Below are positions 1-64,000 of a stretch of 64,000 nt of DNA, one piece after another. The number at the start of each line of letters is the position of its first letter. The first letter of the stretch is position 1. Source of the DNA: Lentisphaera profundi. GTDB lineage: Bacteria > Verrucomicrobiota > Lentisphaeria > Lentisphaerales > Lentisphaeraceae. Location of the stretch: positions 2,232,001-2,296,000 of the forward strand of contig NZ_CP117811.1 of assembly GCF_028728065.1 (NCBI RefSeq), written 5' to 3'. The notes beneath the pieces were generated by a model. That model searched no databases. It was given only the letters and a program-made list of their open reading frames with translations, and was not told the origin of the DNA. The position numbers and the translations under genes were made by a program.

Positions 1-60
1 GGTTTTTAATACATGATTTATTAATAAAATCACTAAATCACATCCCACCTGTAGAATAGA

Positions 61-528
61 TCAATGGTTTTTTTCTAGATGCTTCAAATGAAGCCTCGCT
101 TTAACAGAGCCTAGGTCGGCGGCATTTTCCAACCATTTCTTAGTCAATGCTAAGTTGGGTCCTGCCCCATAATATCCATACTTATGAATCTGTGCCATTT
201 GAATGCACGCATCCTCATCACCTAACTCCGCTTGTGCCCGTATTCGTTCATATTCTTGACGACTCATTTTCCTGGTAACTAAGGCGTAATTAGTGACTTT
301 ATCATCTTTATAAAATTGACCACTCTCTTGGGAGCTCCGCATACTCTTTAAATATTCTTTACGTTGAGCTTCATTCTCATCTTCAAAAAGCTCAGCGTTA
401 TTTTCTTTAAATTCCTCCTCTGCCGTTTTTTCATTTACAGTGGACTCCTCGACAGCGGGCTCTTCTTCCGCAAGCCACGAACATGAACTAAAAAACAACA
501 CTAAAACGAGCAATATACCAAACTTCAT
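61..528 (-). CDS. Sel1-repeat lipoprotein
   Basis: A 155-residue putative lipoprotein. The N-terminus is a short hydrophobic signal ending in a lipobox (LFFSSC, Cys16), followed by a very acidic Glu-rich linker to about residue 60. Residues about 97-150 read as Sel1/TPR-like helical repeat (AELGDEDACIQMAQIHKYGY, then LALTKKWLENAADLGSVKA). Sel1 proteins are usually protein-protein adaptors, so I infer an envelope-anchored scaffold; no specific partner is known. It is transcribed away from the FtsK operon at 691, sharing about 160 bp of upstream DNA, so a link to that operon is possible but unproven. Confidence 0.75.
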   Translation of the reverse strand: MKFGILLVLVLFFSSCSWLAEEEPAVEESTVNEKTAEEEFKENNAELFEDENEAQRKEYLKSMRSSQESGQFYKDDKVTNYALVTRKMSRQEYERIRAQAELGDEDACIQMAQIHKYGYYGAGPNLALTKKWLENAADLGSVKARLHLKHLEKNH

Positions 529-690
529 AACATTCTATATCCACATATTTTTTTGCTTTATGAAAAACTTTGAACTTATTTATTAATATCACCTTCGCAT
601 TTAGCAAGTTTTAAGATGATTTTTTTTTATTCAACTGGAATTCTCCTCTCTCAATTACTAGCTTAAATTAAGGTAATCAAGGACTCCCTC

Positions 691-963
691 ATGGCTAAAG
701 CTTCTATCGACCCCTCACAAGTACGTGCATTCGCATCAGAATTGAAAAACTTTAATCAAGAACTACAGAACCGCATGCTCTCCCTAAGAGGCCGCTACAA
801 GGCCTTAGGGGAAACTTGGCAAGATCAAGAGCAAGTGCGCTTTGCTGAAGAGTTTGAACGCGCAATGAAAAGTCTTAAAAAATTCGTTGAATGTTCTAAT
901 GACCAAGCCCCTTTGCTTATAAGAAAAGCCGATAAAATTGATGAATACTTAAAACAAAGATAA
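691..963 (+). CDS. WXG100-like small helical protein (WxD variant)
   Basis: A 90-residue all-helical protein of the size of WXG100/ESAT-6 family secretion substrates. A central Trp (W43) lies where WXG100 proteins carry the WxG turn between two helices, but here it reads W-Q-D, followed by F51. There is no signal peptide. It is the first gene of a four-gene run ending in an FtsK/EssC-like ATPase, the usual context of WXG100 proteins. An AAGGA ribosome site lies just upstream. Family membership is inferred from length, helicity, the Trp turn and neighbours; Asp in place of Gly is atypical. Confidence 0.7.
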   Translation: MAKASIDPSQVRAFASELKNFNQELQNRMLSLRGRYKALGETWQDQEQVRFAEEFERAMKSLKKFVECSNDQAPLLIRKADKIDEYLKQR

Positions 964-965
964 CT

Positions 966-1433
966 ATGTCGAACAAAGCAAACATTAATTCTTTTGATGC
1001 TTTAGAACAATTTGCAGGGCACTTAAAAAAATCTCGTGAGCAAATCACTCAAGCCGCAAGTGAGATCCGCAACGAAATATTCCGTCGCCAAAAAACCATT
1101 CAAGAAACGCTCCCTCAACAAATTAACAAGCAAATCTTGCACTGCCAAGAACTCATTAAAAGCACCAAACAAAACTCAGGTTTCCGCCCATCGGCAGAAG
1201 CCAAGGAAATATTACAACGTGCCAAAGATAAACTCATTGAGCTCGACAAGAAAAAAGCTATCCTACAAAAGTGGCAGCAAAAGTTGCCCGCACTACTCGA
1301 ACCTCACCATGTACAGATCATTAAATTCCGCTCATACACAGACCTTGAAATCCAACGCGCAAGTGAATCACTCTTGCAAAAGCTAAAAACTCTCGATGAG
1401 TACACTCAAATAAAGGCTAAAAAAGAGCTATGA
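966..1433 (+). CDS. helical coiled-coil protein of the FtsK operon
   Basis: A 155-residue, highly charged, almost entirely helical protein with no signal peptide, membrane segment or recognised domain. It begins 2 nt after the WXG100-like gene and overlaps the next start by 4 nt (ATGA), so it is very likely translated as part of the same operon. Its helical layout would suit a secreted substrate, chaperone or structural partner of the downstream ATPase, but this is inference from context. A 116-residue reading frame in another register inside it is only a shadow. Confidence 0.65.
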   Translation: MSNKANINSFDALEQFAGHLKKSREQITQAASEIRNEIFRRQKTIQETLPQQINKQILHCQELIKSTKQNSGFRPSAEAKEILQRAKDKLIELDKKKAILQKWQQKLPALLEPHHVQIIKFRSYTDLEIQRASESLLQKLKTLDEYTQIKAKKEL

Positions 1434-1645
1434 ATTTCCTTACACACCGACAACATCTCCTCGAATTGAGCCAAATCAATCAACAAAAATGGCTCAAACT
1501 AAAAAACCATTGGAAGGATGACAAAGCCTTAGAATTTGATCGTATCTACCTCAAAAACTTTCGACGCCATTTAAACTTAACACTTGATAGCCTTGATGAA
1601 CTAGAACAAATCTTCCGACACTTCAAAGAGGAGTTCGAACAATGA
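1430..1645 (+). CDS. small WxD helical protein
   Basis: A 71-residue helical protein. W28-K-D30 followed by F36 gives the pattern W-x-D-x5-F, identical in spacing to W43/D45/F51 of the first gene in this operon, which suggests the two are distant paralogues or share a binding surface. It starts in a 4-nt overlap with the upstream gene and ends in a 4-nt overlap with the ATPase gene, so it is almost certainly a real coupled gene despite its size. No named family is recognised. Confidence 0.7.
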   Translation: MNFLTHRQHLLELSQINQQKWLKLKNHWKDDKALEFDRIYLKNFRRHLNLTLDSLDELEQIFRHFKEEFEQ

Positions 1646-4600
1646 TTTTTCCTCTAACTCCAGAGAAACTAAAGAAACAATTAGCTGAGCTTAATCACAG
1701 TCAAAATGAAGCTCTAATTAGAATTGAAAAGCTCAAAGATCAACAAGCGCATGACTTAGAGAACAAGCACCGCATTTTCAATACCAAAAATAATTCCATC
1801 TCTAATGACTCTGTGCAACAAAAACAAGCAATTGAAGAGCTGTTTAGAGATCAAGTTTTAACAATAAAAAGAAAACAGCAAGACGAAGTTCAAAAAATTC
1901 AAAATGCTCTGCGTCAAGAAGAAATGCTCATTCAAAATAAATACAACGCCATCGGAGATATTGATCGTCGTGCAATGGCAGATTCTTGTCGAGAGCACCG
2001 CGAAACCTGCGACACAAACGTCAAAATTTCCGATGACCAACATTCCGAACGAATGCTCACCCTTGAAGCGATGCATTCTTTCCTCGAAGAAACCACTAAA
2101 TTCATTAAGAAACATGGCCGTTTACAAGAGCCCGTCTTCACTGACGAAGCTCTAGAAGACCTCATACGAGACGATAAAGAATTCGATCGCGATCTAGCTC
2201 TAACAACCCTCATGTACGAAGATGTTTCTAGTAAAGTAGCACAGCTACAACTCAAGCTAAAAGACCTTAAAACGAAAATACAAAATAAACTCATTTTTAA
2301 GCTTTTTCAGATAATTAGCCCTATAATCGCCTACTCAATCGTCATCATTATCCACACCCCTTTACTTCTCTTTTCTTATAATTATAAACCCGATTTCTTT
2401 CCATTTCTATACCCTGCTCTTTCTGCGGGAATTAGCTTATTCATCCTCAGTTTATTAGTCTTACTTCGTAAACATCTACTAAATAAACTCTTATCTCAAG
2501 CATCCACTGCTCAAGCACAGCTTAGCCCCCTCTTGGTTTTCTGCCAAGAATTAGCCGTAAGTAAAAATGAATCGCGCTTAATTGATGCAAAGAATGGTTT
2601 TATGAAAATCCAAAAAAATGAAGATATTAAGCTTGAAGAAAAACTTCGCTTAATTGAAATTGAACAACTTGTTGAAATGGATAAAATCTCCAAGGGCTTC
2701 TATGAAAAAATCCATGAAATTGAAGCCATTGGAAATAAAGCGCTAGAATTAGTACTCAAAGAAAGGCAAAAACTATGGGATCAGCATGACGTCAATGCTA
2801 AAGAAAAAAGTCGTCAACTTGAAGAAGACCACACACAAAACATAATCAACTTTGAAGAGCAAGCTAAAACACTGCTCAAAGAACAGTCCGCTCTAGCTAA
2901 AAATGAAATTATCACCGCGTGTACAGACTTAAAACACAGTATCGAAGAAAGTCAGAAATTTCAAAATCTACTTTTCCCTAACTTTCAACAGGCCCAAGAT
3001 TCATGGAGTCCTCAAATTGATTTCCACAACCAAATAGCCTTCTCCTCCATCGATGTGCCACTCTATAAACAACTGAAATACCCTGACGACAGCTTTGTCA
3101 AAGAGCAATTGCCCGAGAGTATCACTGTCCCGACCCTTCTTGAACTCCCCAATAACGCTTCCCTTTATATAGATGCTGATTCTTCAAAACGTGCCCCTGC
3201 GCTACGTTTATTGAGTAATACACTCCTACGTATATTACTTACTATCCCCCCAGGAAAAGCTCGTTTCACTTTTATTGATCCTCTATCTCTCGGAGAAAAC
3301 TTTGCTGCTTTCATGCACCTCAACGACTACCAAGAGAGTTTAACTGGCGGAAAAATAAGTACAAAAACATCCGCCATTGATCAAGTCCTTGGCGATTTAA
3401 ATGAACATCTCGAAACGGTTATTCAAAAATACTTGCGCAATGAATATTCTAATATCTGTAAATATAACCTCGCTGCAGGTGAAATCGCGGAACCTTTTCA
3501 TTTCCTCGCCATTGCAGACTTCCCTTTTAACTTTTCTGAAGAAGCCATAAAGCGTCTAATTATTATCGCCCAAAATGGTGCTCGCTGCGGTGTATATCTT
3601 ATCATCCACCACAACCCCGATCACCCTATCCCTGGGGGCTTACGTGTGGATGAAATCAAAAATCATTGCATCTTTTTAGAACCTAAAGAGGATAGCTTTG
3701 AATGGCGTAAATCTCTCTTTAAGCAAACTCAACTCAATCTCAGCCCTGCTCCGGCACCAGAGCTCATGAATGATTTAATAAAAAAAGTTGGTTCAGCTTC
3801 TTCGGCCGCTTCTTCCGTCAAAATCCCCTTTTCGAAAATCCAAGAAAAATCCCTTTGGAAATCCAGCACCAAGAACTCTTTATCCGTAACGATCGGTCTC
3901 ACTGGCACACGTCATCAAGAACTATCTTTCGGACATGGCACGGCTCAGCATTGCCTATTAGCAGGAAAAACTGGCTCGGGAAAATCAAACTTAATCCACG
4001 TAATCATCACCAACATGGCTATCAAGTATTCTCCCGATGAGCTACAGTTTTTCCTAATCGATTTCAAAAAAGGCGTCGAATTCAAAAGCTATGCAAATGA
4101 AGCTTTACCTCATGCACGTGCGATTGCCATTGAATCAGATCGTGAGTTTGGCATTAGCGTACTCCGCAAAATTGATGAAGAACTCAAAGATCGAGGCGAT
4201 AAATTCCGCAGTCTCAATGCTCAAAACATTAGCCAATTCCGAGACAACTCACAGAAAACTATGCCCCGTATACTATTGGTGATAGATGAATTCCAAGAGT
4301 TTTTCACCGAAGATGATAATCTCGCAAAAGATGCAATCCTACTATTGGATCGCATTGTGCGCCAAGGCCGTGCTTTTGGCATTCACGTTCTACTGGGGTC
4401 ACAAACTTTGGGTGGCACACAAACCTTACCTCGCTCTACCATGGGACAAATGGGGATCAGAATTGCACTGCAATGTAACGAAAGTGATTCCTACCTGATT
4501 TTTAACGAAAATAATAATGCCGCCCGCTTACTTTCTCGTCCTGGCGAAGCCATCCTCAATAGTCATTCAGGTCTACCAGAACACAACTCACCATTCCAAA

Positions 4601-5448
4601 CAGCTTGGATAAGCGAAGATATACATCATAAAGAATTAAGTCGTCTTAGAAACAAAAAACATGGCCACCCATTCATATTTGAAGGCAATGTTCCGGCACA
4701 ACTAGAAACTTGTAAAGCCTACTTAGATGCCCCCGATGCAAATACTTTTTATCTAGGTGAGCCCTGTGCCATCGAAGATAGTAAACAAATCACATTCAAG
4801 TCATCACCGAGTCAAAATGCACTACTGATTACTTCTAGCAAAGAAACTTGCTTAAGTATTTTTATGAGTTCCCTTAGCTTAGCCAAAAAACACCACGTTG
4901 AATCACAATTCTACTTCCTCAACGGCATGCAGGATGATGAACAATACCAAGCTTATTTCAATTTAATAGGTAGCAGTATCAACACGGCTTATCCAGCTAA
5001 AGCTGAAGTATTAATTGACGATTTATATAAAATTTTGCAAAGTAGACAAGATCAAAATAACCCAAGTCCGATTTATGTTTTTTCCGCCAATCTGCAGCGT
5101 TTTAGACAGCTCCAAAAACAAGACGATTTCTCATGGGACGAATCAGAAAAGACTCCTGCAGATAAATTTGATGAGCTCATTCAACTCGGCCCAGAAAATC
5201 ACATCCACTTTTTCTTACATTGCGACTCTTTCTCCAGTTACTTGCGCATCCTCAGTAACAAACGTCTACAGGATTTTGATTATCGCATACTTACACAAAT
5301 GTCTCAAACTGACTCTTTATCCTGTATTGATAGAAGTGATGCCGCTAAGCTGGAACTACATACGGCTCTTCTCTACCAAGATCATAATGGTTCTATTCAA
5401 AAACTCAGGCCTTTTGAACTACCTGCGATCACATTTTTCAAAGGCTAA
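1642..5448 (+). CDS. FtsK/SpoIIIE (EssC-like) membrane ATPase
   Basis: A 1268-residue ATPase. Residues 1-215 are charged coiled coil, two transmembrane helices lie at about 218-245 and 254-275, and a second coiled-coil stretch follows to about 450. The C-terminal half appears to hold three RecA-like modules. The first (about 510-690) lacks a clear Walker A; the second has GKTGSGKS at 775-782 and Walker B ILLVIDEF ending near 884; the third (about 1040-1268) is degenerate. This one-active, flanked-by-degenerate layout resembles type VII secretion EssC/EccC motors rather than the DNA translocase FtsK, and no gamma domain is evident. It is the last gene of a four-gene coupled operon with WXG100-like proteins, so I infer the motor of an export machine. 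Confidence 0.88.
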   Translation: MIFPLTPEKLKKQLAELNHSQNEALIRIEKLKDQQAHDLENKHRIFNTKNNSISNDSVQQKQAIEELFRDQVLTIKRKQQDEVQKIQNALRQEEMLIQNKYNAIGDIDRRAMADSCREHRETCDTNVKISDDQHSERMLTLEAMHSFLEETTKFIKKHGRLQEPVFTDEALEDLIRDDKEFDRDLALTTLMYEDVSSKVAQLQLKLKDLKTKIQNKLIFKLFQIISPIIAYSIVIIIHTPLLLFSYNYKPDFFPFLYPALSAGISLFILSLLVLLRKHLLNKLLSQASTAQAQLSPLLVFCQELAVSKNESRLIDAKNGFMKIQKNEDIKLEEKLRLIEIEQLVEMDKISKGFYEKIHEIEAIGNKALELVLKERQKLWDQHDVNAKEKSRQLEEDHTQNIINFEEQAKTLLKEQSALAKNEIITACTDLKHSIEESQKFQNLLFPNFQQAQDSWSPQIDFHNQIAFSSIDVPLYKQLKYPDDSFVKEQLPESITVPTLLELPNNASLYIDADSSKRAPALRLLSNTLLRILLTIPPGKARFTFIDPLSLGENFAAFMHLNDYQESLTGGKISTKTSAIDQVLGDLNEHLETVIQKYLRNEYSNICKYNLAAGEIAEPFHFLAIADFPFNFSEEAIKRLIIIAQNGARCGVYLIIHHNPDHPIPGGLRVDEIKNHCIFLEPKEDSFEWRKSLFKQTQLNLSPAPAPELMNDLIKKVGSASSAASSVKIPFSKIQEKSLWKSSTKNSLSVTIGLTGTRHQELSFGHGTAQHCLLAGKTGSGKSNLIHVIITNMAIKYSPDELQFFLIDFKKGVEFKSYANEALPHARAIAIESDREFGISVLRKIDEELKDRGDKFRSLNAQNISQFRDNSQKTMPRILLVIDEFQEFFTEDDNLAKDAILLLDRIVRQGRAFGIHVLLGSQTLGGTQTLPRSTMGQMGIRIALQCNESDSYLIFNENNNAARLLSRPGEAILNSHSGLPEHNSPFQTAWISEDIHHKELSRLRNKKHGHPFIFEGNVPAQLETCKAYLDAPDANTFYLGEPCAIEDSKQITFKSSPSQNALLITSSKETCLSIFMSSLSLAKKHHVESQFYFLNGMQDDEQYQAYFNLIGSSINTAYPAKAEVLIDDLYKILQSRQDQNNPSPIYVFSANLQRFRQLQKQDDFSWDESEKTPADKFDELIQLGPENHIHFFLHCDSFSSYLRILSNKRLQDFDYRILTQMSQTDSLSCIDRSDAAKLELHTALLYQDHNGSIQKLRPFELPAITFFKG

Positions 5449-5547
5449 AGCCACCCAAACCCCTTGAACTAAACAAGTCATAAGCGTTGTATTGGGAAAC
5501 TCCGAAGCTATCTTTTCCAATAAAAATTAGCTAGGAAATATAAAAAT

Positions 5548-6591
5548 ATGAGCATCGAAGACTTCACATCCATCAAGCTTTATACCCTTAAAAATACGCA
5601 AGGCACTATTGTTAAAGTTACAAATTATGGTGCAATTATCACCTCTATAATCACGGCTGATAATCAAGGTGAATTCACGGATATTGCCCTCGGTCATAAC
5701 AGCCTTGATGAATACCTTACGGCTGTAGACAAACCTTACTTCGGCGCCATTGCAGGTCCTTTTGCCAATCGTATTGCCAAAGGTAAATTCACTTTAAATG
5801 ATAAAACTTATCAGCTTGCGATTAATAATGGTGAGAACCATCTTCATGGCGGAAATATTGGCCTTGATAAAGTTATTTGGTCTCCCACAGCAATCAGTGG
5901 AGAAGAATTTTCGGGACTCTCACTTTCCTACATAGCTGCCGATGGAGAAGAAAACTATCCCGGCAATGTCGCTTTCACAGTGGAGTACAAACTCTGGGAC
6001 AATAATGACTTAGAAATTTATTATCAAGCATCTAGTGATCAAGACACCTATATCAACCTTACAAATCACAGCTACTTCAACTTAAAAGGAGAAGGGCAAG
6101 GAGACGTATTAGATCATCTTGTGTTCATTAATGCCGATCACTACACCCCCACCGACTCTACTGCAATCCCCACGGGAGCCATTGTGGAAGTGGCAAACGG
6201 CCCTTTTGATTTCACTAAAGAGAAAGCTATAACCACCGATATTGATTCCGATCATGAACAAATAAAATTTGGCAATGGTTATGACCATAACTTTGTTCTA
6301 AATAAAAATACTGATGAAAAAATGAGTCTCGCTGCAAGTGTTTACGAGAGCCTGTCAGGTCGTTACCTCGAAGTCTTCACAGAAGAGCCGGGAATTCAAT
6401 TCTACACAGCAAACTACCTCGATGGCCGACTCGCCAGCAAGAATGGAGAAACTTATATTAAACGCGGAGGATTCTGCCTAGAAACACAGCATTTTCCCGA
6501 TTCGCCTAACCAAGAAAACTTCCCTTCTACACTGCTCAAAGCAGGAGAGCCTTTCTCTAGTAAAACAATTTATTCTTTCAGTGTAAAATAA
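5548..6591 (+). CDS. galM: aldose 1-epimerase (galactose mutarotase)
   Basis: A 347-residue cytoplasmic protein of the galactose mutarotase family, which interconverts alpha and beta anomers of hexoses. Family motifs are clear: the substrate loop GPFANRIAKGKF near 70-81, the acid His in NHSYFNL (H174) and the catalytic Glu in EEPGIQFYT (E280). The length is normal for the family. It lies after the FtsK operon with a 99-bp gap and is followed by a strong bidirectional terminator, so it is probably a single-gene unit. Its sugar specificity cannot be read from sequence. Confidence 0.92.
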   Translation: MSIEDFTSIKLYTLKNTQGTIVKVTNYGAIITSIITADNQGEFTDIALGHNSLDEYLTAVDKPYFGAIAGPFANRIAKGKFTLNDKTYQLAINNGENHLHGGNIGLDKVIWSPTAISGEEFSGLSLSYIAADGEENYPGNVAFTVEYKLWDNNDLEIYYQASSDQDTYINLTNHSYFNLKGEGQGDVLDHLVFINADHYTPTDSTAIPTGAIVEVANGPFDFTKEKAITTDIDSDHEQIKFGNGYDHNFVLNKNTDEKMSLAASVYESLSGRYLEVFTEEPGIQFYTANYLDGRLASKNGETYIKRGGFCLETQHFPDSPNQENFPSTLLKAGEPFSSKTIYSFSVK

Positions 6592-6730
6592 GTTTCTGTA
6601 GGGGTCGTTTCATCGTGACAGCTAAATACACACTCAGCTCCTTGGATAACAAATCCTAGTAGCACTAAGATACTTCTACGATTTTCTCCATTTATAAACT
6701 TTGTAAAAGTACTTCTTTCACAGGCACACA

Positions 6731-6760
6731 AAAGCCTTCAGCTAAGCTGAAGGCTTTTTT
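6731..6760. terminator. bidirectional intrinsic terminator
   Basis: A perfect 12-bp stem (AAAGCCTTCAGC / GCTGAAGGCTTT) with a TAA loop, running into a T tract on the + strand and preceded by A residues that give a T run on the - strand. It sits between galM and the convergent pseudopilin gene and can serve both. Confidence 0.88.
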
Positions 6761-6770
6761 AGTTTAAGAA

Positions 6771-7928
6771 TTATTTTTCAATAGTTTCTTCTACCATTTC
6801 TTCGAGTTCATTTTTTGTTGCGGCTGTAAAGGTCGCTACAACTACCACATCCTGCATATCAAAATAGGCTTTATTGGTATTTGTGGTCCCGAGTTCCATT
6901 AAAAAAATAACCTGATTATCTTCAAGAGTTACCCGACCATTTTCATCTATATAATCCGCTAGAAAATCCTTTACAGATAACTGCCCACTATAGCCATCTA
7001 AATTTGATACATAGTCGCCGTCACGGTATACCTGTAAATTATCCGAATTTTGTAAATTATTCGAATCATGAGCTGCAGAAGCATTCACCTGAATACTTGC
7101 TCCTTCACTGATAGTCAAAGACAAATTCAAGCCTTCAACTCCAACGACTTGATCGGTATGTTCATCGCCATCTTCATTGAGCCAATTCATCGGTGCACCA
7201 TCAAGATTAATATTTGATTTAACTGTATTCGATGAATAACCTGAACCTACAAGCTCCAAGACCACGTCCATATCTTCTCCTGCTACAATCGTGTTACCTC
7301 CACCTGGAGGAATTATAATAGTTGGAGGGACTATTGGAGCTTCCGTTGGAATAGATCGAACCGTTGGAGGCTCATTTGGAATAGATCGAACCGTTAGAGG
7401 CTCAGTTGGTTCGGACCCCCTAGACCTAGCAATTCCTGCTAAGTTATTGTCTCCTCCATGAAGATAAACAATATTATATAGATCATCATGGAAGCTTGCC
7501 AACTTATCGTAAATGACCATGTACTCTTCTATTGCTAAAGTCGACATATCCATGGCGTCTTCACTTTCTACCATCTTTTTTGTGGGTACTACGAAATATG
7601 AAGTATCAGATAAATCATTCAATCCAAGATCTAGGCGCACAGAATCTGATGGGCATATCATTATTCCATAATTCTCTTCATCTATATAAGCTTCCAAAAA
7701 ACTAAAATCGGAAAAACTATCTAGTTTTGGCATATCCATATTCAAATCTTTTTTGGCTACTTCTACCATTTGCTGAATTTGCTTTAATTGATTCAAGCAA
7801 GTTGTTCTTTTCGCTTCATCGCGAATGTGAATAAAACTTGTTGCTATTAACGATGCTAATATTGTCACGATTGTTAAGCTGATTAACATTTCAAATATTG
7901 AGAAATATTTCTTGTTTTGCTGTTTCAT
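6771..7928 (-). CDS. type II pseudopilin-like protein with proline-rich repeat
   Basis: A 385-residue protein with a prepilin-type N-terminus: basic leader, then YFSIFEMLISLTIVTILASL, in which Glu sits five residues into the mature protein as needed for pilin assembly. The conserved pre-cleavage Gly is not obvious (KKYF), so processing is uncertain. Residues about 170-215 hold a Pro-rich near-duplicated segment (PLTVRSIPNE, PPTVRSIPTE) and a PPGGG linker; the rest looks like a beta-rich globular domain. Large pseudopilin-like proteins are abundant in Lentisphaera relatives and their role is poorly known. AGGAG lies 6 nt before the start. Confidence 0.78.
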   Translation of the reverse strand: MKQQNKKYFSIFEMLISLTIVTILASLIATSFIHIRDEAKRTTCLNQLKQIQQMVEVAKKDLNMDMPKLDSFSDFSFLEAYIDEENYGIMICPSDSVRLDLGLNDLSDTSYFVVPTKKMVESEDAMDMSTLAIEEYMVIYDKLASFHDDLYNIVYLHGGDNNLAGIARSRGSEPTEPLTVRSIPNEPPTVRSIPTEAPIVPPTIIIPPGGGNTIVAGEDMDVVLELVGSGYSSNTVKSNINLDGAPMNWLNEDGDEHTDQVVGVEGLNLSLTISEGASIQVNASAAHDSNNLQNSDNLQVYRDGDYVSNLDGYSGQLSVKDFLADYIDENGRVTLEDNQVIFLMELGTTNTNKAYFDMQDVVVVATFTAATKNELEEMVEETIEK

Positions 7929-8456
7929 CCTAATCTCCTTTACTTTTTAGTAATGTAATCATTTTATCACAAATAATTTTTCACTAATTAAAAGTATAAT
8001 CACACCAGGAACTACACAAGCAATACGTTCAATACCGAATAAAATAATTAACATAAAACTTTTAATAACAACACTTTAAGGATTAATGGTGGTTTTTTAA
8101 TTTTTCATTAATACTCTTTATTGCCGTGTGAAAAAAATAACACCTCATACTGATTCAATAGCACCATGATTTTCTATTGATTCTATCAATCATACATCGA
8201 GAGGATTATCTTGGTGATTAAGCACTCAAAAACCACCCTATTGACCGATACCTAAATATCCGTAAGGATTCATTTATATTTACATGGGCGATGGTCCGTA
8301 CATAGAGCTCCCTCCTCCTAACTTGATTGATACTTAAGTACCAGTCTCTAAATGAGACTATTTTCATCAGAATTGTCACGGTTAGAATTGATTAAAATTC
8401 TTCCAGTCTTATTTGTGGGTTTAACATGCTGAAATTATATTAAGACGGGGTGAATT
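7929..8456. other. gene-free AT-rich intergenic region
   Basis: About 530 bp between a - strand pseudopilin gene and a + strand deacetylase gene. I see no convincing coding sequence or RNA gene. Two small hairpins are visible: AGTCTC-TAAAT-GAGACT at 8343-8359, followed by a short T stretch, and AGAATT-GATTAA-AATTCT at 8384-8401. Both could be leader structures of the downstream gene. It probably holds the promoters of both divergent genes. Confidence 0.5.
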
Positions 8457-9353
8457 TTGTTTAAAATTATTAAAGAGTTGGTGAGACAAACTAAGTCATA
8501 CGTCAATAGAGATGAACCGGCCTTATTAACATTTTTATTTCACTCGATTTTTAAAAATGAAGAAGAATTTCAGCATAAACTCATAGACCCTCAGCAATAC
8601 GTCACCCTCGATGTCTATCGCTGGTTTATTGAATATTTTTTGGATGCTGGATATAAATTTATCAGTCCTGAAGATCTAAAAGATTTATCGCCTGAAGGAA
8701 AATATATCTTATCTACTTTTGATGATGGCTATTTCAACAACACCTATGTTTTACCTCTTTTAGAAGAGTATAAAACCCCCGCCGTATTTTTTATTACAAC
8801 TGATAATGTCATTAATCAAGAATGCTTTTGGTGGGATGTTGTCTTTAGGGAACTGAGTAAACAGGGCTTAGAGCGCAAAGCGATCTCAAAAGAACAAGGC
8901 AAGCTAAAGTCTTTCAAACACCCAGAACTCGTGATTGAATTAAAAAAACGCTTTGGCGAGGACTGTTTTGTTCCACAGGGTGAGTTAGACAGGCCTTTGA
9001 CAATTAATGAACTAAAAGACTTTTCTAAGCATGAATATGTGCATATTGGAAATCATACTAAGAATCATTATATCTTGGATAAATACACTTATGCACAACA
9101 AGCTGAGCAAATCACAGGCTGTAGCCAATCGTTAGAAGATATACTAGGCTCAAAAAGTGAAATCATTGCCTATCCCAACGGCAATTATAATGAGGATACT
9201 TTGAGAGCCTCTGCGGACTTTGATTTTGGTATTACAGTAAAAAAACGAAAGAACTTCTTGCCCATTGACAACCCTTTAGAACTGGGTCGCCATGTTTTAT
9301 GGGGAAATAAGTCACTGAAGCGTCAAGGCGATATTTTTAGATCTAACTGGTAG
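8457..9353 (+). CDS. polysaccharide deacetylase (NodB-type)
   Basis: A 298-residue NodB-homology-domain protein, a metal-dependent de-N-acetylase acting on polysaccharide or lipid-linked sugars. The catalytic motif TFDDG is at 87-91 and the metal motif H200-x3-H204 (GNHTKNHY) follows. No signal peptide is seen, so it may act on a cytoplasmic or membrane-linked sugar. The start is TTG with GGGGTGA only 3 nt upstream; in-frame TTG and GTG codons at 8478 and 8481 are alternatives. It runs straight into a formyltransferase gene, a pairing typical of amino-sugar modification of surface glycans. Confidence 0.82.
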   Translation: MFKIIKELVRQTKSYVNRDEPALLTFLFHSIFKNEEEFQHKLIDPQQYVTLDVYRWFIEYFLDAGYKFISPEDLKDLSPEGKYILSTFDDGYFNNTYVLPLLEEYKTPAVFFITTDNVINQECFWWDVVFRELSKQGLERKAISKEQGKLKSFKHPELVIELKKRFGEDCFVPQGELDRPLTINELKDFSKHEYVHIGNHTKNHYILDKYTYAQQAEQITGCSQSLEDILGSKSEIIAYPNGNYNEDTLRASADFDFGITVKKRKNFLPIDNPLELGRHVLWGNKSLKRQGDIFRSNW

Positions 9354-9362
9354 GGATGCATA

Positions 9363-10205
9363 ATGAATAAAAAAGTTATTGCCTTGGTAAAAGCCAGTGC
9401 ACATCAATTTTACTTTGTGAATAAAATCCACAAAGAATACCCCTTAGCTTTGGTGATTATTGAAGATAAGTATCTAGGGGAACTCCCGGCCTTGAAACGC
9501 TTACAAGCTAGACGAGCACTCGGTCCAAGATATATTGCGAAACCTCATGCTAGTAATCGCATAAAGAGCAAAACTTTAGTTAGCATTAATGATGATATTT
9601 TTGGGGAAGATTGGTTAGACTTAGAAAATGATCTAAAAGTTTTTTATTGTAAGTCTGTGAATTCTCCTGAAGTTGAGAACTTACTCAAGCAAGAAAAGCC
9701 CGATGTACTTATTGATCATGGCACTTCAATTGTTAAAGATCATATTATTGATTTAGCTCCCATGGCCATTAATCTACACTGGGGCTTATCTCCTTATTAT
9801 CGTGGGACTCGCTGTACTGAATGGGCCTTAATTAATTGGGACCCATATAATATTGGCGTGACGATTCATTGGTTGACGAAGAAAATTGACGGCGGTGGTG
9901 TCATTGCTCAGGAGAGACTTGCACTCAATGAGGAGGACTCTGTTCATACTATTAATATGAAACTGAGTTTTCATGGTACACAACTTGTGTTAGATACCAT
10001 AAAAGCAATCAATCGTGGTGAAGAAATTCAATCTGAGCAACAAGATCACGCCTTGGGTTATTTGACTTTGAACCGTCAATGGACCAAATCGCTTAAAGAG
10101 CAGATCAAAGAAATCGAAGCCAATGATATAATCACAAAGATGCTCAAGCACCCCGCAAGGCGCGAGAAAATGCCCATCAAGTCTTTTGAGATCAATAACT
10201 CTTAG
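9363..10205 (+). CDS. formyltransferase (N10-formyl-THF dependent)
   Basis: A 280-residue formyltransferase-fold protein. The family catalytic triad is visible: N137 and H139 in INLHWGLSPYYRG, and D176 in KKIDGGG, with spacing close to that of methionyl-tRNA formyltransferase (N106/H108/D144). The C-terminal tRNA-binding domain of Fmt is not recognisable and the start lies 9 bp after a deacetylase gene, so a sugar N-formyltransferase for surface-glycan building is more likely than Fmt. The deacetylase would expose the amine and this enzyme would formylate it; that order is an inference. Confidence 0.8.
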   Translation: MNKKVIALVKASAHQFYFVNKIHKEYPLALVIIEDKYLGELPALKRLQARRALGPRYIAKPHASNRIKSKTLVSINDDIFGEDWLDLENDLKVFYCKSVNSPEVENLLKQEKPDVLIDHGTSIVKDHIIDLAPMAINLHWGLSPYYRGTRCTEWALINWDPYNIGVTIHWLTKKIDGGGVIAQERLALNEEDSVHTINMKLSFHGTQLVLDTIKAINRGEEIQSEQQDHALGYLTLNRQWTKSLKEQIKEIEANDIITKMLKHPARREKMPIKSFEINNS

Positions 10206-10236
10206 CATTGCCTTGATCTATGTACCATTAGGCTAG

Positions 10237-10401
10237 TTTCTTGCAGGGCTATTAGCGGGTATATGCCTGTTGCCACTCAAAAATCAGCCCACGCGTGATC
10301 GTCATTTAGAAAAATGGCACTATTGGTTTTGCGAACTCCGCAACTCAAGCCGATACGAGGACAAAATTAAAGTCGCCATAAACTTCATACAAATCCTTTA
10401 A
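10237..10401 (+). pseudogene. 3' remnant of a LysR-family regulator
   Basis: An open stretch with no start, ending at a TAA that overlaps the 3' end of the next gene. It reads as FLAGLLAGICLLPLKNQ, then EKWHYWFCELRN and KIKVAINFIQIL at the end. This resembles the last about 55 residues of LysR regulators (the G-x-A-LLP strand, then a W/F-ELR strand and the final V-x-x-x-x-x-F-I helix). A stop codon at 10234 cuts it off upstream. I read it as a decayed regulator tail; the match is by eye only. Confidence 0.5.
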
Positions 10402-13400
10402 TGAGACGATTTATCTTTCTTCTTCTTTTTTGATGCTTTATCAAGGCTTTTTAAATAAGCTACCATATCGCGCAACTCTCCTGCTTGAAGTAAAAGATGC
10501 ATCGGTGGCATCGGCGACATTGGCGGCATCATCGTCTTGATATCTTTGCGCTTGTAGGCTACCGTTCTGCCATTCGCTCCTTTGATTTTTACCACTTGAT
10601 CATCCTCGCCCATGTAAGTCCCACTAAAGGCTTCATCATCCTTATTTGTTATACTTGTTATGCCAAAGCCTGGCGCCACCCTTGCCCCTGGATCTACAAT
10701 GGATTCTAATAAATAGCGTCGGTCATAACTTTTACCTATTAAAGTTAAATCAGGACCTACATCAGCGCCATATCCATTGACCTTATGGCAACGTAAACAT
10801 TGTGCCGCACCATGATTATAAAACACATCACGCCCACGATCGACATCACCGCCTTCTAGCGCATAAGTGAATTTATCTGTGATTGCTCCCCGCGCCATTT
10901 TCGCATCTACATCAGCCAACTTCTTTTTGAAGTCCTTAGAAGATTTTGCTCTACTTGAATTCAATACTTCAAGCATGACTTCTCTGTCACCCTTGCCCAT
11001 TAAAAATTGATCCAGTTGATTTAAGAGGTGGCGATCATTACTAGATCCTTTCTCCATTAATTTGTAGCACAGCTGACGTTCAGATCTTGTTCCATTTTGA
11101 ATTATCTTGGAGGCCTGCAATTGTGCTTTTTCAGGATCTTGGATATTTAATTGCTCCAATGATTTCAATCGAATAAGCTCACTCTTATCTTTTAATAAAT
11201 TCATCAAGTGGATCGAGCTCAATTCTCCTCGTTGACTCAAGCTTTCTAGAGCTCCAATGCGAATTTCACTAATAAGTTTCTGATTATTTAAATGAGCCAT
11301 CAAGATGTCGCTGCTAATAGGAAAATCACAGTTATTTGCTAAACGATTAAGTTGAGCCAATAGTTTACCCTGAGATTTTTTTAGTAAGTCTCCCAGTTGG
11401 GCATGAAGTAGATCCTTAATATCAGCTCTTGGATGTAGATATTCACGAGGTAATCCAGTGGTATTATCCAATAAAGCTTTGTCATCCCATGCCTGAAGAG
11501 CCGCCACCGCTTCTTGGACCATAGATTCCGATAAATCTTTTCTACTCGCATATTGAACTAAACGCTCAGCGGATTTTTCATCACCCAAATAATAATTGGC
11601 ATTAATCACACGCAAATGCATGAGCTCATCCATCGCTCCGTTAGGCTTAGATAAATCTACTAATAATGATGCCAAGGCTTGCTGTGCACCTCCGTCAATA
11701 AGGCGATCATTTATTGCACGTATGGCTTCATCGCGGATTTTTTTCTCATCATCTTTTAGAAACAAGCGGATATTAGGATCCAATGTTTTACGCAGTGCCA
11801 ATAAGACTATCATGCGTACCGCCACTGAAGAGTCTTTTGAATAATTCAGATAAGAACTTGAGTCTTTCATTCCAGCTAAAGCCATCACCAGACCATGTTG
11901 AAGAAAGCGATCTTGCCCCGCATTTCTCCGTTGAGCTTCAATAATTGCGGGTACCGCAAGTTCATCGCCAATACGCCCTAAGCCAATACCCGCATACATA
12001 ATAGCTCGAGCATGAGTGTCTTCCAAAGCCTTGAGCAATTCATTCATTGCGGATTTATCACGATGATCACCCAAGGCTCGAGCACATTGAATCCTCACTT
12101 GTGCATCTTCATCACTCATAAGCAGTGACTTTAAAGGTTTGAGTAAAGAAATGTTTTTACTAGCAAGCATCCCCAAACCCCATATCCCATGGATGCGTTG
12201 TAATTGTGGCGCTTGCTTATCTTGTGCGGCTTTCGCAAAAAACTCTGCGCCTGCTTTTCTTTTTGCCAATTCAAACTGAGCCTTGAGACGTACTTGCTGG
12301 TGATCTCGTGCCAGGAGTTCATAGAGTTCTGGATCCGATCTCTTTGAAAAGTCACTCGTAAGAATAATTTCATTTTCTTTCACTTCTTTTTTATCAGTCT
12401 CACCAGGAACTTCAAGAGAAAAGATGTTCCCTTCATCTCTATTCAAATATCCCCCATTATTAAACTCAGAAATATACATCTTACCATCAGGGCCAAAATC
12501 CATATCCACTAAATTTGAACCTGTGAAAAAAACCTCTAAATTTTTCATTTCAAAGCCTGCACCTTTTTCGTCCAGATCAAACATCGAAATGCGTGTTTTT
12601 GGTGAGCCACCTTTGAAAATATTTACAAAAAATTTATTGTCAAAATCTTTCCCCAGTGAATTAGACGGATTGAACAAAAAACCCGATGGTCCACCAATAA
12701 TCTGACCTATACTAGGCAACAAATACGCTGGCTGATCTTCTTCATTCGCAAGGTATAAGTTCTCGCTCATCCACGCGCAATTCATAGATTTCTTTTCTGC
12801 ATAAACATAAGAACGAAAATTCAATTTTGAGGCAAAAGCCAAAAGGTTCTGATGCCCTGCATGCCAACCCGCATCGCCACCTTCAACAAGGTAGTTAATT
12901 CGCTCTAAATCCCCTTTATCTGAATCATTATCCGCTGTGAATAAATTCCCATAATCATCAAACTGAAGCTCCTGCGGATTGCGCAAACGATCCACAAACA
13001 CTTCGATATTAGACCCCTCAGGATCACAGCGAAATACGGCACCTTCATTAGGCCCATGAAACTTTTTGCCTTCCTTAGTCGTGAAACTATAGCCACGATC
13101 ACCAATTGACCAATAAAGCTTGCCATCTGGCCCCCATACTAAGCCATGCATATCGTGTCCGGAATAACTCATGCGAATACCAAAACCATCTTGTAGCGAC
13201 GTGCGTTTATCCAAAACACCATCGCCATTGCTATCTTCAAGCATCCACAGATGAGGAATATTGGTATAATACACTTTCCCATCACGCTCAATGATGCCTA
13301 AGCCTGGTCCATCGAGAATATCATTAAAACCATCCGCATAAACTTTTGCGCTGTCCGCACGGCCATCACCATTGCTATCCTTTAGAATCTTGATGACATC

Positions 13401-13775
13401 AGCCTTATCTCGATAATGAGCCTCTGGATGTTTATCATAATGCTTTTCATACATCGCTAAGCGATCGGCATTTGACTCAATTAAGATATCGTCCATCAGC
13501 ATGTAGGGTCGATGACGAATATCGTCCACACCAAAACGCCAGCGATGGATCTCTGTAAGGAGAAGGCTACCTTTTGAATCGAAAGTAATCGCCATCGGAT
13601 TTTTGATCTGAGATTTATCTGCCCATAAACGAGCCTTAAAGCCATTAGGCATTTTGAAGTTTTTTATTTTTTGCGCTTCTGCTTTTTCGTAATCAGCAGG
13701 ACTCTTTGCACTCAGGTTAAGTGCGCTTCCCGTTAGCAAGGCAAAACAAAGGACTTTGTTTGTGAAATTTGACAT
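10398..13775 (-). CDS. PVC-type membrane dehydrogenase, HEAT repeats and cytochrome c
   Basis: A 1125-residue exported protein. A Sec signal peptide (residues 1-23) is followed by a beta-propeller of the glucose/sorbosone dehydrogenase type (about 35-480, with DSNGDGRADSAKVY and DSNGDGVLDK calcium-like loops), HEAT-like alpha repeats (about 520-960), and a C-terminal cytochrome c domain with CLRCH at C993-C996-H997. The tail is Lys-rich. This architecture is characteristic of Planctomycetes, Verrucomicrobia and Lentisphaerae; the natural substrate is unknown, probably a sugar or aldehyde oxidised in the periplasm with electrons passed to the heme. It shares its orientation with the epimerase at 13817, about 40 bp upstream, suggesting one transcript. 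Confidence 0.88.
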   Translation of the reverse strand: MSNFTNKVLCFALLTGSALNLSAKSPADYEKAEAQKIKNFKMPNGFKARLWADKSQIKNPMAITFDSKGSLLLTEIHRWRFGVDDIRHRPYMLMDDILIESNADRLAMYEKHYDKHPEAHYRDKADVIKILKDSNGDGRADSAKVYADGFNDILDGPGLGIIERDGKVYYTNIPHLWMLEDSNGDGVLDKRTSLQDGFGIRMSYSGHDMHGLVWGPDGKLYWSIGDRGYSFTTKEGKKFHGPNEGAVFRCDPEGSNIEVFVDRLRNPQELQFDDYGNLFTADNDSDKGDLERINYLVEGGDAGWHAGHQNLLAFASKLNFRSYVYAEKKSMNCAWMSENLYLANEEDQPAYLLPSIGQIIGGPSGFLFNPSNSLGKDFDNKFFVNIFKGGSPKTRISMFDLDEKGAGFEMKNLEVFFTGSNLVDMDFGPDGKMYISEFNNGGYLNRDEGNIFSLEVPGETDKKEVKENEIILTSDFSKRSDPELYELLARDHQQVRLKAQFELAKRKAGAEFFAKAAQDKQAPQLQRIHGIWGLGMLASKNISLLKPLKSLLMSDEDAQVRIQCARALGDHRDKSAMNELLKALEDTHARAIMYAGIGLGRIGDELAVPAIIEAQRRNAGQDRFLQHGLVMALAGMKDSSSYLNYSKDSSVAVRMIVLLALRKTLDPNIRLFLKDDEKKIRDEAIRAINDRLIDGGAQQALASLLVDLSKPNGAMDELMHLRVINANYYLGDEKSAERLVQYASRKDLSESMVQEAVAALQAWDDKALLDNTTGLPREYLHPRADIKDLLHAQLGDLLKKSQGKLLAQLNRLANNCDFPISSDILMAHLNNQKLISEIRIGALESLSQRGELSSIHLMNLLKDKSELIRLKSLEQLNIQDPEKAQLQASKIIQNGTRSERQLCYKLMEKGSSNDRHLLNQLDQFLMGKGDREVMLEVLNSSRAKSSKDFKKKLADVDAKMARGAITDKFTYALEGGDVDRGRDVFYNHGAAQCLRCHKVNGYGADVGPDLTLIGKSYDRRYLLESIVDPGARVAPGFGITSITNKDDEAFSGTYMGEDDQVVKIKGANGRTVAYKRKDIKTMMPPMSPMPPMHLLLQAGELRDMVAYLKSLDKASKKKKKDKSSH

Positions 13776-13816
13776 AAATGTGCAATCCTTCTAAAAGTTA
13801 GGCTTTGTAAGAAGGG

Positions 13817-14698
13817 CTATATTTTTTTTCTGATCTTAATCAACAAATCACGCGTTGCCTTAATCCCTTCCACTTCCTTTAATTTCTTGCCTTCGTACTC
13901 GACTCCAACATAGCCACGGTAACCCGCATCTAAAACGATTTTTATCATCTTTTCGTAGTCGGTGTGAATCTCATTTCCATACTCATCAAAATCATGACTC
14001 TTGGCACTCACTCCTTTAGCATAAGGCATAAGCTCCTGCACCCCTTGGTAGCGATCATATTCTTTGAAATTACCAAAATCGGGTAAGGTCCCACAGTTGG
14101 GCATATCAACTTTTTTCATTACCCCAGCAAGCCATTTTCCATTAGATGAAAGGCCACCATGGTTTTCCACAATCACATTTATTTGATGCTTTGCTGCAAA
14201 AGTTGATAGTGATGCCAAGCCATCTGAGGCGCGTCCCATTTGTTCATCATACGAGCCCTTTGAACGAGCATTAACGCGAATGGAATGGCAGCCCAGAAAT
14301 TTTGCGGCTTCTACCCAAGTATAATGATTCTCTACCGCACTTTTACGCTTCGTCTCATTAGCATCTCCCAAGTAACCTAAACCATCACACATGATCAGTA
14401 AGCTCTTCACGCCATTATCATCACAACGCTTTTTTAATTCGCTCAAGTAAGGAGCATCACTATTTTTAAAAAATTTATTGACGTATTCAACCGCGCCAAT
14501 TCCACAAGTCTTTTTTGTAAATTCAGGAAAGTCTAAATTATCCAATTCTTTCGCAAATAACTTTTTATGCAAAGACCACTGCGCCAAAGAAATCTTAAAA
14601 AGATCATCAGGATCTGAGCTTGCACATGATGCATTAAAAATTGAGCCTACAGTTAGTGCACCAGCACCCTTAACAAAATTTCTGCGATTAAATATCAT
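13817..14698 (-). CDS. xylose isomerase-like TIM-barrel epimerase/isomerase, exported
   Basis: A sugar phosphate isomerase/epimerase family protein of about 293 residues (AP endonuclease 2-like TIM barrel). The N-terminus ([19 protein letters not shown], then NASC) combines a Tat-like RR motif with a lipobox-like Cys. Metal-site signatures include [15 protein letters not shown] and GYVGVEYEG (Glu and His ligands). The start is ATG at 14698 with AAGGA 9 nt upstream, not the TTG three codons earlier. It precedes the heme dehydrogenase and probably works with it in periplasmic sugar conversion (inference). Confidence 0.82.
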
Positions 14699-14954
14699 AA
14701 CTAACAATCCTTTATTTTTAGAAAAAATTCGTCTTTACCATATACCTAAGGAATATAGGTAATCAGATGATCTATTATAAATTTACACGTCTTTTTTATT
14801 CAAACGAAACAGCTGAAGTAAATTTAATTACCATTACTAAGCACTTGATTTGCCATCGTGTCGAAAACTAAGACAATACCTAGATCATTATGAAGAACCT
14901 TATCACTCGGCCACAAAATAAGGCATATCAGTATCCAGAATTTTAGACAGCTTT

Positions 14955-17540
14955 TCAGTCTAGGGTTTTTAAGTATAAAATAATAGATGCTATATCTGTT
15001 TCTGATAAAATCCCCGCATAAGTCCCCATCGCCACTGCATAGCCTTTGGCTACTTTTTTATTGGGAAAAAGCAATGACTCTTTGATGAATTTTTTATCTG
15101 CTTTCACAGGCTTTGATTTCTCAAAATGCCTTACAGAACCATACATCCCCTTAAAAGTCGGTCCAAGTTTACCTTCTTGGCTTCCATCTAATGAATGACA
15201 GGCAATACAAGCATATTGTTTTAGTAAGTACTTTCCATTTTTCTCACTTACGCTTTCTTGTTTTTTGGATTTGAATTTCGCTTCGCTAAGATCATACTTT
15301 TTCATATCTTTAAAGGCGTAATGCGCTGATGGCAGCTGCGATAATTGCTCTATACTCAAATATAAACTTTCGTTGAAAGCCTGCTGAGCTTTTCTTAAGC
15401 TATAATCAAGACTGAACTGATCGACACTTTCCATTCCTGGAATGACTAAGAACAAAGATTTTTTATCTCTTGATAAACTTACTGATACCGGAAGAATCTC
15501 TTCCTTTCCCGCTTGTCCATTAAGCTTAAAATGACCCGATCCGTAGCGGGGACTGCGTTTATAGTTCCAACGCTTAAGATCATAAGAATTGATATCCTTG
15601 GCTTTTTCTATATTTAATTCTTGATCAAATCGAAGCTCGATTCCTTCTTTAAACACTTTCACTTCTAAAGGAAAACTGACCGCTTTCCCGGTATAACGAA
15701 TTCGAGTCAAACCACTATTTTTCGCTAAGTCATTAGAGTATATTTTAAAGCCCGTCAAGTACATAGATCCATCAAAGGGATTAATGGCTCCTTTAATCAG
15801 AGGAAAATCCATTTGATAAGAGAGTGGGAAAGCCGCACCAAATCCTTTGCCCTCATAGAGTAAAACTGAGCGGCTTTTATTGTATGAATGACTCAGCAGA
15901 CGCTTATTTAATGGTCCCAGTGATTTAGAGTCAATAAAATTCATTCCTGCGCATGAAGGTTCAACTTTATGTGGGAGCCAGCTAAATGGTTGTTTAATCT
16001 GAATCCGTTTACGATGATTAGCGGGTTTATAACCACCATAATCCCCTTTATTAATCTTTATGAAAGGACTTGAGGGCACAAATTGTCCTTGTTGATCATT
16101 GGCGTAAAGCTGTTGTTTTTCAGGATCATAAGCTAAAAAGGGCTCTCGAAAGCCATCGGCTATGATTTCTAAACTTTTTCCCTCATTCGCGATTTTCATG
16201 AGGACGCCAGTTTGCTCAATATTTCTAAATTTCTTATCCAAAGGATTTTGTTTAGTATCGTGAATCCCTCCTTTCGCAAGGTAAATATCCCCAATCTCAT
16301 CAAAGATCATGTCCATCCCAAAATTTCGCGTATTTAGACTATGAGAAAATATACTGGAGTAATTCTCATAAAAATCGGCCTCACCATTATTATCTAAGTC
16401 ATGAAGGCGAGTGATCTGATCACGACCAAGCACATAAATTTGATCTTTATAAATCTGTAAGGATAGCGGGCTATAAAGCCCTGATGCGAAACGTCGCCAG
16501 CGAACTTTTTCTAAATCATCTTTTAGTCCATCGATAAGCCAGACATCACCATCAAAACTTAGTGCCGCAGCTCTGCCATCACTAAAAAAGTCTAATGCTG
16601 CTAAACGCACAGACCTTTTCCATGGATTCTTGAGTGGCAAGTCTATTTGATCACTCACATAAGCTCTTTGTGAAGTAGATAACTTTGTACTTGTAGAAAT
16701 TTCTTCTTCCCAAAAATTGGTTTTATTTAATACAAAGTCATCTGACGCTAAGTTTAACTTCAAGGATGCTAAGAGCTTGGTTTTATTATAGGAAAAGTTG
16801 ATTTCTAAAGTATTCCTTTGCGGATTACGCAAAAAAATCCGCCCTTGCTTATCAAGTTTTAATTCCCCTGAATTCACAGAGATAGTCAAAACTTGTTCCC
16901 CATCATCAATAAGATATATATCGCCCTCTTTTCTCAAATTCTGAAAGGATGTCTTCTGAAATAATAAAAGCGATAAGTCCTCACACTCAGAAAATTTAAA
17001 TGATCTAGAAAAAAGCTCTCCATCTTTACATTTAAGGATTTCTTTTACCGCTATATCTTTGAGTGAATAAGATAATACCACATGCTTGTTGCTTAGGTAA
17101 AGTCCGTGCCAATTTAAATTTTTATGAATCCCAATGGGCAATGCTCTCTTATCTATATGATCCGAATTATCACTTATACCCTTCTCCATGGCAGTAGCAA
17201 AGAGTAAGTCACCTTCTATCCGTGGAAACTTTTTTGATTTATTCCCTGTGTTTGGATAAGAAATTTGAGCCATGCTATTATGCTCAAAATCACCCTTCGT
17301 CCAAATTGCTGATATTCGCATCAACTCGGTATCAAAACAAGCCCATGTCTTTTGGCCGAGCTGTAACAAGACTGATTTTGATGATACATTCTCTTCCGGA
17401 AAGGGATTTTCTGCACTTGCATCCATCGCACTTTGGATAAAGGGAAAGTCTGGCTCAATAAACTTGGCAAATTTTTCCTGCGCTAACAAGGGTGTCGCGA
17501 GTATATAACATAAGAAAAGTGGGCGTAAAATTTTAATCAT
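14955..17540 (-). CDS. secreted c-type cytochrome protein with beta-propeller-like domain
   Basis: An 861-residue exported protein with a signal peptide (residues 1-20). Residues about 35-250 look like the N-terminal domain common in planctomycete cytochrome proteins (I recall it as DUF6797), residues about 300-620 form a propeller-like region with DLDNNGEADFYE, and a C-terminal cytochrome c domain carries CIACH at C778-C781-H782. Like its neighbour at 10398 it should pass electrons from an unknown carbohydrate-derived substrate to heme. It is separated from the epimerase by about 255 bp, so it has its own or a distinct promoter. Confidence 0.8.
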   Translation of the reverse strand: MIKILRPLFLCYILATPLLAQEKFAKFIEPDFPFIQSAMDASAENPFPEENVSSKSVLLQLGQKTWACFDTELMRISAIWTKGDFEHNSMAQISYPNTGNKSKKFPRIEGDLLFATAMEKGISDNSDHIDKRALPIGIHKNLNWHGLYLSNKHVVLSYSLKDIAVKEILKCKDGELFSRSFKFSECEDLSLLLFQKTSFQNLRKEGDIYLIDDGEQVLTISVNSGELKLDKQGRIFLRNPQRNTLEINFSYNKTKLLASLKLNLASDDFVLNKTNFWEEEISTSTKLSTSQRAYVSDQIDLPLKNPWKRSVRLAALDFFSDGRAAALSFDGDVWLIDGLKDDLEKVRWRRFASGLYSPLSLQIYKDQIYVLGRDQITRLHDLDNNGEADFYENYSSIFSHSLNTRNFGMDMIFDEIGDIYLAKGGIHDTKQNPLDKKFRNIEQTGVLMKIANEGKSLEIIADGFREPFLAYDPEKQQLYANDQQGQFVPSSPFIKINKGDYGGYKPANHRKRIQIKQPFSWLPHKVEPSCAGMNFIDSKSLGPLNKRLLSHSYNKSRSVLLYEGKGFGAAFPLSYQMDFPLIKGAINPFDGSMYLTGFKIYSNDLAKNSGLTRIRYTGKAVSFPLEVKVFKEGIELRFDQELNIEKAKDINSYDLKRWNYKRSPRYGSGHFKLNGQAGKEEILPVSVSLSRDKKSLFLVIPGMESVDQFSLDYSLRKAQQAFNESLYLSIEQLSQLPSAHYAFKDMKKYDLSEAKFKSKKQESVSEKNGKYLLKQYACIACHSLDGSQEGKLGPTFKGMYGSVRHFEKSKPVKADKKFIKESLLFPNKKVAKGYAVAMGTYAGILSETDIASIILYLKTLD

Positions 17541-17701
17541 AGTTTATTAATACACTCTTTGCATGCAAAAGCTTTGGTGCTTGTTATCTTTACCAATACT
17601 GAATTTGTTTGATTTGATCAAAAACGGCACCGATGATTTAGCTAAGTTGAGTAATGTATATCATACATTAGCTCAAATATAATGACTTAACTTAATCTTA
17701 A

Positions 17702-18214
17702 TCACAGACGATTCCATGGCATTTTTGTGAGTAGTATACCCATGCCACAGGTATCGGTTATCCCTGCAAACATTAATCCCGCACCAACAAATGCCGATAA
17801 ATATTCAGCTCCATTAAAACCCAATTTCATTAAGATTATACCCGTTAAAATCAATAGGCCTGCACATATTCGAACTTGGCGCTCTAAAGAAATAATGTTC
17901 TTTAATTCTTCCGTCTCGAAGCCTTCTTTTTTCCAAGCGTTTAGCCCACCTTCTAAACACAGTATTTCTTCCGTGTAATCACATAACTTTTCACTTGCTT
18001 TACGTGAACGCGCACCACTTTGGCATATTAATAACAACTTTGTATTCGCAAAACGCTCATTGATCAGTGCCGTATTGATTTCATCTAAGGGAATATTGAT
18101 CGAATTGGCTAGATGTTCAGCTCCAAATTCAAAAGCTGTTCTCACATCAATTATTTGATATTTGCCTTGACCATCAGCTAGTTTTTGCCAAGTTTGTGGG
18201 TTTATTTCTTTCAT
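17702..18214 (-). CDS. rhodanese-domain membrane protein (YgaP-like)
   Basis: A 170-residue protein. An N-terminal rhodanese domain (about 1-100) has the active-site loop CQSGARS with C64 and should move sulfane sulfur. The C-terminal about 60 residues form two hydrophobic helices (VRICAGLLILTGIILMKLGF and YLSAFVGAGLMFAGITDTCG) of the DUF2892 type, the same arrangement as E. coli YgaP. GAGGT precedes the ATG. It stands about 25 bp after the SNF2 gene stop on the same strand. Confidence 0.85.
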   Translation of the reverse strand: MKEINPQTWQKLADGQGKYQIIDVRTAFEFGAEHLANSINIPLDEINTALINERFANTKLLLICQSGARSRKASEKLCDYTEEILCLEGGLNAWKKEGFETEELKNIISLERQVRICAGLLILTGIILMKLGFNGAEYLSAFVGAGLMFAGITDTCGMGILLTKMPWNRL

Positions 18215-18238
18215 AATTAGACCTCAATATTTCAGTTC

Positions 18239-21200
18239 TTATTTTAATAAGGCACGTAGATCATCTTGATTTAATTTACCTTGAAAAGCACCTGCTTCAA
18301 TAACATCGTCCACTAATTGACTTTTTTGTGCCTGAAGAGCCAACATTTTATCCTCTATACTTCCCTTAGCCACCAAACGATACGCACTAACGGCTCGTTC
18401 TTGTCCAATGCGGTACGCTCGATCAATCGCTTGATTTTCAGCAGCTGGATTCCACCACGGATCCATAAGATAAACGTATTGAGCTTGGGTAAGATTCAGC
18501 CCCGTACCTCCTGCTTTTAAACTAATTAAAAAGAAGCGACAGTCTGGGTTATCATTAAATTCACGCACCGGGACTTGGCGATCTTTGGTGGATCCATCCA
18601 AGCGAGTGTAATTCCATTTTGCTGATTGAATCCTCTCCTCGATCAAATCTAAAAACGTCGTGAATTGGGAGAAAATCAAGGCTTTGCTTCCGGATTCAAA
18701 AACTTGCTGAAGCTGGCTCATCAATACTGTGATTTTTGCTGACTCGACTTCTTTATAATCTTCATTTACTAGGCAGGGGTGACAGGCTGCTTGCCTAAGT
18801 CGAGTTAAAGCTGCGAGCATATTAAAGGGTTTATCACCCTCTTTCTTCTTTTCATCCTTTCCTTTTTCCTGAGCATAATACGCTTCAATTTCTCTATATA
18901 TCTTATCTTGCACACCATCCATTTCACAAAAGAGTACTTGTTCAGTCTTAGGAGGAAGTTCCTTGGCCACTTCAGATTTCCTTCTCCTCAGCATTAGAGG
19001 ATGAATGGTTTGACGTAAAGCCTCTAGATTTTTTTGACTGCATTTCGGGTCTAAATAAATTTTAGAAAAATGTTTATACGTTCCTAATAAACCTGGATTA
19101 ATAAATTCCATGAGGCTCCATAAATCCCCCAAGCTATTCTCAACCGGTGTACCCGTTAGGGCTATCGTGAAATTTGCTTGAATTAAGCGCATGGTTTTTG
19201 ACGTCATTGACATCGGATTCTTCATTGCCTGAGCTTCATCGGCTACGCACACATCAAATACTGTACCCTGTAATTTCACAGCATCGCGCATCAGTGTCCC
19301 ATAGGTAGTCAACAAAATCTCACCAGCTTTTAGGACCTTGAGTACTTTAGATCTCGATGGACCCAAATATTGATAAACTTTAAACTCAGGTGCAAACTTC
19401 TTAACTTCTTCCTCCCAATTAAATAATAAGGAACGTGGTGCGACAATCAAAATCGGCTTATTTAATTCATTTTGATGCGCCAAGTGATGCAAAAATGCCA
19501 ATACTTGAACAGTTTTACCCAAACCCATATCATCTGCTAAACAAGTACCTAAGCCTAACTTTTGCATTTCTATAAACCAAGCAAGGGATTGCTTTTGATA
19601 ATCCCTTAAGGTCGCTTTAAAGCCTTCCTGAGGCTCTTGAGGAGCTAGGTTTTTGAAGCTTTCTAATTTTTCACTTAAGGTCGGATAATCAAACTCACAG
19701 TTTTGGTCCTCAATCTCTTTTAATTGTTTCTCTACTAAGAGCGACTGTTGACGGTGGAAACGCAAACCTTCTAAGCTCATCTCACCCAACTCAGTTAAAG
19801 CCGTGAAATTCTTCAACCATTCTTCCGGTAGTAAGCCTAAACTGCCATCATCTAAAACAATAAATTGTTCTCCATTCATCCATTGGCGTAAGATATCCGG
19901 CAAGGATACTCCTGCTCCGTCAAACTCGACTTTACCCTGTATTTCCAACCACTCCATTGAACTGCTTACTTGCAATGAATAATCTCTGGGGACACGTAAT
20001 GATTTTCCCTCTGCCATCGTTTGCCATTTGCGTTCTTTCAGTGCAGGAACCACCTCTGGCAATTTAGCAGGCAATAGTTTCCAGCCGGGCTCTGGCCCCG
20101 AATTCATATATTCAAAACCTAATGCGTAAAGCAATTCTTTTGAGAATTTTTCCTCTCGTAGCTTACGTTGAAAAATTTCTTTATTTTTAACATCAATTAC
20201 CTCTTCATCGGCAGAGGCATCATTAATTTCACCTTCTCCATAAATCCAAAATAAATCGACATGGAGCATCTCTCGGTTTTTAACGCGGTATTCTGCTGTC
20301 TTAAAATAGAGCTTCCCTAAAACATCCGTCGAAGCTTTGGCGGTATAACGCAAAGCTTCGGGTAAATGATCTGTCACTAATTGGCTAGGTGACAAGTAAT
20401 CCTTGATCCAATCACTCACATCTTTTTGCTCTAATTTTAAAAATCCTCTTGGCCACGACTCTAGGATTTTTTGGGCTCCCAGCACATCATAAAATAAAAT
20501 GCTCCCGTCGTTATAGTAAACTCCGGGTATATACTGCTGGTAAGTCATCATTTCATTTTGCGAATTACGCAGATTCACGTTTAGATGAAAATCTGCCTCT
20601 CCGCTTTGCATTGCCTGTAATTCTAAATGCCATTGTCCTTTGACATAGTCTAGTTTTTTGAGTCGCCGATCTTCAGCTCTCCAATACAATTGTTTAGCCC
20701 TGGCTATTTTCAGTAATTGATCCGAGCTAAGACCTTCAATTTCTACATAAAAAACTTTCCCTTCATTTTTTAAGGGTAGCTCTTTAAAAAAATCTAACAG
20801 TCCCAAATCATGGGCATTGCACTCGGCTCTCCGAGGATCAAAATATCCTCCTTTACCACTAGCTTTCCAAAAAAACTCTAGCCGCTTTTGATATAAACAA
20901 AATATCACTGTGATATCACTAGTCGTACATAAACGAGGAGCTATACCAGCGGATTTCTGTGATGGTTTAATTGGGGATTGAGATGTGAAATTCGATGCTT
21001 GATAACTAGCTTCTTGAAAATGACTTTCTTGCGAAACTTCTTCTTCCTGAATCTTGGATTCCATTGCCCGCATGGGCAAAATTTTTGCCGCCACATTTTT
21101 TTTCAGTGCATTAAGTAAAACTTCACGTTCTTGAGCTACTTGCAAGGCTCTAGACAAATGCTCGCAGAATTTGCCTTCTGACTCAATCCCACAGTCACAT

Positions 21201-21370
21201 TCTACATAGAGCCTACGCTGACTTATGCGAAGTTCGCAAAACACACTCTCTTTGCGGCTACTGACTTCTGCACAAGCATAATCGGCGGCTCCTTCATCAA
21301 AGCGAACTGAATACTGTTCACTTTCAATATCGGACAAATATTCTCTAAACTTATCAAATAAGTTTTTCAT
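18239..21370 (-). CDS. SNF2-family helicase with SWIM zinc finger
   Basis: A 1043-residue Swi2/Snf2 ATPase. An N-terminal SWIM-type zinc motif is at C58-x-C60 and C69-x-H71. The helicase core holds motif I DDMGLGKT near residue 610, motif II as DEAQ near 711, LTGTPVENSLGDLWSLMEF, and the C-terminal lobe with SQFTTFLDLIEERI, LKAGGTGLNLTQA and DRAYRIGQ. Such bacterial RapA/HepA-like proteins remodel nucleic acid-protein complexes and are often linked to transcription recycling or stress. No restriction or nuclease partner is adjacent, so a defence role is not indicated. Confidence 0.92.
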   Translation of the reverse strand: MKNLFDKFREYLSDIESEQYSVRFDEGAADYACAEVSSRKESVFCELRISQRRLYVECDCGIESEGKFCEHLSRALQVAQEREVLLNALKKNVAAKILPMRAMESKIQEEEVSQESHFQEASYQASNFTSQSPIKPSQKSAGIAPRLCTTSDITVIFCLYQKRLEFFWKASGKGGYFDPRRAECNAHDLGLLDFFKELPLKNEGKVFYVEIEGLSSDQLLKIARAKQLYWRAEDRRLKKLDYVKGQWHLELQAMQSGEADFHLNVNLRNSQNEMMTYQQYIPGVYYNDGSILFYDVLGAQKILESWPRGFLKLEQKDVSDWIKDYLSPSQLVTDHLPEALRYTAKASTDVLGKLYFKTAEYRVKNREMLHVDLFWIYGEGEINDASADEEVIDVKNKEIFQRKLREEKFSKELLYALGFEYMNSGPEPGWKLLPAKLPEVVPALKERKWQTMAEGKSLRVPRDYSLQVSSSMEWLEIQGKVEFDGAGVSLPDILRQWMNGEQFIVLDDGSLGLLPEEWLKNFTALTELGEMSLEGLRFHRQQSLLVEKQLKEIEDQNCEFDYPTLSEKLESFKNLAPQEPQEGFKATLRDYQKQSLAWFIEMQKLGLGTCLADDMGLGKTVQVLAFLHHLAHQNELNKPILIVAPRSLLFNWEEEVKKFAPEFKVYQYLGPSRSKVLKVLKAGEILLTTYGTLMRDAVKLQGTVFDVCVADEAQAMKNPMSMTSKTMRLIQANFTIALTGTPVENSLGDLWSLMEFINPGLLGTYKHFSKIYLDPKCSQKNLEALRQTIHPLMLRRRKSEVAKELPPKTEQVLFCEMDGVQDKIYREIEAYYAQEKGKDEKKKEGDKPFNMLAALTRLRQAACHPCLVNEDYKEVESAKITVLMSQLQQVFESGSKALIFSQFTTFLDLIEERIQSAKWNYTRLDGSTKDRQVPVREFNDNPDCRFFLISLKAGGTGLNLTQAQYVYLMDPWWNPAAENQAIDRAYRIGQERAVSAYRLVAKGSIEDKMLALQAQKSQLVDDVIEAGAFQGKLNQDDLRALLK

Positions 21371-21422
21371 TTAACGACATTCGAAGCAAGCATGCGAATA
21401 CTGCCTAGATGAGGATATAAAT

Positions 21423-22508
21423 TTATTTTTTACCCTTAACTATTGAGCTCGGATTTCTCTCTAAGTAGTCCATCAATCTACGTATGGTATCGAGAGTACG
21501 ATCAAAATTATTCAAACTATTTGAGGTGTCTTTACTTAAATCAACCAATGCTTTACCAATTTTACCTTCTCCCGATAATATCTTTTCAACTTGAGGTGTT
21601 AATGAAACTAAAGCATTTAAATTTTTCTCCACCATATCTAAAGCTACTGCTACTCCATCACTCATACGGTTAAAATCTTTTCTAATGAGATCAGATGTTT
21701 TAGTCGCACTCACCAAAGCTTTATTGAGCTCGACGCTATTGACGTCTAGATTCGCAAGAGTTTTCCTGAAACTTGTCGTCGTATCGCCAACTTTTGCTGC
21801 CACAACTTCTTTTTCCAGTACTTGTGTGAACTTATCTATGCGCTTTAATGATAAAGAAAGGTCTTTACTTAAAGTCAATAATTCTTCGCTAGCAAATTTA
21901 TCTAGACTCGTCATTGTTTTTTCTGCACTCGCCATCGCTTTTTCTGCATTTGCTCCAATTTGTTTAAAATCAATTCTCGCAACACCGTCTAGTATTTTTT
22001 CCACATCAACAACTAAATCTTCTAGTGATGAACGCAGTGCGGGAATATAGGTCTCGGTCACCTCGAAAGGGAGTTTGACCTTATTATCTCTTTTGGTATC
22101 GATATAATCTAGTTCAACATATTTCATACCGGTAATACCTGCATAATTTAGGCTTGCACGCATCCCTTTTTCTACGGACTCAATTATATAACCTTGAAAA
22201 CGTACTTGAACTTGATCTTCCGATAAATCTTTTATCTCGCTATCACTTACATTTCGTGGTACCGCAGTCATTGTCACCTTAACAAATTCATTCTCCCAAA
22301 GTTCGACACTTGTCACTCTACCAACGGTTACACCTTTCAACTTCACTGATGATCCTACCTCTAGGCCCTGAACACTACGATCAAAATATGTGACAAAATC
22401 AAAACTTTGACGGAACTGTTCTCGCAAGCCCAAATAGAATAATGCGCAGATAAAGAGCACTAAACCACTGAGTACAAATACGCCTAATTTAAAATGTTTA
22501 CTTTCCAT
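21423..22508 (-). CDS. mlaD: MlaD-family MCE protein (lipid transport)
   Basis: A 361-residue protein with an N-terminal signal-anchor helix (LGVFVLSGLVLFICALFYLG), one MCE domain (about 38-118; GSSVKLKGVTVGRVTSVELW) and a long helical tail. MCE proteins form periplasmic rings that carry phospholipids between the two membranes. The gene is the last of the operon after an ABC ATPase, permease and auxiliary lipoprotein. The helical tail is longer than that of E. coli MlaD and more like those of plastid or PqiB-type bridges. Confidence 0.88.
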   Translation of the reverse strand: MESKHFKLGVFVLSGLVLFICALFYLGLREQFRQSFDFVTYFDRSVQGLEVGSSVKLKGVTVGRVTSVELWENEFVKVTMTAVPRNVSDSEIKDLSEDQVQVRFQGYIIESVEKGMRASLNYAGITGMKYVELDYIDTKRDNKVKLPFEVTETYIPALRSSLEDLVVDVEKILDGVARIDFKQIGANAEKAMASAEKTMTSLDKFASEELLTLSKDLSLSLKRIDKFTQVLEKEVVAAKVGDTTTSFRKTLANLDVNSVELNKALVSATKTSDLIRKDFNRMSDGVAVALDMVEKNLNALVSLTPQVEKILSGEGKIGKALVDLSKDTSNSLNNFDRTLDTIRRLMDYLERNPSSIVKGKK

Positions 22509-22523
22509 CTTTTCATCTCCTCG

Positions 22524-23279
22524 TTAAGTCTGAACGGATTCACGTCTATTTAAAAAGTCGCGTACCCATTCATTTTTTGATTCATTTTTTAATTTTCGGG
22601 GATCCCCATCTTCAATAATCTGCTTGCTTTCTTTATCTAGCATGATTATTCGATCTGCGATAGAAAAAATACTTTCTAACTCATGGGTAACAATAACTAT
22701 TGTCGTCTTAAACTTTGCTCTTAACTTTAAGATCAAAGCATCTAAATTGGCTGCTGAAATAGGATCTAAACCTGCGGAAGGTTCGTCAAAAAATAATATA
22801 TCGGGATTGAGTGCCATTGCACGTGCAATTGCCGCGCGTTTTTTCATACCACCACTAATTTCTGCCGGGTAAAAAGTATTAAACTCGTCGAGCTCCACAA
22901 GTGCCAATTTCTCCATTGCACGCTCATGCATTTCCTCTTTGCTCATAGAGGTTACTTCTTCAAGAATCATCGTGATATTTTCTTCCAAAGTCAAAGAGCC
23001 AAATAATGCACCTGATTGATACATGACACCAAACTCTTTCATGATCTCTCTTTTACTTTCTGCTTCGGCATTAACGATACTCTTATCTTTAATAAAAATA
23101 TCTCCCGCCATGGGTTTATAGAGTCCGATCATGTGTTTTAAAAGAGTACTTTTCCCACAGCCAGACCCACCTAGAATTACAAAAATTTCTCCTTGATTGA
23201 TCTCAAAATCCAAGGATTCCATGATCACGCGTGCGCCATAGCCAATTTTTAATTTTTCTACTTTAATTACAGGATCCAT
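22524..23279 (-). CDS. mlaF: MlaF-type ABC transporter ATPase
   Basis: A 251-residue ABC ATPase. Walker A GGSGCGKST is at 37-45, the signature is ISGGMKKRAAIARA, Walker B is ILFFDEPSAGLDP, and the switch His is in VTHEL. MlaF energises phospholipid movement with MlaE. It starts 2 nt after the end of the permease reading frame and is followed 15 bp later by mlaD, so they form one operon. Confidence 0.92.
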   Translation of the reverse strand: MDPVIKVEKLKIGYGARVIMESLDFEINQGEIFVILGGSGCGKSTLLKHMIGLYKPMAGDIFIKDKSIVNAEAESKREIMKEFGVMYQSGALFGSLTLEENITMILEEVTSMSKEEMHERAMEKLALVELDEFNTFYPAEISGGMKKRAAIARAMALNPDILFFDEPSAGLDPISAANLDALILKLRAKFKTTIVIVTHELESIFSIADRIIMLDKESKQIIEDGDPRKLKNESKNEWVRDFLNRRESVQT

Positions 23280-23281
23280 AA

Positions 23282-23620
23282 CTACCTCAAATGCGTAAAA
23301 ATAACTGTCATTAACGTATCGGCAACAATAATCAAAAATATGCCTGAGACAACTGCAGAGGTAGCGGCTTTACCCACACCTTGAGCATCCGACGAGCTAT
23401 TCATCCCTCGATAACAACCCACAACAGAAATAATAATAGCAAAAGCAAAAGCTTTTGTTATACTCTCTAAAACATCAAAATAATGAATGACTTTTACGGT
23501 CTGATTCAAATAAGCCGCGAAGGGTAATTTAAGTTGAACGACACCTACAAAAAAACCGCCTAACACACCAAATAGATCACCAATCAATGTTAAAATGGGC
23601 ATCACTACCATCATCGCCAA
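23282..23620 (-). CDS. mlaE: MlaE permease, C-terminal part (frameshifted)
   Basis: The 112-residue C-terminal part of an MlaE-family permease, with membrane helices (ILTLIGDLFGVLGGFFVG, AFAFAIIISVVGCYRG, TSAVVSGIFLIIVADTLMTV) that carry the family's GxxxxG and DA-GVGKATTSAVV signatures. In the +1-corrected frame the coding sequence continues upstream as RFLIIPKLLAMM and joins the N-terminal part at a G7 tract (23644-23650). As it stands this fragment would have to start at an internal ATG, so it is probably half of one gene. Confidence 0.85.
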   Translation of the reverse strand: MAMMVVMPILTLIGDLFGVLGGFFVGVVQLKLPFAAYLNQTVKVIHYFDVLESITKAFAFAIIISVVGCYRGMNSSSDAQGVGKAATSAVVSGIFLIIVADTLMTVIFTHLR

Positions 23621-23634
23621 TAATTTTGGAATAA

Positions 23635-24075
23635 TTAAAAAGCGGGGGGGACGAAGCCCATCGTTGTTAAGGCATCAATTTCTTCATTCACTCGCATTGT
23701 GCCTAATTCAGCCGCAAATGCGGAACCTGCTCTTCCTGTTGCGATCATCGCAACCATAAGTGGTCCTAATTCTTTAACAATAGATAAACCCACTAAATTG
23801 GCTACGTATATTTCCGTCCCAAACTGTTTCATTTGAACCGCTGATTGAAAACCAAGAATCAAGCCCATTAAAAAACATATAAGCGCCACAATCCCTGTCG
23901 CTTCCCGTCCACAGCCATCCATGTAATAAAGCGTACTTCGCCATTTTATCTTATGCGGATTTTTTACAGAGAAGAAAAGTTCTTCGACTACTTCACCTAT
24001 AAAGCTAGTGATTTTTTTTGCTTCAACAAAAAAGTCGACAAAATTATCACCAAAACTGGAGACAAATTTCCTCAC
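23635..24075 (-). CDS. mlaE: MlaE permease, N-terminal part (frameshifted)
   Basis: The 146-residue N-terminal part of the same MlaE permease: an amphipathic start, a first helix (ATGIVALICFLMGLILGFQ) and the family motif ELGPLMVAMIATGRAGSAFA followed by MRVNEEIDALTTMGF. The frame then reads VPPAF and stops, where homologues continue with P-x-RFL. One extra C in the C7 run would restore the reading V-P-P-R-F-L-I-I-P. It begins in a 4-nt overlap with the upstream lipoprotein gene. Confidence 0.88.
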   Translation of the reverse strand: MRKFVSSFGDNFVDFFVEAKKITSFIGEVVEELFFSVKNPHKIKWRSTLYYMDGCGREATGIVALICFLMGLILGFQSAVQMKQFGTEIYVANLVGLSIVKELGPLMVAMIATGRAGSAFAAELGTMRVNEEIDALTTMGFVPPAF

Positions 24076-24572
24076 TTATTTGTTTGAAGATTTTTATCTA
24101 ATTGTTTGAAAATATCTTGTACGGCTAAGCTCATCGATTGGGCTAAAGAGTCACCATCTAATGCCCTTATAGCCTGTACACTTTTAATTCTAAAGAATCT
24201 TTGCTTGTCTTTAGTTTCAAAAAGAAAATCTATACTAATTCGTGACTCCATTGATTCCTGATCAAAAACAAATTCATTCAGCTCTCCCCGAAGTTCATTT
24301 ACACCTAGAGGAAAATGATTTTTAAGCTCTGATTCTATGAGGCGATGTGGACTATCTTGCCATCTCTCAAATTCTCTTAATTCTAAATGAGATCCTTTTT
24401 TCAAATTCATTCTTTGATGAATTTGAGCCCCCGCCCGTATTTCTCGAACATTCAACGAGGCCTGCCCCTCTCCTTCAAGATTTAAAGTATAATACTGAAC
24501 AGGGACTGACTTACCCCCTATACAAGAAATAAAGAAGACAACTGAAAGAAAACCGATTATATAATTGCGCAT
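24072..24572 (-). CDS. ABC transport auxiliary lipoprotein (PqiC-like)
   Basis: A 166-residue lipoprotein with signal GFLSVVFFISC (Cys17). The sequence VQYYTLNLEG, then RWQDSPHRLIESEL and a central beta-rich body match the ABC-type transport auxiliary (DUF330/PqiC) fold found beside MCE operons. It is the first gene of the Mla operon and its stop overlaps the permease start (ATGA). It probably anchors the MCE bridge at the outer membrane. MlaB and MlaC homologues are not visible in the window. Confidence 0.75.
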   Translation of the reverse strand: MRNYIIGFLSVVFFISCIGGKSVPVQYYTLNLEGEGQASLNVREIRAGAQIHQRMNLKKGSHLELREFERWQDSPHRLIESELKNHFPLGVNELRGELNEFVFDQESMESRISIDFLFETKDKQRFFRIKSVQAIRALDGDSLAQSMSLAVQDIFKQLDKNLQTNK

Positions 24573-24698
24573 ACTGCCAACCCTTTAAATTAAACACTCA
24601 TTCACTCAAATCTGCACTCGTAGTATAAAAGTTCCATCACCCTCATGCAAATTTTTAATTAAATCTAAATAAAACAGCCATTCTCATGACTCTCTTGA

Positions 24699-26690
24699 TT
24701 ATTTCTTAGGTTTTTTTAATTCATGCTTCAACTCTTCCTTAACTTCTTTCTCTATTTTCTCCTCTAATTCAATATTGATTTTCTTTTCTATTTGCTTCTC
24801 AACTTGCTTATCTAAACCCTTTTCCACTTGCTTTTCCACTTCTTGCTCTAGCTTGCCTTCAAATTTTTCTTTGATTTTTTCTTCGAAGAGATCCTCTCTC
24901 TTTTGAAGAATTTTCTCTGCTCTTTTTTCTAAAGTCAAATCTCGCCAACCATCCCTTAAAGCATGAACTTCAATAATTAAATTTTCGTCACCCATCTGTC
25001 TTCTTACAATTCTAGTTAATTCGTCAATGTATACTTTAGGCATACGCACTGAAGATGCCAAGATAATCATTACGTCTGTAGGGTCAGCTTCACTACCTGG
25101 TCGACCATGTAATAAAAGCTCTACATCTGGTAGAGTTTCAATATAATGTATGATACTGGTGGTCACATTTTTAGCTACAGGATATAAATTCGGTGTGGGC
25201 TTACCTAACTTGATATTCCTTTCTAACTCCAAACCCAATGGTACCGCGAATACAACCAATATTGTCGCTAATGCACCAATAGCTTTATATACCCAGGTAT
25301 TACGCTGTGCATGTACTTGCATACTATTAATCCCGAGGATATTGAAAGTAATTGATGCACCCAAAATAATGGCTACCAAGTTTGTTGTAAATAGTAAAAA
25401 GGCGCCGAAAGCAGTCGGGAATTTTCCATATGCAAGAGCAATCCCCACTGAACACAAAGGAGGGACTAAAGCCGTCGCAATTGCAACTCCGGCCACCGCC
25501 CCACCTATATTGGGTCGAGCTAAAGCATAAGCCGCTGCGCATGCGGCAAATAAGGCAACAAATAAATCAAGAATATTTGGCACTCCTCTACTCACTACTT
25601 CTGATGTCAATTCCTGACCTGGGGTTATAAAACCAACCAAAAAACTTACTCCAATCGTCAAGAGAACACCTACTGCTATGGTCTTACTAGATTTAAGGCC
25701 TAAGCGAGCATTTGCTTGCACTAAGGCTAATCCGCAGCCAATCATGGGTGTCATTAATGGCGCTAATAACATAGAACCTATCACAATAGCTGCTGAATCC
25801 TGCAGTAAACCAAAAGAAGCAATCGCCGCCGCCAATCCTAACATTACCATGAAATCTGCTGTAAGCAAAGAACCACGCCTCAAACCTAGAATTAAATCAG
25901 CATAAGCTCTTGGGCTCAGATGTGGAATCCATTGAGTGTATTTTTTGGCTACGGCCATTTTTGGAGCCCTTTTTACAAGGCCCACTACTGGAAAACGTTT
26001 ATTCTCATTCCAATTAGAAATATCTTTGGCATTCTCCGCACCCGTAAGTAATAGATCGACTTTATTAAAAAAGTAATTTAATGATTCATAATCTGCATCC
26101 AAACATTCAACACGGGCTTTAACTTGATCTTTTGTGACTCCACTTTCATCTAATAAATCATCAATTGCCTGCTTACCCACAATTTCATAGTTAAAACTAT
26201 GATCTTCCTCGAGCATTAATAACTGAACCTTTTCTCCCTCTCTTAAACCATCTTTGGCAAGGACAAGTGCCTTGGGGTCGTTTACTCCTCCCGTAGCCAG
26301 CACCCCCACTCTCTTCATTCCAACACGAGATTGAGGCCAAAGTAAAATTGTGTGAATTGAAGATTCTACAAAAATAGGATATAATAAGGCATTGTTCTGA
26401 AAAGAAGGGTGAAAGACACCAAGCAATACCTGATGTTTATTCCGGTCTATATACGCACCTAAACTTTTAGCGCTATTCTCTACTGGCAATTCACTAATAT
26501 CATAAGATAAAGCTAGGGCGCCACGTGTTTCTTTTTTAATTCTCTCTCGATACGTTGCGGTATCTCCTTCTCCCTCTACATAGAGCAATTCGACTTCATT
26601 AAGTTTATAGATCTGAGCAAACCTCTCTGCCGCTGGAATGAGTAGATCCAACTCATTTATCTTGCTGACATACAATAATATCGACGACAT
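24699..26690 (-). CDS. DUF389 (TIGR00341-type) membrane protein with charged tail
   Basis: A 663-residue protein. Residues about 1-260 resemble two universal-stress-protein-like modules (ILLYVSKINELDLLIPAAER; RVGVLATGGVNDPKALVLAK). About 275-485 is the DUF389 membrane core with several helices (ADFMVMLGLAAAIASFGLLQ; SAAIVIGSMLLAPLMTPMIG). A soluble segment follows, then a C-terminal about 65-residue Glu/Lys repeat (KQVEKGLDKQVEKQIEKKI) that looks like a long coiled coil. The function of DUF389 is unknown. GGAGGGAG precedes the ATG. It is divergent from nusB. Confidence 0.85.
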   Translation of the reverse strand: MSSILLYVSKINELDLLIPAAERFAQIYKLNEVELLYVEGEGDTATYRERIKKETRGALALSYDISELPVENSAKSLGAYIDRNKHQVLLGVFHPSFQNNALLYPIFVESSIHTILLWPQSRVGMKRVGVLATGGVNDPKALVLAKDGLREGEKVQLLMLEEDHSFNYEIVGKQAIDDLLDESGVTKDQVKARVECLDADYESLNYFFNKVDLLLTGAENAKDISNWNENKRFPVVGLVKRAPKMAVAKKYTQWIPHLSPRAYADLILGLRRGSLLTADFMVMLGLAAAIASFGLLQDSAAIVIGSMLLAPLMTPMIGCGLALVQANARLGLKSSKTIAVGVLLTIGVSFLVGFITPGQELTSEVVSRGVPNILDLFVALFAACAAAYALARPNIGGAVAGVAIATALVPPLCSVGIALAYGKFPTAFGAFLLFTTNLVAIILGASITFNILGINSMQVHAQRNTWVYKAIGALATILVVFAVPLGLELERNIKLGKPTPNLYPVAKNVTTSIIHYIETLPDVELLLHGRPGSEADPTDVMIILASSVRMPKVYIDELTRIVRRQMGDENLIIEVHALRDGWRDLTLEKRAEKILQKREDLFEEKIKEKFEGKLEQEVEKQVEKGLDKQVEKQIEKKINIELEEKIEKEVKEELKHELKKPKK

Positions 26691-26905
26691 TATCTCCCTC
26701 CAAATTTAAATAGATTCCTAACAATTTAACGTCATCACACCTTTTGTCATCCGACGTGTAGGATTTCCATATAACAATTTCATAAATTTCAGTCATAAGC
26801 TCTTAATTTCACGGAAGTAAAAAAAATACTCATCCCTGTCTAGCCTTTTTTTGCTCTCAGTGTATACTAGCGCGAAATTAAGAAACTAAAGATCTTTTAC
26901 ATATT

Positions 26906-27376
26906 ATGAGTAAGAAAATTAAACGCAATCCACGCAGTATGGGCCGCAAATGGGCTCTTCAGTACCTTTATCAAAGCGATATAGCTAAGCTTGAATTCAA
27001 CGAAGATGAGTTTGAACTTTTCATAGCGCAAATCCTCGATGCCCCTTCGGCACCCAATCAACACGAAGCTAAAAATGGCTTTGCGTTTGCTCGCGAAATC
27101 ATAGAAGGCGTCCTTAATAACATTCTTGAAATCGATAAATCCATTTCTGACGAAGCTAAAAACTGGAAAATCGATCGTATGGCAACTACCGATCGTAACG
27201 TTTTACGCATTGCCGTTTTTGAACTTATGGAAGTTAAATCAAATCATCCCATTGTTATCGTAAATGAAGCTGTAGAACTCGCTAAAACTTTTGGTGATAC
27301 CGATTCATTTAAATTTGTCAATGGCATGGGAGATACCTTAGCACGCAAATTCCGCCCTAAGGAAATGGAAAAATGA
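26906..27376 (+). CDS. nusB: transcription antitermination factor NusB
   Basis: A 156-residue all-helical NusB, which binds boxA RNA with NusE (S10) for rRNA antitermination. Seen motifs: MGRKWALQYLYQSDI at the N-terminus, NWKIDRMATTDRNVLRIAVFEL in the core and VIVNEAVELAKTFGDTDSFK at the end, all standard for the family. The stop overlaps the ftsY start by 4 nt (ATGA), so the two are coupled. Confidence 0.95.
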   Translation: MSKKIKRNPRSMGRKWALQYLYQSDIAKLEFNEDEFELFIAQILDAPSAPNQHEAKNGFAFAREIIEGVLNNILEIDKSISDEAKNWKIDRMATTDRNVLRIAVFELMEVKSNHPIVIVNEAVELAKTFGDTDSFKFVNGMGDTLARKFRPKEMEK

Positions 27377-28305
27377 AAGGTATTTTTAACGTCTTCAAAA
27401 AAGGACTTAAAAAGACCAAAACGGCACTTTTCCGTTCCTTTGAAACAGTCTTTTCAAGCGTCGACAAATGGGATGAAAGCACTTATCGCCAATTAGAATC
27501 TGCCTTGATCTCTGCAGATTTAGGCGTTTCAGTTACTCAAAAGATTATTGCTGACATCAAAGAATCTTACTCACTTGGTGAAATCAAAACTTCAGAAGAC
27601 ATTATAAATATTGCTACCACACGTATCAACGCCATCCTTTCGAGCGACAATCGTCCCCTTAATGAAAACCCTACCGGACCTACAGTCCTACTCATGGTGG
27701 GTGTGAACGGAGCAGGAAAAACGACGACTACCGGCAAGTTAGCTTACAAACTAAAACAAGATGGAAAATCTGTCTTATTAGCTGCATGTGATACTTTTCG
27801 CGCCGCCGCCACTGAACAACTTAAGCATTGGGGTGAACGCATAGACGTCCCCGTCATTGCAGGCAAACACGGCTCAGATGCCGCTGCCATTGCTTATGAT
27901 GCTTGTGCATCTGCGAAGGCCAAAGACGTTGACTACCTCATTATTGATACTGCCGGCCGTCAGCACACTCGCCAAGACCTCATGCAAGAGCTCCCGAAAA
28001 TTTTACGCGTTATTCGCAAAAACTTTCCTGAAGCACCCCACGAAACGATTCTTGTTGTTGATGGCTCTACAGGAACTAACGCCCTCTTTCAAGCAAGAGA
28101 ATTTGGAAAAGCTTGTGATGTGACCAGCCTTGCGGTTACAAAACTCGACGGCTCTGGCAAAGGCGGTGTTGTTGTTGCCATCAAAGATGAACATACCTTC
28201 CCCATCCATTTTGTTGGACTAGGAGAAAGCCCCGAGGATCTACAACCTTTTGATCCAGTGCTTTATGCCGAGGCTATCTTCTCTAAAGACAGCCCGGTAG
28301 CTTAA
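27373..28305 (+). CDS. ftsY: signal recognition particle receptor FtsY
   Basis: A 310-residue SRP receptor GTPase. G-domain motifs: GVNGAGKTTTTGKL (P-loop), DTFRAAATEQL, DTAGRQHT, TKLDGSGKGG and the closing GLGESPEDLQPFD. The acidic A domain of E. coli FtsY is missing; only a short basic NG start (FNVFKKGLKKTKTALF) is present, normal for many phyla. It targets ribosome-nascent chain complexes to SecYEG. It is coupled to nusB and followed by an intrinsic terminator. Confidence 0.96.
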   Translation: MKGIFNVFKKGLKKTKTALFRSFETVFSSVDKWDESTYRQLESALISADLGVSVTQKIIADIKESYSLGEIKTSEDIINIATTRINAILSSDNRPLNENPTGPTVLLMVGVNGAGKTTTTGKLAYKLKQDGKSVLLAACDTFRAAATEQLKHWGERIDVPVIAGKHGSDAAAIAYDACASAKAKDVDYLIIDTAGRQHTRQDLMQELPKILRVIRKNFPEAPHETILVVDGSTGTNALFQAREFGKACDVTSLAVTKLDGSGKGGVVVAIKDEHTFPIHFVGLGESPEDLQPFDPVLYAEAIFSKDSPVA

Positions 28306-28320
28306 TAAGCCTAAAACTCT

Positions 28321-28350
28321 GCTCGTATCTATTTAAGATTCGAGCTTTTT
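28321..28350 (+). terminator. intrinsic terminator after ftsY
   Basis: A 10-bp stem with one mismatch (GCTCGTATCT / AGATTCGAGC) around loop ATTTA, followed directly by TTTTT. It closes the nusB-ftsY unit. Confidence 0.75.
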
Positions 28351-28419
28351 ATTGCTCACAGATTTGAGATTCAAAGAAAACCAAGCAAGTTTACTTAAAT
28401 CAAATTTCAGGAGCACTAA

Positions 28420-30447
28420 ATGGGCCACCTCCCTAATAACCTTCCCACCTTTTCACAATTCGATGCATCACTACTCAATCAAGATGTAGACCTTTTTCTT
28501 ACACAAGCCAGATTACAAATAAAGAGCTTACTTGATTCTCCTAGTTTCACATGGGATCAGCTTATGCTTCCTCTAGAAGATATGGATGTTGACTTGGGAA
28601 AAACATGGGGCCTAGCCTCTCACCTTTATTCAGTCAAAAATAGCCCTGAATTACGCGAAGCTTACAGCGAAGCCCAAGTGAAAATCTCTGAATTCTACAC
28701 TGAGCTAGGGCAAAATTCAGAACTCTACGAAGCCGTTAAGTCTTTAAAAGATGCTCCTTCATTCACTTCTCTTAGCGACGGACAACAAAAAGTCATCAAT
28801 AATAGCCTGCGCTCATTCAAGCTTTCCGGTATTTCCTTGGAAAATGACAAGAGAAAACGCTTTGCGGAAATCGCAAAAGAACTCTCTAGCCTAGGTACTA
28901 AATTTTCTAATAATGTCCTAGATGCGACTCAAAACTATCACTTGCAAATAGACAAGGAAGCAGACTTAGCCGGCCTCCCTCAAAATGTCATTGACGCCGC
29001 CGCGACTTGTGCCAAAGAAAAAGATCTCACTGGCTGGGTTTTCACCCTCGACTTTCCTTCCTTTCAACCCCTACTCACTTATGGTGAAAGCCGTGAACAT
29101 CGCGAAGAAATCTATCGAGCGTATTCCACTAGAGCATCTGAGACTGGACCTAATGCAAATAAGTATGATAACACTGAAGTCATTGAAAGCATTTTAAGCC
29201 TAAGACAGGAAGCCGCCAATTTACTTGGCTTTAAAAACTTTTCCGAAAAATCCATCTATACCAAGATGGCCGAATCACCCAAACAAGTTTTGAGTTTTAT
29301 TGATCAATTAATTGATCGCTCTCGTGATCAAGCTCTCGGCGAAGTGGATGCTATAAAAAAATATGCGGCATCGAAAGGTTTCCAGGGGGAGCTTCAGGTA
29401 TGGGACATGGGCTTTTATGCCGAAAAAATGCGCCAAGAATTCTACGATCTAAACCAAGAAGAATTACGCCCTTATTTCACCATTGACAAAGTCATGAACG
29501 GCCTCTTTGACCTCGCTAGTAAACTTTACGATATACAAATTTCCGAAGTAAAAGATAAACCCGATGTTTGGCACGATGATGTGCGCGTTTATACAATCGA
29601 ACGCGAAGGTAAAACCATCGCCTCTTTTTATCTTGATCTTTATGCACGCGCAGACAAACGCGGTGGTGCATGGATGAATGGTTGCCTTTCACGCCATACC
29701 AACACTGAAGGTGAATTACAGCTACCTGTATGTTATTTAGTTTGTAATTTCATGCCTCCAGCTGCAGGAAAACCTGGATTACTTACTCACAACGAAATCA
29801 CCACACTATTTCATGAATTTGGCCACGGCCTTCATCACATGCTCACCAAAGTAGATATTGCGGCCATCGCAGGCGTAAATGGCGTTGCTTGGGATGCAGT
29901 AGAGCTTCCTTCTCAAATCATGGAGAATTGGTGCTGGGAAAAAGAAGTCATTCACTCTTTATCAAAACATGTAGAAACTGGCGAAGCTCTACCGGATGAC
30001 AAAATCCAACGCCTTCTCGATGCTAAAAATTTCAATTCCGCCTTAGCTATGATGCGTCAACTTGAATTTGCTTGCTTTGATTTTCGCCTTCACGCTGAAT
30101 CCGCGGAAGACAACTTTGCCGGCACGCAAGAATTGCTGAACGAAGTGCGCAAACGAACGTCCGCACTATCAGCACCTGAGTGGAACCGTTTTCAGAATGC
30201 TTTTTCACATATTTTCGCAGGTGGCTATTCTGCGGGTTACTATTCATATAAATGGGCTGAAGTTCTTTCTGCAGATGCCTATGACCTCTTTGAAGAAGAA
30301 GGCATTTATAATTCTAACACGGGCAAAAAATTCTTACAGGAAATCTTAGAACGTGGAGGTGAACAAGATGCCGCTGATTTATTCAAAAATTTCCGTGGTC
30401 GTGAACCCAAGACAGATGCTTTATTACGCCACTCAGGCATAAAGTAA
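28420..30447 (+). CDS. M3-family oligopeptidase (OpdA/PrlC-like)
   Basis: A 675-residue cytoplasmic zinc metallopeptidase of family M3, which cleaves short peptides left by protein turnover. The zinc site is H465-E466-F-G-H469 in LFHEFGHGLHHML, and the third ligand is the Glu in WDAVELPSQIMENW about 25 residues on. Length matches OpdA/thimet-type enzymes. CAGGAG lies before ATG. No signal peptide is seen. It stands alone between ftsY and the tricorn-like protease. Confidence 0.95.
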   Translation: MGHLPNNLPTFSQFDASLLNQDVDLFLTQARLQIKSLLDSPSFTWDQLMLPLEDMDVDLGKTWGLASHLYSVKNSPELREAYSEAQVKISEFYTELGQNSELYEAVKSLKDAPSFTSLSDGQQKVINNSLRSFKLSGISLENDKRKRFAEIAKELSSLGTKFSNNVLDATQNYHLQIDKEADLAGLPQNVIDAAATCAKEKDLTGWVFTLDFPSFQPLLTYGESREHREEIYRAYSTRASETGPNANKYDNTEVIESILSLRQEAANLLGFKNFSEKSIYTKMAESPKQVLSFIDQLIDRSRDQALGEVDAIKKYAASKGFQGELQVWDMGFYAEKMRQEFYDLNQEELRPYFTIDKVMNGLFDLASKLYDIQISEVKDKPDVWHDDVRVYTIEREGKTIASFYLDLYARADKRGGAWMNGCLSRHTNTEGELQLPVCYLVCNFMPPAAGKPGLLTHNEITTLFHEFGHGLHHMLTKVDIAAIAGVNGVAWDAVELPSQIMENWCWEKEVIHSLSKHVETGEALPDDKIQRLLDAKNFNSALAMMRQLEFACFDFRLHAESAEDNFAGTQELLNEVRKRTSALSAPEWNRFQNAFSHIFAGGYSAGYYSYKWAEVLSADAYDLFEEEGIYNSNTGKKFLQEILERGGEQDAADLFKNFRGREPKTDALLRHSGIK

Positions 30448-30539
30448 CACTGAACCGTTCTTTTCCCTCTGTATAATATTGCTATAAGTTCTTCCATGAA
30501 TTACTTTGCTAAATCTAAAAACTAAACCCGTAAAAGTAT

Positions 30540-33500
30540 ATGATTAAACACTTTGTGCTCATCCTTTTATTAAGTCTATCTTTATTTTCAAAAACTAAGA
30601 TAGACATTCCCTATTCACCCAGCCTATCTCCCGATGGCTCACAACTTATTTTCTCTTGGGACGATGATATCTGGAAAGCATCAAGCCAAGGTGGCCTTGC
30701 CACCCGTTTGACAAAAAGCAAAGGCCTTGATTATAGACCCCTGTTCTCACCTGATGGGACTACGATCGCTTTTGAGTCAAATCGTTTAGGACCTAATTAT
30801 ATCTTCACAATGCCCGCTGACGGTGGCCCTGCTAAACAAGTCAGCTTCAACTCAGAAGGCTACTTACTTCTGCAATGGTACCGTGACAGCAAAAACCTCG
30901 CCTATAGCTCTGATCGCAACTTATATGTCCCTCGCAAGGGCAGTATGCCTTATAGACTCAATACTTTAACACAAGAGGCCGATAAAGTTATTTTCAATGC
31001 CCGCATGCGTGAATTCCATCTATCCCCCAATGAAGAACAAATTTTATTTACCCGCGAAGGATCACAAAATTATCGCAAAGCTTATCGCGGATCACAAGCT
31101 TCACAAATCTGGCTATACGACAAGGCTTCAAATAAATTCACTAAAATCCTTCATGATCAATGGAATAATCGCAAGCCTCTATGGCATCAAAATGGCCAAG
31201 GATTCTTTTATCTCTCAGACAAAAGTGGAACGAATGACATCATGTATTATGACTTCCAAAGTAAAACACATAAACTTTTTTACAGCGGCGAAGGCGAGCA
31301 CATTCTGAATCTTAGTATATCCAACGATGGCAGCACACTAGTTTGGAGAAGGTTATTTGACCTCTATACCTGGAAGCACCAATCTACGAAAACAGCGAAA
31401 AAGCTTGCTTTACACACTCAAGAAGACACCGAAAAAGCACTTACAGAAAACAGACTTGTTAAAGAAGTTGAAACCTTTGACATCAGTATGGATGGCCTAG
31501 AAATGGCCTTTTCAAAAGATGGCTTGATCTATGTTAGTGATAGCAAGTTATGTGAACCCATACGTATTAGTGATGCCAATTCATACTGTATAGAACCCGT
31601 TTTCTCTAATGATTACAAACATATTTATTACCTCAAAGATAAGGGTACGGATATGTCTATCGTTCAAGTAGAACGTGAGGATGCAAAGAAATATTGGTGG
31701 CAGAATCATGCATTCAAAAAAACGGAGATTTTTTCATATAAAGGTAGTATCGTAGACCTAAATATTGCACCTGATGATTCAAGACTAGCGTTTGTGAGTG
31801 GAGATGGAAGCCTATGGACTTTTGATATTAAAAAGGGGATTCGAAAAAAAGTAACTAACACCTGGATGGAACCCGATTATTCCTGGTCACCTGATAGCCA
31901 ATGGTTCGTTTATTCTTGTCCTAACGAAAACTACAATAATGAAATTTTCGTCATCCCCGCCGACGGCTCGACAGCAGCTATTAACATATCGAGAAACCCT
32001 GCCTCAGATCGATCTCCCACTTGGTCAAAAGACGGTAAAATGATTGCCTATGTCAGTGATAGAGCACGAGATGACAGCGACATCATCCTCGTCTACCTAC
32101 AACAAAAAGATTTTGAGAAAAGTCCTCGCCAGATAAAACTAAAGGATGCTCTTGAGCACATGAAAAGCGGCAGGCCTGTTAAAACTAAAAAAACTGACGA
32201 TGATCCTGATGATTCTTCTAAAGAGGACAAAGAGGACAAAGAGGACAAAGAGGACAAAGAGGACAAAGAGGACAAAGAGGACAAAGAGGACAAAGAGGAC
32301 AAAGAGGACAAAGAGGATCCAAAAAAAGAAAATTTAGCAAATAAGGAAGAAAGCCTGATCTACGATTGGAACAATGTTCATCAACGGACGAAACATATCC
32401 GTCGTGCAGGAAGCAATGAAAGACGCCCTCTATTTAGCCAGGATTCAAACTACTTAATTTGCGCCTCCGACAAACGTAAAGAGAAAGGAACTTATGCTTT
32501 TGATGCGATTTACAAAATCGAACTGGATGATAAAAAATATACTTTTTTAAGTTTCAATAGTTCGACCAACATCCCTATAAAGCCTTTAAAGAAAAATGGT
32601 TATTTTGCCTCATCTTCTTACAGAAAAGCCACGATTATGAGCCGTAAAAAAACGGTGAAATTTGAATATGAATTTCAACACACGGTCAATTTACAAAAAG
32701 AAAAAGAACTGATTTTTGCTCATTCATGGCGCTTACTAGATGAAAAATTCTATGACCCGAACATGAATAATCTCGACTGGAATCTCATCTACAAAAAATA
32801 CTCAACGGCGGCCAGAGAAGCTAGTAATATTTGGAGGCTGAGTACAACGATCAACATGATGGTCGGCGAACTCAATGCTTCTCACTTGGGGTTCTACCCA
32901 AAAGCAAAGTACCCTACTATACCCAAACGACTCATCACTGCTCACCTAGGCTTACGCGTCCAACGTAAAGAGGGCAAATTATACCTTGCAAATCCGGTAC
33001 CAAAGTCGCCTGCTGCCAACATTGAATATAATTTGAAGATTGGCGATCAAATATTGGAATTAAATCACCAAGTGGTTAATTCGCAAACAAACCTCGATAA
33101 AATTTTAACCGGCTTAGATCATCAAAATATACATATCAAAATACTCAATGCCCAGAAAGAAATCAAAGAGTATACCATCGAGAGTATTAGCCCAAGTAAA
33201 AAGAATGACTTACTTGATCTTGAAATGATTGAAGGCTTAAATTCAAAAACTTTAGAACTCAGCGACCATAAAATTAGCTACCTTCACATTGATAAAATGA
33301 ACTTTGATTCTTTCTATAAATTTCAGGATGAACTCTACTCCAAAGCCTACGGCATGGATGGCATCCTTATTGATGTACGCGATAACGGTGGCGGCAGCAC
33401 CGCTGACCACCTCTTAACCATCCTCTCTCAACCCGACCATGCTTTTTGCCAAGCTCGCAATCATCAACTTGGCTATCCAGACGATCGCAGCATTTACTCC

Positions 33501-33887
33501 CCTTGGAAAAAGCCTATTATTATTCTTTGTAATCAAAACAGTTTTAGTAATGCAGAAATTTTTGCTCATGCAATTAAAACAACAAAAAGAGGCAAAATTG
33601 TGGGTGTCCCAACAGCCGGGGGCGTCATTTCTACTTGGGGTACAACCATCCTGAAAAAACACCGGTTTCGTCTCCCTATGCGTGGCTGGTATCTCGCAGA
33701 CTCCGGTTTAGACATGGAGTTAAATGGAGCTCGACCTGATTACCTGCTATGGCCTCATGCGGGTGACTTTATTTCTGGTCATGATCCCCAACTTAACAAA
33801 GCAGTAGAAATCCTTAAACAAGATATTGTGCAATGGAAGAAGTCAAAAGAGCAGATCAAACCCATCAGAGCTCATCAAAAAAAATAG
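30540..33887 (+). CDS. tricorn-like protease (S41) with PD40 propellers
   Basis: A 1115-residue exported protease. A signal peptide (residues 1-17) is followed by WD40/PD40 beta-propeller repeats (LSPDGSQLIFSWDDDIW; FSPDGTTIAFESN; SWSPDSQWFVYSC) to about 540, a charged low-complexity tract including (EDK)x10 at 562-591, a helical tricorn core, a PDZ domain (about 800-890, VPKSPAANIEYNLKIGDQIL), and an S41 domain with DNGGGSTADHL and catalytic Ser in SFSNAEIF (S1003). Tricorn cleaves oligopeptides; the propellers gate substrate. Its stop overlaps the next gene start by 55 nt. Confidence 0.9.
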   Translation: MIKHFVLILLLSLSLFSKTKIDIPYSPSLSPDGSQLIFSWDDDIWKASSQGGLATRLTKSKGLDYRPLFSPDGTTIAFESNRLGPNYIFTMPADGGPAKQVSFNSEGYLLLQWYRDSKNLAYSSDRNLYVPRKGSMPYRLNTLTQEADKVIFNARMREFHLSPNEEQILFTREGSQNYRKAYRGSQASQIWLYDKASNKFTKILHDQWNNRKPLWHQNGQGFFYLSDKSGTNDIMYYDFQSKTHKLFYSGEGEHILNLSISNDGSTLVWRRLFDLYTWKHQSTKTAKKLALHTQEDTEKALTENRLVKEVETFDISMDGLEMAFSKDGLIYVSDSKLCEPIRISDANSYCIEPVFSNDYKHIYYLKDKGTDMSIVQVEREDAKKYWWQNHAFKKTEIFSYKGSIVDLNIAPDDSRLAFVSGDGSLWTFDIKKGIRKKVTNTWMEPDYSWSPDSQWFVYSCPNENYNNEIFVIPADGSTAAINISRNPASDRSPTWSKDGKMIAYVSDRARDDSDIILVYLQQKDFEKSPRQIKLKDALEHMKSGRPVKTKKTDDDPDDSSKEDKEDKEDKEDKEDKEDKEDKEDKEDKEDKEDPKKENLANKEESLIYDWNNVHQRTKHIRRAGSNERRPLFSQDSNYLICASDKRKEKGTYAFDAIYKIELDDKKYTFLSFNSSTNIPIKPLKKNGYFASSSYRKATIMSRKKTVKFEYEFQHTVNLQKEKELIFAHSWRLLDEKFYDPNMNNLDWNLIYKKYSTAAREASNIWRLSTTINMMVGELNASHLGFYPKAKYPTIPKRLITAHLGLRVQRKEGKLYLANPVPKSPAANIEYNLKIGDQILELNHQVVNSQTNLDKILTGLDHQNIHIKILNAQKEIKEYTIESISPSKKNDLLDLEMIEGLNSKTLELSDHKISYLHIDKMNFDSFYKFQDELYSKAYGMDGILIDVRDNGGGSTADHLLTILSQPDHAFCQARNHQLGYPDDRSIYSPWKKPIIILCNQNSFSNAEIFAHAIKTTKRGKIVGVPTAGGVISTWGTTILKKHRFRLPMRGWYLADSGLDMELNGARPDYLLWPHAGDFISGHDPQLNKAVEILKQDIVQWKKSKEQIKPIRAHQKK
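32223..32317 (+). repeat. 9-bp tandem repeat inside the tricorn gene
   Basis: Ten perfect in-frame copies of GAGGACAAA (Glu-Asp-Lys) from 32223 to 32312, then a partial copy. It joins the propeller to the protease half as a charged linker. The perfect nucleotide identity suggests slippage-driven length change. Confidence 0.95.
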
Positions 33888-34768
33888 TTATCCCCGCATG
33901 TGATTTACTGGGCATTGGTTTAAGCGTACTCGATCATAGCCTATTCCTGAAGTCACATCCACAAAGTGATGAAAAAACTACCGCTCTTAATAGTTTCGAA
34001 ACTATTGGAGGCCCCGCATGCGTTGGCACTTTATGTGCCAATCGTTTAGGTCTACGTACCGCTCTAATCAGCGCTATTGGTCAAGATTCCGCCGCAGATT
34101 TTATCTGCTCTTATCAAGACAAATTCACTAATCATAATTTTATTCCTCTAAGGTCGGACAAGAGTGCTCATGCAACAATTTTGGTGAAGGACAATGGCGA
34201 ACGTAGTGTCATCGCTTCTCTACCTCAAAAGGTTCAGTCCAGTCATTATCACGTTCAGCATGTGCCAAAGTATATTTTATTGGATGGCCGCTATATTGAT
34301 GAGTGTTATGATCTAATTATGCTTCTCAAAGATCGCGGAAGTCAAATTATTTTGGATGCGGGTTCCGCAAACCCTGGCATCCTCAAAATGCTTCCCCATG
34401 CTCATATCCTTATCTCTTCTCAAAAGTTCGCCTTGGATTACACAAAAAAAACTTGTGCTAATGAAGCTCTCAGTGAAATCAAAAAAACGCATACGCAGAT
34501 AATTATTACCACTGGAGAAAAAGGATCGCTCTATTACTTAGATGGTCAAACAGGGGCCATTATTGCTAATAAAATAAAAGCCGTAAATAGTAATGGTGCG
34601 GGTGACATTTTCCATGGTGCATTTATTGCTGCTCTTGCTGGAGAAAAAAATTCACTTGAAAGTGCTAAAATAGCGAGCCAAATCGCAGGCTGGCATTGTA
34701 CGCAGAGCTCCGTGGAACAAACTCTACAGTGCTTAGGTAAAAACCTAAGCCTCGAATCATTTCTTTAA
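33833..34768 (+). CDS. PfkB-family carbohydrate kinase
   Basis: A 311-residue ribokinase/PfkB-fold kinase. Signatures: IGLSVLDHSLF near the N-terminus, GGPACVGTLCANRLGLRTAL (sugar-binding), and NSNGAGDIFHGAF with the catalytic Asp of GAGD. The start overlaps the protease gene by 55 nt and no good Shine-Dalgarno is seen, so the first about 15 residues are uncertain, but no better start exists. The substrate (fructose, ribose or ketodeoxygluconate) cannot be told. The 3' end overlaps the convergent roadblock gene by 12 nt. Confidence 0.85.
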   Translation: MEEVKRADQTHQSSSKKIVIPACDLLGIGLSVLDHSLFLKSHPQSDEKTTALNSFETIGGPACVGTLCANRLGLRTALISAIGQDSAADFICSYQDKFTNHNFIPLRSDKSAHATILVKDNGERSVIASLPQKVQSSHYHVQHVPKYILLDGRYIDECYDLIMLLKDRGSQIILDAGSANPGILKMLPHAHILISSQKFALDYTKKTCANEALSEIKKTHTQIIITTGEKGSLYYLDGQTGAIIANKIKAVNSNGAGDIFHGAFIAALAGEKNSLESAKIASQIAGWHCTQSSVEQTLQCLGKNLSLESFL

Positions 34769-35203
34769 GACGAAACTCACTGTAGGGTCTTCGGCTACTA
34801 CTTCTGTTTTATTTTCCATCTTCTCTAAAGTTTGGATGATTTCTCTGCGCAATTTGCGAGCCATCATTCGAACTAAACCAACTTGAGAATTTTCTCGCTC
34901 AAATACCGCAAGTAAAATAACTTCTTCGCACATTCCAGCAATATACAAGTTACGTTTTTCACCTTGGTGATAAACCGCCTCAAAATCTTCTTCCCCCACC
35001 GTTCTTGCTAACTCACGGGTCGCTGCAAACGAGCCTGCCGTTAAGGCGGCCATGAGATCATTTTCAGTATCACTACCTGCATCAACTAAGACCGCTCCAC
35101 CTTTATCACAAAGTAACGCTGAACTCGACTCTGAGAGCCTAAGGAATTCATCCAGCTCACCTTGTAGCTCTAAACATTCGGCATGGTTTAACTCATACGC
35201 CAT
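34757..35203 (-). CDS. roadblock/LC7 domain protein (MglB-like)
   Basis: A 148-residue roadblock/LC7 fold: RLSESSSALLCDKGGAVLVD, then AALTAGSFAATRELARTVGE and AGMCEEVILLAVFE. MglB-type roadblock proteins act as GTPase-activating or scaffold partners of the MglA GTPase. It lies 3 nt after the stop of the MglA-like gene, the classical order for such a pair. No membrane segment. AGGGG precedes the ATG. Confidence 0.85.
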   Translation of the reverse strand: MAYELNHAECLELQGELDEFLRLSESSSALLCDKGGAVLVDAGSDTENDLMAALTAGSFAATRELARTVGEEDFEAVYHQGEKRNLYIAGMCEEVILLAVFERENSQVGLVRMMARKLRREIIQTLEKMENKTEVVAEDPTVSFVLKK

Positions 35204-35206
35204 GAA

Positions 35207-35809
35207 TTACCCCTGATTTTTCTTTTGAATAAAGTCGTGTAAGACTAACTTGGAAATCGCATTTAAAGTCTCAAAAACACCATCTCCATCACAAGCCACA
35301 CCATTAACTACAGGCATTCTAATAGGCCCATTATTAATCAAAAAATCCATATACTCAACAGGAGACACATCTTTCATATCGCGCTTATTATATTGAAAAA
35401 CTAAAGGCATTTCATCTACTGAGCTGCCTTGTTCTTTTAGATTCTCATCTAAATTCTGTAAGCTTTCAATATTCTCAGGCATTTTTTTAATCTGGGAATC
35501 TGCCACAAAAACAACCCCATCACAATTCCTAAGAACTAATTTTCGCGTACTATTATATTTAACCTGTCCCGGTACGGTATACATTTGAAACTTTGTTGTA
35601 TACCCTTCGATGGCATCCGATTTCAAAGGTAAAAAATCAAAAAACAAAGTTCTATCTTGGCTCGTGGCTAAAGATGACATCTTCCCTTTTGATTCCCCGG
35701 GCATTTTTTCATGGACTATCTGTAAGTTTGTAGTCTTCCCACATAAACCTGGTCCATAATAAACAATCTTGAACTGAATTTCCTTTTTTGCATAATTTAC
35801 TACTGCCAT
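35207..35809 (-). CDS. MglA-like small Ras-family GTPase
   Basis: A 200-residue MglA-type GTPase. The P-loop is YYGPGLCGKTTNLQ (residues about 17-30), with SLATSQDRTLFFDFLPL in the switch region, YTVPGQVKYNSTRKLVL in place of Ras DxxGQ, and QYNKRD for guanine. The start is ATG at 35809, chosen because GGGAG lies 7 nt upstream; the reading frame extends 6 codons further but lacks a site. MglA proteins set polarity of pili and gliding machinery. It is 1 nt downstream of the helical gene's stop. Confidence 0.9.
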   Translation of the reverse strand: MAVVNYAKKEIQFKIVYYGPGLCGKTTNLQIVHEKMPGESKGKMSSLATSQDRTLFFDFLPLKSDAIEGYTTKFQMYTVPGQVKYNSTRKLVLRNCDGVVFVADSQIKKMPENIESLQNLDENLKEQGSSVDEMPLVFQYNKRDMKDVSPVEYMDFLINNGPIRMPVVNGVACDGDGVFETLNAISKLVLHDFIQKKNQG

Positions 35810-35810
35810 A

Positions 35811-36584
35811 TCAACTCCCTTTAGCAAAAGTATTGAAGGACTGAACGTCCGTAAGATAAAATTTTACAGGTAAAGTGAAGTAATTTCCTAGCAAGTCCTT
35901 AAGGCCCTGATTAAACGGATTCAACATTGCGACACTCACTTCTGCTTTAGTCACTGAAAATATAAGCAGTTCCGCATAAGATATCAATTTTTTTGGTAGT
36001 AGTTCAAGCTCATTTGAATAATGAAACTCACTCAAATCGACATATTGCAGGCCACTTCGGCTTTTCAAGGCTTCTAATAAGTCTAAATACTTGACTCGAT
36101 CGCAATCTGGCAAGTAACTAACTATACCTCTCCAAATCGAAGGATTATCTTTATTTCTTGACTGAATTAAGTGATTACATAAGTCTACATACGTTGAGAC
36201 ATCCAACATGCCCCATTCCCTAAAACGGATTAATAAATCTATATGGGGCCGTATTTGTGTCCACAAGTCAATATGCGAGGTGAAGTACTGTTCCTCTTCG
36301 CTTTTACATAGTGAAATCAAATCATTGATCTTTGACTTTTGCGTGAAAAATTTACTTTTAGGCTGCTCTTTCGTATGATCATAAAAGCTATCTATATCTA
36401 ACTCACCTTCTTGAGCATGCTGTAAACGATGATCAAACTCCCTGATTTTGACCTGATCTTCACATTGACTGTATATTTCTACTAAGCGTTTTAATGCAAA
36501 TTCATCATGAGGCATATTTTCTAATACAGATTCATATACCTTTGCTTCGTCTAGAAGATTTTCTATGTTCTTTGAAATCGACAT
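35811..36584 (-). CDS. helical TPR-like protein of the MglA module
   Basis: A 257-residue protein with no recognised catalytic motif. The N-terminus (LLDEAKVYESVLENMPHDEF) is TPR-like and the rest is predicted mixed helical, with beta-like hydrophobic strands near the end (ELLIFSVTKAEVSVAMLNPF). It is the first gene of the module with the MglA-like and roadblock genes, so it may be an effector or regulator of that switch. AAGGAG sits just before ATG. Confidence 0.6.
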   Translation of the reverse strand: MSISKNIENLLDEAKVYESVLENMPHDEFALKRLVEIYSQCEDQVKIREFDHRLQHAQEGELDIDSFYDHTKEQPKSKFFTQKSKINDLISLCKSEEEQYFTSHIDLWTQIRPHIDLLIRFREWGMLDVSTYVDLCNHLIQSRNKDNPSIWRGIVSYLPDCDRVKYLDLLEALKSRSGLQYVDLSEFHYSNELELLPKKLISYAELLIFSVTKAEVSVAMLNPFNQGLKDLLGNYFTLPVKFYLTDVQSFNTFAKGS

Positions 36585-36709
36585 ACTCCTTCTAACTCCA
36601 TCTATTCAAACTTACTTAAGTAACCTCTAACTGTTCATTTAGAATAAGTGATTTTTGGCGGCATAACAATATCCAAATATAAAATATTGAACACTCTTAT
36701 CTCAGTAAC

Positions 36710-37366
36710 TTACTGCAATTGACTCACTGCATTTAAAGCTTGAGAAAAATCTTCATTAGCTTGATCTGAATTTTCACTAAACTCAAGTATTTCACCAAAC
36801 TCCACTGTCATTTTTGAAAATGGCAAAGGAATATAGAGTTTATCCCAAGTAGGCAATTTAAAACAAGCAGAATAACGTGCGCCTATGGGCACAAGTTTTT
36901 TCTTTGATTTTACTGATAACATAACCGCACCAGGCTGAGCTTCATATCTAGGCCCACGTGGCCCATCTGGAACAATGCACATCAGCTTATTGGCTTCACG
37001 CAACACTTTCAGAGATTTAATGAACGCTATGGCTCCACCCTTATCTTTCTTCTTCTTTTGTGCAGAGCCTCTTATCACCGAGAATCCACGACTCATCATA
37101 ATATCAGAAATCATTTGTCCATCTCGTGACTTAGAAGTCATGCCCGTACTTTTGTCGCAAACTCTTCTTTCAAAGACATAGGACAGGGCCAATACTTGAT
37201 TGTGCCAAAAGGCTATAATATAGGATTCATCATCGTCATCTAAGCAGGCGACTTGACCAATAAATTCCCGCCGCACTGTACTCATCCATATACTAAAGCA
37301 AAAACAAAAACACCTAAGCATCATCTTATAAAGAAAGCCTTCAGGATCAAAAAGCTTTTTTATCAC
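36710..37366 (-). CDS. DUF374-type lysophospholipid acyltransferase
   Basis: A 218-residue LPLAT-like membrane-linked acyltransferase of the DUF374 group: the N-terminal basic-hydrophobic segment, then YIIAFWHNQVLALSYVFE with the H of the acyltransferase motif, SKSRDGQMISDIM, and the phosphate-binding MCIVPDGPRGPRYEAQPGAV. The start is GTG at 37366 overlapping the upstream stop (GTGA), so it is translated with the oxidoreductase. It probably loads the acyl chain made by the neighbouring synthases onto a lipid (inference). Confidence 0.8.
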   Translation of the reverse strand: MIKKLFDPEGFLYKMMLRCFCFCFSIWMSTVRREFIGQVACLDDDDESYIIAFWHNQVLALSYVFERRVCDKSTGMTSKSRDGQMISDIMMSRGFSVIRGSAQKKKKDKGGAIAFIKSLKVLREANKLMCIVPDGPRGPRYEAQPGAVMLSVKSKKKLVPIGARYSACFKLPTWDKLYIPLPFSKMTVEFGEILEFSENSDQANEDFSQALNAVSQLQ

Positions 37367-38733
37367 AGTAATAAATATTTATTTGAAATTGAGATACCCG
37401 ACAGCAAGGCACCAACGATACCTAAAAAACCCTGGTCCGTACCACAAAGATACAAATTCTCTGTACCTAGAAATCCTGATTTCACTTTAACAGGCGAGCC
37501 ATATATAGCGCCATTAATATGCGAGGTGAATTTCTTGACTGTTAAAGGAGTGAAAGCATCCGTATAAATAACACGATTACGAATTTTATCACCAAAACCA
37601 GATGTATTTATTTGTTCTTTAACAAAATTTTCTTTCGTTCTTGCATAAGTATCTGCATCCATTGCCTTCCATTGATAGTAATTAGCTAAGGAAGTAAAAC
37701 GGACCATACCTTCACGTTCAACATTATCAGTATACTTAAAATTACCTGGCATACATATCACACCCGATTTACATGAATAGGGAGTTTTTGTCTTTCGGTA
37801 ATGAAATTCTTCTTCTCGATTAAAGAAAATTATAGTCTCTTCCAAGCCTAGTTCACTTACGGGTTTATCTAAAACTAACATGGATTCAACAAAGGAAAGT
37901 TCACCCGCTACACCTGCTGGAACTTCATCATTAAGTAGATTTAAAGTTTCTCCATATCCGGCAGATGAGAGGACATTAGTAGAATGAATAATTTCTCCAT
38001 TTTCCAATTCCACACCTACCGCTTTACCGTGGTGACGCAAGATCTGTTTTACACCTGTTCGCATACGTATTTCTGCGCCATTAGCAAGCAGTTTTTTACG
38101 TAGCAATCTCAATAAATGACGAACACCATTTTGAGGGCGACAAAAACCTTCTAAATAGAGACTTTTAAACATGATACAAAACTGCGAGAAATCCATATCA
38201 TCTTCTACGGCACTCCCGTAGTACATAACAGGGCAAAATATCATATCCCTTAAAGCTCTTGATGTAATAAAACTTGCTACGACTTCCTGCGCCGAAACAT
38301 ACGCCGCATCCAAAGACACATCATTATAATTTTTCACATGCTCTACTAAGCGTAAAAAACCATCTACTTCTCCAGGAAATTCTCTGGCAACTTCATCTGC
38401 CATCATCGTAAAAGAGTTTCCAAAACGAATTTTATTTTCAGGAAAATCGATAGCTGAAAAACTTTGCTCTACTAAGTCCAGTTCATCATAGGGAATTCGA
38501 AGTTGACGCAACAACTTAGTCAGTGGAGCTGAACGTTGTCCTCGCTCGACAAAATTAGTCATTGCATGAAGGCCCACGTCAAAGCGACGGCCATCTTTAG
38601 AAAAGTGTGAGTTCAAGCCTCCTGGAATTGCATGCTTTTCCAGTACTAAAACTTTTTTATTATAGTGGGCTAAACGTATTCCGGCGGCTAAGCCAGACAT
38701 ACCTGCACCAATTATTATCGTATCATAAGTCAT
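37363..38733 (-). CDS. CrtI-type FAD oxidoreductase (phytoene desaturase-like)
   Basis: A 456-residue FAD enzyme. The dinucleotide motif IIIGAGMSGLAAGIRLAHYN is followed by VLVLEKHAIPGGLNSHF and DVGLHAMTNF, the CrtI/amine-oxidase pattern. The C-terminal GAIYGSPVK and LYLCGTDQGF close the FAD fold. The start is ATG at 38733 (MTYDTIIIG), because the longer frame begins within a terminator hairpin. Neighbours are ACP and ketosynthases, not carotenoid genes, so an acyl-chain desaturase or isomerase role is likelier than phytoene desaturation. Confidence 0.82.
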   Translation of the reverse strand: MTYDTIIIGAGMSGLAAGIRLAHYNKKVLVLEKHAIPGGLNSHFSKDGRRFDVGLHAMTNFVERGQRSAPLTKLLRQLRIPYDELDLVEQSFSAIDFPENKIRFGNSFTMMADEVAREFPGEVDGFLRLVEHVKNYNDVSLDAAYVSAQEVVASFITSRALRDMIFCPVMYYGSAVEDDMDFSQFCIMFKSLYLEGFCRPQNGVRHLLRLLRKKLLANGAEIRMRTGVKQILRHHGKAVGVELENGEIIHSTNVLSSAGYGETLNLLNDEVPAGVAGELSFVESMLVLDKPVSELGLEETIIFFNREEEFHYRKTKTPYSCKSGVICMPGNFKYTDNVEREGMVRFTSLANYYQWKAMDADTYARTKENFVKEQINTSGFGDKIRNRVIYTDAFTPLTVKKFTSHINGAIYGSPVKVKSGFLGTENLYLCGTDQGFLGIVGALLSGISISNKYLLL

Positions 38734-38735
38734 AG

Positions 38736-38761
38736 AAAAAAAAGGGGACTTATCAGTCCCC
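38736..38761 (-). terminator. hairpin terminator abutting the CrtI-like start
   Basis: On the - strand a 7-bp stem GGGGACT/AGTCCCC with loop GATA is followed by an eight-T run, ending 2 nt before the ATG of the CrtI-like gene. It would end the KAS-ACP transcript or attenuate reading into the downstream genes. The start has no Shine-Dalgarno as a result. Confidence 0.75.
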
Positions 38762-38782
38762 AAATCGAAAGTTGTTATCGAC

Positions 38783-39034
38783 TTAAATATCCTTCATCTT
38801 GGGCTCGAGGTAAGCCACGCAGCTATCAAGGCTTGCGAGTTCACCGTATTCTGCCTCAGGCACTTCCACGTTATACAGCTTTCTAAGCTCCATAACGATG
38901 TCTAAAAAATCCATAGAATCCAATTCAAGCTGATCTCTAAGAGCAACTGCGGGATCAATATTGCTGCAATCTTCGTCTGGCACAATATCTTTTATGATGT
39001 CAATGATTGCCTGCGCAATACCTTCATTTGTCAT
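38783..39034 (-). CDS. acyl carrier protein
   Basis: An 83-residue ACP with the phosphopantetheine site LELDSMDFLDIV (S40) and acidic helices. GGAG precedes the ATG. It lies between a KAS II and a CrtI-like oxidoreductase, so it is a dedicated carrier rather than the housekeeping fatty acid ACP. Confidence 0.9.
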   Translation of the reverse strand: MTNEGIAQAIIDIIKDIVPDEDCSNIDPAVALRDQLELDSMDFLDIVMELRKLYNVEVPEAEYGELASLDSCVAYLEPKMKDI

Positions 39035-39121
39035 TTAACGACTCCAAAATAATTTATATTTTTAACTAAAATTTAGTTTGTAAAGACCTCGAATATAATC
39101 CGACCTTACAAATCAAGCAAA

Positions 39122-40384
39122 TCATTCACCTAAAAAACGGCTCACTATCAAAGCAGAATTTATACCCAACATCCCAAAAGAGTTATTCAGAATGTGATCA
39201 ACCGAACTTAAATCTACTGCTTCTTTAGTTACTAAATTTTTCACTGCACATGCTGGATCTACATTATCTGCATTCATACAAGCGTGTACTTTATTGTCTT
39301 CAAAAGACAATAGATTACCCGCGAGTTCTAGCGCTCCTGCACCACCCATAGCATGTCCGATAAAGCCCTTAGTATTATTTACATAAGTATTTTCAGATTC
39401 TCCGAAGACGGCGTTAATTGCCTTAGACTCTTGAATGTCACCTGCACTTGTTCCTGTCCCATGTGTATTCACGATATTTATATCGCTTGCATTCAAGCCT
39501 GCTTTATTGAGAGCTTTATGCATACACTCGGCCTGTCTTTCATTATTAGGCAATACAAAATTAGTCGCATCTGAATTGATATTATAACCTGTAATCTCAC
39601 CGTAAATTTTTGCCCCGCGAGCTAAGGCATCATCCAAACGCTCTAGCGTATATAGTGCTCCACCCTCAGAAATAACAATGCCATTGCGATCTATATCAAA
39701 AGGACGACTCGCTTTTGCTGCGACTGCGTTCTCAGCCAAGGCACCTTGACTCTTAAAAGCTGCAAAAATACCGAAAGTATGAATACTTTCAGAAATACCA
39801 CCAGCCAAGGCTACATCGACTTCACCTAAAAGTAATTGCTGTAAACCATTAATTAAACCCACATTCCCTGCAGCACATGCAGCACCTAGACAATAGTGAG
39901 GTCCCGTAATACCAAACTTTACCGTAACTTCTCCTGCAGGATTATTAGCTACCGTACGAGGATTGTGGTGATGAGTCCAATATTTAACATCATAATCAAA
40001 TTTACTAATATTGTAAATTTCATTTTCTGTCTCGACATTGCCATGCTCTGTGGTTCCGACAAATACACCGACCCTAGACTTATCTATCGTTTCGAGATCC
40101 AAACCTGAATCAGACAAGGCTTCACCTGCACAATAAATACTTACCGAGCCCGCTCGCGTCCCCACTCTAAGTTCTTTTTTGGTTTGATACTTTAACTTAT
40201 CGAAGTCACATACGCCTGCAAAAGTATCTCCTATATATCTTATATTATAGTCACTAATGCCCGACACCCCATCCAAAAGGTTTTGGCGATATTCTTGCAA
40301 GTTATTTCCGTTGGGAGAGGTCAATCCCACTCCAGTAATAACTATCCGTTGAGAAAGTGCTTTATCTTGTGTATTAGCTTGCAA
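39122..40384 (-). CDS. beta-ketoacyl-ACP synthase (KAS I/II-like)
   Basis: A 420-residue thiolase-fold condensing enzyme. The active triad is C170 (GAACAAG), H308 (NTHGTGTSAGD) and H344 (FIGHAMGGAGA), as in FabB/FabF. The Cys context ACAAG differs slightly from TACAT of housekeeping FabF. The start is TTG at 40384 with AGGA 8 nt upstream. It is followed by ACP and an oxidoreductase and is divergent from a KAS III, implying a specialised acyl chain. Confidence 0.88.
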   Translation of the reverse strand: MQANTQDKALSQRIVITGVGLTSPNGNNLQEYRQNLLDGVSGISDYNIRYIGDTFAGVCDFDKLKYQTKKELRVGTRAGSVSIYCAGEALSDSGLDLETIDKSRVGVFVGTTEHGNVETENEIYNISKFDYDVKYWTHHHNPRTVANNPAGEVTVKFGITGPHYCLGAACAAGNVGLINGLQQLLLGEVDVALAGGISESIHTFGIFAAFKSQGALAENAVAAKASRPFDIDRNGIVISEGGALYTLERLDDALARGAKIYGEITGYNINSDATNFVLPNNERQAECMHKALNKAGLNASDINIVNTHGTGTSAGDIQESKAINAVFGESENTYVNNTKGFIGHAMGGAGALELAGNLLSFEDNKVHACMNADNVDPACAVKNLVTKEAVDLSSVDHILNNSFGMLGINSALIVSRFLGE

Positions 40385-40552
40385 AATTTGTTCCTAATTG
40401 GCTGTGAATATTATAAATATTTTGATAAGAATATCTCCTATTTAAAACTTATTCAACTATATAAACCACATTCTTCAAAGATACTAAGCTGTTGACATGG
40501 CAGTTTTTAACATTATAATACTCGCCTTCTCAAAAATAAGCCCTTTATATAG

Positions 40553-41593
40553 ATGTATAAGAAAGTTAAAATCGACGGTTTTCAAGCACACATACCTGAA
40601 TCAACACTCACTTCCGAGGTCGTTGAGGATATGTTGCGCCCAGCTTACGAAAAACTTAATCTATCTAAAGGCCGCCTAGAGATGTTCACTGGCATCAAAG
40701 AACGACGCTACTGGCCTCTTGAAAAACGTCCGAGCGAAGCTTCTGCAGAAGCCGCTGAAAAGTTACTCACTCGCTTAAACATTGATAGAGATGACATTGA
40801 CATTGTCATCCACTGTTCTGTATGTAGAGATTTCCTAGAGCCCGCAACGGCAAGCGTTGTCCACAATCTTCTTGGGCTCAAACCACAAGCCATGAACTTT
40901 GACATCTCAAATGCCTGCCTTGGCGTCATCACTGGAATGAAAGTAGTCGCCGACATGATTGAAGCAGGAACTATAAAGAAAGGACTTCTCGTCTCAGGCG
41001 AAATTGGCTTCCCCTTATTAAAGCAGACCATCGATCACCTTAATTCGCAAGAACACTTAAGAAGACAAGATTTTAAACCTCACTTTGCATCTTTAACCAT
41101 TGGCTCATGTGCCTCTGCGGTCATTTTATCCCACGAAGATCACGCCGTAGACGACAGCCACAAATTATTGGCTATCAATTCTTACTCCAACACCGCTCAA
41201 AACGACCTCTGCCAAGGCGGACACAACAACAGCTCGAGTAATGGCCCGCTAATGCAAACAGACTCTGAAGCTCTTCTTACTGCTGGCGTAGAAACCGCCT
41301 CCAAAGCTTGGCCTTCCTTTCTTGAAGAATGCCAATGGTCTATCGCTGACATAGATCGCTGCTGCACACACCAAGTCGGCTCTGCACATACTCGCCTACT
41401 TTTTGAGAAACTGGGATTAAGTACTGACTTAGACTATCAAACTTTCGACAAACTTGGAAACTGTGGTTCAGCTAGCCTTCCTGCCACAACGGCTTTAGCA
41501 GCCGAAGCAGGACATTTACAAAAAGGCCACAAAATCGCCCTACTTGGCATCGGATCAGGAATTAACTGCTCTTTGTGCGCAATCGAATGGTGA
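40553..41593 (+). CDS. 3-oxoacyl-ACP synthase III (OleA/FabH-like)
   Basis: A 346-residue KAS III-family enzyme. The triad C122 (ISNACLGV), H273 (CTHQVGSAH) and N303 (LGNCGSASLP) is present. The segment CRDFLEPATAS and the ending LLGIGSGINCSLCAIEW look more like OleA, which joins two acyl chains head to head, than like FabH; this is a judgement by eye. It is divergent from KAS II across a 168-bp shared promoter region. Confidence 0.85.
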   Translation: MYKKVKIDGFQAHIPESTLTSEVVEDMLRPAYEKLNLSKGRLEMFTGIKERRYWPLEKRPSEASAEAAEKLLTRLNIDRDDIDIVIHCSVCRDFLEPATASVVHNLLGLKPQAMNFDISNACLGVITGMKVVADMIEAGTIKKGLLVSGEIGFPLLKQTIDHLNSQEHLRRQDFKPHFASLTIGSCASAVILSHEDHAVDDSHKLLAINSYSNTAQNDLCQGGHNNSSSNGPLMQTDSEALLTAGVETASKAWPSFLEECQWSIADIDRCCTHQVGSAHTRLLFEKLGLSTDLDYQTFDKLGNCGSASLPATTALAAEAGHLQKGHKIALLGIGSGINCSLCAIEW

Positions 41594-41704
41594 TTTCCTT
41601 AGTTTTGTCCTCATTTATACATTGACACCAATTTAATTGCTCTGTAAATTATCCGGTGAATCAATAATCTTTAAAAACAAATTCAAAATTCGGAGTGTCA
41701 AAAC

Positions 41705-42916
41705 ATGTTAATTTTAAACAGATTCTTAAACGTCATCAATCTGATCCTAGCCATCGCGGCTTGCGGAACAGCATTACTTTTAAACCAACGCCGAATCGAA
41801 TTACGTGAAAGAGCTAATGTCTTTGCAGACATTATCGTTGAATCCGTTGTAGAAGTAGATGGTAAAACGGGAACTGACACATGGTTAGGCAACGGCCTAG
41901 GCGACGATATCAAAGCTGAGCAACTCGGATGGGAAGCATACCACACTGATCCAGAGGCAGTAAAAGCTCAGTTAGCTAAAATCAATGAACTAATGGCTCA
42001 AGCGACTCAACACAGAAACCAACTCTCTAAAGAGATTTTTCGCCTCGGTGATGCCCTTAAAACTCCATTTAAAAATGAAGAAACCGCTATCGTTCGTACA
42101 CTAAATCAATTTGGTCAAACTGAAACTGAAGTAAAGGCCATTGAAAGCCATATCCAAGATTTACAAAAGAGAGAGTTAGAAATCGTCACTCAAATTGTCA
42201 CTCTATCTGAAACGATTAACAAAGGCATCGAAGCCGGCGACATCAATGACCCAAGTACTCTTGAGGATCAGTCTTACTCCACTCCATTAGAAAAACTGAA
42301 TCGCAATGTTAAAAACATCTATGATCGTGCTAACACTCTTTCGACCACGCTTAAAAAAGCAATCGCAGCCGCTCCTCTCGTTGATTGGACTGCTGACAGC
42401 GATCAACTCTCCTCCGAGGATGAGTACGCATCACAAACTGATAAATTCATCGCGGACATGGAAGCTTATAACAAAAAAATAAAAGAGTTCCAAGCGGCTG
42501 CAGAAAAAATCGAAGAACTTACAATCAATGCAGAAGAACTTGCCTTGAATCTTGAAGAAGCCAACGGCGAACTCAATGAACTTAAAAATACTATCGGCAA
42601 GAAAGATACTGAGATTGCTCGTCTTGCTAGACAAGTCGAAATCTTGACTCCTGAAGATGATGCAGTTGGCGCAATGCCACAACATCTCACGGCTGAAGTT
42701 CTTGAAGTTAATACAACTTTCGATTTCATCGTTCTTAACAAAGGTTCAGAAGATGACGTTTTCAATAAAGGCGAAATGCTTATCCACAATAATGGTGAGT
42801 ATGTTTGCAAAGTAAGAATCACTAGAGTTTTAGACAACCAAGCAATTGCTGAAGTACTCAACGTAGCTCGTAAAGGTATGCCTGAAGTCGGCTTCCAAGC
42901 TATCGTGGCAAAATAA
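41705..42916 (+). CDS. membrane-anchored coiled-coil protein with C-terminal beta domain
   Basis: A 403-residue protein with one N-terminal membrane helix (VINLILAIAACGTALLL), a long coiled-coil body (about 75-330) and a C-terminal about 70-residue beta-rich domain (AEVLEVNTTFDFIVLNKGSE, then KVRITRVLDNQAIAEVL) that recalls small beta-barrel domains of envelope shape proteins. GGAG precedes the ATG. It is followed by two micro-genes with the same orientation, so they may form an envelope-associated operon. The function is unknown. Confidence 0.7.
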   Translation: MLILNRFLNVINLILAIAACGTALLLNQRRIELRERANVFADIIVESVVEVDGKTGTDTWLGNGLGDDIKAEQLGWEAYHTDPEAVKAQLAKINELMAQATQHRNQLSKEIFRLGDALKTPFKNEETAIVRTLNQFGQTETEVKAIESHIQDLQKRELEIVTQIVTLSETINKGIEAGDINDPSTLEDQSYSTPLEKLNRNVKNIYDRANTLSTTLKKAIAAAPLVDWTADSDQLSSEDEYASQTDKFIADMEAYNKKIKEFQAAAEKIEELTINAEELALNLEEANGELNELKNTIGKKDTEIARLARQVEILTPEDDAVGAMPQHLTAEVLEVNTTFDFIVLNKGSEDDVFNKGEMLIHNNGEYVCKVRITRVLDNQAIAEVLNVARKGMPEVGFQAIVAK

Positions 42917-42933
42917 TTTAGGAGACATTCACT

Positions 42934-43083
42934 ATGATGAATTCAGTCTTAACGTTTATCGTTAACTTAATTACCCTAGCCCTTTTAGGCGCGGCTCTGT
43001 ACTTCACCTTTGAAGAAGCACAACATTACACAGGTAGCGACAAATTATGGGATACATCCAGCTGGACCAGTCCAGAAAAATAA
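42934..43083 (+). CDS. small single-pass membrane protein (49 aa)
   Basis: A 49-residue open frame with AGGAG 8 nt before the ATG. It reads MMNSVLTFIVNLITLALLGA and carries one hydrophobic helix, then a charged polar tail ending TSSWTSPEK. It fills the gap between the coiled-coil gene and a lipoprotein gene, and its 3' end overlaps that gene by 37 nt in another frame. Below the usual length cut-off. Confidence 0.6.
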   Translation: MMNSVLTFIVNLITLALLGAALYFTFEEAQHYTGSDKLWDTSSWTSPEK

Positions 43084-43226
43084 TTAAGTACGCCTTATTC
43101 TTCTCAATCACAGCCCTGCTTAGCAGTGGCTGTGCTTTCTTGAATAAGGAGCAGGGATACGTGGATGACAAACCACAAAATACTCCCACCAACTGGGAAC
43201 GAAACGCCTTTGGTATAGGTTTCTAA
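43047..43226 (+). CDS. small lipoprotein (59 aa)
   Basis: A 59-residue frame with a basic n-region (QSRKIIKYA), hydrophobic core (LFFSITALLSSGC) and a lipobox Cys near residue 26, followed by a short polar tail ending RNAFGIGF. It begins inside the previous micro-gene and ends 4 nt before trmL. Reads as an outer or inner membrane lipoprotein subunit; the ATG at 43047 is the only suitable start. Confidence 0.6.
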   Translation: MGYIQLDQSRKIIKYALFFSITALLSSGCAFLNKEQGYVDDKPQNTPTNWERNAFGIGF

Positions 43227-43230
43227 TCAA

Positions 43231-43686
43231 ATGAATATCGTTCTCTTCCAGCCTCTCATACCCCAAAATACGGGGACTATTGGGAGGCTTGCTGTTTGTA
43301 CAGACAACCACCTCCACCTAATCAAGCCTCTCGGTTTTGACATTGATGAAAAGAAAATCAAAAAAGCGGGTATGGATTACTGGCCACACGTCAAACTTCA
43401 TATACATGAATCATGGAATGATTTTCTAAGTAATACTCCAGAAAATAAAACCATGGTTTTCTGTACAACCAAATGCAAAAAAACCATCTACGAACACAGT
43501 TACTCCGAAGATGATTATCTTATTTTCGGAAATGAATCACATGGCCTTCCTGAAGAATTTTACGCTAATTACCAAGACTCTTTAGTCACCATCCCCATGA
43601 AGGGTGATTTCCTGCGGAGCCATAACTTAGCCAATTCAGTCTCCATTGTTACTTACGAAGCAATTCGACAAATATCTTACACTTAA
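43231..43686 (+). CDS. trmL: tRNA (cytidine(34)-2'-O)-methyltransferase TrmL
   Basis: A 151-residue SPOUT methyltransferase. Family motifs: NIVLFQPLIPQNTGTIGRLA at the start, LIFGNESHGLPEEFY in the middle and MKGDFLRSHNLANSVSIVTYE at the trefoil knot. The length and order match TrmL, which methylates the wobble base of tRNA-Leu. It lies 11 bp before rnr, so the two may be co-transcribed. Confidence 0.93.
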   Translation: MNIVLFQPLIPQNTGTIGRLAVCTDNHLHLIKPLGFDIDEKKIKKAGMDYWPHVKLHIHESWNDFLSNTPENKTMVFCTTKCKKTIYEHSYSEDDYLIFGNESHGLPEEFYANYQDSLVTIPMKGDFLRSHNLANSVSIVTYEAIRQISYT

Positions 43687-43697
43687 AAAGGCATAAA

Positions 43698-45962
43698 ATG
43701 AAAGCAGAAATTCTACAAATACTATCGAAGGAAACATTAAAAAAATCCCAGTTGCGTAGAAGAGTCTGCAATGCCAAAGATGAACTAGAGCAATTCAATA
43801 GTGTGATCTCCGAGCTCAAAAGAGAAGGCGCCATCAAAAAAGAATTCGGTGGCAAATACTCTCTTCAAGAAAGCCAGCTAGTAACTGGAACCCTCTCGCT
43901 CAGCGCTGGTGGCTACGGCTTCGTCAACCCCGAAGACAAATCTACCACAATATTTATCCCACCAGACAAAACTGGCGCCGCAGTTAATGGCGAAGTCGTC
44001 CAAGTAAGCATAACTGAACAGAGCAAAAAAGGCCCTGTAGGCAAAATTGTCAATATCCTTGAAAGTAAACTAGATTTACTCAGTGGCCAACTAGAAATCC
44101 GCAAAGGACAACCATGGTTAATACCTCTTCGCGTCGGTATCCCTGCAGTTGAACTCAGTATTGAGAGTGTATCACCTGACATAAAAGAAGGTGACTGGAT
44201 CCGCGCCAAACTCGTTTCTCGAGATACACAAACAGGAAAAATCACCGCCTCATTAAGTCAGGCACTAGGTAACGCCAATGATTTAAATGCCGAAATCGAT
44301 GCTATTATCGATGAATTTGACCTTAAATCTGAATACTCTAACGAGGAAGAAGAGGCTGCGTCACGTATTCGTCCACGTAAAATCGCACGTCGTGATTTAA
44401 CCAAAGAACTGATTACGACCATTGACCCTCGTGATGCTAAAGATTTTGATGACGCCCTTTCTGTACACCCCGCCGAAAACGAAAAGCACATTACTATTGG
44501 CATCCATATTGCGGATGTCGCAGCCTATATAGCCCCGCGCTCCAAATTAATGACCGCCATCAAAAAAAGAGCCTTCACCGCCTACTTACCTGGCCGAATG
44601 CTCCCTATGCTTCCAAAGGTTTTAGTCAGCACACGCTGTAGTCTTATTGAAAATGAGGTTAAACCAGCACACACTGTCATGATAACTTTTGACAAAACCA
44701 CCGGCGAAGTCATCACTACTGAACGCTTTCACTCTACTATAAAAGTACGTAAACGTCTTAATTATCAAGAAGTACAAGACTATGCCGACACAGGATTCAA
44801 AGGAAGCCCTTGGGGTGACGATGTATGCAAAGACGTAAAGACGCTTTATGATTTTTCTCTCTTACTACGTAAACGACGTGAAAAAGTAGAACAATTCATC
44901 CCTCTAGATGCTCCTGAAGTTCGCGTCATGTGTGACCCGATTAGCATGACTATCAACGGCCTAAAAACTGATTCTCCAAGCGAATCAAAACAAATGGTTG
45001 AAGAATATATGTTAGCCGCTAATACCGCTGTAGCCCAAGAACTCACAACTAAAATAGTCCCCGGACTTTTTCGCGTACACCCAGAACCCGATGGAGAACA
45101 AGCTGCAACATTTTCAGTCAATGCTCAAATTTTCTACGGCATTGCTCCGGGCGATGTTACTCAGAGAACAAATGCCATTCGCTTCCTCAACTCCATAAAA
45201 GGTCACCCCAGTGCACCTGCTATTTCTATGGATTTTTTGCGAACTATGCAACGAGCTTCCTATTCATCCATGAAAGGCTTACACTTTGGTTTAGGTAAAA
45301 ACCTTTATTCTCATTTCACATCCCCTATTCGTCGTTTAGCAGACCTACTGGTTCATCAGCAACTATGGAGCCTAGAAGACAAAGGCGGGCCAATCTATAG
45401 CAAAGATCGACTTGATGAACTTGCAGATGTAATCAATACGCGCGAAGCTATCACCGACGAGGCATATCGCACGACTATCAACCGCTTCAAACTTCATTAT
45501 ATTGAAGCACTAGAAGATGGCGATGAAGAGTTACAATGTCCTGCACTTATCACTCGTATCGCAGCTAAAAAAATGCGCCTATACATCCCTCATTATGGAA
45601 TGTATGCCAATGTAAATTTCCGTGACCTAGAAATGGACTTCTTTGATGCCAATGTCGAAAAAGGTACTGTGACAGGAAGAAGAACATCCACAACATGGTC
45701 ATGTGGCGACACTATTGAAGTACAAATCCTCGGTGCAGATTTTAAAATGCGTGAGTTTATAGTCCAACCAATAACAAGCTCACCATCAGTAAAAAAGCAC
45801 CATCCTAGAACTAAGAAAAAAGAAAAAGAGCCCGTAACAGAGAAATTTTTCGAGGAAATTCTTCGCCAAAAAAAGGCTAAAGCCAAAGCTAATAAAGATG
45901 GCAATACAGATGATACACCGAAAAAAAAGAAAAAATCTAGACGTCCAAAAAAGAAACGCTAA
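43698..45962 (+). CDS. rnr: ribonuclease R
   Basis: A 754-residue RNase II/R exonuclease. Order: N-terminal winged-helix-like and cold-shock domains (GYGFVNPEDKSTTIFIPPDK), the RNB core with TTIDPRDAKDFDDALSV (metal-binding Asp residues) and HIADVAAYIAPRSKLM, the S1 domain near 640-700, and a Lys/Arg-rich tail (KKKKKSRRPKKKR). It degrades structured RNA. The stop is 1 bp from the convergent SMP-30 gene's stop. Confidence 0.96.
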   Translation: MKAEILQILSKETLKKSQLRRRVCNAKDELEQFNSVISELKREGAIKKEFGGKYSLQESQLVTGTLSLSAGGYGFVNPEDKSTTIFIPPDKTGAAVNGEVVQVSITEQSKKGPVGKIVNILESKLDLLSGQLEIRKGQPWLIPLRVGIPAVELSIESVSPDIKEGDWIRAKLVSRDTQTGKITASLSQALGNANDLNAEIDAIIDEFDLKSEYSNEEEEAASRIRPRKIARRDLTKELITTIDPRDAKDFDDALSVHPAENEKHITIGIHIADVAAYIAPRSKLMTAIKKRAFTAYLPGRMLPMLPKVLVSTRCSLIENEVKPAHTVMITFDKTTGEVITTERFHSTIKVRKRLNYQEVQDYADTGFKGSPWGDDVCKDVKTLYDFSLLLRKRREKVEQFIPLDAPEVRVMCDPISMTINGLKTDSPSESKQMVEEYMLAANTAVAQELTTKIVPGLFRVHPEPDGEQAATFSVNAQIFYGIAPGDVTQRTNAIRFLNSIKGHPSAPAISMDFLRTMQRASYSSMKGLHFGLGKNLYSHFTSPIRRLADLLVHQQLWSLEDKGGPIYSKDRLDELADVINTREAITDEAYRTTINRFKLHYIEALEDGDEELQCPALITRIAAKKMRLYIPHYGMYANVNFRDLEMDFFDANVEKGTVTGRRTSTTWSCGDTIEVQILGADFKMREFIVQPITSSPSVKKHHPRTKKKEKEPVTEKFFEEILRQKKAKAKANKDGNTDDTPKKKKKSRRPKKKR

Positions 45963-45963
45963 G

Positions 45964-46815
45964 TCAAGATTGAAACAGATTTAATAGCGGGCCTGTCACA
46001 CCAGGCCTGCACATAAAAATTTTACCTGAATCAGGATACTTCTCCCAGTCCTTTGGCGACATCTCATAACTTGCAGTCGTGATATAAAGCTCATCTCGGT
46101 TATTGCCCCCAAAGCAACACGAAGTCACCTTCTTACATGGTAAGTCAATTTGTTCCAGTATTTCACCCGAAACCGAATGAATTCGCAAGACCTTGAAGCC
46201 ATTCCATAAAGCTAGCCACAAATGACCTTCATCATCAATGCACATCCCATCTGGAAATACGTCTTCTTCAGTAACTGCAAATAAAACATCCTCCTCTATC
46301 AAAGCCAGAGCGTCGCTATCGTAATAAAACTTTTTCACCTGCTTCGTAGGAGAATCGACGTAATAAAACGTACTCCCATCCCAGCACAGTCCATTAGAAA
46401 CTGTAATATCATCCAATACTTTGATCAGTGAACTATCATCCATCACATATAGACTTCCTAAAGGATTTTCTTCCTTCATATCCATCGTACCTGACCAATA
46501 TCGACCCTGTCCATCAATTTTCCCATCATTGAAGCGCATATCTTCATGAGGCCTATCAAGTAAACACAATGGCTTCGGATCTCTACCTTCAAACTTATAA
46601 AAACCGTCATTCAAAGTGAAGACAAGCCCACCGTCTTCATCAAAGGCCAGTGAACTAGGCATTTGCTCTAAATGGAATTCATCTAGTTGACCTTCCTGAA
46701 CATGGCAAATTTTCTTGCCCAAAATATCCACCCATGCGAAGCCATACTTTGACCAACACGGCCCTTCTCCAAGAATATTCACTACATCAGAAACTATCGT
46801 CAATTGCTTTGACAT
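45964..46815 (-). CDS. SMP-30/gluconolactonase family protein
   Basis: A 283-residue six-bladed propeller lactonase. Motifs: ILGEGPCWSKYG (metal Glu), RFNDGKIDGQGRYWSGTM, ITVSNGLCWDGSTFYYVDSP and FPDGMCIDDEGHLWLALW with the other metal ligands (N and D). It hydrolyses aldonolactones, which fits the sugar-oxidation genes nearby. No signal peptide. Gene is convergent with rnr. Confidence 0.88.
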   Translation of the reverse strand: MSKQLTIVSDVVNILGEGPCWSKYGFAWVDILGKKICHVQEGQLDEFHLEQMPSSLAFDEDGGLVFTLNDGFYKFEGRDPKPLCLLDRPHEDMRFNDGKIDGQGRYWSGTMDMKEENPLGSLYVMDDSSLIKVLDDITVSNGLCWDGSTFYYVDSPTKQVKKFYYDSDALALIEEDVLFAVTEEDVFPDGMCIDDEGHLWLALWNGFKVLRIHSVSGEILEQIDLPCKKVTSCCFGGNNRDELYITTASYEMSPKDWEKYPDSGKIFMCRPGVTGPLLNLFQS

Positions 46816-46948
46816 AATAAGATTTACTCACTCTCTATTAAATGTATTAACATTTTCATTAAACAGTCACTTAAGACCGGTAATTACATTCTTTTCTCTG
46901 AGGCCTACCATTCCTAGTAAAGTCACCTCAACTTTATAGGATGAGCTA

Positions 46949-47374
46949 CTAAATCTCTGAATAAAACTCTTTAAGTTGCTCTTTGCTATGTAAAGAAAAA
47001 GATCCGAAACTCACATCAAAAGAACAAGAGTTCTTTCCCATTATTTTCTGCCTATTCTGAGCCACTTTATTATAGAGCCAATCTCTAGCAGGTAAATAAA
47101 CAAGCCATCTCCCTACTAGGGGCCACAAAAAACGACATTCTTGCAGGGCTGAAGAAACTGCCAACGATCTCAATAAAATCTGTCCCCTATCATAAAGAAC
47201 TAAGCTATCGAGTTGTGCGGGATCAAAATTAAATTTTTTAAGCAGATAATCACCTGCTCTTGAGGTGGATGCTACAAATCGTATTTGAGCCGATTTTTTA
47301 TTGAGCCTCTTTATTAAAAAGGCTACGGCCCAATGACACAGCCCACACTCACCATCATAGATCAGCAACTTCAC
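46949..47374 (-). CDS. DCC-family thiol-disulfide protein (DUF393)
   Basis: About 141 residues. Begins KLLIYDGECGLCHWAVAFLI, the DxxCxxC motif of the DCC (DUF393) family, probably a thioredoxin-like redox protein. I take GTG at 47374 as start, 3 nt after the upstream nucleotidase stop; the longer frame starts with TTG at 47410 and would overlap that gene by 34 nt. The function is poorly known. Confidence 0.8.
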   Translation of the reverse strand: MKLLIYDGECGLCHWAVAFLIKRLNKKSAQIRFVASTSRAGDYLLKKFNFDPAQLDSLVLYDRGQILLRSLAVSSALQECRFLWPLVGRWLVYLPARDWLYNKVAQNRQKIMGKNSCSFDVSFGSFSLHSKEQLKEFYSEI

Positions 47375-47376
47375 AA

Positions 47377-48912
47377 CTAGAGTAAAGTCTCCCCGGACAT
47401 AAGCTTCCAATTAAACTCGATTGGCACACTCAGTTCATAGTTTTTTTTCATAAACTCAAGTAAATAGTCGCGCATTGTTTTCTTGGACTGCCAAACAAGC
47501 TTGGCATCTTGAAGCATTTCATAACCCAATGCACCATTTGTTCTAAAGTGATAGAAGGCAACTTTCAAAATTTGATCATCACTTACGGATTCACCTAAAT
47601 AAGTCAATTCTTTGATCCGTCGGCCCGGTTTATTCGCTAAATCAGCTTTATAATAAATCCCCGACCAGATATCATAAGTATATATCCGGGAACCTGGCTC
47701 AACTTCACCTGATTCATCACATTCAAAAAAGCTTAAACTCTGCTCCAATGCTTTCCTTAAAGTCTTTCCCGTCATTGATAAAACATGTAAATAATTATCT
47801 GGAACTAAATTCAAAATTGTTCGACGCGTTATTGTCCCAGCCTTCCAGCCATCTAATTTCCAAAAGGCCGCAGCCGAAATATCACAATTCGACGCATCTT
47901 GAATAACCATATGTACTAAACTCATTAATCGACTTGGGCACATCAAAGCCTCACGACTCGACGTAAAAGAAAAATCATCTAAAGATTCCCCAATAGGCTC
48001 ATCCAACCATTCAACTGTACTTTCTAAAACTCGATAGGATGATTCGAGTAAATTTTTCTCTAATCGCTGACCCTTTACAGGAATATTTTCAGACTGAATA
48101 CTTTTATCTTCCCCATCCCAAGATATATCGACACGCCCTACATGATGCCCATAACAGCCGGCCTGTATCGTATGCACTCCATTGATTTCTCGATTGCTCA
48201 ACAAACCGTGTGTATGGCCTGTAATAAGCACATCAATCTCAGGGTACTTCTGACAAATCTTAGATTTTAAATCTAAGTCTTCTGGGGTCTTTTGACTCCA
48301 ATAAGGTACAGCAGAATCATAACCGCCGTGAAATGAAACCACGATCAAATCCACATCCAATTTTTTTATTTCTTTAAGGCTTTCACCCAAAACGTCTACA
48401 GGATCTAAAAAACTCAAGCCTTTAATCGCATCTTCATGTGCCAGCTCGGCTGTTTCGGGTGTCGTTAAGCCGATGAAAGCAACACTCTTTCCACTCGCCA
48501 CCTTTTGCAGATGCCACGAAGGCCCAAACGCAGGACTTCCTCCACGATTCTTAACTAAATTGGTGGCTAACCATGGAAAATCCGATTGTTCCACGGCTTT
48601 ATCTAAGTATTTACGCCCAAAATCAAACTCATGGTTTCCCACTACCGAAAATGCACAGGACAAATCATTGAGTGCATTGACCATCGGATTCGAAAAGCGC
48701 ATATCTTCACCATAGCGCAAAGACACCAAGGAGCCTGATAAAGTATCTCCGTTGTCGAAATAGATAACTTCCTTCTCATCACGTCTAATACGTTTAATTA
48801 TACTGGCCGCCTGAATCAAGCCATTACTTGACTTCTGATCTGCCAAATAACTGTCCGCAACTAAAAAACCATGCAGGTCCGTTGTGTAGAGCAGCGTAAG
48901 TTTGTCTTTCAT
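47377..48912 (-). CDS. 5'-nucleotidase/UshA-type metallophosphoesterase
   Basis: About 511 residues. Calcineurin-like phosphoesterase (TTDLHG, DNGDTLSG, GNHEFDFG, FHGGYD, GHTHGLL) followed by the C-terminal 5'-nucleotidase domain (SMTGKTLRKALEQSLSF). The start is taken at ATG 48912, with AGAG upstream; the longer frame from 48960 adds 16 residues. Family members usually have a signal peptide and act in the periplasm; none is seen, so it may be cytoplasmic, which is unusual. Confidence 0.85.
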   Translation of the reverse strand: MKDKLTLLYTTDLHGFLVADSYLADQKSSNGLIQAASIIKRIRRDEKEVIYFDNGDTLSGSLVSLRYGEDMRFSNPMVNALNDLSCAFSVVGNHEFDFGRKYLDKAVEQSDFPWLATNLVKNRGGSPAFGPSWHLQKVASGKSVAFIGLTTPETAELAHEDAIKGLSFLDPVDVLGESLKEIKKLDVDLIVVSFHGGYDSAVPYWSQKTPEDLDLKSKICQKYPEIDVLITGHTHGLLSNREINGVHTIQAGCYGHHVGRVDISWDGEDKSIQSENIPVKGQRLEKNLLESSYRVLESTVEWLDEPIGESLDDFSFTSSREALMCPSRLMSLVHMVIQDASNCDISAAAFWKLDGWKAGTITRRTILNLVPDNYLHVLSMTGKTLRKALEQSLSFFECDESGEVEPGSRIYTYDIWSGIYYKADLANKPGRRIKELTYLGESVSDDQILKVAFYHFRTNGALGYEMLQDAKLVWQSKKTMRDYLLEFMKKNYELSVPIEFNWKLMSGETLL

Positions 48913-49101
48913 TAAATAAATCTCTATATAATTGAGAGCTGAATATACAAAAAATTTCATAGACTTACAAGGCCTCGTCCACTAAACGAGTGTCTTAATA
49001 TTTCTTCTTGTTAAAGATATACCTTAAATCGGCCTCAGACTTTTATTAAAATGCATTTGCTATATATTTGCCAAATTTCTAAACCTCTTGGAGTTATAAC
49101 A

Positions 49102-51507
49102 GTGTCAAAAACAGGTGTACTACTTATTCAGCTCGGCTCACCAGCTAGCCCCGCTGTATCCGATGTCAAAGCTTATTTAAGTGAATTTTTAGGCGACCCA
49201 CGCGTTGTCGATAAACAGAACTTCACCTGGAAAATAATCCTCAACTTATTCATCCTACCATCACGCTCGCCAAAATCAGCTGAAGCCTATGCTAAAATCT
49301 GGGAAGGCGATACCTTTCCTCTCTTCCGTAACACAGAATCCTTCACCACCAAACTCCAAGAACAAATAAAAGATGAAAATATCTTGGTGGAATACTCCTA
49401 CATTTTAAGTAAACCTAATGTAATCGAGCAATATGGTAAACTAATCGCGGCAAAATGCGATACCATTCGCGTCATCCCACTCTTCCCTCAATACTGCGAA
49501 GCCACAACTCTTTCTTGTAAAGACATGATCGACAAAGCCATTGCTCAACATGGCAAATGTAATAAGCTTGAATTTGTAGAAGACTTCCACAATTCCCCGC
49601 CTTACATCAATAACGTTGCTAAACTTATCAATGAAGATATTCGCCAAGACAAACCTGAAAAACTCCTTTTTTCATTTCATGGCTACCCCATTAGACGTAT
49701 TCGTGGTGGAGATCCCTATTTTGCTCAATGCACTGAAACTGCCCACCTCATCGCCTCTAAAATTGAAGGTATTGCCCAAGAAGATATTTTACTTAGCTTT
49801 CAATCAAAATTTGGTCGTGAACCTTGGCTCACTCCTGGCACCGAAGAAACTATTATCGAGTTGGCCCTCAGTGGTGTTAAAAACATTGCCATAACCTGCC
49901 CTGCCTTTGTTGTCGATAACCTCGAAACACTAGAAGAAGTGGCTATTGGCCTCGAAGAAATATTTCTTGAGCACGGTGGCGAAAAATTCAGACTCATTCC
50001 ATGCCTTAATGATAATGATCAATGGGTTGAAGATTTTGCCGAGGAAATTGCTTTAAGCATACCCGAAGATATATCTCGCTTAGAAAGCTCTCCTTGTGAA
50101 TTCCCAAAAGCTGAAGAACAAGGCTGCTGCCATGCCGCCACCCAATGTGACACCTGTCCTTATAAAGGACTAGATACCTACCCTGATGGCGAACTCTCGC
50201 CAAAAAATCGAGCTGTTTTAAAAACCATGTTTTTAACTCTATTTGTCGATCTTATTGGTTTCTCCATTATTTTCCCTCTATTCCCTGGCATCATTGCTTA
50301 TTATAATAAAGTCGAAGGCGACGGCAGCTTATTTCGTAGCTTGATGAATCAAATCGAAGCTATTGCTGGAATTGATAATCCACATGCAACCATGGCTCTT
50401 TTTGGTGGTGCACTCATTTTCATCTACTCATTCTTGCAATTTTTAATGGCTCCCGTTTTTGGAGTCCTCTCTGATAGATTTGGCCGAAGACCTATCTTGC
50501 TCTTCTCCATCTTTGGTATTGCCTTTTCTTATCTACTCTGGTTTTTCTCTGGCAGCTTCCTTCTCTTACTCATATCACGTTTAGTTTCTGGCTTAATGGG
50601 CAGTAATATCACAACTGCGACTGCGGCGGTAGCTGACACAACTTCAGAAAAGACACGCTCACGAGGCATGGCCATTATCGGCATTGCCTTTGGACTTGGT
50701 TTTATTTTAGGCCCCGCCATCGGCGGGATCTCTGCCTGGGCTATCGACCTTTCAACAGTCTCTAACTGGGCCGATTATGGAATCAACCCCTTTTCAGCTC
50801 CTGCCGCAATTGCATTCGTCTTATCTATAGCAAACTTCATTTTTGTCTATAGAAAATTCCCAGAGACTCTTCCCGTAGAAAAACGTGGCTTAGGTGAAGT
50901 TCACCGTACAATAAACCCCATTAAGCTTTTTAAAGTTGAAAATTACCCCGGAGTCAGCTCTGTCATTTTTACGAATTTCATTTTCCTCACCGCATTTGGT
51001 GCGGCCGAAAACATGCTCACCTTCTTAACCCTAGAAAGGCTTGGTTATGGTCCTGCTAAAAATGGCTTACTCTTTGTCTTTATCGGATTTGTATTGTCTA
51101 TGGTCCAAGGTGGCTACGTACGTAGAAAAGCTGCTTCCGTTGGCGAAGCTGTCGTTACCAAAAAAGGCTTAGCTATACTCATACCCGGATTAATTTTAAT
51201 TGCCTTAGCTGGCCTGTGGCAAAGTGCATTTGTCCTTTATCTAGGCCTCTTTTTCATGGCAGTAGGCTCGGCAATGGTAATCCCTTGCCTAACTTCACTC
51301 GTATCACTCTATACTCCCGCAAGCGAACAAGGTCGGGTACTTGGTGTATTCCGCTCAGCAGGTGCATTAGCCAGAACACTAGGCCCCATTCTCGGCGGTA
51401 TTCTCTACTGGAAATTCAGCTATATGTCTCCCTTCTTTGCTGCCGCAGCCATCGTAATTATTCCATTACTCATGGTTAAGTCTCTTCCCAATAAAAAGAA
51501 GTCCTGA
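49102..51507 (+). CDS. hemH: ferrochelatase fused to MFS transporter
   Basis: About 801 residues from a GTG start with GGAG 8 nt upstream (the open frame begins at 49051). Residues 1-325 are ferrochelatase (GVLLIQLGSPASP; VIPLFPQYCEATT; FSFHGYPIRRI with the metal His; FQSKFGREPWLTP; CPAFVVDNLETLEE with the Glu). A Cys-rich linker holds C332, C342, C343, C349 and C352. About 370-800 is a 12-helix major-facilitator transporter (LFVDLIGFSIIFPLFPGII; GVLSDRFGRRPILLF). The enzyme makes heme from protoporphyrin; the partner may move heme, porphyrin or iron (inference). The stop TGA lies in the first copy of a heptanucleotide repeat. Confidence 0.88.
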   Translation: MSKTGVLLIQLGSPASPAVSDVKAYLSEFLGDPRVVDKQNFTWKIILNLFILPSRSPKSAEAYAKIWEGDTFPLFRNTESFTTKLQEQIKDENILVEYSYILSKPNVIEQYGKLIAAKCDTIRVIPLFPQYCEATTLSCKDMIDKAIAQHGKCNKLEFVEDFHNSPPYINNVAKLINEDIRQDKPEKLLFSFHGYPIRRIRGGDPYFAQCTETAHLIASKIEGIAQEDILLSFQSKFGREPWLTPGTEETIIELALSGVKNIAITCPAFVVDNLETLEEVAIGLEEIFLEHGGEKFRLIPCLNDNDQWVEDFAEEIALSIPEDISRLESSPCEFPKAEEQGCCHAATQCDTCPYKGLDTYPDGELSPKNRAVLKTMFLTLFVDLIGFSIIFPLFPGIIAYYNKVEGDGSLFRSLMNQIEAIAGIDNPHATMALFGGALIFIYSFLQFLMAPVFGVLSDRFGRRPILLFSIFGIAFSYLLWFFSGSFLLLLISRLVSGLMGSNITTATAAVADTTSEKTRSRGMAIIGIAFGLGFILGPAIGGISAWAIDLSTVSNWADYGINPFSAPAAIAFVLSIANFIFVYRKFPETLPVEKRGLGEVHRTINPIKLFKVENYPGVSSVIFTNFIFLTAFGAAENMLTFLTLERLGYGPAKNGLLFVFIGFVLSMVQGGYVRRKAASVGEAVVTKKGLAILIPGLILIALAGLWQSAFVLYLGLFFMAVGSAMVIPCLTSLVSLYTPASEQGRVLGVFRSAGALARTLGPILGGILYWKFSYMSPFFAAAAIVIIPLLMVKSLPNKKKS

Positions 51508-51512
51508 GTCCT

Positions 51513-51540
51513 TGTCAAGTCCTGGAAATTAGTTGTCACT
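51513..51540 (+). repeat. IS3 left terminal inverted repeat
   Basis: Begins TGTCAAGTCCTG and ends GTTGTCACT. It pairs with the reverse complement of the right end at 53931-53958, with a one-base indel and several mismatches between the conserved blocks. Confidence 0.75.
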
Positions 51541-51566
51541 TTTGGTTTTTGTTATTAAATGATCTA

Positions 51567-52483
51567 CTAAGCACATTGCTGTTCATGAACAATACTCGGA
51601 AAGGCATAGCCTAAGGCCATGTGTGGCCGACAATTATTGTACAGATAAATAGCCTGCTTAATAGCTTTTTTAGCATCTTTTAAATTCTTAAATGTATTGC
51701 GAAGATGATATTCATATTTGAGAATACCATTTACTCTTTCTGCCTTTGAATTTTCATAGCAATGATTTTCTTCAGTCATACTGACAAGTAGGTTTCGGTG
51801 CTGTAATATTTTGATATAATCATGACAACAGTACTGAGAGCCTCGATCAGAGTGATGGATTGGATACTTACCTTTAGGAAGACTTTTTAGTGCACTGCGC
51901 AAAGCTTTCATACAGCCAATAGCTTCTAAGTTCTCTCCGACGTTATAAGCAATGATTTTTCTAGAGAATGCATCTGTGATCAAAGCTAGGTAAACAAAAA
52001 TTTTATCTACTCTGACCTAGGTGATGTCACAGACCCAGGCCTGATTAGGCTCAGTTAAAACCTTATCTTTGATTAAGTTTTTATAGACCTTAAAGCGATG
52101 TCTCGAATCAGTTGTACGACAGTACTTCTTTTTCTTTTTGATCAATAAACGATTCTCACGAGCTATATCAAATAACCTATCTCTACCGATTTTAATATCA
52201 TTAGATTCAAAGTTAGACTTGAGCAATTTCTGTAGCTTACGTACACCTAGCTCAGACTGGATGCAGCGTTTTTGCTTAATAAGATCTACTACCAATGCTT
52301 TATCTATAGATTTCTTAATACTATGAGTTCGATCTTTATAGAAGTTTTGACGGCTCATTTTAACATGATGACAAAGTACACTTATGCAGAATTGTTGACC
52401 ATTCATCACTCTGACTCTCTGGATAGCTTCGCAGCGACTTTTTTTTTCATCGCTACTGGATCTGTTATTCCACCTGCATTCGT
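51567..52483 (-). pseudogene. IS3-family transposase orfB, disrupted
   Basis: The DDE transposase part of an IS3 element. The reading frame gives MSRQNFYK, then ELGVRKLQKLL, and DIT at the first catalytic Asp, where an amber TAG (52017-52019) interrupts just after, followed in frame by VRVDKIFVYLALITDAFSRK. HHSDRGSQYC and SKAERVNGILKYE supply the second Asp and the Glu. The 5' end merges with orfA by a -1 shift at an A9 run (52439-52447), and the upstream part is cut by IS30. The enzyme cannot be made intact. Confidence 0.85.
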
Positions 52484-52487
52484 ATAA

Positions 52488-52499
52488 TAAGTGCAACAC
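52488..52499 (+). repeat. IS30 left inverted repeat core
   Basis: TAAGTGCAACAC, the inner conserved core of the left terminal repeat; the same 12 bases occur inverted at the right end, and the flanking similarity extends to about 35 bp. Confidence 0.8.
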
Positions 52500-52596
52500 T
52501 TCTGTTAATTGCTTATAGCATAAACATCTATTGAGAATAACAAGACTCAGATGTACTCTGCTATAAGCGACCAAACCTAAAACAGAGGAGTCAGAA

Positions 52597-53589
52597 ATGA
52601 CATATGAACATCTGAGTCTTGAAGAAAGACACTACCTTGAAATTGAATTAAAGGCAGGCACATCGATCACTAAAATAGCAAAAAACTTAAATCGTAGTAC
52701 AAGCACACTTTCACGAGAACTTAAACGTAATAAAGGTCTCCGTGGTTATCGAAACAAGCAAGCCAATGACTTTGCTCAAGAAAGACACAAAGTGAAACCA
52801 AAGGCTATTAAACTAACTGAAGAAGTTAAGGACTATATAGATGAGCATTTACTCAAGGATTGGAGCCCCGAACAAATTGTAGGTCGACTAAAAGATGACC
52901 AATCCATCTTACTTCATCATGAAACAGTTTATCAATATATTCTTAGAGATAAAGAATCAGGAGGTGAGCTATATAAGCTTCTACGTCATCAGAATAAAAC
53001 TTATCGCAAACGTTATGGCAACCAGCATAGTCGTAATGGGATTCCCAATCGTGTGGATATAGACGAACGACCTGAGGCAGCTAATAAGCGAGAGCGTGTA
53101 GGCGACTGGGAGATGGATACTATTATAGGAAAAGCTCATAAAGGAGCCATTGTAACTATGGATGATCGAAAATCAAAACTGCGTCTAGCATTGCCTGTGT
53201 CTCATAAGAAAGCCACGCTTGTGAAAGATGCAATAATCTCTTTGCTAACACCGATCAAAGATTTGGTTCATACTCTTACATTTGATAATGGAAAAGAATT
53301 TACTCAGCATGAGACTATCTCCAAGGAATTGGAATGTAATAGTTATTTTGCTAAACCATATCACTCATGGGAACGAGGCCAAAACGAGAATGCTAATGGA
53401 TTGTTACGGCAATACTTTCCTAAGTCTATGGCGCTTGATGGTATCAGTGAAAATGAAGTCATTATTGCGGTTGATAAACTTAATAGTAGACCTCGAAAAT
53501 GTCTGAAATTTAAGACGCCATATGAAGTTTTTGAAAATTTAACTGGAATTAACTTAAGAAAATCAGTAGGTGTTGCACTTACTACTTGA
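52597..53589 (+). CDS. IS30-family transposase
   Basis: A 330-residue intact transposase. An N-terminal helix-turn-helix (HLSLEERHYLEIELKAGTSI and RSTSTLSRELKRN) is followed by the DDE core: GDWEMDTIIG (D174), TFDNGKEF (D230) and GQNENANGLLRQYFP (E264). GAGGAG lies before the ATG. Its C-terminal codons run into the right inverted repeat, as is common in IS30 elements. It appears able to be active. Confidence 0.93.
   Translation: MTYEHLSLEERHYLEIELKAGTSITKIAKNLNRSTSTLSRELKRNKGLRGYRNKQANDFAQERHKVKPKAIKLTEEVKDYIDEHLLKDWSPEQIVGRLKDDQSILLHHETVYQYILRDKESGGELYKLLRHQNKTYRKRYGNQHSRNGIPNRVDIDERPEAANKRERVGDWEMDTIIGKAHKGAIVTMDDRKSKLRLALPVSHKKATLVKDAIISLLTPIKDLVHTLTFDNGKEFTQHETISKELECNSYFAKPYHSWERGQNENANGLLRQYFPKSMALDGISENEVIIAVDKLNSRPRKCLKFKTPYEVFENLTGINLRKSVGVALTT
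53570..53581 (-). repeat. IS30 right inverted repeat core
   Basis: GTGTTGCACTTA on the + strand, the reverse complement of the left core at 52488-52499. It also encodes the end of the transposase. Confidence 0.8.
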
Positions 53590-53913
53590 ATTCAGGCCAT
53601 TTTGATCACAAACGATATCAAAATAAGCTTTATGCATTACTTCGCTTACAGCCAATTCGGTCACTGTTTTTTCAAGTTCTTTGATCTTGCGTTTTAAGTC
53701 TTCGACTTCATTTCTATCGTTTTCACTTTCCACTCTAATCACCCTTGGTAATAGATCAGTTCGTCCATACTTCTTAACCCAAGCCCTCACGGTGCTTGAT
53801 CCCGCTATACCATAAGCCTTACTTGCCTCATGGGGGCTCGGAAATTTCCCTTTTGATAGCTCAGAAACTACTTTTTGTTTAAATGACTCACTATATCTGA
53901 TTGTGTCTTTCAT
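53590..53913 (-). pseudogene. IS3-family transposase orfA, split by IS30
   Basis: The N-terminal part of an IS3-type orfA (transposase subunit): SESFKQKVVSELSKGKF, then a helix-turn-helix (EASKAYGIAGSSTVRAWVKK) and a leucine-zipper region. The IS30 element interrupts it after DQNGLNS. On the other side of IS30 the frame continues as NAGGITDPVAMKKKVAAK and ends SRESE before a TGA at 52406-52408, so the two halves once formed one gene. Confidence 0.85.
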
Positions 53914-53930
53914 TGTTTACTCCGTTATTG

Positions 53931-53958
53931 GAGTGACAACCTATATCAGGACAAGACA
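53931..53958 (-). repeat. IS3 right terminal inverted repeat
   Basis: On the - strand starts TGTCTTGTCCTG and ends GTTGTCACT, pairing with the left end at 51513. It abuts the heptanucleotide repeat. Confidence 0.75.
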
Positions 53959-53959
53959 C

Positions 53960-54043
53960 TGAGTCCTGAGTCCTGAGTCCTGAGTCCTGAGTCCTGAGTC
54001 CTGAGTCCTGAGTCCTGAGTCCTGAGTCCTGAGTCCTGAATCC
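53960..54043 (+). repeat. heptanucleotide tandem repeat TGAGTCC
   Basis: Eleven perfect copies of TGAGTCC (53960-54036), then one variant TGAATCC. A partial array (TCCTGAGTCCT) lies on the other side of the IS3 element at 51503-51512, so the element landed in an older repeat. It follows the ferrochelatase-MFS stop codon. Confidence 0.95.
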
Positions 54044-54060
54044 TGAATAGCTAGCTCTAC

Positions 54061-54096
54061 AAAAAAAAATCCGAACTCATTGAGTTCGGATTTTTT
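54061..54096. terminator. bidirectional intrinsic terminator
   Basis: A stem TCCGAACT/AGTTCGGA extended by A/T pairs, with an A run on the left and a T run on the right, lies just before the sigma factor stop. It ends the sigma gene on the - strand and, on the + strand, transcription through the IS region. Confidence 0.85.
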
Positions 54097-54119
54097 CTTA
54101 AAATTTTTATGAAGCGAAT

Positions 54120-54959
54120 TTAAGTCTGAATGGAAGCTAAAATATCTTCATCCAAATGAGCATAAAGTTTTCTTAATGCTTGGTATTGAATCTGGCGAAC
54201 GCGCTCTCGTGTTCTACCTACCATCTCACTAAGCTCTTCCAGCGTTTTTTGCTGCGCACCATCTAAACCATAACGCATTTTGATAATTAACTGCTCACGC
54301 TCTGTCAATTTTGAGTCAATCACTTCTAATAAGACATCTTTAACATCAGATTCATTCATATTATCGCCAGGAAGCTTTAATAAGGTATCTGGTATCACAT
54401 CTTCCAACACACCCTCTTCACCCGTCTTCAAAGTCGTGCTCAAGGATACCGCAGGTGCGGTTGATGCCACAGACATGCCTCTTACTGAACGTACTGAAAA
54501 TCCTGTAGCTTCTGCTACTTCTTCTAAAAAGGGGACTCGTCCTAATTTCTCTGCTAAAAGCATTGCTTCGTGATGAATTTTACGGATTTTCACTGCTGAT
54601 TGAACCGGAATACGAATAACTCGTCCCTGCTCTGCCACCGCGCGACGAATCGCTTGCTTAATCCACCAAGCTCCATAAGAAGAAAATTTTGCACCATGAC
54701 CTGGTCTAAATTTCTCTACTGCCTTCATTAAACCAATATTGCCTTCGGAAATTAAATCCGCTAAAGGTACACCTAGAGATTTGTAATCATGAGCTATTTT
54801 TACAACTAGCTTCAAGTTTGCTACAATTAATGTTTCGCGTGCTTCCTCCGAACCATCCTCAATTAATTTTGCGAGTTCAATCTCATCTTCAACTGAAACT
54901 AAGGGCAAAGTTGCGATACTCTGCATATAACTTTTGATACTTTCTTGATATAGCCTCAT
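54120..54959 (-). CDS. sigma-70 family RNA polymerase sigma factor
   Basis: A 279-residue sigma factor. Region 1.2 (IKSYMQSIATLPLVSVEDEI), region 2 (ANLKLVVKIAHDYKSLGVPL; GNIGLMKAVEKFRPGHGAKF; SSYGAWWIKQAIRRAV), region 3 and region 4 (LTEREQLIIKMRYGL; TLEELSEMVGRTRERVRQIQ) are present; region 1.1 and the non-conserved insert of RpoD are absent. It is therefore a small group 2/3 sigma, not the housekeeping one, and no RpoH box is seen. AGGAGG lies 5 nt before ATG, the strongest ribosome site in the window. Confidence 0.92.
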   Translation of the reverse strand: MRLYQESIKSYMQSIATLPLVSVEDEIELAKLIEDGSEEARETLIVANLKLVVKIAHDYKSLGVPLADLISEGNIGLMKAVEKFRPGHGAKFSSYGAWWIKQAIRRAVAEQGRVIRIPVQSAVKIRKIHHEAMLLAEKLGRVPFLEEVAEATGFSVRSVRGMSVASTAPAVSLSTTLKTGEEGVLEDVIPDTLLKLPGDNMNESDVKDVLLEVIDSKLTEREQLIIKMRYGLDGAQQKTLEELSEMVGRTRERVRQIQYQALRKLYAHLDEDILASIQT

Positions 54960-55168
54960 GGAACCTCCTATTCTACCGACACAACATTTACAACTACCAC
55001 TTTACACTCATCCCTTCACTAAAGGGTAGTATTATCATAAATCATTTATAGACTGAAAAAAGGGCTCAAGAGTAAAAAGTAAAACATTTTACCCCCTTCT
55101 TAATAGAAAATTATTATTAAAAGAAGCATTTGAATCAAATAAGTAGTTTTTGCACTTAATTATTCAGC

Positions 55169-55756
55169 CTATCCTCTTTGGCGAACAATTTCGTATAAAC
55201 AGACACCTGTCGCAACAGATACATTCAAACACGGCACCGCTCCTTGCATCGGGATCGTCAATAAAAAGTCACATTTCTCTTCAGTCAAGCGCCTCATACC
55301 CTTACCTTCTGAACCCATAACTAAAGCTATAGGACCTTTTAAGTCCGAGCTGTATAAATCTTTCTCAGCCTTATCAGAAGTTCCCGCAATCCAAACACCT
55401 ATTGCTTTGAGCTTCTCCATAGTTCTCGCAATATTAACGACTTTAAAGATTGCCGTATTCGATGCCCCGCCACAACTTACAGACATAACTGTATCGGTAA
55501 TTGGCGCTGCATTATCTTTGGGAATAATAACGGCATCCACTCCGGCGCCATTCGCTGTTCGGATACAGGCCCCCAAGTTATGAGGATCTTGGACTCCATC
55601 CAAAATTAAAACAAAGGGGGACTTTTTTTCTTTTAAAAAAGCTTCTAGCTCATTTTCATTCATTAGTAAAGGACGACCAGCCTGACCATGCCTATTACTA
55701 CGGCTTTCATTATCATCTGCGCCAAAGCGCGATCCACGTTTCTGAAATCGACTCAT
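55169..55756 (-). CDS. TrmH/RlmB-family RNA 2'-O-methyltransferase
   Basis: A 195-residue SPOUT enzyme with the motifs DPHNLGACIRTANGAGVDAV, VMGSEGKGMRRLTEEKCDFL and LNVSVATGVCLYEIV. The RNA-binding N-terminal domain of RlmB (about 80 residues) is replaced by about 35 basic, disordered residues, so it resembles RlmB/TrmH without that domain. It methylates ribose in rRNA or tRNA; the target cannot be told. Confidence 0.85.
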   Translation of the reverse strand: MSRFQKRGSRFGADDNESRSNRHGQAGRPLLMNENELEAFLKEKKSPFVLILDGVQDPHNLGACIRTANGAGVDAVIIPKDNAAPITDTVMSVSCGGASNTAIFKVVNIARTMEKLKAIGVWIAGTSDKAEKDLYSSDLKGPIALVMGSEGKGMRRLTEEKCDFLLTIPMQGAVPCLNVSVATGVCLYEIVRQRG

Positions 55757-55874
55757 TTGTTATTACTCCAAAATTTATTTACTTCACATATTCCACTTAT
55801 AAAAGAAATATCCAAACAGATTGAATATTCTCTCATCAAAAACTAGCTTGTAAAATATTAACCAAGGTGATTTT

Positions 55875-56648
55875 ATGTGCCAATTACTCGCAATGAACTG
55901 CAATACTCCCACTGATATTTGCTTTTCCTTTGAAGGCTTCGCTCAACGCGGAGGCCTAACAGATCAACATACCGATGGCTGGGGTATCTCATTCTTCGAA
56001 GAAAGCGCCTGCCGTAGCTTCCACGATACCTTGCCCGCTGCGCAATCCCCTATTGCAAAATTAATCAAAGACTACCCTATAAAAGCCTTAAATGTAATTT
56101 CACATATACGTCAAGCAACTATTGGCGCCGTCGAACTCAAGAATACCCAGCCATACCAAAGAGAACTCTGGGGTCAACAATGGGTATTTGCTCACAATGG
56201 TGATTTATGGGATTATAAATTCACCGATAGCTCACCCGCACGACCCATCGGCACTTCAGATTCAGAAGCTGTCTTTTGCGACTTACTCAATCAACTAAGA
56301 AGCCTGAACCCCACAACGGAACCAGATATCCATTCTATTTATAATTGCCTCAAAAAATTCTCTAGCCAAGCACGCAGCTTTGGAACCTTTAATTTCCTCC
56401 TCTCAAACGGTAAATATATTTTTGCTCATTGTAGTACCAAACTTTGTTACATTGTCCGCCAAGCTCCCTTTCACGAAGCTCATTTGAGTGACAAAGACAT
56501 CAGCATAAATTTCTCAACTGTAACCACAGAGGATGATCGCGTTGCTGTAATTGCTACCGAGCCTTTAACTGATAATGAAGAATGGACTCATTTTGAGAAA
56601 AACCAGCTGCTCCTTTTTAAACATGGCAAGGTACTGAATTTTGAATAA
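55875..56648 (+). CDS. class II glutamine amidotransferase (YafJ-like)
   Basis: A 257-residue Ntn-type amidotransferase domain protein. C2 is the expected nucleophile after Met removal; GGLTDQHTDGWGISFF, VISHIRQATIGAVELKNTQP and FAHNGDLWDYK are family signatures. No synthetase domain follows, so it matches stand-alone YafJ proteins of unknown substrate. Its stop overlaps the pseudouridine synthase start by 8 nt. Confidence 0.85.
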   Translation: MCQLLAMNCNTPTDICFSFEGFAQRGGLTDQHTDGWGISFFEESACRSFHDTLPAAQSPIAKLIKDYPIKALNVISHIRQATIGAVELKNTQPYQRELWGQQWVFAHNGDLWDYKFTDSSPARPIGTSDSEAVFCDLLNQLRSLNPTTEPDIHSIYNCLKKFSSQARSFGTFNFLLSNGKYIFAHCSTKLCYIVRQAPFHEAHLSDKDISINFSTVTTEDDRVAVIATEPLTDNEEWTHFEKNQLLLFKHGKVLNFE

Positions 56649-57513
56649 ATTTGTTCCCTCAAAAATCTGGCTTCCAAAAGAAGCCTCACACATAAGTCAT
56701 TTAGATTTCTTTAATCATACTTTTCCGCAAATCCCTGCAGAAACTTGGATCGCTCGCTTCCAAGAAGGAAAAATTACTGACCTAGAACAAAAGGCCATAC
56801 CCCTGCAATCCGCTTACCAAGGCAACCGCCATCTCATTTACTATCGTGAAGTTGAAGATGAAACCCCCATCCCCTTCGAAGGCAAGATACTTTTTGAAGA
56901 CGAGAACTTAATTGTCGTCGACAAACCCCATTTCTTACCCATCCATCCTGCAGGTCCCTATGTAAAAGAAACTTTGGTCTATCGTTTGCGAGAATCGCAA
57001 AACAACCCACATATTGCACCGCTTCACCGTATTGATCGCCTCACTGCAGGCTTAGTCCTATTCAGCAAAAATATAGATGCGCGTAGGCCCTATCAGATGC
57101 TCTTTTCTGAACGCCTTATCGAAAAAACATACCTCGCCATTTCAAAAGGTGAGACTCCTCAGCAAAAATCTTGGCATTTACACAATAGAATTGTCCCTGG
57201 CGACCCTTGGTTCCTGAGTGCCATCGGCTCCGGAGAACCAAATAGCGAATCCTTCATCGAATTCATCGATCAACAGCAAGATTTAATCAAGTTTAAACTC
57301 AAGCCCGTATCAGGGAAAAAACACCAACTGCGCCTCCACTTGGCTTCTATCGGCTACCCCATTCTTCATGATCCTCTCTATCCTGATTTTACTTCAAAAC
57401 CTCCCGATGACTACGCTAAAGCCCTACAACTTTTAGCCCAATCTATTTCATTCATTGATCCTCTTAGCAAGAAAAAAATGAGCTTTCAATCGGAACTTAA
57501 ACTCAGCTTTTAG
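56641..57513 (+). CDS. RluA-family pseudouridine synthase
   Basis: A 290-residue pseudouridine synthase. The catalytic loop is APLHRIDRLTAGLVLF with D132, followed by IEKTYLAISKG and KPVSGKKHQLRLHLASIGYP. An N-terminal S4-like stretch (ETWIARFQEGKI) precedes the catalytic domain. The start is TTG at 56641 overlapping the upstream stop. It probably modifies rRNA or tRNA. Confidence 0.88.
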   Translation: MNKFVPSKIWLPKEASHISHLDFFNHTFPQIPAETWIARFQEGKITDLEQKAIPLQSAYQGNRHLIYYREVEDETPIPFEGKILFEDENLIVVDKPHFLPIHPAGPYVKETLVYRLRESQNNPHIAPLHRIDRLTAGLVLFSKNIDARRPYQMLFSERLIEKTYLAISKGETPQQKSWHLHNRIVPGDPWFLSAIGSGEPNSESFIEFIDQQQDLIKFKLKPVSGKKHQLRLHLASIGYPILHDPLYPDFTSKPPDDYAKALQLLAQSISFIDPLSKKKMSFQSELKLSF

Positions 57514-57540
57514 CTCCATGAATCTTGATTATCAGCCCAC

Positions 57541-57562
57541 AAGGCTTTAATGGTAAAGCCTT
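57541..57562 (+). promoter_or_regulatory. perfect 9-bp hairpin before the SLOG gene
   Basis: AAGGCTTTA - ATGG - TAAAGCCTT, 13 nt before the SLOG gene ATG at 57576. It lies in the leader after the pseudouridine synthase stop and ends 1 nt before the GAGGA ribosome site. It may be a terminator or a translation-controlling stem; it is followed by a T-rich but interrupted run. Confidence 0.6.
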
Positions 57563-57575
57563 ACGAGGATTTTTC

Positions 57576-57950
57576 ATGAGATTAATTATTGCGGGTGGCA
57601 GACACCATCGTCTAAGCCCAGAAAATATTATCCAGCTCAATCAGCTAGGACAAGTGAGCACCGTCATCTCAGGTGGTGCATCTGGTATTGATAGCGACGG
57701 TGAACAATGGGCTCATTCCAGAGATATACCTATAAAAATTTATCTTGCAGACTGGAGTGCCCACGGAAAAATGGCCGGCCCCTTACGCAATCGTACCATG
57801 GCAGAAAATGCCGACGCACTTGCGATTTTCCCTGGCGGTAAAGGAACTGAATCAATGTATAAGGAAGCCAACAAGCTTAAACTTAAAATATTTGATTTTC
57901 GTGCCAATGCCCAACTCCACTTGAATTTTGATAAGGAAAATAAAGCATGA
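57576..57950 (+). CDS. SLOG-domain protein (YspA/DUF2493-like)
   Basis: A 124-residue Rossmann-like protein: MRLIIAGGRHH, VISGGASGIDSDGEQWA, and GPLRNRTMAENADALAIFPG with GGKGTESMYKEA, the signature of the DUF2493/SLOG group. SLOG proteins bind nucleotide ligands; some work in nucleotide-signalled defence. The start is ATG 57576 with GAGGA upstream, not the TTG at 57525. Its stop overlaps the next ORF (ATGA). Confidence 0.8.
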   Translation: MRLIIAGGRHHRLSPENIIQLNQLGQVSTVISGGASGIDSDGEQWAHSRDIPIKIYLADWSAHGKMAGPLRNRTMAENADALAIFPGGKGTESMYKEANKLKLKIFDFRANAQLHLNFDKENKA

Positions 57951-58417
57951 GTTTCAATATTCCTACAGCTTTAAAATCACTCGCATCTGCGGGCTCCGCA
58001 ATTAGCGAACTCAGCAAATGGCTTAAAAAAAGCAAAGGCGATTCTCGCGCCTTATTAAGTGAACTCAAAAATAACCTCACCTATTTTGATTTAATTATCA
58101 ATGACTCTCTTCCCTTAAACGAAATCATCGACAAAATTTCTTCGCAAGAATTCATGCGCTTATCTAAGGATGGCTACAATTTCAATTGCCTCAAAGATAA
58201 AAAGATCCCCAATTACCCTTCTTTACAAAATACTGCTTTAGCTTCTTGGGCGGGAAAAGACACCGAAGATTTAGTCGAAAGCATTTATGATCGTATTAAT
58301 GATCTCAAAATCCGCTACCCCTTGGTCTGCGACAAAGAAAATTATCGATGGCAAATACGCGTCAATAATATTCGCAAGCGCATTTGGCTCTTGCTTCGCC
58401 ATATAAAAAATAACTAA
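57947..58417 (+). CDS. uncharacterised helical protein, SLOG-coupled
   Basis: A 156-residue cytoplasmic protein of mostly helical, charged sequence (SELSKWLKKSKGDSRALLSE at the N-terminus; RVNNIRKRIWLLLRHIK at the end). No recognised domain, signal or membrane helix. The ATGA overlap with the SLOG gene indicates one transcript and possibly one complex. The function is unknown. Confidence 0.65.
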   Translation: MSFNIPTALKSLASAGSAISELSKWLKKSKGDSRALLSELKNNLTYFDLIINDSLPLNEIIDKISSQEFMRLSKDGYNFNCLKDKKIPNYPSLQNTALASWAGKDTEDLVESIYDRINDLKIRYPLVCDKENYRWQIRVNNIRKRIWLLLRHIKNN

Positions 58418-58483
58418 CGCTTGTCAATATCTTAAAAAGATCGACGTAGTTAGTTTATATAATCAAGCTAAACAGGAAATATT

Positions 58484-59917
58484 ATGCGCCTCAATAAAAT
58501 CTCTTACCTTTTTGCTCTCTTGGCATCCACTTGCCTAGCAAACGAACAACCCAACTTCTTAATCATTCTCGCTGATGACCTCGGCTATGGCGACGTAAGT
58601 TATCAGGGTGGAGATTTACCCACCCCCAATATTGACGACATTGCTAATAAGGGCATAAAAATGACCGATGCCTACGTAACCTGCCCCGTTTGTGCCCCCT
58701 CACGCGCTGGTTTACTTACAGGTAAATATCAGCAATCATTTGGCTTCTGGGATAACATTGGTCCCTATAGAGTAAAAGAAGAAACTAAACCAGGAACTCC
58801 TCGCTCCATCCCCATCCTCTCTGAACGCCTAAAAGAACTGGGCTATACCACCGGGATTTTTGGGAAAACCCACGATGGCGATGATGAAGAATTACTCGCC
58901 TTTAACCGCTGGGACGAATTCTATGGCTTCAATAATGGTGCATCTAATTTCTTAGGCGACATGAACCGAACCCATAATCCCATTTATCATAATAATAAAA
59001 TAGTGAGCCGTCTCTACTCAAAACGCGGAATTAAAAACGACGAAGTTAATCAGGATGGCATTCTCGTAAAAGATACCGAGAACTATCTCACCGATAAACT
59101 CGGCGATATGGCTATTAAGTTTATCGAAAAAAACAAAGACAAACCATTTCTTTGTTACATCCCCTTCAATGCCGTTCACGGCCCCTTCCAAGCTCCTAAA
59201 GAAATGGTCGACAAGTACTCTCATGTAAAAGATAAAAAGCGTCGCATTGTCATGGCCATGTTAGAATCAATGGACAATAATATCGGACGCGTTCTCGATT
59301 GCTTAGAAGAAAATCAACTCATGAAGAAAACTGTTATTATTTTCTTAAGTGATAACGGCGGCCATGAAGCCTCCCCCAACGGCCCTTTACGAGGGAAAAA
59401 GGGAACCTACTGGGAAGGTGGCTTACGTGTACCTTTCGCCATTCGCTGGGATGGCCAACTGCCGCCAGGACAAACCTATAAGCAAGCAATAATATCTCTC
59501 GATATCATGCCCACCCTGATTCATTTAGCTGGAGGCGAAGTCAAAGATGATTGGGGACTTGATGGCGTCAACCTATTTCCTTACCTGAAAAATCAGTCCA
59601 CTTCGGCGCCTCACGAAGCACTTTACTGGGTATGGTCTGGTGGACAACGCAAAGCCATTCGCGAAGGAAGTATCAAAGTCGTCACAATGAATGGTGGCAG
59701 AAGCTATCAGATGTATGATTTAGCTCAAGATATATCCGAAAGTAAAGATCTTTCGGGTCAGTACCCAGAAAAACTCTCCGCCATGATTAAAAAGCACCAA
59801 AAATGGGAATCATCCTTAATTAGACCTCAATGGGGATGGAATAAAAACCTCGGCGTCAAAGACCCTCTCTTTGGCAAAGAACGTCCTTATCACAAAGAGG
59901 GCTATCAATTTAAGTAA
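58484..59917 (+). CDS. secreted S1-type sulfatase
   Basis: A 477-residue exported sulfatase. Signal peptide (1-19), metal motif ILADDLGYGD, and the formylglycine site C70-A-P-S73-R74 in CPVCAPSRAGLLTGKYQ, which needs the maturase FGE. SDNGGHEASPNGPLRGKKGT and LRVPFAIRWDGQLPPG support a type I arylsulfatase fold. It removes sulfate from polysaccharides, a hallmark of marine Lentisphaera and relatives. A terminator follows, facing the convergent kinase gene. Confidence 0.92.
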   Translation: MRLNKISYLFALLASTCLANEQPNFLIILADDLGYGDVSYQGGDLPTPNIDDIANKGIKMTDAYVTCPVCAPSRAGLLTGKYQQSFGFWDNIGPYRVKEETKPGTPRSIPILSERLKELGYTTGIFGKTHDGDDEELLAFNRWDEFYGFNNGASNFLGDMNRTHNPIYHNNKIVSRLYSKRGIKNDEVNQDGILVKDTENYLTDKLGDMAIKFIEKNKDKPFLCYIPFNAVHGPFQAPKEMVDKYSHVKDKKRRIVMAMLESMDNNIGRVLDCLEENQLMKKTVIIFLSDNGGHEASPNGPLRGKKGTYWEGGLRVPFAIRWDGQLPPGQTYKQAIISLDIMPTLIHLAGGEVKDDWGLDGVNLFPYLKNQSTSAPHEALYWVWSGGQRKAIREGSIKVVTMNGGRSYQMYDLAQDISESKDLSGQYPEKLSAMIKKHQKWESSLIRPQWGWNKNLGVKDPLFGKERPYHKEGYQFK

Positions 59918-59934
59918 ACTGATTCAATCTAAGT

Positions 59935-59970
59935 AAGCCTTGAGAAACACTTGTTTTTCGAGGCTTTTTT
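59935..59970 (+). terminator. intrinsic terminator after the sulfatase gene
   Basis: An AAGCCTTGAGAAA / TTTTTCGAGGCTT stem (with G-U pairs) around loop CACTTG, ending in a T run on the + strand. It lies between convergent genes. Confidence 0.75.
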
Positions 59971-61027
59971 AAAGAGCCATAACAAGTAATAAGACTAGTA
60001 TCAAAACTACCAAAGGAATCACCACCAGCTTCAATAGCTTTGCCTGCTGATTGCCTTTACTAACTTCATGGCGCTTTTCTGCGACTCGGATACATTTTTC
60101 TATCTTATTTTCCAAATCGTCATAAGATTTAGGTCTTTTATCTTTATTGGCGGATATCATCTCTAAAATCAATTTATCCGTACTCTTACTTATATAGGGC
60201 CGTAATTGCTTTGCTGGCGTGACCTGATCGGCAAATTTATGCTCCATTATTTCCATAATATTCCCACCCTCAAAAGGCACACTCCCCACTAGCATATTAT
60301 AAAGCGTGCAACCAACTGAATATAAATCAGCCTTGAAATCCAAGTCACTATTCGCTTGAGCTTGTTCTGGGCTCATAAAGTAGGGTGTTCCGACAAAATG
60401 ACTCGTTTGAGTAATATGCGCATCTTGCTGAGTATTTTTTGCGATACCCATATCCATGATTTTAATATCATGGTTTTGATCAATCATAATATTGGCTGGC
60501 TTAATATCACGGTGCAAAATACCAAACTCATCCCAAGCATAGCGCAAACCTTTAATAATCTTCAAACATAACTTCAAGGCATCAATCTCTTTTAGGGATT
60601 GAGTATTTTTCAAAACTTCTTCCAGAGTCTGACCATTGACATAACTCATCGTCATATAATAACAATCATCTGCACTACCGGCATCATAGACAGGAACAAT
60701 ATTGGGATGATTCAATTGCGCCAGAATTTGTGCCTCTTGTAGAAAACGCTGCTTATCTTCTTCCGTAACTTCTTCGGAAGATTTCATCACCTTCAGCGCA
60801 ACATGCCGATTCATCGCAGTTTGTTTCGCTAAATAAACTTCACCACAATTGCCTGCTCCCAGCCATTGCTCAATCGCATAACCCTTAATTTGCTTACCTA
60901 CGCCAAACTGAGGCGATGGCAAAGGAATCACAGCGTTACAGGCCGGACATAGAACTTTTTGTCCTAATAAATCGTCTTCAGCCGAAACCTTCCTCATGCA
61001 TTTTGTACAGCGTAATTTGATGAGCAT
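59969..61027 (-). CDS. Ser/Thr protein kinase with N-terminal zinc ribbon
   Basis: A 352-residue kinase. An N-terminal zinc ribbon (C7-x2-C10 and C27-x2-C30) precedes the kinase domain: G-loop WLGAGNCGEVYLA, catalytic Lys K79 in VALKVM, HRDIKPAN with D174 and N179, DMG (192-194) in place of DFG, and SPEQAQ. A C-terminal hydrophobic helix (LVVIPLVVLILVLLLVMAL) anchors it to the membrane. Likely a Hanks-type receptor-like kinase without an extracellular sensor. Confidence 0.92.
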   Translation of the reverse strand: MLIKLRCTKCMRKVSAEDDLLGQKVLCPACNAVIPLPSPQFGVGKQIKGYAIEQWLGAGNCGEVYLAKQTAMNRHVALKVMKSSEEVTEEDKQRFLQEAQILAQLNHPNIVPVYDAGSADDCYYMTMSYVNGQTLEEVLKNTQSLKEIDALKLCLKIIKGLRYAWDEFGILHRDIKPANIMIDQNHDIKIMDMGIAKNTQQDAHITQTSHFVGTPYFMSPEQAQANSDLDFKADLYSVGCTLYNMLVGSVPFEGGNIMEIMEHKFADQVTPAKQLRPYISKSTDKLILEMISANKDKRPKSYDDLENKIEKCIRVAEKRHEVSKGNQQAKLLKLVVIPLVVLILVLLLVMAL

Positions 61028-61170
61028 TTAATCTTTTCCATATTAATTCTCCATAGCTTAACTCCCCAACTAAAAAATTGTAGCGTTATTTTTTCCTCTC
61101 AAGTTTTGTATTTGTCCTTTTTTACCATTTATTAGGGCTTTTTGCTTTGATATCAGTAGGGAACAATATT

Positions 61171-62715
61171 ATGGATTGGCTTAAGCTTTTAAACAAGCTC
61201 GCAAAAACAGCTGCATTAGACAGCTCGAATAAAGGACTCGAAAGAGAAGCCCTACGCTTTACGCCTGAAGCAAGACTGGCCCTAAGCCCGCACCCCGAAG
61301 CTTATGGTTCGGCTCTCTGCCACCCATCCATCACCACCGACTTCTCCGAGTCCCTGCTGGAGCTAGTCACCCCTACCTTCGACAAAAGTGATGACCTCAT
61401 TAGCTACCTCACTAACCTCCACTACTTCATACATAAGAATTTACCCGAGGGCGAAAACCTATGGTCAAATTCTATGCCCTGTGATTTACAAGACGATATT
61501 CCTATCGCAGAATATGGCTCATCCGGTGCTGGCGAATTTCGCAAAGTTTATCGTCGAGGACTCTCCTACCGCTACGGAAAAAAAATGCAGGCGATTGCGG
61601 GCTTACATTACAACTTTTCTCCTAGTACCGATTTCTGGAATGAGCTAGCGAAAGTCAACGATACTAAAAACGATAAAGACTTCCGTTCTAAACACTACTT
61701 TTCCTTACTGAGAAACTTCCGTTCACTCAACTGGTTCTTAAATTATTTATTTGGTGCCTCACCTGCTTTTCATGAAAGTTTTAGCGAGCTCGTAAACTCT
61801 GAGCTCAAAGAAAAAATTGGCGATGAAACCTATTGCATGCCCCAAGCTGTCTCTGTACGTATGAGCGATGCCGGCTACACCACCTCACGCCAAGGCAACC
61901 TCAATATTTCCGTCAATAATGTTGAAGAATACACCGAGGGTTTACAAAAAGCTGTCTCTGAACCCGATGCGCAATGGGCTAACATAAGTCAAAAAGACAC
62001 TCATGGCTTCACTCAATTGAGTAGTAATTTTTTACAGGCTGAATTTGAATACTACAGTACCATCAGACCCAAGCCAAACCCCAAGAACCCACGACGCCCA
62101 CTCGTCGCTTTAAAACAAGATGGCGTCGAATACATCGAAGTTCGTACTCTGGATATAAACCCCTTTGAACCTCTTGGCATCTGCAAAGCACAAATTGACT
62201 TCATGGAAGTTTTCCTCTACTACTTACTTTCTAAAAATAGCCCTCTAGAAAATGATAAATCCCGCGAATGTGCCCGTGAGAATCTCATGACGGTCACTCT
62301 CCAAGGACGCCAAGAAAACTTGCGTTTACGCTGTCCGCAAAACAACGAATTTGATCTTACCAAAGCTTGCTCAAAAATATTCACCAATCTCAAAAAAGTC
62401 GCTAAAATCCTCGATCATAGTCGTCAAACCAGTGACTTCTCCACGGCGATCACCTTTGTCGAACAACGTCTGAACAAGCATGAATTATTACCTTCCCATA
62501 AACTCATGCAGGCCTTAAAAGACCAGAGTTTCCTAGCTTATACCAAAGAACTTTCACAGCAACATCAACAGACCTTATTAGACTTTGTACCGGATGAACA
62601 ACTCCAAAATGACTTTGCTCAAAGTTCTAGAAAATCTCTCATAGATCAACAAAAAGTAGAACGAGAAGGACCTGATTATCAACAGTTCCTAAGTAACTTT
62701 CTACGAATGGACTAA
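61171..62715 (+). CDS. gshA: glutamate-cysteine ligase
   Basis: About 514 residues. It matches proteobacterial-type gamma-glutamylcysteine synthetase (GCL type 1): NKGLEREALRF, HPSITTDFSESLLELVTP, GLHYNFSPSTDFW, and VEYIEVRTLDINPFEPLGI. It makes gamma-Glu-Cys, the first step to glutathione. The start is ATG at 61171 with AGGGA upstream; the open frame begins 24 nt earlier at a TTG. No gshB is seen here. Confidence 0.93.
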   Translation: MDWLKLLNKLAKTAALDSSNKGLEREALRFTPEARLALSPHPEAYGSALCHPSITTDFSESLLELVTPTFDKSDDLISYLTNLHYFIHKNLPEGENLWSNSMPCDLQDDIPIAEYGSSGAGEFRKVYRRGLSYRYGKKMQAIAGLHYNFSPSTDFWNELAKVNDTKNDKDFRSKHYFSLLRNFRSLNWFLNYLFGASPAFHESFSELVNSELKEKIGDETYCMPQAVSVRMSDAGYTTSRQGNLNISVNNVEEYTEGLQKAVSEPDAQWANISQKDTHGFTQLSSNFLQAEFEYYSTIRPKPNPKNPRRPLVALKQDGVEYIEVRTLDINPFEPLGICKAQIDFMEVFLYYLLSKNSPLENDKSRECARENLMTVTLQGRQENLRLRCPQNNEFDLTKACSKIFTNLKKVAKILDHSRQTSDFSTAITFVEQRLNKHELLPSHKLMQALKDQSFLAYTKELSQQHQQTLLDFVPDEQLQNDFAQSSRKSLIDQQKVEREGPDYQQFLSNFLRMD

Positions 62716-62716
62716 T

Positions 62717-62971
62717 ATGAACTGTAAACAACATCCCAATAATGATCAGACCATTCCTTGCCTAGCGTGCAAGCAAGATATTTGCGCACTCTGCAAAAAC
62801 TCCCCGGGTAAAGTTCAAAAACTTTGCACGACTTGCCTACAACAAGAACTCTCTGCTCATGATCAACAGCTAAATACAAAAGTAAAAGCCAAGCTTAGTT
62901 TAAGCTTAGCCCTACTCATTGGCATTTTAGTTATGGCCTACTACTACGCAGAATTATCCAGTCACTTTTAG
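62717..62971 (+). CDS. small membrane protein with B-box-like zinc ribbon
   Basis: An 84-residue protein. The N-terminus has CKQHPN, then CLACKQDICALC and CTTC, a B-box/zinc-ribbon-like Cys/His set, followed by a short coil and a C-terminal hydrophobic helix (LSLSLALLIGILVMAYYYA). It starts 1 nt after gshA stops. Role unknown. Confidence 0.7.
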   Translation: MNCKQHPNNDQTIPCLACKQDICALCKNSPGKVQKLCTTCLQQELSAHDQQLNTKVKAKLSLSLALLIGILVMAYYYAELSSHF

Positions 62972-63744
62972 CTCTGAGAACTCTCCAACTCTAAACTTAC
63001 TGGACAGTGATCTGAACCTAAAACTTCTTGCATAATCCCTGCATCTAAAACACGATCACGGGCGTCTTCACTGACACAGAAATAATCAATTCTCCAGCCC
63101 ACATTTCGACTACGTGCACCACCGCGGTACGACCACCAGCTATATTCCTCTGGCTTTTCATTAAACATACGAAAAGTATCCACGTAGCCCGAATCAATGA
63201 ATTTATCCATCCAGTCACGTTCTTGAATCGAATAACCAGGGTTCTTTACATTGGGTTTTGGATTCTTTAAATCAATGGCTTTGTGTGCCACATTAAAATC
63301 ACCGCATAAGACACAGGCCTTATCACTATATTTTTCTTTCAGTAAGTCAATTAAGCTATCACCAAAATCCAAACGATACTCAATGCGCTTTAATTCCGCC
63401 TGAGCATTAGGAAAATAAATCCCAAAGAGATAAAAATCGCTGAACTCAGCAATAATGACCCGTCCCTCGCGATCAAATTCCTCAATCCCCATCCCTTCAA
63501 TAACTCGGATAGGCTCAATGCGACTATAAATAGCCACACTCGAATAACCTTTTTTCTCACCTGAGTGCCAATACGATTTATAGTCTCCAATATTGATCAA
63601 CTCATCGCTCAACTGCTCTTTATGAGCCTTGGTTTCTTGCAGACAAATCACATCCGCATCCCAAGTCTGCATTAAGTCAATAAAACCTTTTTTCTCTACC
63701 GCACGTATCCCGTTTACATTCCAGGAAATCAGTTTAACACTCAT
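62968..63744 (-). CDS. xth: exodeoxyribonuclease III
   Basis: A 258-residue AP endonuclease/exonuclease of the ExoIII family: LISWNVNGIRAVEKKGF, CLQETKAHKEQ (metal Glu), VLCGDFNVAHKAIDLK, GWRIDYFCVS and GSDHCPV. It repairs abasic sites. The start is ATG at 63744, with GAGGTGA upstream, chosen over the in-frame TTG just before it. Its stop overlaps the small zinc protein's stop by 4 nt. Confidence 0.95.
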   Translation of the reverse strand: MSVKLISWNVNGIRAVEKKGFIDLMQTWDADVICLQETKAHKEQLSDELINIGDYKSYWHSGEKKGYSSVAIYSRIEPIRVIEGMGIEEFDREGRVIIAEFSDFYLFGIYFPNAQAELKRIEYRLDFGDSLIDLLKEKYSDKACVLCGDFNVAHKAIDLKNPKPNVKNPGYSIQERDWMDKFIDSGYVDTFRMFNEKPEEYSWWSYRGGARSRNVGWRIDYFCVSEDARDRVLDAGIMQEVLGSDHCPVSLELESSQS

Positions 63745-63965
63745 CAATTCACCTCTTAGCTTCTTTTTATTATATAAGTCTCAAAATAAGAGCTTTGGAC
63801 AATTCTGCTTCATCTCGCTTATAAAAAAAGAGTTTTTTTAATGCTTTTCACATTTCCACCCCATTAAATACTTTAAACTTTTGACTAGCTAAGTCTATTA
63901 AACCCTATCTGGATAGAATATCTAAAAACTGAATCATTACCCAGTATGACAATAGGAGCTCAACC

Positions 63966-64000
63966 ATGACGGATGAAAGTCAAGAATATGCCTCAGATGC
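63966..64000 (+). CDS. start of a CDS cut by the window edge
   Basis: ATG at 63966 with AGGAG 7 nt upstream opens a reading frame MTDESQEYASD that runs off the end. Too short to name; the ribosome site makes it likely to be a real start. Confidence 0.55.
   Translation, partial: MTDESQEYASD

Follow-up and report, generated by a model that had tools for sequence, protein, structure and literature searches.

A one-base frame break at a C7 run in the only MlaE-family permease gene of Lentisphaera profundi: probable assembly undercall, with slippage in a mutL-disrupted genome as the main rival

Does the lipid-transport permease gene mlaE of Lentisphaera profundi truly end halfway along, at a run of seven cytosines, or does it end there only in the assembly? 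The window analysed, a stretch of 64,000 nucleotides, lies on contig 1 of a two-contig Lentisphaera genome of 5.46 Mb, whose closest named relative in the collections is L. marina IMCC 11369 (92% identity over the ATPase of the operon). The original prediction, made from the letters of the window, held that the MlaE frame is broken at the run, and offered sequencing error, phase variation and programmed frameshifting as explanations. Sequencing error proves to be the best supported of the three. A fourth possibility, real but unprogrammed slippage in a genome whose mutL carries an insertion sequence (IS), was absent from that list.

The broken permease gene and its operon

The frame break itself is confirmed. 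On the minus strand mlaE opens at a GTG at 24075 and reaches a stop codon at 23635-23637, a few codons past a C7 homopolymer (23650-23644 in the direction of reading; G7 at 23644-23650 on the plus strand) in the context GTC CCC CCC GCT TTT TAA. This 5' piece (23635..24075, 146 aa) ends in MGFVPPAF, just where the frame had been said to stop, and matches columns 3-96 of the 212 in PF02405 with an E-value of 1.3e-32. The remainder of the permease lies in the -1 frame and extends to 23282 (3' piece, 23282..23631, with an ORF from a TTG listed at 23282-23620). The -1 reading gives VPPRFLIIPK, as had been foreseen, and continues into a match to columns 106-212 of 212 (E 8.5e-30). As assembled, therefore, no single frame yields a full-length match to the MlaE family (PF02405/TIGR00056); columns 3-96 and 106-212 fall in separate frames. 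A profile search of the whole 5.46 Mb returned just these two pieces for PF02405, each covering about half of the 212 columns. Judged by these matches both belong to the MlaE family, and the homology is clear. The position of the C7 at the break is not chance, because the probability that a G/C run of at least 7 lies about 15 nt or less from a randomly chosen point is about 4e-4 (some 59 tracts in 5.46 Mb).

The operon, all on the minus strand, consists of a lipoprotein-like ORF, mlaE in its two pieces, an MlaF-like ATPase and an MCE protein. The first of these (24072..24572, 166 aa) lies upstream of mlaE, overlaps its start, and has no Pfam or NCBIfam match. Downstream of the permease, the MlaF-like ABC ATPase (22524..23279, 251 aa, 92% identical to that of L. 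marina) and the MCE-domain protein (21423..22508, 361 aa, MlaD/PqiB-like, PF02470) are both intact. Permease, ATPase and MCE protein thus share one operon, as in MlaFED/MCE-type ABC lipid transporters (TIGR00056, PF02405), and both permease halves match that family; unlike in those systems, the permease here occupies two frames and the upstream partner is a lipoprotein-like ORF. Among the ORFs next to mlaE, nothing resembling mlaC or mlaB was recognised. The rest of the Mla operon had been described as intact; the other genes are indeed whole, but the operon, with its single MCE protein, is Mla-like and falls short of a complete Mla operon. About 29 kb from mlaE, at 2223196-2225514 of contig 1, a PqiB/LetB-like protein of 886 aa with several MCE domains represents a second MCE lipid-transport system.

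In both congeners compared, mlaE is one open frame, of 275 codons in L. marina and 267 codons in the congener G002. The sequence at the site of the break reads ...GFVPARFLIVPK... in L. marina and ...GFVPPRFLIIPK... in G002; the congener reading frame predicts one base more, and therefore the C7 is one base short by homology. The C run itself has no counterpart at this site in either congener (CCTGCGAGG in L. marina, CCGCCGCGT in G002). Against L. marina, dN is 0.078 for both halves of mlaE, compared with 0.056 for mlaF and 0.097 for mlaD. The two halves show no decay, and constraint on them is undiminished; since both still evolve slowly, any real break would be recent. With the L. marina stretch around mlaE as reference, 46 orthologues were usable, and mlaE was the sole frame break among them.

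Breaks of the same kind elsewhere in the genome

Frame breaks were sought by ORF-pair scoring and by run-centred codon scoring over some 1.18 Mb of contiguous DNA, together with all G/C tracts of at least 7 and 30 G6 loci, roughly 1.4 Mb overall. There are 59 G/C tracts of at least 7 genome-wide; about 27 coding tracts are in frame, and four break a gene. Besides mlaE, these four comprise a GH43 hydrolase (L121:1998-2004), a DUF7133/HEAT gene (L133:1998-2004) and a LamG gene (L138:1998-2004), all at G7/C7, and each of the four has 7 bases where homology requires 8. The GH43 gene matches its family over columns 46-149 and then, in the other frame, over columns 152-286; in its L. marina orthologue, at 95% identity, this tract counts 8 Gs and the frame is kept. 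In the congeners, each DUF7133 orthologue reads as one frame of about 1,100 aa. Within the 1.18 Mb stretch, two further breaks occur at shorter runs. One is in a gene at about 2097855 of contig 1 (in L163), with C5 where the frame needs C6, which we take to be DUF1549-like, a label based on its sequence and not on a Pfam search. The other, again C5 for C6, is in one of 13 near-identical IS copies (contig 2, 275813-277405). Candidates flagged by scoring did not all hold. L110 was left out as a shifted gene, since a 260-aa ORF runs through it; L159 is a natural gene overlap and was rejected; L129, at a C8, is undecidable and was not counted as a break.

All six homopolymer breaks are -1 and all six are at G/C runs (binomial two-sided p 0.03 for sign). 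At length 8, breaks affect 4 of 7 G/C runs vs none of 47 A/T runs (p 1e-4). More broadly, in-frame A/T runs amount to 249 with 7 bases, 47 with 8 and one with 9, and no break at A/T runs was confirmed; hits at A/T runs were judged by eye as gene boundaries, some staying undecided (e.g. a T8 at about 2368718 of contig 1). Coding G6 tracts as called are in frame in 51 of 51 cases. Twelve recent IS copies (about 19 kb; sampled copies read directly, the rest inferred from bit scores) contain no private SNP and one C6 contraction. Among genes broken at G/C runs, mlaE is thus not special. Separately, two sulfatase genes are frameshifted away from long homopolymers, at L108:1311-2039 and at about 2528559 of contig 1; these are ordinary pseudogenes or isolated errors.

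In the two congeners, about 30 coding G/C tracts gave one break, which is in L. marina and opposite in sign to those of the window genome. It lies in a gene that, from its sequence, is presumably to be named ksgA (rsmA-like) and whose frame is lost at a C8 (L212:1001-1008) where homology calls for C7, an insertion. The difference in tract breaks between the window genome and the congeners is not significant (p 0.27).

Consensus error or slippage in the cell

The reading we favour, at a probability of about 0.6, is an assembly undercall. The true run would be eight Cs, mlaE would be intact in the organism, and the assembly would be one base short. We infer that consensus calling with G/C homopolymer undercalling of the PacBio type, and not the cell, made the contractions, because published PacBio consensus errors have this same character, deletions only and at G/C only. 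At homopolymers of these two bases such a consensus reportedly "tends to miss a G or C" (PMC4849082). Thermus thermophilus NAR1 gave 2,927 deletions and a single insertion, essentially confined to G/C runs of 5-6 (PMC7694296). The six events found here are likewise one-base contractions, confined to G/C runs, in unrelated genes, and they split ORFs that are whole in relatives; the original suggestion of a sequencing error gains from at least five other G/C runs that break frames in the same -1 direction as mlaE, while A/T runs of 7-9 do not. Unlike the published cases, the events here are far rarer (about six in roughly 1.4 Mb vs the 2,927 of NAR1) and fall mostly at runs of 8. Other observations weigh against an undercall. 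The G6 tracts are clean, frame breaks are fewer overall than an unpolished long-read assembly would lead one to expect, and the congeners offer only their single break of opposite sign and the non-significant difference between genomes. Caution is due above all because mutL is IS-disrupted in this same genome, so that true slippage is plausible.

The mutL gene is interrupted at 2378672-2382203 of contig 2 (L251:2673-6204) by a 1,594-bp element that encodes a DDE transposase and is bounded by 14-bp terminal inverted repeats (GATGCACTCCGACA) and a 6-bp target-site duplication, TAGCTG. The element is present in 13 near-identical copies in the genome. When the empty site is rejoined, a full MutL of 644 aa is read, otherwise intact. 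As it stands, MutL_C is matched over columns 2-87 of 142, vs 2-135 in both congeners, in which MutL is whole. Genes of the mutS type are present as open frames of 837 and 809 aa. The strain is predicted from these sequences to be mismatch-repair-deficient, and it may be a mutator because an IS sits inside its mutL.

The main rival, and a serious one, is accordingly that the slippage is genuine and the strain a natural mutator, although we think this distinctly less probable than an undercall. Loss of mutL to the IS would leave -1 errors at G/C runs uncorrected, giving back-mutable frameshifts in mlaE, the GH43, DUF7133, LamG and DUF1549-like genes, and one transposase copy. Elsewhere, -1 errors in G/C runs are known to increase when mismatch repair is lost. 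In mutS-deficient Pseudomonas aeruginosa, mucA mutations are restricted to -1 changes in G5/C6 runs (PMC2781719), and the nine hypermutable coding runs listed for mutS-deficient lines of Vibrio cholerae are without exception poly-C/G tracts of 7-11 (PMC5854121); the present case resembles these in having G/C runs of 5-9 in coding genes, alongside its disrupted mutL. The same V. cholerae lines, however, show no deletion bias (PMC5854121), and mismatch-repair-deficient P. fluorescens shows an insertion bias (PMC4316635), yet none of the six events here is +1. V. fischeri mutS lines have hotspots at A/T runs, yet among the roughly 300 coding A/T runs of 7-9 bases no break was confirmed. A mismatch-repair mutator should accumulate indels of both signs and more substitutions than indels, yet the events found are all -1 and the 12 recent IS copies carry no private SNP; with their one C6 contraction, these copies fit error better than a mutator. 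The bolder account, in which a transposon in mutL has abolished mismatch repair in a natural marine Lentisphaera, so that its G/C runs slip freely and turn unrelated genes off and potentially on again, its only MlaE permease among them, is slightly less probable still. The value of 0.6 for an undercall and the lower weight given to slippage are judgements, not computed posteriors.

The remaining explanations fare much worse. Phase variation, in which the C run would be an evolved contingency tract toggling the MlaE transporter by slippage, can draw on a C7/C8 run within the coding sequence of an envelope gene, as at known poly-G/C phase-variable loci, and on a shift that is reversible in principle. 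A contingency locus would be expected to keep its tract among relatives or to show length variants; neither congener has a tract at the site. G/C runs of at least 7 are also not in excess in this genome (81 overlapping matches vs 106 and 139 in the congeners), and the genes hit, a transposase among them, are unrelated and have no common surface-variation theme. For these reasons an evolved switch is unlikely, indeed very improbable, and this part of the original prediction is not supported. Full-length MlaE could in form arise from programmed -1 ribosomal frameshifting, as had been proposed, or from transcriptional slippage at C_CCC_CCC, since that heptamer lies in the zero frame, followed by GCT TTT TAA, and a -1 slip gives the family sequence. 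We regard it as the least probable reading of all: the congeners are single-frame and need no shift, so that a two-frame layout is not conserved; the identical type of break occurs in unrelated genes; and the RNA downstream of the slip site has no more stable a fold than shuffled sequences (z -0.72 and 0.21). Neither phase variation nor programmed frameshifting has positive support. An ordinary loss of function, with mlaE a true pseudogene fixed without any mutator, seems about as improbable as an evolved switch. The second MCE system could make such a loss tolerable, and the two sulfatases show that genes in this genome can be frameshifted away from long homopolymers, but the remainder of the operon is intact and dN is low in both halves of mlaE.

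Consequences for the organism and for finished genomes

The case matches known G/C homopolymer undercalling, with slippage in a mismatch-repair mutator as the known biological alternative; neither is a new kind of system. If the undercall reading is right, split genes at G/C runs in this and similar finished genomes should not be mistaken for switches or pseudogenes. Should the break be real, the 146-aa fragment, which ends about halfway through the family profile, would be unlikely to form a working permease, and the second MCE protein of 886 aa might partly compensate for the loss of MlaE. The organism would then be a naturally occurring mutL::IS mutator from a phylum in which little genetics has been done, and would likely have lost one of its two MCE lipid-transport systems.
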